Virus record (IMG/VR): IMGVR_UViG_3300017760_001627
Coordinates: 1-30,485 of that record
Source: a virus
DNA: 30,485 bases
Direction: 5' to 3' (one strand)
Position numbers and translations under genes: made by a program. Positions 1 to 30,485 of this stretch are shown piece after piece; the stretch's first letter is position 1, and each line of letters begins with the position of its first letter. The notes under the pieces are model-generated. The model had not been told where the DNA came from. It was given only the letters and a program-made list of their open reading frames with translations, and ran no database searches.

Positions 1-723
1 CCTGAAAGAAGAATATTCTATATTGATGTAGGTAATTTACCTAAGATCAAGGCTGAACAATATTTAAGAGATGTTATGGCTAGATATAGAAATAAACTTG
101 TATATGACGCAAGTACAGGTGAAATAAGAGACGATAGAAACTATATGTCTATGCTAGAAGATTTCTGGTTACCTAGAAGAGAAGGTGGTAGAGGTACTGA
201 AATTACTACTTTACCTGGTGGTCAAAATCTAGGAGAGATTGCAGATATAGAATACTTTCAAAGAAAACTATATCGTTCATTAAATGTTCCTATCAGTAGA
301 TTAGAAAGTGGATCTGGATTTAATCTAGGTAGAGCTGCAGAAATTAGTAGAGATGAAGTTAAGTTTACTAAATTTGTAGGTAGATTAAGAAAGAAATTTA
401 CAACTCTATTCCATGACTTATTGAAAACACAATTAATCTTAAAAGGTGTAATCGCACCAGAAGATTGGGATCAAATAAAAGAAAAAATCTTTTTTAATTT
501 CTTACAAGACGGATACTTTGCTGAACTTAAAAATTCAGAGATGATGAAAGAGAGAGTGCAACTTGCTCAATCATTAGAAGGTTATGTTGGTAAGTATTAT
601 TCTAACAATTATATTAGAACTAAAATACTTCATCAAAATGAACAAGAAGTAAAAGAAATAGACGCAGAGATACAAAACGAACAAGGTTCTGAACAAGATA
701 CGCAAAATAATAAACCTGAATAA
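1..723 (+). CDS. 20: Portal vertex protein gp20, C-terminal part
   Basis: This is the 3' part of the portal protein, which forms the dodecameric ring at the head-tail vertex through which DNA is packaged. The reading frame is open from base 1, so the gene begins outside the window; the ATG at 76 is internal. The upstream residues (PERRIFYIDVGNLPK) and the following stretch with KNKLVYDASTGEI, MSMLEDFWLPRREGGRGTEI and LPGG match the conserved core of T4 gp20 as I remember it. The tail of the protein (last ~35 residues) is rich in Glu, Gln and Asn and looks disordered. The stop at 721-723 is followed 11 nt later by the carbamoyltransferase gene. Family assignment is confident; only the partial length prevents comparison with the ~520-residue T4 protein. 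Confidence 0.93.
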   Translation, partial: PERRIFYIDVGNLPKIKAEQYLRDVMARYRNKLVYDASTGEIRDDRNYMSMLEDFWLPRREGGRGTEITTLPGGQNLGEIADIEYFQRKLYRSLNVPISRLESGSGFNLGRAAEISRDEVKFTKFVGRLRKKFTTLFHDLLKTQLILKGVIAPEDWDQIKEKIFFNFLQDGYFAELKNSEMMKERVQLAQSLEGYVGKYYSNNYIRTKILHQNEQEVKEIDAEIQNEQGSEQDTQNNKPE

Positions 724-734
724 TATATTAAATT

Positions 735-2390
735 GTGATTACATTATCGGTACAAATAAACCATTTAGCCTCAGCGGCTGTCTTTTTAGATAATCAACTT
801 ATATACTTTCAACAAGAAGAAAGACTAAGCAAAAATAAAGGTGCAGGTTCAATACCTTTTTTTGTTTTAGATGATATTAAAAAAAGAGTAGGACAAATAG
901 ATAATCTTGTAAGCACAGGTTATAATTTTGCAGGCAGTGAGGAGTTGAAACATTATGTTGAACACATTGATTTATTTAAAGATAGAAAAAAATCACAGTT
1001 AAATCATTATTTTAAATCTCATCATCTTGCTCATGCTTTTAAAGCAGTCGTATCTTCTAATTTTAAAGAAGGATTAGTTTTTGTAGTTGATGGTAGAGGT
1101 TGTTCATATAATTTAAGTAATGGTCAAGTAGGATATGAAACTGCTTCAGTTTACAAATTCAAAGATAATAATTTAAGATGTCTTCACAAATACGTTTATA
1201 CTAACGCTGAAGATGTAAAAGATTTGAAAGTAAAACCTGAAGTTGATAGTGTTCTATTTGCTCTAAAAGGTGTGGATCGTTTACCCTTTGAAATAGATGA
1301 AAATACAAAGTTTACATTATCAAATGAACTTGGTATGGGAGAGATATATTCTCATATGTCAACTATATGTGGTTTTGACAATGAAGAAGGTAAGTTAATG
1401 GGATTAGCTGCATATGGTCAATATGATGAAGAACTTTATAATCGAATAAAAAATTTTGACAAAGATTATTTTAAATTCAAAGGAGATAGTATGTTAGGTA
1501 ATGGATTAATTAAATCTAATTTAAAATATAATGATTATCTTAACATTGCTTTTAATACTCAAAAGTTTTTTGAAGATGAACAAATTAAACTTTTAAATAA
1601 ACATATTGATAATGAAACAAATATAGTACTAACTGGTGGTTGTGCTTTAAATGTTGTTAATAATTACAAACTTAAAAAAGTATTTCAAAGTAAAAATTTT
1701 TACGCAGAACCTATGTGTGGCGATGAAGGAAACTCAATTGGTATTGGTCAATATGAAATATTAAGACACGGTTACAAACCACAACCTATTGATAATATTT
1801 GTTTAGGTAATAGATATAATTATTCTAATATTAATGGTGTAGATGTACAAATAGATCAGGTAGTAAACCTAATTAAAGAAGGACATATTATTGCATTATA
1901 TCAAGGTGGTTGTGAAGCAGGACCTAGGGCATTAGGTAATAGAAGTTTACTATTAGACCCTACTATACATAACGGTAAAGATATTATGAACACCGTAAAA
2001 CAAAGAGAAAAATTTAGACCTTTTGCTTGTTCTATATTACATGAAGATGTAAACGATTGGTTTGATATGGCAGGTATAAATGAAAGTCCTTTTATGATGT
2101 ATGGTGTTGAATCAAAACAAGAAGATAAAATAAAATCAGTTATACATGAGGACAAAACTTGTAGAGTACAAACGGTTAAATCTTCACAAAATCAAGTATT
2201 ATATGATATATTAAAAGAATTTAAAAATAAAACTGGCATTCCTTTACTAATGAATACCTCTTTTAATCTTGCAGGAGAAACTTTAGTTGAAACTCCAGAA
2301 GACGCAATAGACGTTTTAAAGAGATCAAAACTAGAGTATGTTTACTTTGCAGATATTAAAAAACTAGTATATATAAAAAATAACGAATAG
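735..2390 (+). CDS. NodU/TobZ-family carbamoyltransferase
   Basis: This is an O-carbamoyltransferase of the NodU/CmcH/TobZ family, enzymes that use carbamoyl phosphate and ATP to carbamoylate a hydroxyl group. Visible family motifs: NHLAS at 9-13, the HHLAHA metal/carbamoyl-site motif at 96-101, DGRG at 119-122, EGKLMGLAAYG at 218-228, GGCALN at 301-306, GDEGNSIG at 329-336, GPRALGNRSLL at 396-406, KFRPFA at 426-431 and NTSFN near 505. At 551 residues it covers both the Kae1-like N-terminal and the YrdC-like/C-terminal parts expected of the family. The start is GTG; no Shine-Dalgarno is evident in the 11-nt gap after gp20. It sits inside the head-gene run, between portal and gp67. Substrate is unknown; related genes occur in T4-like cyanophages, and a modified base, a sugar or a small molecule are all possible. 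Confidence 0.9.
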   Translation: MITLSVQINHLASAAVFLDNQLIYFQQEERLSKNKGAGSIPFFVLDDIKKRVGQIDNLVSTGYNFAGSEELKHYVEHIDLFKDRKKSQLNHYFKSHHLAHAFKAVVSSNFKEGLVFVVDGRGCSYNLSNGQVGYETASVYKFKDNNLRCLHKYVYTNAEDVKDLKVKPEVDSVLFALKGVDRLPFEIDENTKFTLSNELGMGEIYSHMSTICGFDNEEGKLMGLAAYGQYDEELYNRIKNFDKDYFKFKGDSMLGNGLIKSNLKYNDYLNIAFNTQKFFEDEQIKLLNKHIDNETNIVLTGGCALNVVNNYKLKKVFQSKNFYAEPMCGDEGNSIGIGQYEILRHGYKPQPIDNICLGNRYNYSNINGVDVQIDQVVNLIKEGHIIALYQGGCEAGPRALGNRSLLLDPTIHNGKDIMNTVKQREKFRPFACSILHEDVNDWFDMAGINESPFMMYGVESKQEDKIKSVIHEDKTCRVQTVKSSQNQVLYDILKEFKNKTGIPLLMNTSFNLAGETLVETPEDAIDVLKRSKLEYVYFADIKKLVYIKNNE

Positions 2391-2396
2391 AAAGGT

Positions 2397-2404
2397 TATA
2401 AATA
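2397..2404 (+). promoter_or_regulatory. T4-type late promoter (exact TATAAATA)
   Basis: Exact TATAAATA, the octamer recognised by gp55-containing RNA polymerase in T4. It ends 5 nt before the gp67 ATG, so the expected +1 (about 5-7 nt after the octamer) falls on the start codon. It would drive gp67 and the following head genes. Confidence 0.8.
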
Positions 2405-2409
2405 TAGAT

Positions 2410-2640
2410 ATGACAAAAGAAAACTTAAATAAATTTGTTGACTCTTTAGCAAAAGGTGATAACAATACAGCCAGAGACGCATTTAACGGTGCAATGGCTG
2501 ACAAAGTATCATCTGCTTTAGACACAGCAAAACAGAATACTGCTACATCATTATATCAACAACCAGAAACACCAAATACGGTTGTCGGTGTTGATACACC
2601 TGATAATATTGAGGTAGCAAATGACGACAACGCTCAGTAA
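2410..2640 (+). CDS. 67: Prohead core protein gp67-like
   Basis: A small prohead core (scaffold) component of 76 residues. The N-terminal pattern (short helix, then ARDAFNGAMADKVSSAL at about 21-37) lines up with the T4 gp67 pattern AARKLFAEAMAAR, while the C-terminal half is polar and acidic, as in gp67. T4 gp67 is about 80 residues and is degraded by the gp21 protease during head maturation. The order 67, small gene, 21, 22, 23 supports the call. A late promoter octamer lies 5 nt before the ATG. An AAAGG at 2391-2395 is too far (14 nt) to be a normal ribosome site. Sequence similarity is limited, so the call rests largely on size, pattern and position. Confidence 0.72.
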   Translation: MTKENLNKFVDSLAKGDNNTARDAFNGAMADKVSSALDTAKQNTATSLYQQPETPNTVVGVDTPDNIEVANDDNAQ

Positions 2641-2875
2641 TCTTCGAACTAAAATAGACGAAGGTAACGACTACAAGAGAAGTAGGCAATATAATAAGTT
2701 GTCTCCTAAAGTAAAAAGAGCTGTTGATATGGTTTATAAGTCTATTGAAACAGACAAAAACGCAGTTGCTAATTTTGAAAAAAATGTTAGTGCAGCTGCA
2801 AAAAAACATAATGTTAGTAATAGAGAATTAATGAATTATTTTGATAAAGAGACACTAACAATTTTAAGGAGATAA
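2621..2875 (+). CDS. Small basic head-cluster protein, unknown
   Basis: I do not recognise this 84-residue protein with certainty. It is basic and predicted largely helical, with a motif-like stretch KLSPKVKRAVDMVYKSI near residues 26-42 and an LMNYFDKETL C-terminus. The start overlaps the end of gp67 by 20 nt and has its own GAGG ribosome site about 6 nt upstream of the ATG. Position between gp67 and gp21 is where T4 has gp68 (prohead core), but the T4 protein is longer and I see no convincing alignment. A prohead core or small head protein is therefore an inference from context only. It is followed 1 nt later by the first of three paralogous beta-rich proteins with a strong AAGGAG site overlapping its 3' end. 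Confidence 0.7.
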   Translation: MTTTLSNLRTKIDEGNDYKRSRQYNKLSPKVKRAVDMVYKSIETDKNAVANFEKNVSAAAKKHNVSNRELMNYFDKETLTILRR

Positions 2876-2876
2876 A

Positions 2877-3254
2877 ATGGCAGTTAGAAATAGAACACTA
2901 ACAGATAACGCTTTCGGAACAAAAGTACTTGTATCTTTAGACGATCACGGCTCTGCTGTTACCATTGACGCAAGCGAATTAGTAAACGCTGCAGGTTCTG
3001 GTAATAGATTAGACATTAAAAGAATAGAGTGGTGTTTAGATAAAGAAGTTGCAATTACTTTTACAGGTTCAGGTGTAGTAGAAGCTATTGATCTTGCAGG
3101 TGGTACTACTGGTAAATTTGACGCACACTCAATAACAAATGGTGCGACACTAGCCGGTAATGCAACTGACGGAGATATAGTATTAACACCAGCAACTGGT
3201 ACTGACGGATTTGTTTATTTAGAGTTAGTCAAGGCCGCTGGCTTTGGTAACTAA
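2877..3254 (+). CDS. Beta-rich virion-like protein, tandem paralogue A
   Basis: This is a 125-residue protein, rich in Gly, Ala, Thr and Val with alternating hydrophobic residues, typical of a beta sandwich. It shares a layout with the two genes that follow: a TIDASEL/LLDASKL-type motif near residue 30, a central strand pair (DIKRIEW ... AITF), then an ITNGA..DGDIVLT segment and a terminal VYLELVK strand. Placed between gp67 and gp21 in a late operon, it is probably a structural or head-decorating protein, but no known family is identified with confidence. The start is supported by AAGGAG 6 nt upstream. Copy A is the most diverged of the three: the otherwise conserved PTGDILLST reads DGDIVLTPA. 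Confidence 0.8.
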   Translation: MAVRNRTLTDNAFGTKVLVSLDDHGSAVTIDASELVNAAGSGNRLDIKRIEWCLDKEVAITFTGSGVVEAIDLAGGTTGKFDAHSITNGATLAGNATDGDIVLTPATGTDGFVYLELVKAAGFGN

Positions 3255-3256
3255 TA

Positions 3257-3658
3257 ATGTCTATTACTACTACGACATTAGCAGATGATAATTTTAAAGT
3301 TATCATAAAGGCAAATGGTGGTAGTAATGAAGACAAAGAATTATTGTTAGACGCTTCAAAGTTAAATAAGGCAACAGCAAGTCCTAATGTATCAATTGCA
3401 AGTGTACACCATGAGATACTAGGTACAGGCAAAATTACTTTATTTTTTGACGCACAAACAAACGAAGAAATTGCAACGACTTTTAGTGGTCGTGGTAATT
3501 ATGGATTAAAAAAAGACGAACCTAAAATAAAACAAGGTGATACAGGTGCAACTTTAATTAATCCTACAGGTGACATATTATTGTCAACAGATAGTAATGT
3601 ATCAAAATATAATATATTAATAGAATTTAGAAAAGAAAAAGGTTTTACAAATGGCTGA
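3257..3658 (+). CDS. Beta-rich virion-like protein, tandem paralogue B
   Basis: A 133-residue protein homologous to its two neighbours. It carries LLLDASKL near 28-35, a central strand ITLFFDA, SGRGNYGLK near 77-85, NPTGDILLST near 103-112 and a terminal strand YNILIEFRK. The latter motifs match paralogue C (SGQGYWDLR, TPTGDILLST, YTIVVEFR) closely, so B and C are the closer pair. No Shine-Dalgarno is seen in the 2-nt gap after copy A, which suggests translational coupling. It overlaps the start of copy C by 8 nt. A late structural role is inferred from its place in the head cluster; which surface of the virion it belongs to cannot be told from sequence. Confidence 0.8.
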   Translation: MSITTTTLADDNFKVIIKANGGSNEDKELLLDASKLNKATASPNVSIASVHHEILGTGKITLFFDAQTNEEIATTFSGRGNYGLKKDEPKIKQGDTGATLINPTGDILLSTDSNVSKYNILIEFRKEKGFTNG

Positions 3659-4043
3659 TATAGTTTCAAGTTTAACAATTACAGACACTAGTGGTGTAAA
3701 ATTCACAGGTAAATTTACTAATTTTTCAGACGGCACAGGTGAAAATCTAGTCACAAAAGTTGACGCTTCAAACACTACTTTTATGTCTGAAGATGGCAAT
3801 AGAAAGATTAGTAAAATTTATTGGTCAGTAAATACTTCAGACACAAAGTCTGGTGTTGAAATATTGTGGGCAGGCGCAACAAATGCTAGTGCAGTTTTCT
3901 TATCTGGTCAAGGTTATTGGGACTTACGAACAGATGGAAATGAGATTACAAACAACGCAACTACTCCTACAGGTGATATTCTTCTTTCAACGAAGAACTT
4001 TGCAAATGGGGATAATTACACTATTGTTGTGGAGTTTAGATAG
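3651..4043 (+). CDS. Beta-rich virion-like protein, tandem paralogue C
   Basis: A 130-residue member of the same small family. Its N-terminal ~50 residues (short Thr/Ser-rich strands) differ from copy B, while the C-terminal ~80 residues (KISKIYWSVN, ILWAGA, SGQGYWDLR, ITNNATTPTGDILLST, YTIVVEFR) align with it. The ATG lies inside the last codons of copy B, with a weak AAAGG 10 nt before it. The stop is just upstream of the late promoter for gp21. The arrangement looks like two successive local duplications followed by divergence. Function is unknown; head decoration or fibre attachment would fit the genomic place. Confidence 0.8.
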   Translation: MADIVSSLTITDTSGVKFTGKFTNFSDGTGENLVTKVDASNTTFMSEDGNRKISKIYWSVNTSDTKSGVEILWAGATNASAVFLSGQGYWDLRTDGNEITNNATTPTGDILLSTKNFANGDNYTIVVEFR

Positions 4044-4050
4044 CAATTTG

Positions 4051-4058
4051 TATAAATA
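4051..4058 (+). promoter_or_regulatory. T4-type late promoter before gp21 (exact TATAAATA)
   Basis: Exact TATAAATA in the 34-nt gap between paralogue C and gp21. The predicted +1 near 4064 leaves a short leader containing GAGAGATAG before the ATG at 4078. This is the conventional arrangement, in contrast to the zero-leader cases at 2397, 7724, 7959 and 9851. Confidence 0.82.
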
Positions 4059-4077
4059 TAATTAACGAGAGATAGAC

Positions 4078-4722
4078 ATGAAGTTAATTACCGAAGAAAT
4101 CCAAAACGCAGAATATATCGTTGAGCAAAACAACGGTAAAAAAGACTACAAAATTAAGGGTATTTTCATGCAGGCCGAGATGAAAAATAAGAACGGTCGT
4201 GTATATCCTAAAGATATTTTGGAAAGAGAAGTCGGTAGATATAATAGAGAATTTATTAACAAAAGCAGAGCCTTTGGCGAACTCGGTCATCCAGACGGAC
4301 CAACAGTTAATTTAGAAAGAGTATCGCACATGATCAAGGCTCTCTATCCAGATGGCAATAACTTTATTGGTGAGGCTAAGATATTAGACACACCTTATGG
4401 AAAAATAGTGAAGAACTTAATAGATGAAGGTGCTAAGTTAGGCGTTTCAAGTAGAGGTATGGGAACATTGAATAATAGAGGCGGCGCTAATGTAGTATCA
4501 AATGATTTTTATCTTGCAACCGCGGCTGATATAGTCGCAGATCCTAGTGCTCCAGAGGCCTTTGTAGAAGGTATAATGGAAGGCAAAGAGTGGGTATGGG
4601 ATAATGGTATAATACAAGAGCAAGAGATACACCGATTAAAGTTAGAGATGTCAAACGCAAAAAAACACGAACTTTCTGTAAAACAGGCAAAAGTGTTCGA
4701 ATCGTTTATCAAAAATCTTTAA
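4078..4722 (+). CDS. 21: Prohead core protease gp21
   Basis: This is the serine protease that matures the T4-type prohead by cutting gp22, gp23, gp67 and itself at (Leu/Ile)-x-Glu sites. Of its 214 residues, the N-terminal half carries the family signature: KIKGIFMQAEMKNKNGRVYP at 25-44, GELGHPDGP at 67-75 with the catalytic-type His71, and GVSSRGMG at 122-129 with the nucleophile-type Ser. These match the gp21/herpes-type assemblin-like fold described for T4. It has its own late promoter at 4051 and a leader with a weak GAGA site. The length is close to T4 gp21 (about 212). A potential cut site in its target gp23 is visible (see gp23). Confidence 0.95.
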   Translation: MKLITEEIQNAEYIVEQNNGKKDYKIKGIFMQAEMKNKNGRVYPKDILEREVGRYNREFINKSRAFGELGHPDGPTVNLERVSHMIKALYPDGNNFIGEAKILDTPYGKIVKNLIDEGAKLGVSSRGMGTLNNRGGANVVSNDFYLATAADIVADPSAPEAFVEGIMEGKEWVWDNGIIQEQEIHRLKLEMSNAKKHELSVKQAKVFESFIKNL

Positions 4723-4725
4723 TTT

Positions 4726-4733
4726 TATAAATA
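4726..4733 (+). promoter_or_regulatory. T4-type late promoter before gp22 (exact TATAAATA)
   Basis: Exact TATAAATA starting 4 nt after the gp21 stop. Expected +1 is near 4739, giving a leader of about 67 nt that ends in AAGGA, 9 nt or so before the gp22 ATG. It probably supplies gp22 and gp23, since no late octamer is seen directly before gp23. Confidence 0.8.
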
Positions 4734-4805
4734 TTACTTGACATTATTGTAAAATCAATAGGTCAGTAGTATTGAACTAACTATAACTAATAAGGAACAA
4801 AGCAA

Positions 4806-6254
4806 ATGGCTGAGAACACTCAAGCAGACTTACCGAAAAAGAACGCTGCACCAGCTGAAGCACCTAAATCGCTACAAAGTACTATTCAGAATGTAATTAC
4901 AAAAGCAATTACTTCACCAACGGATGGTAAAATAGATTTCGCACAAGGGGTAAACCACATTACTGGTGACCCACAACAAAAAAGTGCAGGCGCTCCAGAT
5001 AGTATGCAATCTTTAAAGGCAGAGGCTGAACCTAAAAAAGATATGAACGCTTCTTATGAAAATGACATGAAAAAAGAAACTGAAGAAAAAGAAAAAGAAG
5101 TTAAAGAAATGTCAGATAAAGAAAAAGAAGTAAAAAAAGAATCAGACGAAGACAAGAAAAAAGAAGACATGAAAGAAGGCGAAATGCCTGCTGGTCTTAA
5201 AAAGTACCTTGACAAGAAAAATGATAAAAAAGAAGAAAAAGAAGATGAGAAAAAAGATGTTAAGGAAACTGAAGACAAGAAGTCTGAAATGATTAAAGCT
5301 GAAATCGAAAAAATGAAACAAGAGATGGAAGACAAGACGAAAGAACTTAAAGCTCAAGTTGACAAAGAAAAAGATATGAACGAAGCTGAAGATCATAAAG
5401 ATGACAAAGAGAAAAAAGAAGAAAAAGAAGACGAGAAGAAAAAAATGTCTGAAGCAGAAGATAAAGAAAAAGAAATGAAAAAAGAAATGCAACATGATGA
5501 TGAAAAGAAAACTGCTAAAGAAAAAGTAAAAGACATGAACATGAAAGAAGATGTTAAGGCTTTAACTGCTGATGAAGATTTATCAGAAGAGTTTAAACAA
5601 AAAGCTGCAACAATTTTTGAATCTGCTGTTCGTGCAAAACTTGTCGAAGAAATTGAGAAATTAGAAAGTGAATACGAAACTAAGGTTGAAGAGAAAACTG
5701 AAGAAGTTAAATCTGAAATCGTAGAAAAAGTTGACGCTTATCTAAACTATGTTGTAAGTGAATGGACGAAAGAAAATGAACTTGCGATAGAAAAAGGTTT
5801 AAGAACCGAGATAGCTGAAGATTTTATCGGCGGTCTTAAAAACTTATTTGAGTCTCACTACATTGAAATTCCAGAAGAGAAGTACAATGTAATTGAGAAT
5901 CAAGCTGCTGAAATTGAAGAGTTAAAATCAAAACTTAACGAATCAATGGATGAATCAATTGAACTTAACCAAAAAATCGGTGAGTTTGCTAGAGATGAAA
6001 TTCTAGTAGATGTTGCAAGTGATCTTGCTGAAACTGAAAAGGAAAAGTTTAAAGGATTAGCAGATAGTATTGAATATAAAGACGCTGCAGATTTCAGAAC
6101 GAAAGTAGAGACAGTAAAAGAGTCATACTTTCCAAAGAAAAAAGTAGTGGGTGAAGACGAAACTAATGATGTGGCAGACAAACCTGTGTCAGATTTATCT
6201 GGCTCTATGGCTGCATATGCCGCTGCTATTAGTAAAATAACTAATAAAAAATAA
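4806..6254 (+). CDS. 22: Prohead scaffold protein gp22 with long charged insert
   Basis: This is the major prohead scaffold protein, which fills the prohead and is degraded by gp21 before DNA packaging. The C-terminal part (roughly residues 255-482: DVKALTADEDLSEEFKQKAATIFESAVRAK, a long coiled coil, then ADKPVSDLSGSMAAYAAAISK) is typical of gp22 in marine T4-like phages. Between about residues 75 and 255 lies a low-complexity stretch made almost only of Lys, Glu, Asp and Met, likely a single long charged helix. The total of 482 residues is far above T4 gp22 (about 270), and this insert accounts for the difference. Start: ATG with AAGGA upstream, under the late promoter at 4726. Reverse-strand open frames here are artefacts of the Lys/Glu codons. 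Confidence 0.92.
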   Translation: MAENTQADLPKKNAAPAEAPKSLQSTIQNVITKAITSPTDGKIDFAQGVNHITGDPQQKSAGAPDSMQSLKAEAEPKKDMNASYENDMKKETEEKEKEVKEMSDKEKEVKKESDEDKKKEDMKEGEMPAGLKKYLDKKNDKKEEKEDEKKDVKETEDKKSEMIKAEIEKMKQEMEDKTKELKAQVDKEKDMNEAEDHKDDKEKKEEKEDEKKKMSEAEDKEKEMKKEMQHDDEKKTAKEKVKDMNMKEDVKALTADEDLSEEFKQKAATIFESAVRAKLVEEIEKLESEYETKVEEKTEEVKSEIVEKVDAYLNYVVSEWTKENELAIEKGLRTEIAEDFIGGLKNLFESHYIEIPEEKYNVIENQAAEIEELKSKLNESMDESIELNQKIGEFARDEILVDVASDLAETEKEKFKGLADSIEYKDAADFRTKVETVKESYFPKKKVVGEDETNDVADKPVSDLSGSMAAYAAAISKITNKK

Positions 6255-6289
6255 AAAGTTAATTAACTTTAATAAGGAGAGATAGAACA

Positions 6290-7666
6290 ATGTTTTTATC
6301 AGAAAATGTACAACAGAAATGGCAGCCTGTTTTGGATCATCCTGATTTACCAAAAATCGAGGATTCATACAAAAGAGCAGTCACATCTGTAATACTAGAA
6401 AACCAAGAGAAGTCGTTAAAAGAAGACGCTGCTTTCTTATCGGAAGCTGCACCTGCTAACGCAACTGGTTCTTCTATTCAAAACTGGAATCCTATCCTTA
6501 TCTCTTTAGTAAGAAGAGCAATGCCTAACCTTATCGCTTACGATATTGCAGGCGTTCAACCTATGTCAGGTCCTACAGGCTTGATATTTGCAATGAGAAG
6601 TAGATTCTCAACGCAAGCAGGTGGAGAAGCTCTTTTTGATGAAGCAGATACAGATTTTTCAGGCAGAAATGCTGCTGGATCATCTGTGGATGGTTATTCT
6701 TCAACGGCTCATGCGGGTGAAAACCCGGCTGTGCTTAACGACTCTATCGGTACTTCTACTGGTTACACAACTGGTACAGGTATGTCAACAGCTGCGGCTG
6801 AAAAACTAGGGGAAGACTCTGGTAATCAGTTTGCTGAAATGGCATTCTCAATTGAGAAGTCTACTGTGACTGCAAAGTCAAGAGCTCTTAAAGCAGAGTA
6901 CACGATGGAATTAGCACAAGACCTTAAAGCAATACACGGATTAGACGCAGAGACAGAATTGTCAAACATCTTATCTGCTGAGATCCTTGCGGAAATCAAC
7001 AGAGAAGTAGTAAGAACAATCTACAGAACTGCTGAAGCTGGTGCTGCTGACAATGATAACTCAAACGCTGCAATCAACACTACAAGTGCTGGTATCTTCG
7101 ATTTAGATACTGACTCAAATGGTAGATGGTCAGTTGAGAGATTCAAAGGTCTAATGTTCCAAGTTGAGAGAGACGCTAACACAATCGCACAAAGAACAAG
7201 AAGAGGAAAAGGTAATATAATTATCTGTTCTTCAGACGTTGCTAGTGCGTTGCAAATGGCTGGTGTTTTAGATTACACACCTGCTCTTAATAACAACCTT
7301 AATGTAGATGACACAGGTAACACTTTTGCTGGCGTATTAAACGGCAGATACAAAGTATACATTGACCCTTATGCGTCAAACCTTGCGTCAAATGCTTCAC
7401 CTAGTAAACAATACTATGTTGTTGGTTACAAAGGTACAAGTCCATACGACGCTGGATTATTCTATTGTCCGTATGTACCTCTACAAATGGTAAGAGCAGT
7501 TGGTCAAGATACCTTCCAACCAAAAATTGGTTTCAAAACTAGATACGGTTTAGTTGCGAATCCTTTTGCTGGTGCTGCTGCTGGTGGTGCAATCACTGCT
7601 GACGGTGTTGGTAACATCAACTCAAACAGATATTACAGAAGAGTACAGGTTACAAACATAATGTAA
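6290..7666 (+). CDS. 23: Major capsid protein gp23
   Basis: This is the major head protein, which forms the hexamers of the icosahedral capsid (HK97 fold). It has 458 residues, shorter than T4 gp23 (521) and similar to cyanophage versions. Recognisable segments: an N-terminal delta domain (WQPVLDHP, then RAVTSVILENQEK), NWNPILISLVRRAMPNLIAYDIAGVQPM in the conserved core beginning near 65, and RRGKGNIIICSSDVASAL near 305. A gp21 cleavage site of the (Leu/Ile)-x-Glu type is visible as LSE at 50-52, just before AAPANATG; T4 gp23 is cut at a comparable place (after residue 65). An AAGGAG site lies 12 nt before the ATG. A strong terminator follows 24 nt after the stop, consistent with very high expression. 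Confidence 0.97.
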   Translation: MFLSENVQQKWQPVLDHPDLPKIEDSYKRAVTSVILENQEKSLKEDAAFLSEAAPANATGSSIQNWNPILISLVRRAMPNLIAYDIAGVQPMSGPTGLIFAMRSRFSTQAGGEALFDEADTDFSGRNAAGSSVDGYSSTAHAGENPAVLNDSIGTSTGYTTGTGMSTAAAEKLGEDSGNQFAEMAFSIEKSTVTAKSRALKAEYTMELAQDLKAIHGLDAETELSNILSAEILAEINREVVRTIYRTAEAGAADNDNSNAAINTTSAGIFDLDTDSNGRWSVERFKGLMFQVERDANTIAQRTRRGKGNIIICSSDVASALQMAGVLDYTPALNNNLNVDDTGNTFAGVLNGRYKVYIDPYASNLASNASPSKQYYVVGYKGTSPYDAGLFYCPYVPLQMVRAVGQDTFQPKIGFKTRYGLVANPFAGAAAGGAITADGVGNINSNRYYRRVQVTNIM

Positions 7667-7689
7667 TCTTACCTTTTCGTAAGAAATTT

Positions 7690-7718
7690 AAAAGGGCGGC
7701 CTAGTGTCGCCCTTTTTT
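7690..7718 (+). terminator. Rho-independent terminator after gp23
   Basis: A perfect 9-bp stem, AAAAGGGCG (7690-7698) with CGCCCTTTT (7708-7716), closes a 9-nt loop and runs into a T tract to 7718. It sits 24 nt downstream of the gp23 stop and ends the head operon. The next late promoter begins 6 nt later. Confidence 0.93.
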
Positions 7719-7723
7719 AAGCG

Positions 7724-7731
7724 CATAAATA
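7724..7731 (+). promoter_or_regulatory. Late promoter CATAAATA, zero-leader spacing
   Basis: CATAAATA matches 7 of 8 bases of the T4 late octamer, immediately after the gp23 terminator. It ends 5 nt before the ATG at 7737, so predicted +1 is at the start codon. No Shine-Dalgarno lies between the terminator and the ATG. Confidence 0.72.
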
Positions 7732-7736
7732 AAAGT

Positions 7737-7967
7737 ATGAAAACAATCATCAAAGCAATTACAGGTATCATATTAATAGGTTCTTTCATAGGACTATTAG
7801 CATATGGTCTTAATTATCTACAAAAACCCAACGCATTAGATAACGTAGAAAAAAGACTAGATGAAGCAGCTGAAAAACAAAGTGTTTTAACAGATAACGA
7901 GAAGAACTTAAAACAAGAAGCCCAAACAAAAGAATGGGAAGAAGTAGATAAACAAACAGATAAATAG
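7737..7967 (+). CDS. Small membrane-anchored coiled-coil protein, unknown
   Basis: I do not recognise a family. The protein has 76 residues. It begins with a Lys-flanked hydrophobic segment (residues ~4-27: IIKAITGIILIGSFIGLLAYGL), which reads as one transmembrane helix or signal anchor, followed by a highly polar Glu/Lys/Gln-rich helix likely to form a coiled coil. I place the start at the ATG at 7737. The longer frame from a GTG at 7704 would begin inside the terminator hairpin and is unlikely to be transcribed. The late octamer 5 nt upstream makes this a late gene. It lies between gp23 and the tail protein. A small membrane or virion protein are both possible; the sequence does not decide. 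Confidence 0.75.
   Translation: MKTIIKAITGIILIGSFIGLLAYGLNYLQKPNALDNVEKRLDEAAEKQSVLTDNEKNLKQEAQTKEWEEVDKQTDK
7959..7966 (+). promoter_or_regulatory. Late promoter GATAAATA, zero-leader spacing
   Basis: GATAAATA (7 of 8 bases of the late octamer) overlaps the last codons and stop of the small membrane protein and ends 5 nt before the ATG at 7972. There is no Shine-Dalgarno in the interval. The spacing is the same as at 2397, 7724 and 9851. Confidence 0.68.
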
Positions 7968-7971
7968 TAGT

Positions 7972-8598
7972 ATGACTATTTTAGACTCGTACAATAGACA
8001 ACCAGATAAGTTAGATTATGCTGAACCTACAAAGTTTAAGTTTAGTATAATTAAACTACCTAAAGTAGAGTATTTTTGTACGGCTGCAAATATACCTGGT
8101 ATCTCACTAGGTCAAGCAAGTCAACCCACACCTCTTAAAGATGTGCCATTACCTGGTGATAAACTAGATTATGACAATCTTACAATATCATTTTTAGTAG
8201 ATGAAAATTTAGAAAATTACAGAGAGATACATGGTTGGTTAACAGGTCTAGGTTTCCCTAAAGATCATTTACAATTTAGAAATTTACAAAACGCAGGTAG
8301 TGATAGATTTCCTACTACCTCAAATGTCGGTATAAGTAAAGAATTAGGAAAAGTGTCTAAAGCAGTACAAGATGACGGAGGACTCTATTCTGACGCAACC
8401 TTGTCAGTCCTAACTAGTAAAAATACGAAGAACCTCGAAGTTAGATTTAGGGATTTATACCCTATATCATTATCGGGATTAGATTACAATCAACAAGAAA
8501 CAGATATACAATATTTAAGCGCTACGGTCAGTTTCGCATATAAGATATACGAATTTGCAGGTGTGTCATCAAGCACAACCGTAGAAACTACTACATAA
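7972..8598 (+). CDS. 3: Tail tube-fold protein, probably gp3-like tail terminator
   Basis: A 208-residue tail protein. The segments KFSIIKLPKVEYFCTAANIP (24-43), PLPGDKLDYDNLTISFLVDE, NYREIHGWLTGLGFP and the C-terminal LEVRFRDLYPISLSGLDY ... SATVSFAYKIYEF follow the layout of the T4 gp19/gp3/gp54 tail-tube-fold superfamily. Cyanophage T4-like genomes have gp3 (tail completion and sheath stabiliser) just after gp23 and near uvsY, so gp3 is the most likely identity. A tube-protein paralogue cannot be excluded from sequence alone. The Ser/Thr-rich last 10 residues look disordered. A late octamer lies 5 nt before the ATG. The gene ends 2 nt before the sigma70-type promoter of uvsY. Confidence 0.75.
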   Translation: MTILDSYNRQPDKLDYAEPTKFKFSIIKLPKVEYFCTAANIPGISLGQASQPTPLKDVPLPGDKLDYDNLTISFLVDENLENYREIHGWLTGLGFPKDHLQFRNLQNAGSDRFPTTSNVGISKELGKVSKAVQDDGGLYSDATLSVLTSKNTKNLEVRFRDLYPISLSGLDYNQQETDIQYLSATVSFAYKIYEFAGVSSSTTVETTT

Positions 8599-8600
8599 CC

Positions 8601-8629
8601 TTGACTTTTTAAAGAAAAGGTGTTATAAT
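8601..8629 (+). promoter_or_regulatory. Sigma70-type promoter for uvsY
   Basis: TTGACT (8601-8606), a 17-bp spacer and TATAAT (8624-8629), a near-consensus host promoter. A second TATAAT follows at 8631-8636. Predicted +1 near 8636 leaves a 26-nt leader with GGAG before the uvsY ATG. It marks the switch from late tail genes to early/middle recombination genes. Confidence 0.85.
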
Positions 8630-8661
8630 ATATAATGAGATTATAAAAGAACTGGAGTGAT

Positions 8662-9090
8662 ATGACATTAGAAGAACTACAAGAACTAGCCGATAAAGAT
8701 TTAAAAATTAATGATACTGAATTAGATTTAGAATCACTAAAGATACCACAATTACATAACAAATATTCAAAGTTTCATACTAAATTTATCCATCTTTTAA
8801 AGAAGACTGAAGGTGAAAGAGATAGATTAGTTAGAGAAAAATGGGAGTATTATACAGGTAAATCTGCACCGTCTGTTTATCAAGTAAAACCATTCAATCT
8901 TAAAATACTAAAACAAGATGTGGATAAATATTTAAAGTCAGATGAAGATATAATTAGAATTGAACAAAAGGTAACCTATGTTCAAAGTGTTGTAGATTAT
9001 TTGGAAAAGACTATTCGTATTATAACTAATAGAACATTTCAAATTAAAAATGCAATCGAATGGCGTAAGTTTACTAGTGGAGTTATTTAA
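8662..9090 (+). CDS. uvsY: Recombination mediator UvsY
   Basis: UvsY loads the UvsX recombinase onto gp32-covered single-stranded DNA. The 142-residue protein matches T4 UvsY (137) in length and pattern: it begins MTLEELQELADKD (T4: MRLEDLQEELKKD), has a middle segment REKWEYYTGK (T4: ARLDYYSGR) and the KYLKSDEDIIRIE region followed by a helical C-terminus FQIKNAIEWRKF. A sigma70-type promoter at 8601 and a GGAG ribosome site precede it. The stop overlaps the next start by one base (TAATG), so the following oxygenase is probably translationally coupled. Confidence 0.9.
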   Translation: MTLEELQELADKDLKINDTELDLESLKIPQLHNKYSKFHTKFIHLLKKTEGERDRLVREKWEYYTGKSAPSVYQVKPFNLKILKQDVDKYLKSDEDIIRIEQKVTYVQSVVDYLEKTIRIITNRTFQIKNAIEWRKFTSGVI

Positions 9091-9848
9091 TGATTTTAAA
9101 ACATAACTATTACACATTTCCAGGTGCTATCTCTAAAGAAAATTGTCAGAGAATAATACAGCATGGTTTAACAACTATGAACGTATCAAAACTACAAGAC
9201 CCTAAAAGTATTGTTGCAACAACATATGGTAGTAAAGAAAAAGGAACAGACGAAAATTTAAAATCTGCATTAGGTAGTTTGACACCACGTGGAGCAAAGA
9301 AAAAAGGTGTTAACTTAAATAGTGCATATGTAAGAGATAGTTATACGTCATGGTTAAGTGAAAAGTGGATGTATGATCTTATTATGCCTAAAGTGCATAC
9401 AGCAAACAAAGACGCAGGTTGGAACTTTGATTTAAAAGATAGTGAGATGTTTCAATTTACAGTTTATAAACCAGGTGGTTTCTATGGTTGGCATACTGAT
9501 GGTAGATCAGATCACTTTGGTAGTTATAGGAAAGCAATACCAGGAATTAGTAAAAAAAATAAATTTGGTAGGTTTTCTGAAGGTTTAACTGATAATGACT
9601 TTATGGTTGGGTTGAATAGAAAAATATCAGTGACTATTAACTTAACAGATAAGACAAATTATAAAGGTGGTGACCTAAGATTTGACTTTGGTACTCACTC
9701 TGCTAAAAGGTATCATACAATAAAAGAGGCAAGAGAACAAGGAAGTATTATTGTATTCCCTAGTTTCTTAATGCACCAGGTTACACCTGTCACCAAAGGT
9801 ACTAGATATTCGTTAGTGTTGTGGACACTAGGACCCCCTTTTAAATAA
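9090..9848 (+). CDS. 2OG-Fe(II) oxygenase (prolyl-hydroxylase/PKHD-like)
   Basis: This is a 252-residue Fe(II)/2-oxoglutarate dioxygenase. The iron ligands are visible as HTD at 135-137 (in FYGWHTDGRSD) and His229 (in FPSFLMHQVTPV), with the 2-oxoglutarate-binding Arg239 ten residues on (GTRYSLVLW). Strands KISVTINLTD and GGDLRFDFG between them match the PKHD/PiuC-like branch. Such enzymes hydroxylate protein prolines or nucleic-acid or small-molecule substrates; nothing here fixes the substrate. It is coupled to uvsY through TAATG. This is the first of seven oxygenase-like proteins in the window. A late promoter for the next gene follows its stop. Confidence 0.9.
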   Translation: MILKHNYYTFPGAISKENCQRIIQHGLTTMNVSKLQDPKSIVATTYGSKEKGTDENLKSALGSLTPRGAKKKGVNLNSAYVRDSYTSWLSEKWMYDLIMPKVHTANKDAGWNFDLKDSEMFQFTVYKPGGFYGWHTDGRSDHFGSYRKAIPGISKKNKFGRFSEGLTDNDFMVGLNRKISVTINLTDKTNYKGGDLRFDFGTHSAKRYHTIKEAREQGSIIVFPSFLMHQVTPVTKGTRYSLVLWTLGPPFK

Positions 9849-9850
9849 GC

Positions 9851-9858
9851 CATAAATA
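9851..9858 (+). promoter_or_regulatory. Late promoter CATAAATA, zero-leader spacing
   Basis: CATAAATA (7 of 8 bases of the late octamer) lies in the 15-nt gap between two oxygenase genes and ends exactly 5 nt before the ATG at 9864. It lacks any Shine-Dalgarno. This suggests late expression of the second oxygenase, and perhaps of uvsW. Confidence 0.66.
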
Positions 9859-9863
9859 GTTAT

Positions 9864-10682
9864 ATGAACACACAAAAAAATATAGAATTTTTTAATAAAC
9901 ATAATTATCTATTGATAAAACAGTTTATTCCTAAGAGTCTTGCTGACTTCTTATATCATTATGGTAAGACATATGTTCTTGCAGCTGATGTAATGGTAAA
10001 AACAAAGTTTCCTAAATATGATGAAGACTTGCATGGCTCATTTGGTGACACGCAAGTGCCTAATACTTTTAAACGATATGCTGATCCCGTAATGGAAGCA
10101 CTATTGTTATATGCTCAAAAAGGCATGGAAAAGAATACAGATATAAAACTACAACCCACTTATAGTTATTGGAGATTATACAAAAACGGCGATGTATTAC
10201 ATAGACATAAAGACAGACCTAGTTGTGAAATATCAACAACATTATGTTTGGGTTATGATTTAGGAGACATAAAAGACAAGAATTATAATTGGCCGATGTT
10301 TGTAGAAGAGACTGGTTCATATAAAGGTTTACCAGGTAAACCCGTACACATGGAACCAGGTGATATGATTATTTACAGAGGTGCGTTAATAGATCACTGG
10401 AGAGAACCATTTGAAGGCAGAAATCACTGCCAAGTATTTTTACATTATAATAATTTAGAAGGCCCGTATGGTAAATTAACAAAATATGATACAAGGCCTT
10501 TTGTCGCTCTACCAGGTGATTTTGTAAATCCCGAAAGAAGAAAACAGGTAAAAGCAGTACATGATAGTTTAATTGATGTTAGACTAAAAAAAGAGGGTAT
10601 TGATCCTGTAAAATACGGTCATAGAAAATATGATCCTGATGGTAAAAAAAATGACAGCGACAATAAAGATAAGAAAAGTTAA
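9864..10682 (+). CDS. 2OG-Fe(II) oxygenase-like protein
   Basis: A 272-residue protein of the double-stranded beta-helix oxygenase type. Candidate iron ligands are HKD at 115-117 (LHRHKDRPSCE) and His178 (ALIDHWREPF), with Arg186 (GRNHCQVFLHY) eight residues on as the 2-oxoglutarate contact. PGDMIIYRG before the distal His is the usual strand. The first ~110 residues (FNKHNYLLIKQFIP) resemble the start of phytanoyl-CoA/prolyl hydroxylase-like proteins. The C-terminal ~60 residues are basic and charged and overlap the uvsW gene by 32 nt. Substrate is unknown. A late octamer lies 5 nt before the ATG, so unlike uvsY this gene may be expressed late. Confidence 0.83.
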   Translation: MNTQKNIEFFNKHNYLLIKQFIPKSLADFLYHYGKTYVLAADVMVKTKFPKYDEDLHGSFGDTQVPNTFKRYADPVMEALLLYAQKGMEKNTDIKLQPTYSYWRLYKNGDVLHRHKDRPSCEISTTLCLGYDLGDIKDKNYNWPMFVEETGSYKGLPGKPVHMEPGDMIIYRGALIDHWREPFEGRNHCQVFLHYNNLEGPYGKLTKYDTRPFVALPGDFVNPERRKQVKAVHDSLIDVRLKKEGIDPVKYGHRKYDPDGKKNDSDNKDKKS

Positions 10683-12159
10683 TGATGTATATCTTCAAAT
10701 AGAAGCTGACGCTGATATTAGAAGAGAGTTATCAGACTATTTTTCATTCGAAGTACCCGGATACAAATTTACTCCACAATATAGAAACAGAGTTTGGGAT
10801 GGTAAGATAAGATTATATTCTTACGCTACAGGACAACTCTATGTAGGTCTATTAGAATACTTAACTGATTATTGTAAAAAGAATAATATAGAGGTAGATC
10901 GACCTTATGATCTACATTCTACACCAGGAGCTTTTGTTAACGCTGATGTGGATTCTTTGTTTGAACAATTTAAGTTATCTATTAAACCAAGAGATTATCA
11001 ACAAAAGGCTTTTAAGCATTCATTAAATAAAAAGAGATGTTTATTGCTGTCGCCTACTGCCTCTGGTAAATCACTAATCTCATATCTGTTAGTAAAATAT
11101 TTTTTGATGAAAACATCAAATTCAAAAGAAGGTGGTGATGTATTACCTAAAGGTAAAAAAGTATTAATCATAGTGCCTACAACTTCACTAGTAGAGCAGT
11201 TATACAAAGATTTTAAAGAATACGGTTGTGATGTAGATAATATAATCACTAGAAAATACCATGGTTATGAAATAGATGAAAGTAAACCTGTATTAATATC
11301 TACTTGGCAATCTTTATATAAACTACCTAAAGAGTTTTTTGCTCAGTTTGGTGCTGTGATAGGTGATGAAGCTCATTTGTTTAAGGCAGTTTCATTAACA
11401 AAAATAATGACAAAACTTGTAGATTGTCCTTGGCGTATTGGTATGACAGGTACTTTAGATGGTAGTAAAACACACAAACTAGTATTAGAAGGATTGTTTG
11501 GGTCTGTAATGCAAGTAGCAAAAACAACGAAACTTATAGAGAAAAAACAACTTGCTAATTTAAAAGTATATTGTTTAATTTTAAAATACCTAGATGGTAC
11601 TGCTAAAAAATTATCTGGTGTAAAATACCATGAAGAATTAGAATATTTGGTTACAGATGAAACTAGAAATAAGTTTATTAGAAATTTAACCTTAGATTTA
11701 CAAGGTAATAGTTTAGTGTTGTTTCAGTTAGTAGAAAAACATGGTAAAGAATTATATAAAATGATAAAAGAAAAAGCAGGTGATGACAAACAAGTCTTTT
11801 TTGTATATGGTGGTGTTGACGCTGAACAAAGAGAAAAGGTTAGAGAGATCACTGAAAAATCTGATAACGCTATTATTGTTGCAAGTTATGGCACATTTAG
11901 TACAGGTATTAATATAAGAAATTTACATAATTTAGTTTTTGCTAGTCCTAGTAAATCTCGTATTAGAAACCTACAAAGTATTGGTAGAGGTTTAAGAATG
12001 GGTGATAATAAATCACAAGCTACTTTATATGATATTGCTGATGATTTAACGCACCGAGATAAAAAGAATTATACGCTAGGACACTTTCAGGAAAGAATAA
12101 ATATTTACAACGAGGAGGGGTTTGCATACGAAATACACAATGTAAACCTAAAAACATAA
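10651..12159 (+). CDS. uvsW: Recombination DNA-RNA helicase UvsW
   Basis: UvsW is the SF2 helicase that unwinds R-loops and branched DNA and shifts T4 from origin- to recombination-dependent replication. I place the start at the ATG at 10651 (502 residues): the sequence MTATIKIRKVND then aligns with the T4 N-terminus, including DYFSFEVPGYKFTPQYRNRVWDG. The upstream ATG at 10630 would add seven residues with no counterpart. Motifs (numbered from 10651): Walker A SPTASGKS at 134-141, DEAH at 239-242, GMTGTLDG near 264-271, and motif VI SIGRGLR near 455. It overlaps the upstream oxygenase by 32 nt and meets the next gene at TAATG. T4 UvsW has 502 residues. Confidence 0.93.
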   Translation: MTATIKIRKVNDVYLQIEADADIRRELSDYFSFEVPGYKFTPQYRNRVWDGKIRLYSYATGQLYVGLLEYLTDYCKKNNIEVDRPYDLHSTPGAFVNADVDSLFEQFKLSIKPRDYQQKAFKHSLNKKRCLLLSPTASGKSLISYLLVKYFLMKTSNSKEGGDVLPKGKKVLIIVPTTSLVEQLYKDFKEYGCDVDNIITRKYHGYEIDESKPVLISTWQSLYKLPKEFFAQFGAVIGDEAHLFKAVSLTKIMTKLVDCPWRIGMTGTLDGSKTHKLVLEGLFGSVMQVAKTTKLIEKKQLANLKVYCLILKYLDGTAKKLSGVKYHEELEYLVTDETRNKFIRNLTLDLQGNSLVLFQLVEKHGKELYKMIKEKAGDDKQVFFVYGGVDAEQREKVREITEKSDNAIIVASYGTFSTGINIRNLHNLVFASPSKSRIRNLQSIGRGLRMGDNKSQATLYDIADDLTHRDKKNYTLGHFQERINIYNEEGFAYEIHNVNLKT

Positions 12160-12617
12160 TGCACGAACAACTAGACACTAAAAATGCTAAGATAATAAAA
12201 TTGGTTTCAGGTGAAGAGATTTGTTGTACATTATCAAAAAGCCAATTAACAAAAAAGTCTAACTTATTAAGGTTAGATGAACCAATGTTAATTAAGTATG
12301 TACCACACATAGGGCAAATGGGTGTATCTGATTACATCGCTCTTGTTAAATGGGTTGGTTTTACAGATGATAAAGTAGTGACAATACCAAAAGATAAGAT
12401 ACTAACAATCTGTAATGCTAGTGAACCATTTACGAATCGTTATAAAAAACTTTTGGCGTACAAAGTACCACAAAAACTCCCTGACTATATTGAAAGAGAT
12501 TTGTCAGATGATGACTACGACCAATTGCTTGATGAATTAGATAATGCTGAAGATACAAAGAAGAAGTTAAAAGAGTTGGCTGAAAAGATAAGAATGCCTA
12601 GTAAGAAGTTGCATTAA
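12159..12617 (+). CDS. Conserved hypothetical, possible Sm-like N-terminal domain
   Basis: Not firmly recognised. This is a 152-residue protein. The first ~90 residues (AKIIKLVSGEEICCTLSK ... NLLRLDEPMLIKYV ... VTIPKDKILTICNAS) have the strand order and the KLVSGEE motif of small Sm/LSm-like barrels seen in many phage and bacterial proteins. The C-terminal ~60 residues form an acidic then charged helix (YDQLLDELDNAEDTKKKLKELAEKI). It is coupled to uvsW by a TAATG junction, so a role linked to replication or RNA handling is conceivable, but this is only context. A gene in this place is common in marine T4-like phages as far as I remember. Intergenic DNA of 80 nt follows, with only weak short hairpins. 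Confidence 0.8.
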   Translation: MHEQLDTKNAKIIKLVSGEEICCTLSKSQLTKKSNLLRLDEPMLIKYVPHIGQMGVSDYIALVKWVGFTDDKVVTIPKDKILTICNASEPFTNRYKKLLAYKVPQKLPDYIERDLSDDDYDQLLDELDNAEDTKKKLKELAEKIRMPSKKLH

Positions 12618-12697
12618 GGTAGCTAAACTTTTCTGGTGAAGCACCCACATGGGTATTATACACCTGAAGACAGAATTTGTCAAGTAGTGATGAAATT

Positions 12698-12919
12698 ATG
12701 AGTGAATTTAGACAAGGTATATTTAAACTTATAGCAAACACTAGTATAGGTAGAGCCCTATTATATACAATAGGTCATATTATTATAGCAATGTCTGTTG
12801 TTTCTACACTAACAGGTGCTAGTTTATTTGAAGCAGGACTAGTTGCATTAATAGAACCTAGTATAAACGGTGTCTGGTATTACGTTTTAGATAAACTTTT
12901 TACAATGAAGAAGAAATAA
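12698..12919 (+). CDS. DUF2061-type small membrane protein
   Basis: A 73-residue protein with two likely transmembrane helices. It resembles the DUF2061 family: a start like GRALLYTIGHIIIAMSVVSTLTG, a short turn, and a second helix ending in the family pattern EPSINGVWYYVLDKLF, comparable to the EV..K..LYY.HE..W ending of DUF2061. The function of this family is unknown. I use the ATG at 12698; an in-frame TTG at 12677 would add seven residues (MSSSDEI), and neither start has a convincing ribosome site. The stop overlaps the next start by one base (TAATG). Confidence 0.75.
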   Translation: MSEFRQGIFKLIANTSIGRALLYTIGHIIIAMSVVSTLTGASLFEAGLVALIEPSINGVWYYVLDKLFTMKKK

Positions 12920-13572
12920 TGTTATTTGCGAATACCTGTATAGATAATTTTTTAAATAATCCACAAGCAGTGATTAAAATTGCTAAATCGTGTGAATATA
13001 CTAATGATGGTGTATCACCTGGTAAAAGATCAGAACCTTTACATAAAGTTAATTATAACTTGTACAATCACGTAAATGTAAAGATTTTATCTTCTTTATA
13101 TCCAAATGAATCAGAAACAATACAATACAAATCATATTCAGTATTTCAAAAAATACCTGCAGGTATAGATTATGATGGTTGGATACACACAGATAAAAGA
13201 TCAATACTAACAGCAATTATATTTCTATCAGAATCAGACGCAGGTACATCAATATACGAGCCAAAAGATTCCTTTTATACACCTGGTAATGATAGTATAA
13301 AACAAGAATTTTTTAAGAATCCTAGTAGTTTTTCAAAAGAACAAAAAGAAGAGTATCACAAAGCAAGAGAAAGTTGGGCAAGTGACTATAACGAAACTAT
13401 ATCCTACAAAGGCAGATACAATAGAATGATATGTTTTGACGGTCACAATTATCACAATGCTCATGTACATAAAGGACTTGAAGATAGACTTACACTAATT
13501 ACATTTTTTGATGAGATAACCATAAAGGATAAAAACATAAAATATCCTTTACCAACTATTAGAGGGAGTTGA
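12919..13572 (+). CDS. DUF6445-like 2OG oxygenase
   Basis: A 217-residue protein of the 2OG-Fe(II) oxygenase superfamily, resembling the DUF6445 group. HTD at 90-92 (DGWIHTDKRS) gives two iron ligands. The distal His is at 176 or 179 (FDGHNYHNAHVHKG), with Arg190 (EDRLTLITFF) as the likely 2-oxoglutarate contact. A charged helix-rich insertion (about 120-160, KNPSSFSKEQKEEYHKARESW) lies between the proximal and distal motifs, as is usual in this group. Substrate is unknown. It starts at the TAATG junction with the DUF2061 gene. The stop codon lies within the -35 region of the gp55 promoter, so the last codons and the promoter share bases. Confidence 0.82.
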   Translation: MLFANTCIDNFLNNPQAVIKIAKSCEYTNDGVSPGKRSEPLHKVNYNLYNHVNVKILSSLYPNESETIQYKSYSVFQKIPAGIDYDGWIHTDKRSILTAIIFLSESDAGTSIYEPKDSFYTPGNDSIKQEFFKNPSSFSKEQKEEYHKARESWASDYNETISYKGRYNRMICFDGHNYHNAHVHKGLEDRLTLITFFDEITIKDKNIKYPLPTIRGS

Positions 13573-13597
13573 CATAATACAACCATTGTAGTATAAT
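13569..13597 (+). promoter_or_regulatory. Consensus sigma70 promoter for gp55
   Basis: TTGACA (13569-13574), a 17-bp spacer and TATAAT (13592-13597): both hexamers and the spacing are exact consensus. Counting the last -10 base as -7 puts +1 at 13604, the A of the gp55 ATG. A -35/-10 match this complete suggests very strong early transcription by host polymerase. Confidence 0.92.
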
Positions 13598-13603
13598 AAT
13601 AAT

Positions 13604-14167
13604 ATGACTAAAAGAAAACGAAGTGAACACTATGTAGATAACAAAGTGTTTTTACAAGCAATGACAGAATTTAAAGAGCGTTGCGACAAGGCAGAAAAAA
13701 GAGGAAGAAAAAAACCACCTGTGACTAATTATATAGGTGAGTGTTTTTTAAAAATCGCAAATCACTTGTCGTATAGACCTAACTTTATTAATTACACGTT
13801 TAGAGATGATATGATTAGTGATGGTATAGAAAACTGCCTACAATACTTAGGCAATTTTAATCCAAAAAAATCAAAGAATCCATTTGCATATTTTACGCAA
13901 ATAATATATTATGCTTTTATTAGAAGAATACAAAAAGAAAAGAAACAAGTAAGCATAAAAGCAAAACTTATTGAAGACGCTAATCTAGCAGATTTACACG
14001 TAGATCCACATGATGTAAACAGTGATTATAAAAATCAGTTTATAGAATTTTTAAGAAAGAATAGTCCTAAGACAGACGAACTTCCTAAAAAGAAAGAGAT
14101 TAAAGTTAGAAAAAGAAAAAGAAAAATAAAAACGCCTTTAGAGATTGTCATAGATGAAAAGAATTAA
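13604..14167 (+). CDS. 55: Late transcription sigma factor gp55
   Basis: gp55 is the small sigma factor that lets host RNA polymerase read TATAAATA late promoters, working with gp33 and the gp45 clamp in T4. The 187-residue protein has a sigma region-2-like core: NYIGECFLKIANHLSYRPNF, RDDMISDGIENCLQYLGNF (about 67-85) and NPFAYFTQIIYYAFIRRIQKEKKQ (about 90-115), which match the conserved part of T4 gp55. The C-terminus is very basic (KKKEIKVRKRKRKIK) before a short acidic end. Its sigma70 promoter has +1 on the start codon and there is no ribosome site, so the mRNA may be leaderless. It overlaps the next gene by 14 nt. Confidence 0.93.
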   Translation: MTKRKRSEHYVDNKVFLQAMTEFKERCDKAEKRGRKKPPVTNYIGECFLKIANHLSYRPNFINYTFRDDMISDGIENCLQYLGNFNPKKSKNPFAYFTQIIYYAFIRRIQKEKKQVSIKAKLIEDANLADLHVDPHDVNSDYKNQFIEFLRKNSPKTDELPKKKEIKVRKRKRKIKTPLEIVIDEKN

Positions 14168-15731
14168 AAACATAGTAGTAGTTGGTGGTGGAACAGCAGG
14201 TTGGACAGCAGCCTGTTATTTAAGAGATACTACAGCGCCTTATATTAAGATAACAGTTATCGCTTCTAAAGAGATACCTATTATTGGTGTAGGCGAAAGC
14301 ACTACTGGTTTATTCAATGACTTTTTAAAACAAGTAGGCATACCTGAAGGTGTGTTTATGAAAGAAACTGGTGCAACACATAAGATAGGTATTCAACATA
14401 GAGATTGGTATAAAAAAGGTGAACATTTTAATTCACCTATTGGTGAATCTCAACATACACCTAACTCATATCCAAGTGATGACTATGACGCAATGAAGAT
14501 GTTTTCTATTGCTGAAGGTTTAAAAGATTCTAGTTTACAAGGTTTCTGTATGAAGCATAATAAACTACCATTTGTAAGAGCAGATCACCCAGCTCAAAAT
14601 CCTTATAAACAATTAATGGGTTATGGTGGCTTTAAAGATTTAAGAAAAAACAATACAGCACTTCATTTAGACACTTATAAGACAGGACAATTTCTAAAAA
14701 AGTTTTTTCTAAAGAAACCTAATGTAGAGTATATAGATGATGAAGTTTTAGGATATGAAAAAAATGAAGATGAAACAATCAAATCTGTATGGTGTAAAAA
14801 CAAAGGGCATGATAATCCTATATCAGGAGATTTATTTGTTGATTGTTCTGGTTTTAAAAGAATATTATTAAAGGCATACAAAAACAACTTTAAAAGATAT
14901 GATGATCAATTATTAAATAATAGAGCGCTTGCGTTTCATTTACCTTACACTGATAAAACTATCATTAGAAACTATACACACGCATGGGCACAAAAGTATG
15001 GTTGGTTATGGATGATACCTTTACAAAATAGATATGGTGCTGGGTATTGTTTTAATGATACATTTACTACTGCTGATGAAGCAAAGTTAGAAATAGAAAA
15101 AGTATTAAAAACAAAAATAGAAGTACAAAAAGATATTAAATTTCACTCTGGTAGATTTGAAAAGATGTGGGTAAAAAATGTTATATCAACAGGATTATCA
15201 AGTGCGTTTATAGAACCATTAGAGGCAACATCTATTCATGCTACATTATTACAAATGAAACATTGGGTTAGATATTTCTTTACAGAAACAGCAGACTTTA
15301 ATAATGAAGCACTACAAACTTCTTACAATGATGATATGACTAATATGTGGGATTCAATAAAAGATTTTATAGTTTATCACTATATTACTCCTAGAAAAGA
15401 CACCGAATACTGGAGAGAAGCCTCATCACATAAAAGATGGTCACTACAATTAAAAGAAAAATTAGAGATGTGGCAAACTAGAACACCAAGACAGGTAGAT
15501 TTTGCTAGAGGAAATAGAAACGATTTTTATCACATAGATGATAATTTATGGTTAAACATAAGTCAAGGTATGAATATACTTGACAAAGATATGGTCAAAA
15601 GAGAGTTAATAGAATACAACTTATATGAAGGTGTAAAACAACAAACGCAACACGCTTTCCAATTTTTTGATTACGCACAAAAGAATTGTGTTAAAACAAA
15701 CGATTACTACAAATATTATGTCGGTCAATAA
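14154..15731 (+). CDS. Flavin-dependent tryptophan halogenase-like protein 1
   Basis: This is a 525-residue member of the flavin-dependent halogenase (PrnA/RebH) family, which uses FADH2, oxygen and halide to halogenate an aromatic ring. The FAD-binding GGGTAGW is at 11-17, GVGEST at 45-50, the catalytic-type Lys77 in GATHKIGI (PrnA Lys79 equivalent), the flavin-halogenase signature WLWMIP at 284-289 (WxWxIP) and FIEPLEATS at 352-360 with the Glu expected near the substrate. All key residues appear intact. A separate flavin reductase is needed by known family members and is not seen in this window. The start overlaps gp55 by 14 nt. Whether free tryptophan, another metabolite or a peptide is the substrate is unknown. 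Confidence 0.92.
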   Translation: MKRIKNIVVVGGGTAGWTAACYLRDTTAPYIKITVIASKEIPIIGVGESTTGLFNDFLKQVGIPEGVFMKETGATHKIGIQHRDWYKKGEHFNSPIGESQHTPNSYPSDDYDAMKMFSIAEGLKDSSLQGFCMKHNKLPFVRADHPAQNPYKQLMGYGGFKDLRKNNTALHLDTYKTGQFLKKFFLKKPNVEYIDDEVLGYEKNEDETIKSVWCKNKGHDNPISGDLFVDCSGFKRILLKAYKNNFKRYDDQLLNNRALAFHLPYTDKTIIRNYTHAWAQKYGWLWMIPLQNRYGAGYCFNDTFTTADEAKLEIEKVLKTKIEVQKDIKFHSGRFEKMWVKNVISTGLSSAFIEPLEATSIHATLLQMKHWVRYFFTETADFNNEALQTSYNDDMTNMWDSIKDFIVYHYITPRKDTEYWREASSHKRWSLQLKEKLEMWQTRTPRQVDFARGNRNDFYHIDDNLWLNISQGMNILDKDMVKRELIEYNLYEGVKQQTQHAFQFFDYAQKNCVKTNDYYKYYVGQ

Positions 15732-17220
15732 AATAACAGTACTAGGTGGTGGAACAGCAGGTCTTGTATCTGCTCTTATTCTTAAAGCTAGATTTGATAA
15801 ATTACAAATAGAAATTGTTAAATCTGATAACATAGGTATCATAGGCGTAGGGGAAGGTTCTACTGAACACTGGAAAGAGTTTATGGATTTTATAGGTGTT
15901 CCTTTAAAAGAACTTCTATTAGAAACAGACGCAACATTTAAATATGGTATTATGTTTGAAGATTGGACTAAAGAACCATACTTTCACAACATCACAAACG
16001 AATTACACAAAGTTAGTTTAGGTCAATATTATGCTGGTTATGCTTATGCTACAATTAATAAACTTAAACCTGCTGAATATACTTCAGGTCATTGTTTTCA
16101 CAACGAAGTATTACCTGATTACATGCCACATCAATTTCATTTTAACACAAACAAATTAAATACCTTTTTACTAAAAAAATGTAAAGACTATGGTATTGAG
16201 GTACACACAGATGAGATTACAGATGTTGAAACAAACAATCATGGTATCAAAAGAATTAGAGGTGACAAAGGTTGGTACGAATCAGATTTTTATATTGATT
16301 GTACAGGATTTAAAAGATATTTAATATCTAAATTAGGTGCAAAATGGAATTCATACAAAGACTATCTGCCTATGAACGAGGCAATAGCCTTTCCTACTCC
16401 TGACACTAACGAGTATACGCCATACACACTTGCGAAGGCAATGTCTTCAGGTTGGATGTGGCGTATACCGACATATGGTCGTTGGGGTAATGGTTATGTT
16501 TTTGATAACAGATATATAAATGCTGAACAAGCACAAAAGGAATGTGAAGATTATTTAGGATTTAAAGTTAATATTGCAAAAAATATTAAGTTTGACGCAG
16601 GCACAGTAGATAGACCATGGATAAGTAATTGTGTTGCAATGGGTTTATGTGCTAGTTTTATAGAACCATTAGAGGCGTCATCAATAGGAACTTCTATTCA
16701 ACAATCTTTTTTATTAATGCACACTTTAATAAATTACAAACAAACAGATATAGATCAATACAATGAAAAAGTAAAACAAATTGTAGAAAATACTAGAGAC
16801 TTTGTTTTATTACACTATCTTGTAAAAAGAAATGATACTAAATTCTGGAAAGAACTTAAACTAAACTTACCTGATTCATTGAAACATAATTTAGAAAAAT
16901 GGTCAGATAGAATGCCTATAAGAGAAGATTTTAAAACAGACTATGTATTATTTGGTGCTCAAAACTTTGCAGTATTATTAAAAGAATTAGAATTAGCAAA
17001 TATAGACTCACTTAAAAGAGAATATGATATGTTAGTTGATCACAACAAAAAGGTTATCAAAGAAGAGGTTGAACATCATATTAGAACATTTAAAACTAAT
17101 CCTGAAAGAAGAAAGGCCTATATTATGGGTCACAAACAATACCTCAGAGAAATAAGAAGTGGTAAAGAAACACTGAATCAAACAATAGAATATTTAAAAA
17201 ATGAAAATAGCAATACTTAA
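15718..17220 (+). CDS. Flavin-dependent tryptophan halogenase-like protein 2
   Basis: A second full-length halogenase of 500 residues, clearly paralogous to its neighbour but diverged. I use the ATG at 15718 (MSVNKITVLGGGTAG); the frame also has an upstream ATG at 15667, but that would add 17 residues before the FAD fold, deep inside the previous gene. GGGTAG is at 10-15, GVGEGS at 43-48, Lys75 (DATFKYGI), WMWRIP at 246-251 and FIEPLEASS at 314-322; the catalytic set is complete. It overlaps halogenase 1 by 14 nt, the same overlap as between gp55 and halogenase 1. It overlaps gp47 by 20 nt. Substrate and partner reductase are unknown. Confidence 0.92.
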   Translation: MSVNKITVLGGGTAGLVSALILKARFDKLQIEIVKSDNIGIIGVGEGSTEHWKEFMDFIGVPLKELLLETDATFKYGIMFEDWTKEPYFHNITNELHKVSLGQYYAGYAYATINKLKPAEYTSGHCFHNEVLPDYMPHQFHFNTNKLNTFLLKKCKDYGIEVHTDEITDVETNNHGIKRIRGDKGWYESDFYIDCTGFKRYLISKLGAKWNSYKDYLPMNEAIAFPTPDTNEYTPYTLAKAMSSGWMWRIPTYGRWGNGYVFDNRYINAEQAQKECEDYLGFKVNIAKNIKFDAGTVDRPWISNCVAMGLCASFIEPLEASSIGTSIQQSFLLMHTLINYKQTDIDQYNEKVKQIVENTRDFVLLHYLVKRNDTKFWKELKLNLPDSLKHNLEKWSDRMPIREDFKTDYVLFGAQNFAVLLKELELANIDSLKREYDMLVDHNKKVIKEEVEHHIRTFKTNPERRKAYIMGHKQYLREIRSGKETLNQTIEYLKNENSNT

Positions 17221-18262
17221 CGACACTCACTTTGGTGTAAGAAATGATAGTGAAGCTTTCAGAAACTATCAGGTTGACTTTTATAGAGATCAATTTTTTC
17301 CTTACTTAAAAGAACACAATATAAAAACACTAATACATTTAGGTGATGTAGTTGATAGAAGAAAGTTTATCAATCATCAAACAGCTTCAATTTTTAGAAA
17401 AGAGTTTTTTGATGTATTATGGAAAGAAAAAATAGATACTCACATTATCATAGGTAACCATGACACATACTATAAAAATACAAATGAGGTAAATGCAGTA
17501 GAAAACTTATATACAAGTTTTGACGGCATAAATGAGCCATACATTTACACTAGACCTAAAGTTGTAGAGTTTGATGGTATACCTATTTTATTTTTACCTT
17601 GGATATGTGATGACAATAAAGAAGAGTCTTATGATATGATAAGAACAGCAAAAACAGATTTAGTGTTTGGGCATTTAGAAGTAAAAGGTATTGAAATGCA
17701 AAACGGAGTTATTAATCAATACGGCCATGAAAAATCAGAGTTTAAAAGATTTGAAAAAGTTGTATCAGGCCATTTTCATAAACATACAGATGATGGTCAC
17801 ATTTACTATTGTGGTGCTCAATACGAACAAACCTGGTCAGACTATAAAGACCCAAAAGGTTTTCATATTTTTGATACAGAAACAAGAGAGTTAGAAAGAA
17901 TAATTAATCCTAGAACAATACACAAAAAGATAATTTATGATGATTCTAAAAAAGATTATAATACATTAGATATTACAGAATATAATAAACACTTCATAAA
18001 ATTAGTTGTATTAAATAAGACAAATGAAGAGATGTTTGACAATTTTGTAGAAAAGTTGTATAATGATATAACGGTTTATGATTTAAATATTATAGAAGAT
18101 TACTCTGATATTAAGGCGTCCGTAAAAGATGATGTAATAGAAATGGGTGAAGATACACTTACATTCCTACATAACTATGTGGATCAATTAGAGACGGATG
18201 TAAGTAAACAAAAATTAAAAGAATATTTAAAATCTATATATGTCGAAGCAAGTGAGGTATAA
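17201..18262 (+). CDS. 47: Recombination endonuclease subunit gp47 (Mre11-like)
   Basis: gp47 is the nuclease subunit of the T4 gp46/gp47 complex, the phage counterpart of Mre11/Rad50 (SbcD/SbcC), which resects DNA ends for recombination-dependent replication. Of its 353 residues, the N-terminal part shows the calcineurin-like metallophosphoesterase motifs NDTH at 7-10, GDVVDRR at 48-54, GNHD at 85-88, then GHLEVKG and SGHFHKH further on. The length is close to T4 gp47 (339). It starts inside the end of halogenase 2. Its partner gp46 is separated from it by a co-chaperonin gene and two oxygenase genes. Confidence 0.95.
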   Translation: MKIAILNDTHFGVRNDSEAFRNYQVDFYRDQFFPYLKEHNIKTLIHLGDVVDRRKFINHQTASIFRKEFFDVLWKEKIDTHIIIGNHDTYYKNTNEVNAVENLYTSFDGINEPYIYTRPKVVEFDGIPILFLPWICDDNKEESYDMIRTAKTDLVFGHLEVKGIEMQNGVINQYGHEKSEFKRFEKVVSGHFHKHTDDGHIYYCGAQYEQTWSDYKDPKGFHIFDTETRELERIINPRTIHKKIIYDDSKKDYNTLDITEYNKHFIKLVVLNKTNEEMFDNFVEKLYNDITVYDLNIIEDYSDIKASVKDDVIEMGEDTLTFLHNYVDQLETDVSKQKLKEYLKSIYVEASEV

Positions 18263-18265
18263 AAT

Positions 18266-18556
18266 ATGACAATAAAATTTCAACCATTAAATAATTTAGT
18301 ATTGATTGATGTTGAACAAAAAACTGAAGATAAAACAAAAGGCGGTATAATTATGACTAACGTAGCAAAACCTGATGAAGGTATTGCTGTTGCAGTTGGT
18401 CTAGGCCTAAAAACAAGAACAGGTACACGAATACCTATGACGGTTAAAAAAGGTGACAAAGTTAAGTTTACTTATCTTCACGTTAGAGAAATTAAAGTTG
18501 ATAATAAAACTTATTACTTAACACCTGAAACAGAAATACAAGGTATAATAGAGTAA
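18266..18556 (+). CDS. GroES-like co-chaperonin (Cpn10)
   Basis: A 96-residue co-chaperonin that would cap host GroEL. The Cpn10 pattern is clear: FQPLNNLVLIDVEQKTEDKT at the start, a mobile-loop segment KTKGGIIMTN near 24-33, EGIAVAVGLG (about 39-48), VKKGDKVKFTYL and a C-terminal YYLTPETEIQGII. T4 uses the unrelated-looking gp31 for gp23 folding; here a recognisable GroES homologue could fill that role, which is an inference. A GAGGT ribosome site lies 7-8 nt before the ATG. The stop meets the next start as TAATG. Confidence 0.88.
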   Translation: MTIKFQPLNNLVLIDVEQKTEDKTKGGIIMTNVAKPDEGIAVAVGLGLKTRTGTRIPMTVKKGDKVKFTYLHVREIKVDNKTYYLTPETEIQGIIE

Positions 18557-19236
18557 TGCTTCCATCAAACAAATATGATATTCATCCTTTTGGTCCTTTA
18601 CTAGTAGAATTTGATATGCCAGAATCATTAACTGATTGGTTGTTAGAAGAGGCAAATAAAGTACGAGGTAAAGAAGAGTTGTCTGCTAATAAAGATTTAG
18701 CAGGTCAACTAAAAGGACAATATTATTTTAGTGACGAGGTAAGAGAAGAGTTTTTTAGAAAAGTTAATCCTGTATTCTCACAATATAGAAATATACATTG
18801 TGATTTTCATAAACTACCACAAAAAAAATTAGAGTGGTCAGCAAGAGTATTATGGGTAAATTTTATGAAACAACATGAAGCAAATCCTATGCACAATCAT
18901 GGTGATGATTATTCTTTTGTTTATTTTTTAAATGATGTAGATTTAAGCGAAGAATATAAAAATCACGTAGCAAGATCAAATCTACCAGGCAACGTAGGGT
19001 TCTTTTTTGGTGAACCATCAGCGCCTGATAAAAAATGGACAACTCAACAAAGATGGTTTCAACCTAAAAAGAATCTACTTATTATGTTTCCTGCTCTACT
19101 TCAACATTATGTAATACCATATCATACAGACGTTGAAAGAATAAGTGTATCAGGCAATATAAAAATTTTAAACAAAGAAAAATTACAATCTAAAGAAGGG
19201 GATGCTAAAGACAGACAGCATGAATTTTATTTTTAA
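18556..19236 (+). CDS. 2OG-Fe(II) oxygenase-like (PF13759-type)
   Basis: A 226-residue protein of the group often labelled 2OG-FeII_Oxy_5. The proximal metal motif reads HNHGDD at 113-118 followed by YSFVYFL, and the distal part is FPALLQHYVIPY at 178-189 with His184 and Arg195 (VERISVSGNI). Between them, VGFFFGEPSAP corresponds to the family stretch before the distal strand. The family places His-x-His or His-x-Asp at the iron site; His115 with Asp117 would also be possible here. It is TAATG-coupled on both sides. Substrate is unknown. Confidence 0.82.
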   Translation: MLPSNKYDIHPFGPLLVEFDMPESLTDWLLEEANKVRGKEELSANKDLAGQLKGQYYFSDEVREEFFRKVNPVFSQYRNIHCDFHKLPQKKLEWSARVLWVNFMKQHEANPMHNHGDDYSFVYFLNDVDLSEEYKNHVARSNLPGNVGFFFGEPSAPDKKWTTQQRWFQPKKNLLIMFPALLQHYVIPYHTDVERISVSGNIKILNKEKLQSKEGDAKDRQHEFYF

Positions 19237-19829
19237 TGCACAGAAAAATTGAAAAGAACTTCTGGTGGACTACACCTTTATGGCATGTAGTATTAAAAGA
19301 ATTTAAGACACACCCAACGAGAGTAAACTATAATGATGATTTATTTTCTTATGGGTTAGGGTTAAAAGAAAAAGATAAAGGTGTCAGAAAATCAAATGTT
19401 GGTGGTTGGCAAAGTGATTTACTAAATCCTAACGAAGAAATTAAACCTCTATGTGATGAAATATTTGATGTTTTAAAGACAATGGATTTAGGTATTAAAA
19501 AGATTGAGATACCTCAGATATGGATGAATATAAATCAAAGAGGTGATTGGAATATAATACACCAACATGGGCATTTTCACTTTTCAGGAATATACTATAT
19601 AAAATATCCTAAAGATTCAGGTAGAATAGGATTTAAAGACCCTCGACCTGCAGCCATGAGTAATGCTTTTTTTAATGAAAGATTTGATGGTAGTGAACTT
19701 AAAACAGTAGATACAATACAAGATGGCTCATTATTATTATGGCCTTCTTTCCTTGAACACTTTGTAGAACCTAGTAGAACAGATGAAGAAAGAATGTCTA
19801 TTAGTTTTGATATAATAGTTAAAGAATGA
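19236..19829 (+). CDS. 2OG-Fe(II) oxygenase-like (PF13759-type)
   Basis: A 197-residue protein of the same branch as its neighbour and the gene at 22062. It shows HQHGHFHFSGIYYI at 109-122, the usual SG(I/V)YY strand after the proximal ligands, GFKDPRP, then LLLWPSFLEHFVEPS at 166-180 with His175 and Arg186 (EERMSISFDI). This is the most typical member of the branch in the window. It meets gp46 through an ATGA overlap. Similar proteins are common in marine T4-like phages, without an established substrate. Confidence 0.87.
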   Translation: MHRKIEKNFWWTTPLWHVVLKEFKTHPTRVNYNDDLFSYGLGLKEKDKGVRKSNVGGWQSDLLNPNEEIKPLCDEIFDVLKTMDLGIKKIEIPQIWMNINQRGDWNIIHQHGHFHFSGIYYIKYPKDSGRIGFKDPRPAAMSNAFFNERFDGSELKTVDTIQDGSLLLWPSFLEHFVEPSRTDEERMSISFDIIVKE

Positions 19830-21535
19830 TATATTTTAAAAAGATTAGATGGAAGAACTTTCTTTCAACAGGTAATCAATTTATTGAAGTAGATTTGCAA
19901 AAGGCACCATCTACACTGATTGTTGGTGCAAACGGTTCAGGTAAATCAACATTACTAGACGCATTATGTTTTGGTTTATTTAATAGACCTTTTAGAGATA
20001 TTAAAAAAGAACAACTTGTAAATACAATAAATCAAAATGATTGTGAAATACAAATAGAACTTAAAATAGGCAATAATGAATACAAAATTATAAGAGGCAT
20101 TAAACCAAATGTATTTCAAATCTATAACAACAATGTTTTAATAAACCAAGACGCCTCTGCTGTAGATTATCAAAACACATTAGAGAACAATATTTTAAAA
20201 TGTAATTATCGTGCCTTTTGTCAAGTAGTAATTTTAGGTTCTTCTTCATACGAACCTTTTATGCACCTAAGAGCAAGATATAGAAGAGAAGTTGTAGAAG
20301 AAATATTAGACATAAGAGTTTTTACTTATATGGACTTATTGTTAAGAGCAAAACAAGGTGAGTTATCAAAATCAGTGCAAGATGTAAAAGTTAAATATAA
20401 CTTAATGACTGAAAAATATGATATGCAAAAGAAACACTTTGAACAAGTGCTTGATAGAGACAATACTGATTTAGAAGATAAAAGAAAACTAATTGCTGAT
20501 AACCATAAAGACAATCTAGTTTACAAAGATAAACTAGAAAAAATAAACGAAGAGATTATTAGCAAGAAACAAAAACTATGGCATAAAGATGAACATGATA
20601 AAAAGGCAACTCAATTTGCAAAACTAGAAGCAAAGATAGAAACAAATATTTCAAATCACAAAAAGACGCTAGAATTTTTTGAAAAAAATAATACTTGTCC
20701 TACTTGTACACAACAAATAGAAGAAGGCTTTAAAGCACAAAAATGTGAACACGAAAAAACAAAGATAGACAAACTAGAGTCTGGTTTAAAAGATTTACTA
20801 GGTGAAGTATCTAAAAACGAAACAAAAGTAAACGAACTAAATAAATTATCTGAAAAGTTAAGTGATTTAAATGTAGAGGTTGCGAAAATTAATACTTCTA
20901 TTGACGCTATTAATAGACAATCAAATAGATTAAATGATGAGATTGCAAAACTAGAAGTAGAGAAAAAGAACTCTGATAAGGTTGCTTTTGAATTAGAAGA
21001 TATTAAGAACGAATTAAAAGACATAGATGTACAAAAACAAAAGGTAGTAGAAGATAAAAAATATATTGATATTGCTAGAGAGATATTAAATGACACAGGT
21101 GTTAAAGCAAAAATTATTAAGAAGTATCTGCCTATAATGAATCAACTAATTAATAAATATTTACAATCTATGGATTTCTTTGTTAACTTTCATTTAGATG
21201 AAGAGTTTAACGAAACAATTAAGAGTAGATTTAGAGATACTTTTAATTATAATAGTTTTAGTGAAGGTGAAAAATTAAGAATAGACCTTGCATTATTATT
21301 TACATGGCGAACTATTGCAAAGATGAAAAATAGTACCAATACCAACTTACTAATTTTAGATGAGGTCTTTGACTCATCCTTGGATACAACAGGAACAGAT
21401 GACTTCTTTAAAATACTAAAACAACTTACAACAGAAAATACATTTATCATATCTCACAAAGGAGATATTATGTTTGATAAGTTTACTAATATAATAAAAT
21501 TTGAGAAATATAAAAACTTTACAAGGCTACTATGA
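19826..21535 (+). CDS. 46: Recombination endonuclease subunit gp46 (Rad50-like)
   Basis: gp46 is the ATPase subunit of the gp46/gp47 DNA-end-processing complex. The 569 residues include Walker A GANGSGKST at 34-42, a Q-loop region (CQVVILGSSSYEPF) near 132-145, two long coiled-coil arms (about 175-290 and 300-410), the zinc hook CPTC at 291-294, the signature FSEGEKLRIDLAL near 478-490 and Walker B LLILDEVFDSSLD shortly after. Length and order match T4 gp46 (560). ATGA overlaps connect it to the oxygenase upstream and peptide deformylase downstream. Confidence 0.96.
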   Translation: MIYFKKIRWKNFLSTGNQFIEVDLQKAPSTLIVGANGSGKSTLLDALCFGLFNRPFRDIKKEQLVNTINQNDCEIQIELKIGNNEYKIIRGIKPNVFQIYNNNVLINQDASAVDYQNTLENNILKCNYRAFCQVVILGSSSYEPFMHLRARYRREVVEEILDIRVFTYMDLLLRAKQGELSKSVQDVKVKYNLMTEKYDMQKKHFEQVLDRDNTDLEDKRKLIADNHKDNLVYKDKLEKINEEIISKKQKLWHKDEHDKKATQFAKLEAKIETNISNHKKTLEFFEKNNTCPTCTQQIEEGFKAQKCEHEKTKIDKLESGLKDLLGEVSKNETKVNELNKLSEKLSDLNVEVAKINTSIDAINRQSNRLNDEIAKLEVEKKNSDKVAFELEDIKNELKDIDVQKQKVVEDKKYIDIAREILNDTGVKAKIIKKYLPIMNQLINKYLQSMDFFVNFHLDEEFNETIKSRFRDTFNYNSFSEGEKLRIDLALLFTWRTIAKMKNSTNTNLLILDEVFDSSLDTTGTDDFFKILKQLTTENTFIISHKGDIMFDKFTNIIKFEKYKNFTRLL

Positions 21536-22089
21536 CATACGATTTAATACCACCTACTGATCCAAGAGTGTTATCATCTATTGCACCATTTGATGAAAAA
21601 ATCTTTAAAGAGCAAGAGAAGATCACAACTAAAGAATTTGCAGACAATATGTTTGAGACTATGAAAAAATATGGTGGTATAGGACTATCAGCAAATCAGT
21701 GTGGTAAACCATATAGAATGTTTGTAATGGGCGATCACCCTAATATAAAAGAGGGTAAAAAATGGGTTTGTTATAATCCAGAAATAAAAGGTTTCAGTAA
21801 AGAAACAATAAGATTTAAAGAAGGTTGTTTAACTTTTCCTTATTTGTTTTTAGATGTAGAAAGACCTAGAGCAGTATCAGTAGTTTACTATGATGAAAAC
21901 ATGAAAAAGGTTGAAGAGAATTTGACAGGTATGTCTGCTCGAATATACCAACATGAATTTGATCATATGCAAGGTATAGTTTTTACAGAAAAGACAAGTA
22001 AATTTAAATTACAATTTGCAATGAAAAAAAGAGACAACGTAGTTAAGAAAGTAAGAAGACAATGGCAACAGATAGCAAATCAAAAGTAA
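21532..22089 (+). CDS. def: Peptide deformylase
   Basis: Peptide deformylase removes the formyl group from N-terminal methionine of new proteins. All three metal/active-site motifs are present in this 185-residue protein: GIGLSANQ at 49-56 (usual GxGLAAxQ), EGCLTFP at 97-103 (usual EGCLS, with the metal Cys99) and QHEFDHMQG at 140-148 (HExxH). A basic C-terminal tail (MKKRDNVVKKVRRQ) follows the domain. Phage deformylases are known from marine cyanophages and tend to be short. Here the gene lies immediately after gp46 with an ATGA overlap and overlaps the following gene by 28 nt. Confidence 0.93.
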   Translation: MTYDLIPPTDPRVLSSIAPFDEKIFKEQEKITTKEFADNMFETMKKYGGIGLSANQCGKPYRMFVMGDHPNIKEGKKWVCYNPEIKGFSKETIRFKEGCLTFPYLFLDVERPRAVSVVYYDENMKKVEENLTGMSARIYQHEFDHMQGIVFTEKTSKFKLQFAMKKRDNVVKKVRRQWQQIANQK

Positions 22090-22685
22090 AAACAAAATCT
22101 ATATTTGCAACAGCAGCTAGATTTAATGAAAACAAAGATTTGGCAACTAGACTTCTTAATCCTAGTAAAGAACTATTAAGTAAATGTAAAGATCATAATA
22201 GTTATCCTTGTGGCAAAACAAGTTTCTTTGAAGAAGATAAAAATTTATTCTTAATAGAAGAAGAACCTTGGAAAGAATTTAGAAATTTTGTAGGTAACGA
22301 GTGTGTATCCTACTTAAATGAATGTGGCATAGATACAAAACAAGTTAAAATTATCGCTACAAATGCTTGGGTATCTGAAATGTATGAAGGTGGATCACAC
22401 CATCATCATGTACATCACCCTTATTGTCAAGTAAGTGGTAATTTTTATGTATATGCTGACGAAGGCTCTAGCCCTTTAACTTTTTATAAACCTGAAGTAT
22501 GGGGAGACATATGGCAAAGTATGCCAATAAAACAAAAGAATATATTAAATATAGATAAGGTAGAGTGTCCTGCAAGAACTGGTCTAAATGCAATGTGGCG
22601 ATCAGATGTAGTGCATAGTGTATTTCATAATAAAACTAAAAGCAGAATTGCAATTAGTTATAACTTGGTGGTAACAAATGTTTAA
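22062..22685 (+). CDS. 2OG-Fe(II) oxygenase-like with His-rich metal motif
   Basis: A 207-residue protein of the PF13759-like branch. The proximal segment is unusually His-rich: GGSHHHHVHHPYCQVSGNFYV at about 110-130, with the SG.FYV strand typical of the family. The distal part is SDVVHSVFHN at 181-190 with Arg195 (KSRIAISYNLV). The start at 22062 lies 28 nt inside the deformylase gene; no clearly better start is seen. Which His residues bind iron cannot be decided from sequence. It overlaps the next gene by 8 nt. Confidence 0.84.
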   Translation: MATDSKSKVKTKSIFATAARFNENKDLATRLLNPSKELLSKCKDHNSYPCGKTSFFEEDKNLFLIEEEPWKEFRNFVGNECVSYLNECGIDTKQVKIIATNAWVSEMYEGGSHHHHVHHPYCQVSGNFYVYADEGSSPLTFYKPEVWGDIWQSMPIKQKNILNIDKVECPARTGLNAMWRSDVVHSVFHNKTKSRIAISYNLVVTNV

Positions 22686-23292
22686 TAAAGAATTAACCGT
22701 AAAACAATTAGACTTACCTGAATATAAACAGGAACTTGATTCAGCAGTAAATTATTTAAATAGTTTAAGTAAATACTCTGCTGTAAAAACAAAATTCAAC
22801 AAGAAAGAACAATGGCAAGCAATATCTATTAGAGGATATAGTGACGAGGTAGAAGATATTTTAAAACCAGGTGTTCTAAAAACTGAAGGCACAGACAAAG
22901 GTTTAAGGTGGACTCACTTATATGAGCAAAGTGAATTACTACCTATCAAAGAAATATTATGTCATATACCTGCTGAGTTTGAAAGAGTAAGAGTAATGAG
23001 ATTAAAATCAGGAACTAAAATATCTAAACATACAGATAAGATAGACAAATCAATTAAAGAAGGCAAATTAGTAAGACTTCATGTTCCTTTAAAAACAGGA
23101 CCAAAAGTAAATATGACATTGTGGAAAGGTAAAACACCACATAGTTATAATTTAGAAAAAGGTAAATATTACTATGTTGATGTATCTAAACCTCATGCTG
23201 TTGACAATTCTGAGGATTATGATAGACTACATTTAGTTATAGATTGTTATATGAATCCAAGGTTAGAAAATGTTATTAGCGCAAAAGTCTGA
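22678..23292 (+). CDS. Aspartyl/asparaginyl beta-hydroxylase-like protein
   Basis: A 204-residue protein that looks like the aspartyl/asparaginyl beta-hydroxylase branch (PF05118) of 2OG-Fe(II) enzymes. The segment ERVRVMRLKSGTKISKHTDK (102-121) contains HTD at 118-120, followed by VRLHVPLKTGP, then a strand KGKYYYVDVSKPHAVDNSE with His173 and DYDRLHLVIDCY with Arg183. This order (R-H-P strand, then H..N....R) is typical for that family. Its substrate could be a protein side chain, but no evidence here identifies it. It overlaps the GNAT-like gene by 23 nt. Confidence 0.85.
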   Translation: MFNKELTVKQLDLPEYKQELDSAVNYLNSLSKYSAVKTKFNKKEQWQAISIRGYSDEVEDILKPGVLKTEGTDKGLRWTHLYEQSELLPIKEILCHIPAEFERVRVMRLKSGTKISKHTDKIDKSIKEGKLVRLHVPLKTGPKVNMTLWKGKTPHSYNLEKGKYYYVDVSKPHAVDNSEDYDRLHLVIDCYMNPRLENVISAKV

Positions 23293-23704
23293 TTTTCAAA
23301 AAATAAAAGAAATTTTCTATAAACATAAGAAATGGTTTCCTCATGTAAGAACAGATTACATGAAAAGAATGATTGATAAACAACAAATCATTTATGAGGA
23401 TTGCGTAATTATAACTTTTCATCATTGTAAAAGACAACAGAAAATAGGTGATGTTAATTTAAGAAAAGGTGACACCGTATTACATCAAATAGCAAGTGAG
23501 TATCCAGGTGATGGTAATGCTCGATCTATAATGAGAGCTTTCTTCGAATGGTGTCCTAGAGATGTTTATTTATCAGTAAGATCAGACAACTTGACAGCGT
23601 GTGGATTTTATGATAGCATAGGAATGAAGAAAGTGGGGAAAACAAGTTGGGCAAAAGGCACACTCCCTGGTTTAGTTTATGTCAAACGCAAAAACAGTAG
23701 TTAG
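23270..23704 (+). CDS. GNAT-like N-acetyltransferase
   Basis: A 144-residue protein with the pattern of the GNAT fold: an N-terminal helix-rich part (FQKIKEIFYKHKKWFPHVR), strands IIYEDCVIITFH, a possible acetyl-CoA loop PGDGNARSIMRAFF near 83-96, and the C-terminal YLSVRSDNLTACGFYDSIGMKKVGK, where N..A..FY...GM is the classic GNAT end motif. The short length and degenerate loop mean activity is not certain. It overlaps the methyltransferase gene by 26 nt, so the pair is probably co-translated. The acceptor could be a protein, a metabolite or a DNA base amine; sequence does not tell. Confidence 0.75.
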   Translation: MLLAQKSDFQKIKEIFYKHKKWFPHVRTDYMKRMIDKQQIIYEDCVIITFHHCKRQQKIGDVNLRKGDTVLHQIASEYPGDGNARSIMRAFFEWCPRDVYLSVRSDNLTACGFYDSIGMKKVGKTSWAKGTLPGLVYVKRKNSS

Positions 23705-24764
23705 AGATTGGAAAGATAGTAAAGGGTTTCCTTATTATTCTGAAGATAAGAAATGGCGTGATAAAGAATATTCGTCATTATCAGAATTTAAAAGAGAAAA
23801 TCTTTGGGATAGAACTCATAATATTATAGGTCAATCAACACACGGATTATCACTTGCATGGTCTTATATGAAACACGCTTGGGGAATAAAGTGTGGTAAG
23901 ATGAAGACACCTATTGAGATATGGGAAGATGAAGAACATTTAGAAAAAGGTATTAATAAGATACTTACAGGTACTTTCTTTCAACAAAAAGACGCACACG
24001 AAATTACACCTTCAGATATGAGATCAATGTTGAGACGATATTCAGGTACTCAAATGGTCTCTAATTTTAGACCTACAGCAGCCGCAACTTTATATGACAT
24101 ATTCGTAGAAAAAGGTTCTGTACTATTTGATGAACAACCAGGTACTGTATGGGATCCTAGTATGGGTTATGGAGGTCGTTTATTAGGTGCAATTGCAGCT
24201 GGTGTCAATTACATAGGCACAGACCCATGTGTTCCTACATACACAGGTTTAGAAAAGATTAGAGATGAATACGGTCACAAAGATAGAAAATACACTTTAT
24301 TAAGACAAGGTTCAGAGACATTTATACCTGAACAAAATAGTTTAGATTTTGTATTTACAAGTCCACCTTATTTAGGACATGAAATGTATGGTGATGAAGA
24401 AGAACAATCATTTAAAAAGTTTCCAGTACAAGAACAATGGCGTAATGGTTTCTTACTACAAACAATTAAGAACGCATATCATGGTTTAAAACCTGGTAAA
24501 TGTGCTGCTTTTAATGTTGCGAATGTAAAATCATATAAGACATTTGAAGAAGATACTTACGATTGCATGGTTGAGGCAGGGTTCAAAGACATGAAAATAT
24601 GGTGGTTATCTTTATCTACACAACAAGGTACATCTGCCAAAAATACACTAGAAGAAGGTGAGACAATAGTAAAACAAAAGAACAAATATATAGGTCGTTT
24701 TGAAAATGCAAGACCTGATGTGCCAGGTAGAAAATACGAACCTATATTCATAGGCACAAAGTAA
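23679..24764 (+). CDS. SAM-dependent DNA methyltransferase (N4-C or N6-A type)
   Basis: This is a 361-residue amino-methyltransferase. The SAM-binding motif I is WDPSMGYGGRLLGAI at 158-172, a following acidic strand is YIGTDP at 178-183, and the catalytic motif IV is TSPPY at 227-231; S/T-P-P-Y is most often seen in N4-cytosine enzymes, though N6-adenine enzymes also vary here. Motif I precedes IV, as in the alpha/gamma orders. The first ~130 residues have no clear family and may recognise DNA. No restriction partner is adjacent, so this looks like a solitary phage methyltransferase protecting or marking phage DNA. The stop and the next start share TAATG. Confidence 0.88.
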   Translation: MSNAKTVVRDWKDSKGFPYYSEDKKWRDKEYSSLSEFKRENLWDRTHNIIGQSTHGLSLAWSYMKHAWGIKCGKMKTPIEIWEDEEHLEKGINKILTGTFFQQKDAHEITPSDMRSMLRRYSGTQMVSNFRPTAAATLYDIFVEKGSVLFDEQPGTVWDPSMGYGGRLLGAIAAGVNYIGTDPCVPTYTGLEKIRDEYGHKDRKYTLLRQGSETFIPEQNSLDFVFTSPPYLGHEMYGDEEEQSFKKFPVQEQWRNGFLLQTIKNAYHGLKPGKCAAFNVANVKSYKTFEEDTYDCMVEAGFKDMKIWWLSLSTQQGTSAKNTLEEGETIVKQKNKYIGRFENARPDVPGRKYEPIFIGTK

Positions 24765-24892
24765 TGAGTAAAGAATCAGGAAGAAAATGGGATGGTCGAT
24801 CCCGAATACCTACTGAACAATATAAGAAAAACTTTGATTCGATTTTTAAGAAACCAAAGAAGAAGAGTCGCAAAAAGACTAAAAAACCATAG
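24764..24892 (+). CDS. Small basic protein, 42 residues
   Basis: A short gene opening at the TAATG junction with the methyltransferase. It encodes 42 residues beginning MSKESGRKWDGRSRIPTEQ, then YKKNFDSIFKKPK, and ending in a Lys/Arg-rich tail. The GRKWDG(R/K)SRIPT pattern is one I recall from small conserved proteins of T4-like marine phages, where function is unknown. Tight coupling, an uninterrupted frame and a natural end before the promoter region support a real gene. The basic tail suggests nucleic-acid or ribosome binding, but this is only a guess. Confidence 0.72.
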   Translation: MSKESGRKWDGRSRIPTEQYKKNFDSIFKKPKKKSRKKTKKP

Positions 24893-24944
24893 TGTTCTTG
24901 TTTTGTTCTCAAAGCGCAATTTGACACACCCCTAAAAACCTATA

Positions 24945-24991
24945 TTTCACGTACCAATTAGTGCTTGTGAAAAAAACCGTTATAGTATAGC
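24945..24991 (+). promoter_or_regulatory. Possible promoter/operator before the VWA gene
   Basis: The 111-nt gap before the VWA gene holds an inverted repeat TTTCAC (24945-24950) / GTGAAA (24967-24972) and two overlapping -10-like hexamers, TATAGT (24981-24986) and TATAGC (24986-24991). The -35 candidates are weak (TTAGTG at 24958 with a 17-bp spacer). A lone TTGACA at 24921 is too far away for a normal -10. A promoter is likely here because the operon restarts, but its exact position is uncertain. Confidence 0.35.
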
Positions 24992-25003
24992 ATAAGTGTA
25001 TCT

Positions 25004-27184
25004 ATGACAAAAAAGACTTATACAAATATTAAATCTCAAAAATCTAATCTTGCAAAATTACTTGCAACAGAAAATATACAAGTTTTACAAAACCAAGTTA
25101 AGACCGCTTCTTTTGATGTAAAGAATAGGGTACTAACAATTCCTTTTTTCAAACATGATGATGATAACGTGGTTGATATGCTTATTGCACATGAAGTTTC
25201 CCACGCTTTATATACACCATCTAAAGGTTGGGAAAAGATGGCAAATAGATCAGATGAATTTAGATCGTTTGTTAATGTATTAGAAGACACTAGAATAGAT
25301 AAACTTATTCAAAAGAAATATCCTGGTGTAGTTTCTAACTATAAAAAAGGTTTTACAAAATTATTAAAAGATAATTTCTTTGGTACTAAAGATAGAAAAT
25401 TAGATGAATATGCTTTAATTGATAGAATTAATCTTTGGTACAAATCTTCAAAATCTCTGCCTGTTGCATTTTCTAAAAAAGAAGATCATTTTATTAAGGC
25501 AGTTGATAATCTTAAATCCTTTGATGATGTTCAAAAACTTGCTGAAGAAATATTAGGTTATTGTAAAGAAGAATTAAAAAAAGATAAATCAAAAGCAGAG
25601 ACTTATAAAGTAGAACCTGATAGTGACAATCAACAAGATAAACAAGACTCAGATTCACAATCAGACTCTAGTGAATCTTCTTCAAATAAATTAGAAGATT
25701 GGTTAGATAAAAAAGATCAGGAAGAAAATAGTAGAATTCCTGATAAACAAAAAGATAAAACAGAAAATGAAGATTTAAAAGGTACAGGTAAACAAAGTAA
25801 TAGTGCTGGTGGTAATGTTAAGATTAGATCAATTACAGATGAGGCATACAATAAACCTCAATTAAGAGATGAAACAAAAAGAAGTAGAATGTATGGTACT
25901 TTACCTACACCTTTATTAGATAAGTTAATTATTCCTTATAAACAATTTTTAAGAGATCAAGTTAACCACTATACTAGTCAAATGAGTTATAGAGACTATG
26001 CTCACGGTATTAAAAAATGTGAAGAAAAGTTTAACAAGTTTAAAACACAATCTAATCCAATTGTAAATTATCTAGTTAAAGAATTTGAGATGAGAAAAAA
26101 TGCTAGACTACATGCTAGATCAGCTACTGCTAAAACTGGTATACTTGATCCTCTTAAATTACACTCATACAAATATGCTGAAGATATTTTCAAAAAAATA
26201 TCAGTAGTTCCTAATGAGAAGAACCACGGTATGATTTTCTTACTAGATTGGTCAGGTTCTATGGGTGACACAATACACAATACGGTTGAACAATTATTAA
26301 ACCTTGTATGGTTTGTTAAAAAAGTTAATATACCTTTTTCAGTTTATGCGTTTATGAATAACGGTAAACACAACCATCAGGCAAGTGATAAAGAAAATGC
26401 GACAAAAGTATTTACTGAAAATCACGGTGAAGTAAAAGTAGATCAATATACAAGACTCGTACAATTATTTGCTACAAAGATGACTAAAAAAGATATGCTT
26501 AACTCTGCTAAGTATTTGTACATGATGTCTTCTTATTGGGTTAGTAGATACGTCAATAGAAGAACATTTTTAGTAGATGATGATTATTCAATACCATCAC
26601 CACATAATGATTACTATCTATGTTCAACACCACTAGATGAATCATTGATTGCAATGGATACAATTATTCCTATGTTTCAAAATCAATACAAAGTTGATAA
26701 AACAATTTTTGTTTCTTTAACTGATGGTGGTGCAAATAGTTTAAATGGTGTACACGGTCAAAGTGATTGGGGCAACTATCACGTTAAACTAGGTAAAAAT
26801 TATATTGAGTGTGATTATTCTGGTCCACAGTCCTTAACAAATAATTTATTAAGATACTTAAAGAAAAAATATCAAATCAAAACAGTAGGTTTCTATCTAA
26901 TTAAAAAGTGGAGAAGATTAGAATATCAATTATATCATACACCTCAAATTGTTAAAGATAAGATGAAAGTCTTTTTTAATAAAAACAAATATGTTGCTGA
27001 TAAACAAAAAGGTTATGATGTTTACTTTTTTGTTAAATCAGATACAAAGGTTGAAGGTGCTAATTTAGATTCAATAACTAACGATTCGAAAAAATCAGAT
27101 ATTAAGAGAGCATTTTCTAAAAACATGAAAGGCAGACTTCAATCCAGAGTAGTATTACAGAATTTCATTAAGGAGGTTGCATAA
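25004..27184 (+). CDS. VWA-domain protein with N-terminal zincin motif (CobT-like)
   Basis: A 726-residue two-domain protein. The N-terminal part has HEVSH at 63-67 (HExxH zinc-metalloprotease motif) followed by NVLEDTRIDK at 91-100, whose Glu/Asp could be the third ligand, as in the metallopeptidase-like VWA proteins. Residues ~205-265 are a Ser/Asp/Gln/Lys-rich disordered linker. The C-terminal part is a von Willebrand A domain with an intact MIDAS: DWSGSMG at 415-421, TPLDESL at 542-548 and SLTDGG at 571-576. Such proteins pair with CobS/MoxR AAA+ ATPases, and one follows here. The cobaltochelatase label CobT is by analogy only; no cobalamin genes are seen. A perfect AAGGAGG occurs in its last codons. 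Confidence 0.87.
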   Translation: MTKKTYTNIKSQKSNLAKLLATENIQVLQNQVKTASFDVKNRVLTIPFFKHDDDNVVDMLIAHEVSHALYTPSKGWEKMANRSDEFRSFVNVLEDTRIDKLIQKKYPGVVSNYKKGFTKLLKDNFFGTKDRKLDEYALIDRINLWYKSSKSLPVAFSKKEDHFIKAVDNLKSFDDVQKLAEEILGYCKEELKKDKSKAETYKVEPDSDNQQDKQDSDSQSDSSESSSNKLEDWLDKKDQEENSRIPDKQKDKTENEDLKGTGKQSNSAGGNVKIRSITDEAYNKPQLRDETKRSRMYGTLPTPLLDKLIIPYKQFLRDQVNHYTSQMSYRDYAHGIKKCEEKFNKFKTQSNPIVNYLVKEFEMRKNARLHARSATAKTGILDPLKLHSYKYAEDIFKKISVVPNEKNHGMIFLLDWSGSMGDTIHNTVEQLLNLVWFVKKVNIPFSVYAFMNNGKHNHQASDKENATKVFTENHGEVKVDQYTRLVQLFATKMTKKDMLNSAKYLYMMSSYWVSRYVNRRTFLVDDDYSIPSPHNDYYLCSTPLDESLIAMDTIIPMFQNQYKVDKTIFVSLTDGGANSLNGVHGQSDWGNYHVKLGKNYIECDYSGPQSLTNNLLRYLKKKYQIKTVGFYLIKKWRRLEYQLYHTPQIVKDKMKVFFNKNKYVADKQKGYDVYFFVKSDTKVEGANLDSITNDSKKSDIKRAFSKNMKGRLQSRVVLQNFIKEVA

Positions 27185-27185
27185 T

Positions 27186-27290
27186 TTGACCATGATGTGC
27201 GACATTTTGCGCTATTGCGTAAAACCTCAATTAATGATAGCATGGTTGTATAGTTCAATGAAAACAAGGAGGCTTATATTATGGAACTAA
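27186..27290 (+). CDS. Possible 34-residue ORF with TTG start
   Basis: A TTG at 27186 stands 9 nt after AAGGAGG (27170-27176), ideal spacing, and opens a 34-codon frame (MTMMCDILRYCVKPQLM, then a Trp/Leu/Arg-rich end) whose stop overlaps the start of the ATPase gene. The bS21 gene downstream shows the same arrangement of GGAGG, about 8 nt and TTG-ACA. However, the AAGGAGG encodes Lys-Glu of the VWA protein, and the peptide has no recognisable features. It could be a coupling or leader peptide, or simply chance. Confidence 0.25.
   Translation: MTMMCDILRYCVKPQLMIAWLYSSMKTRRLILWN
27266..27272 (+). promoter_or_regulatory. Strong ribosome binding site of the AAA+ gene
   Basis: AAGGAGG, full complement to the 16S 3' end core, 8 nt before the ATG at 27281. 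It decides the start of the CobS/MoxR-type gene and contrasts with the many genes in this window lacking any Shine-Dalgarno. Confidence 0.8.
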
Positions 27291-28465
27291 ATGTGAAACA
27301 AAAAGAGGCTGTAAAAGTTTTATACGACACTTATAAAACTGATACGGTTACTAGATCGGAAATAAATGATCTAGTTAAGAAAAAAAAGATTTCTAATCCA
27401 TCGTGGTTAAAATCTGATAAGTATAAAGTTGATAGAGGTGTTTACAAATTACCTTTAAACAATAATACACAATCTAAAAAAGAAGTTGAAGAAAAAACTG
27501 ATACTAAGGCAGCTTATGTTGTGTCATCATTGACCGACAATGTTGTCCCTAGTTTAATATCAAACTTCGTTAACTTCGGTAACTATTCTGATATTAAGAA
27601 TATTGTTAAATCTAAAAAATTCTATCCTGCGTTTATCACAGGTCTTTCAGGCAATGGTAAAACAATGTCTGTAACCCAGGCGTGTGCTGAGACTAAAAGA
27701 GAGATGATTAGAGTTAACATCACAATCGAAACCGATGAGGACGATTTACTAGGTGGTTATAGACTTAAAGACGGTCAAACTATCTGGCAAGACGGCCCAG
27801 TTGTTGAGGCAATGAAGAGAGGTGCTATCTTGTTATTAGATGAGATTGACCTTGCGTCAAATAAGATAATGTGTTTACAACCTATTTTAGAAGGGTCTGG
27901 TATCTATATTAAAAAGATAAACAGATTCATTAAACCTAAAGTTGGTTTCAATGTTATCGCTACTGCTAATACTAAAGGTCAAGGTTCAGATGACGGTAAG
28001 TTTATCGGTACTAATGTTCTTAACGAGGCATTTTTAGAAAGATTTCCTGTGACTTTCGAACAGGAATATCCATCTGCTAAAGTTGAAGAAAAGATTGTTG
28101 CGAATACTTTAAAATCTGCTGGTAAGGCAGATCAAAAGTTTGCTAACAACCTAGTGACTTGGGCTGATGTTATCAGAAAAACCTACAAAGATGGCGGTAT
28201 TGATGAGATAATCAGTACTAGAAGACTTGTACATATCGGTGAGGCATACGGTATCTTTAAAAATAAGATGAAGGCGATTGCTGTTTGTACAAATAGATTT
28301 GATGAAGATACTAAAAACTCCTTCACTGAATTATATACTAAAGTTGATTCAGGCGCTAGTGTTGATCAGATACTAGAAGAGAAGAAGAAGGCTGATTTAG
28401 AGTCTTACAAACAACCAGATTCCGATGATAGTGAGGACGGCGAAGAGGACGACATAAATGTTTAG
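27281..28465 (+). CDS. CobS/MoxR-type AAA+ ATPase
   Basis: A 394-residue AAA+ ATPase of the type annotated cobS in marine T4-like phages. The AAA+ core has Walker A GLSGNGKT at 121-128, Walker B ILLLDEID at 183-190, sensor-1 ATAN at 227-230 and an arginine-finger-like LERF at 252-255; LLGGYRLKDG in between is typical of CobS/MoxR. The first ~58 residues (VKQKEAVKVLYDTYK ... GVYKLP) form a separate small helical, possibly winged-helix, domain, and a polar linker follows. The C-terminus is acidic (SDDSEDGEEDD). Paired with the VWA/zincin gene upstream, it probably acts as a MoxR-VWA remodelling chaperone; a role in cobalt chelation is doubtful. Confidence 0.9.
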   Translation: MELNVKQKEAVKVLYDTYKTDTVTRSEINDLVKKKKISNPSWLKSDKYKVDRGVYKLPLNNNTQSKKEVEEKTDTKAAYVVSSLTDNVVPSLISNFVNFGNYSDIKNIVKSKKFYPAFITGLSGNGKTMSVTQACAETKREMIRVNITIETDEDDLLGGYRLKDGQTIWQDGPVVEAMKRGAILLLDEIDLASNKIMCLQPILEGSGIYIKKINRFIKPKVGFNVIATANTKGQGSDDGKFIGTNVLNEAFLERFPVTFEQEYPSAKVEEKIVANTLKSAGKADQKFANNLVTWADVIRKTYKDGGIDEIISTRRLVHIGEAYGIFKNKMKAIAVCTNRFDEDTKNSFTELYTKVDSGASVDQILEEKKKADLESYKQPDSDDSEDGEEDDINV

Positions 28466-28505
28466 TCCATTGAGTAACCTAAAATCTATCCATAGTGTAA
28501 GTCCA

Positions 28506-28532
28506 GATAAGGGTGCCATTGGCGCCCTTATC
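28506..28532 (+). repeat. Strong 12-bp hairpin without T tract
   Basis: GATAAGGGTGCC (28506-28517) pairs with GGCGCCCTTATC (28521-28532) with only one G-T wobble around a 3-nt ATT loop. No T run follows, so it is not a normal intrinsic terminator. It stands 13 nt before the ATG of the DUF262 gene and could act as an mRNA-processing, stability or translation-control element between the ATPase and the DUF262/bS21 genes. Confidence 0.8.
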
Positions 28533-28545
28533 CTAATAATGAGGA

Positions 28546-29928
28546 ATGATGAAAGCAATAACTAAAACAATAAGTGTAAAAAATTTTACTGATTTAAATA
28601 TAGATAAAAAGATATTTTTAGATGAGTCTTTTCAAAGAGGTACAGACGAAAAATCTAGTTGGGAAGATACTAACAAAAAAGAATTTATAGATTCAACACT
28701 ATTAGGTTCTGCTGTAAACCCAATTGTGTTAGTAGATATTAAGGCAGCGCTAGAATATAATTTACAAACAAAGTCTAGTCCTGACTCTGTAATATACTTT
28801 CAAAATTTATTAGATAAAGGATTTGAGTATTTAAGTATTGATGGTAATAATAGATCAATTACTTACAAAGATTTTAGAAATGATTTATTTAAGGCATTAC
28901 ATAAATCATATTTGTATGATAGAGGTAGTTCAGAAATTAAAAAAGATTTTGATAAGTACTCGACTATGCCAAGTGTATTACAAGAAAAATATAATGATAC
29001 ACAAATTGATTTAAAAGTATTTACAGAAATTACATCTGCTCAATGTAGAGATGTGTTTAGAAATTTAAATAAAGGTATGCCACTAAATCATCAACAATAT
29101 AGGCACTCTTATCCTAGTGATTTTGCTCAATATGTTAGAGATAATAGAAAAAAATATTTGACGGCATTATCAAAATTTTTAGGCAATAAAGATATACAAG
29201 AATTAAAAGGTGATGAATATATTGCTAAGATGGCTTGTTATGCTTTCAAAGGTGAGTATTCAAAAGTATTGTTAGATAAAATATATTTTGATAATACTAC
29301 TAGAGGCGATCTATCTACTTATTTAAGATTGTTTAAATCAGATAGTAATTTTAATTCAGTACTAAAACAAGTTATGAAAAACTTTGAATCAGGCACTCAA
29401 CACTTACAACCAAATGCTGTGTTTGATTACTTCGTAACCTTTTGGAATTACAAATTAAATAATATTAAAGTAGAAAAACCTGATGAGTTCTATAAGTTGT
29501 GGTTAAAACAATATGTAAAAGAAAAGACAGATATTGATACGACACATATTATACCTGGTGAAAATTCAGAGTATGTTTTTGACGATACAATTAAAAAAAT
29601 ACCAGATCATTTTAGACAATGGAGATTAAAATACTTACTTAATAAAATAGAGGGTGAGGCATATGCGTCTGGTCTATTAATACAACAAGAAGATCCTGAT
29701 AAGTATTTTACACAGAATCAAAAGTTTATATTTTGGGAGAGACAAAAAGGTATATGTCCTGCAACACAAAAGACTATACCATTTGAAGAAGTTTTAAACC
29801 ATACTAAATGGCACGGTGACGCTATTATACCCAAAGATAAGGGCGGTCAACACACATTAGATAATGGTAGATTGATATGTGCCGAGTATAATATAAAGAA
29901 ATCGAATAGAATTGAGGAGGTAATATAA
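28546..29928 (+). CDS. DUF262 protein with degenerate C-terminal HNH domain
   Basis: A 460-residue protein of the architecture DUF262 (ParB-like fold) plus HNH, as in GmrSD-type modification-dependent nucleases. DUF262 motifs: DESFQRG at 26-32, FIDSTLLGSAVNPIVLVDI at 47-65 and SIDGNNRSITYKDF at 97-110. At the C-terminus, GICPATQKT (402-410), HGDAIIPKDKGG (423-434), HTLDNGRLIC (436-445) and YNIKKSNR (448-455) follow the HNH plan. However, the usual D-H before IIP is D-A, and each expected CxxC keeps only one Cys. The middle ~250 residues are helical with no family I know. ATGATG gives two possible starts; GAGG is very close to both. bS21 follows immediately. Confidence 0.83.
   Translation: MMKAITKTISVKNFTDLNIDKKIFLDESFQRGTDEKSSWEDTNKKEFIDSTLLGSAVNPIVLVDIKAALEYNLQTKSSPDSVIYFQNLLDKGFEYLSIDGNNRSITYKDFRNDLFKALHKSYLYDRGSSEIKKDFDKYSTMPSVLQEKYNDTQIDLKVFTEITSAQCRDVFRNLNKGMPLNHQQYRHSYPSDFAQYVRDNRKKYLTALSKFLGNKDIQELKGDEYIAKMACYAFKGEYSKVLLDKIYFDNTTRGDLSTYLRLFKSDSNFNSVLKQVMKNFESGTQHLQPNAVFDYFVTFWNYKLNNIKVEKPDEFYKLWLKQYVKEKTDIDTTHIIPGENSEYVFDDTIKKIPDHFRQWRLKYLLNKIEGEAYASGLLIQQEDPDKYFTQNQKFIFWERQKGICPATQKTIPFEEVLNHTKWHGDAIIPKDKGGQHTLDNGRLICAEYNIKKSNRIEEVI
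29914..29920 (+). promoter_or_regulatory. Strong ribosome binding site of bS21
   Basis: GAGGAGG within the last codons of the DUF262 gene, 8 nt before the TTG at 29929. It fixes TTG as the bS21 start, since there is no ATG near the correct N-terminus. Confidence 0.82.
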
Positions 29929-30168
29929 TTGACAACAATAATAGTTAGAAACAATAACGTAGAAAAAGCTATTAGGTCTTTAAAGAGAAAAGTTCAAAAG
30001 GACGGACTCGTTAAAGAGTTAAGAGACAGACAATACTATCAAAAACCTTCAGAAAAGAAGAGAGTAAAGAATAAAGAGAAGATGAAGAAAATCTTCCTTG
30101 CTCAAAAGAAGTGGGATGAATTGAATGGTATTGTTATTGTTAAAGGGAAAAAAGTAAAAAAATTATAG
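29929..30168 (+). CDS. rpsU: Ribosomal protein bS21
   Basis: This is a 79-residue homologue of small-subunit protein bS21. The N-terminus TIIVRNNNVEKAIRSLKRKVQKDG is the classic S21 pattern (strand, then helix with the KAIRxLKRK motif), followed by LRDRQYYQKPSEKKRVKNKE in place of the bacterial YEKPSxKRKRK. The C-terminal ~25 residues (FLAQKKWDELNGIVIVKGKK) extend beyond the shortest bacterial forms. bS21 binds near the anti-Shine-Dalgarno end of 16S rRNA and helps initiation. Viral bS21 genes have been reported in aquatic phages including pelagiphages. The start codon is TTG with a strong GAGGAGG site; it directly follows the DUF262 stop. Confidence 0.92.
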   Translation: MTTIIVRNNNVEKAIRSLKRKVQKDGLVKELRDRQYYQKPSEKKRVKNKEKMKKIFLAQKKWDELNGIVIVKGKKVKKL

Positions 30169-30172
30169 TATT

Positions 30173-30206
30173 TTGCGCCACTTTGTGTCTGTATATATAT
30201 TATAAT
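30173..30206 (+). promoter_or_regulatory. Probable sigma70-type promoter of the non-coding region
   Basis: TTGCGC (30173-30178), a 17-bp spacer and TATATT (30196-30201), immediately followed by a perfect TATAAT (30201-30206) that lacks a well-spaced -35. The T/A-alternating run makes the exact -10 ambiguous. Transcription would begin about 30208-30213 and enter the structured RNA region. Confidence 0.6.
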
Positions 30207-30208
30207 CT

Positions 30209-30335
30209 ATGAGGCAATTCGTAAGCCCTTGTAGAGGCGTGAATGAGTTAGGGTGTCACTCTGTTGTATAACTAAAGACACCCAGCAAATCGGTGATCTT
30301 TGCCAGTTTAACTCCGTGACAAAAGGAAACTGGCA
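30209..30335 (+). ncRNA. Structured RNA candidate / long leader before hsp20
   Basis: About 125 nt after a probable promoter with no convincing gene but several helices. H1: ATTC (30217-30220)/GAAT (30241-30244) enclosing GCC/GGC. H2: GGGTGTC (30251-30257)/GACACCC (30277-30283), seven perfect pairs. H3: GCAAA (30285-30289)/TTTGC (30299-30303). H4: TGCCAGTTT (30301-30309)/AAACTGGCA (30327-30335), nine perfect pairs with a 17-nt loop. H3 and H4 share bases 30301-30303, so they would compete. There is no tRNA layout and no T tract at the end. It may be a small RNA or a regulatory leader for hsp20. Confidence 0.5.
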
Positions 30336-30336
30336 C

Positions 30337-30366
30337 TTGAAATTATATAAATAATTATTATATAAT
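30337..30366 (+). promoter_or_regulatory. Sigma70-type promoter for hsp20
   Basis: TTGAAA (30337-30342), an 18-bp spacer and TATAAT (30361-30366). Predicted +1 is at about 30371-30373, the first bases of the hairpin at 30371. Together with the late octamer inside the spacer, hsp20 seems to have both early and late start sites. Confidence 0.72.
30346..30353 (+). promoter_or_regulatory. Exact late octamer TATAAATA before hsp20
   Basis: Exact TATAAATA, embedded in the spacer of the sigma70-type promoter. It would start late transcripts near 30359. As the surrounding 30 bases are almost only A and T, chance occurrence is more likely here than at the other sites. Confidence 0.5.
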
Positions 30367-30370
30367 AATA

Positions 30371-30392
30371 GACAACGCCTTATAGGGTTGTC
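30371..30392 (+). promoter_or_regulatory. 5'-terminal hairpin of the hsp20 mRNA
   Basis: GACAAC (30371-30376) pairs with GTTGTC (30387-30392), continued after a bulged G by CC/GG around a TTATA loop. The sigma70 promoter upstream would place this hairpin at the very 5' end of the transcript, where such stems often protect mRNA from decay. Confidence 0.65.
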
Positions 30393-30426
30393 GAAAATAA
30401 ACTTTGCTTAACAAAAGGAGGTTTTT

Positions 30427-30485
30427 ATGACCAATAAAGCACTATCTATTTTCAATCAATTAAGACCGTTATCAGTAGGATTTGA
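30427..30485 (+). CDS. Small heat-shock protein Hsp20-like, N-terminus only
   Basis: The first 19 codons of a gene cut by the window end. The visible residues MTNKALSIFNQLRPLSVGF resemble the N-terminus of IbpA/Hsp20-type proteins (the LRPLSVGFD or PLYRSxIGFDR pattern just before the alpha-crystallin domain). Hsp20 genes are common in T4-like marine phages. A perfect AAGGAGG (30415-30421) lies 5 nt before the ATG, and the leader contains a stable hairpin and two kinds of promoter. With so few residues the family call is tentative. Confidence 0.6.
   Translation, partial: MTNKALSIFNQLRPLSVGF

Follow-up and report, generated by a model that had tools for sequence, protein, structure and literature searches.

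Comparative evidence for a structured RNA and a ROSE-like leader ahead of hsp20 in T4-like pelagiphages

Comparison with related phages has provided strong support for a conserved structured RNA encoded in the region between bS21 and hsp20 of a T4-like pelagiphage. Its helices, which are predicted from sequence, covary across more than 100 to more than 130 distinct related phage loci. A structured RNA had already been proposed here in a preliminary description, and the covariation check on related phages came out positive. Two modules can be recognized. Module 1 (30207-30335) is predicted to consist of a hairpin, P1, with a nearly invariant loop, followed by one or two H-type pseudoknots, and module 2 (30371-30421) belongs to the leader of hsp20 and has the anatomy of a ROSE-type element.

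Setting and related loci

The window, that is, the whole stretch of 30,485 nucleotides analysed, is a fragment of a T4-like pelagiphage with the Pelagibacter phages HTVC008M and Mosig (family Kyanoviridae) as relatives. The structured region is placed between bS21 (29929-30168) and hsp20, which starts at 30427 and is cut by the window end; the full hsp20 gene is present in locus L002, where the identical continuation lies at 538-993. Relatives were collected by two scans with the neighbouring proteins and one with a degenerate P1 loop pattern, which gave about 145 distinct motif regions. An hsp20 gene lies no more than 3 kb downstream in 135 of the 145 motif matches, mostly at 120-300 nt. Among the ten matches lacking it, four are random, three are phages in which the gene after the RNA is the normal downstream neighbour of hsp20, and the remainder are truncated contigs. 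Counted from the gene, the strict P1 motif occurs in 70 of the 84 hsp20 loci having full upstream sequence, and a P1 variant was recognized by eye in at least nine more of them. Phage hsp20 at 78-81% identity was also observed in a Porticoccaceae MAG (L287, together with the whole leader) and in a Neomarinimicrobiota MAG (L288), which are therefore probably misbinned phage contigs.

The features of the window, with the RNA helices as predicted, are as follows (basis in brackets).

29929..30168, + strand: phage bS21 gene, upstream neighbour (open reading frame; relatives found)
30172..30179, + strand: 5' arm of outer stem P0, pairing with 30236-30243 (permuted helix length; bS21 association)
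30192..30199, + strand: late-promoter-like octamer TATATATA of the P1 RNA, TATAAATA in relatives (fixed spacing before P1)
30207..30234, + strand: hairpin P1, 30207-30214/30227-30234, loop CNRUUCRUAAGN (stem covaries; the loop pattern found the family)
30236..30243, + strand: 3' arm of outer stem P0 (permuted helix length)
30245..30261, + strand: pseudoknot helix PK1, 30245-30248/30258-30261 (covarying variants in relatives)
30251..30283, + strand: stem P2, 30251-30257/30277-30283 (six of seven pairs with double changes; above 500 shuffles together with PK1)
30291..30316, + strand: pseudoknot helix PK2, 30291-30293/30314-30316 (own pairings of at least 4 bp against permuted ones)
30301..30335, + strand: stem P3, 30301-30309/30327-30335, 3' end of the upstream RNA (PK2 scans; T-rich run in a minority)
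30337..30366, + strand: hsp20 promoter region, TTGAAA-N18-TATAAT overlapping the T4-type late octamer TATAAATA at 30346-30353
30371..30392, + strand: hairpin C of the hsp20 leader, YGCC-loop-GGG with a bulged G at 30377 (covariation)
30402..30421, + strand: hairpin D, UYGCU-type anti-Shine-Dalgarno pairing with AAAGGAGG (motif counts; pairing predicted)
30427..30485, + strand: start of hsp20 (small heat-shock protein), cut by the window end (identical continuation in L002)

Module 1: hairpin P1, outer stem P0 and two pseudoknots

The P1 loop is near-invariant and holds the only strongly conserved bases of module 1. Beyond a constant GG/CC, the P1 stem varies freely in sequence with pairing kept, and its extension averages 4.32 bp against 1.89 bp with permuted partners (maximum 2.36 in 300 permutations), in a test that, like the other permutations used here, preserves column make-up and not the full phylogeny. 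The loop was also considered as a T-loop, which was rejected because its fifth position is U and not A. Outer stem P0 is more restricted. In the bS21 clade its own helix length is 8.86 against 7.45 when permuted (maximum 7.90), and it is absent in other clades; 65 of the 80 loci with bS21 just upstream possess it, against 4 of the 47 without. The MAFFT alignment of P0 and P1 (A1) placed the 3' arm of P0 out of register between subclades, and the three helices P0, P1 and PK2 were for this reason tested by permutation without an alignment.

The 7-bp and 9-bp stems named in the preliminary description are both present and correspond to P2 and P3, each of which is predicted from covariation to be the second helix of an H-type pseudoknot. 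For PK1 and P2 (alignment A3), 85% of cells are paired and nine pairs are altered on both sides, figures biased upward by the author-delimited segments from which A3 was built. The covariation score is 0.357 against 0.152 for shuffled alignments, with none of 500 shuffles as high, and the slide control, in which shifting the partners abolishes the signal of both helices, is the safer part of this result. PK1 variants in relatives include GAGT/ACTC, AGGT/ACCT, ACGT/ACGT, AGGC/GCCT, and GGC/GCC. PK2 has only 3 bp in the window; its pairs in relatives include ACGG/CCGT, ACGCAG/CTGCGT, ACGAAG/CTTCGT, AAGTCT/AGACTT, and TGTAGG/CCTACA. Pairings of at least 4 bp were found in 56 of 107 loops with their own partners, against 23.9 (s.d. 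4.0) with loops swapped between phages, and all 300 permutations (maximum 38) were exceeded in a count whose hairpin selection rule was blind to the pseudoknot. An earlier and looser PK2 scan had given a modest excess only, because hairpins were misidentified. A T-rich run follows P3 in 17 of 125 unique loci. Plausible terminators number about 7-10 among these, and an intrinsic terminator at P3 fits only a minority of loci.

A 5-bp stem (30285-30289/30299-30303) had been described as a competitor of P3 and taken as the sign of a regulatory switch. It is kept in 15 of the 40 loci retaining TTTGCY and is not conserved; the competing-helix switch is therefore unsupported, and the stems named for it belong to pseudoknots. 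Other statements of the preliminary description held up, namely that the region has no tRNA layout and no convincing gene: neither tRNA nor tmRNA was detected in it by ARAGORN or Rfam, and no protein frame is conserved through it. The Rfam scan proposed at that stage returned no family. At gathering score, module 1 with P0 (30172-30335) had no match in the window and 12 relatives (4227 covariance models), and nothing relevant appeared for the window up to E 10. The comparison added P1 with its conserved loop, P0, both pseudoknots and the second promoter (30337-30366), as well as hairpins C and D, which lie just past the interval first reported (30169-30370). A reading of the window sequence GGTGATC as mimicking 16S rRNA was dropped, since inspection by eye showed no conservation.

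Further elements have been observed around module 1 in related loci. Several lineages carry an insertion between PK2 and the hsp20 promoter, a second RNA-like cassette (GGTYCATTGGYC ... GGGTGAGRCCTACC..CTACC; L083 2312-2400, L086, L088, L024, L060, L169, L187, L266, and Mosig, L280, at about 1687-1755); it may form an H-type pseudoknot (TAGG/CCTA) and has no Rfam match. Within this spacer, other lineages show a further conserved cassette, the third (GCGGTAGCCTTAAC, after which some also have TTGCGCTTAGTTTCGCACC; L279 12988, L221 4937, L250 1777, L120 2256, and L280 at about 1775-1900). RNA modules seem to collect in the spacer. The RNA region of Mosig is overlapped by two annotated hypothetical proteins, Mosig_00015 and Mosig_00014 (L280 1599-1847), neither of which is likely to be a real gene. 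Downstream of hsp20, a glutamine riboswitch (RF01739, 49.8 bits) was found in a close relative (L083 3006-3059).

Module 2: the leader of hsp20

ROSE-like thermometers are defined by a U(U/C)GCU sequence that blocks the Shine-Dalgarno (SD) sequence in the 3'-proximal hairpin, and a short form with two hairpins exists in Pseudomonas (PMC3669281). Module 2 lies within the 5' UTR of hsp20, a small heat-shock gene, and adjoins its start codon (30427). Its U(U/C)GCU is predicted to pair imperfectly with the SD in the 3'-proximal hairpin D, and at least one further hairpin, hairpin C, lies upstream. All 64 distinct flank pairs of hairpin C reach 4 bp or more, against 11.2 when permuted (maximum 18), and in alignment A2 the pairing and covariation of this hairpin exceed all 500 shuffles. 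The anti-SD motif, UUGCU or UCGCU, is found in all 93 of 93 hsp20 leaders, against 12 of 818 other genes. It is present in 316 of 325 hsp20 start candidates, the other nine being internal ATGs or, in L291, a downstream operon gene. A dnaK gene on a viral contig (L144) also has the UYGCU motif before its SD, as in hsp20.

Both hairpins also occur in the cyanophages S-RIM2, S-SM1, P-SSM3, S-RSM4, and MED4-213, as well as before SAR11 and alphaproteobacterial small heat-shock genes. The Rfam model ROSE_3 aligns end to end to MED4-213 with 29.2 bits (E 0.015), the best phage match and below the gathering cut-off of 43, and full length to a marine alphaproteobacterial MAG with 26.8 bits. No phage match attained a ROSE gathering score, no Rfam ROSE match was obtained in the window itself, and a search of six records with RF00435 gave no match. 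Predicted SD accessibility at 25 C is 0.27 for hsp20 leaders and 0.50 for other genes, and the predicted opening on warming is gradual and shallow. Module 2 has the anatomy of a short ROSE element and, to judge from these folding and motif data, probably works like a ROSE thermometer. A heat-responsive hsp20 leader, as suggested in the preliminary description, is plausible, with the candidate sensor in the hairpins of module 2 and not in the stems named there.

Promoters, possible functions and known systems

The octamer NATAAATA or TATATATA ends 7-13 nt ahead of the GGC of P1 in 130 of 132 loci, and a single one of 660 background windows contains such an octamer; one of the two loci missing it is a coincidental match (L236, same sequence as L165). 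The T4 late promoter sequence is TATAAATA (PMC3037559), of which the + strand of the window has four copies (2397, 4051, 4726, and 30346) and the - strand none; the copies at 4051 and 4726 precede structural genes. A transcript from the octamer at 30192-30199 would start at the base of P1. The 5' arm of P0 lies upstream of this first start site, so that P0 is possible only in transcripts reading through from bS21. Of the promoter elements first described at 30173-30206, promoter-like sequence is retained at about 30192-30206, and the segment also holds the 5' arm of P0, which had been missed. Between module 1 and the hsp20 leader, a promoter-like element is present in 115 of 131 loci. In the 16 loci without it, P1, one pseudoknot and the hsp20 hairpins make up one compact leader (e.g., L186, L216, and L267), and in phage Mosig a 972-bp gene separates module 1 from hsp20.

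The reading preferred here, to which an even chance is given, is a modular hsp20 leader made of a late-promoter 5' module, for stability or protein binding, and a ROSE-like translation gate. We infer that a T4-type late promoter drives a transcript starting at the base of P1, ahead of a late-expressed hsp20. Late transcripts would carry the folded module 1 at their 5' end, where it may serve as a stability element or bind a protein partner. In most lineages the second promoter would have uncoupled module 1 from hsp20, and the uncoupled module could survive as an RNA of its own, about 100-130 nt long, helped by an AU-rich linker. Module 2 would act as a thermosensor, keeping translation low until warming or ribosome competition opens the hairpin. 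A purely cis role of module 1 is weakened by the promoter that intervenes in most loci and by the whole gene in Mosig, and the 16 loci with module 1 inside the hsp20 leader favour an origin in cis. P0 counts against the modular leader, since its need for read-through from bS21 is at odds with a transcript starting at P1.

An independent late-phase small RNA whose invariant P1 loop acts in trans, by pairing or on a protein, and whose 3' end is protected by the pseudoknots, would account for several of these observations: the own promoter at a fixed spacing, the usual second promoter before hsp20, the confinement of strong base conservation to the P1 loop, the T run behind the 3' hairpin in a minority of loci, and the intervening gene in Mosig. 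A trans-acting phage RNA had been among the first suggestions and draws on the same two promoters. It is the chief rival of the modular leader and the less probable of the two, given the linkage to hsp20 in 135 of 145 motif matches, the continuity with the hsp20 leader in 16 loci, and the usual absence of a terminator after P3. The covariation of P0 and its tie to loci with bS21 would agree with an element at the 3' end of the bS21 mRNA, or with a processing or attenuation structure between bS21 and hsp20, closed by P0. Such a structure is improbable, as P1 and the pseudoknot persist where unrelated genes replace bS21, and a promoter lies inside P0.

Small riboswitches often contain H-type pseudoknots with A-rich third loops. 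The H-type pseudoknots of module 1 and its position as a cis leader in 16 loci could accordingly suggest a ligand-sensing riboswitch for hsp20, and a ligand-responsive leader had been put forward at the outset. The ligand switch is unsupported because most loci have a promoter between module 1 and hsp20. In most loci, too, module 1 is adjoined by no expression platform. No conserved alternative helix coupled to a terminator or SD was found, the competitor stem being kept in too few loci, and Rfam gave no match; the bases of the pseudoknots lack conservation, so that module 1 shows no evident binding pocket. A riboswitch is consequently regarded as very improbable. Single-sequence folding of the region (z = -1.49, with 18 of 200 shuffles folding as well) does not discriminate it from shuffles and was rejected as a test. 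This figure would suit helices that are chance features of AT-rich intergenic DNA, a reading contradicted by the compensatory changes in all helices over more than 100 distinct loci and hardly credible.

The leader of T4 gene 32 has an H-type pseudoknot and resembles module 1 in its place near the 5' end of a T4-type phage mRNA; it belongs to another gene, whereas here one or two pseudoknots stand behind a conserved hairpin, with no sign of autoregulation. Short ROSE-like thermometers (Pseudomonas ibpA; ROSE_3 RF02523, ROSE_2 RF01832, and ROSE RF00435) share with module 2 the small heat-shock gene, the two hairpins, the U(U/C)GCU anti-SD with a bulged G, and a first hairpin that follows the ROSE_3 consensus in its YGCC/GGG pairing and bulged G. 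Module 2 differs in being phage-borne, placed behind a T4-type late promoter, AT-rich, weaker and below the Rfam cut-offs, with thermosensing as a prediction, and the phage leader has the extra P1-pseudoknot module upstream. Phage RNA thermometers include the two-state lambda cIII and the fourU of SPbeta blyA (PMC4166951, PMC10586365), likewise leader structures proposed to respond to temperature; they concern other genes and motifs, in contrast to the UYGCU of the hsp20 leader. Structured RNAs of marine T4-like myoviruses are represented by CfrI, PhotoRC-II, wcaG, and the glutamine riboswitch of T4-like cyanophages (PMC9602691), which have another genomic setting and no Rfam sequence or structure match to the P1-pseudoknot module. 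For pelagimyophages no structured RNA had been reported, and Riboswitch Scanner found no riboswitch in them (PMC7029224). The literature searched, which lay outside subscription papers so that absence is not proof, described neither the module 1 RNA nor a ROSE element in marine phages.

Tentatively, and at somewhat less than even confidence, module 1 may represent an undescribed RNA class of pelagimyophages, in which the invariant P1 loop, held by covarying pseudoknots, would be a late-phase regulator that acts in trans or on hsp20 from the 5' end, alongside a phage-borne ROSE-like thermometer. The pseudoknotted RNA fixed before hsp20 offers a concrete experimental target in HTVC008M or Mosig. 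SAR11 are the commonest bacteria of the ocean, and the phages of SAR11 and of marine picocyanobacteria count among the Earth's most abundant. If true, a ROSE-like gate common to cyanophages, pelagiphages, and SAR11 would mean that marine viruses carry host temperature control on a late-made chaperone, and temperature effects on infection would become testable at the RNA level.
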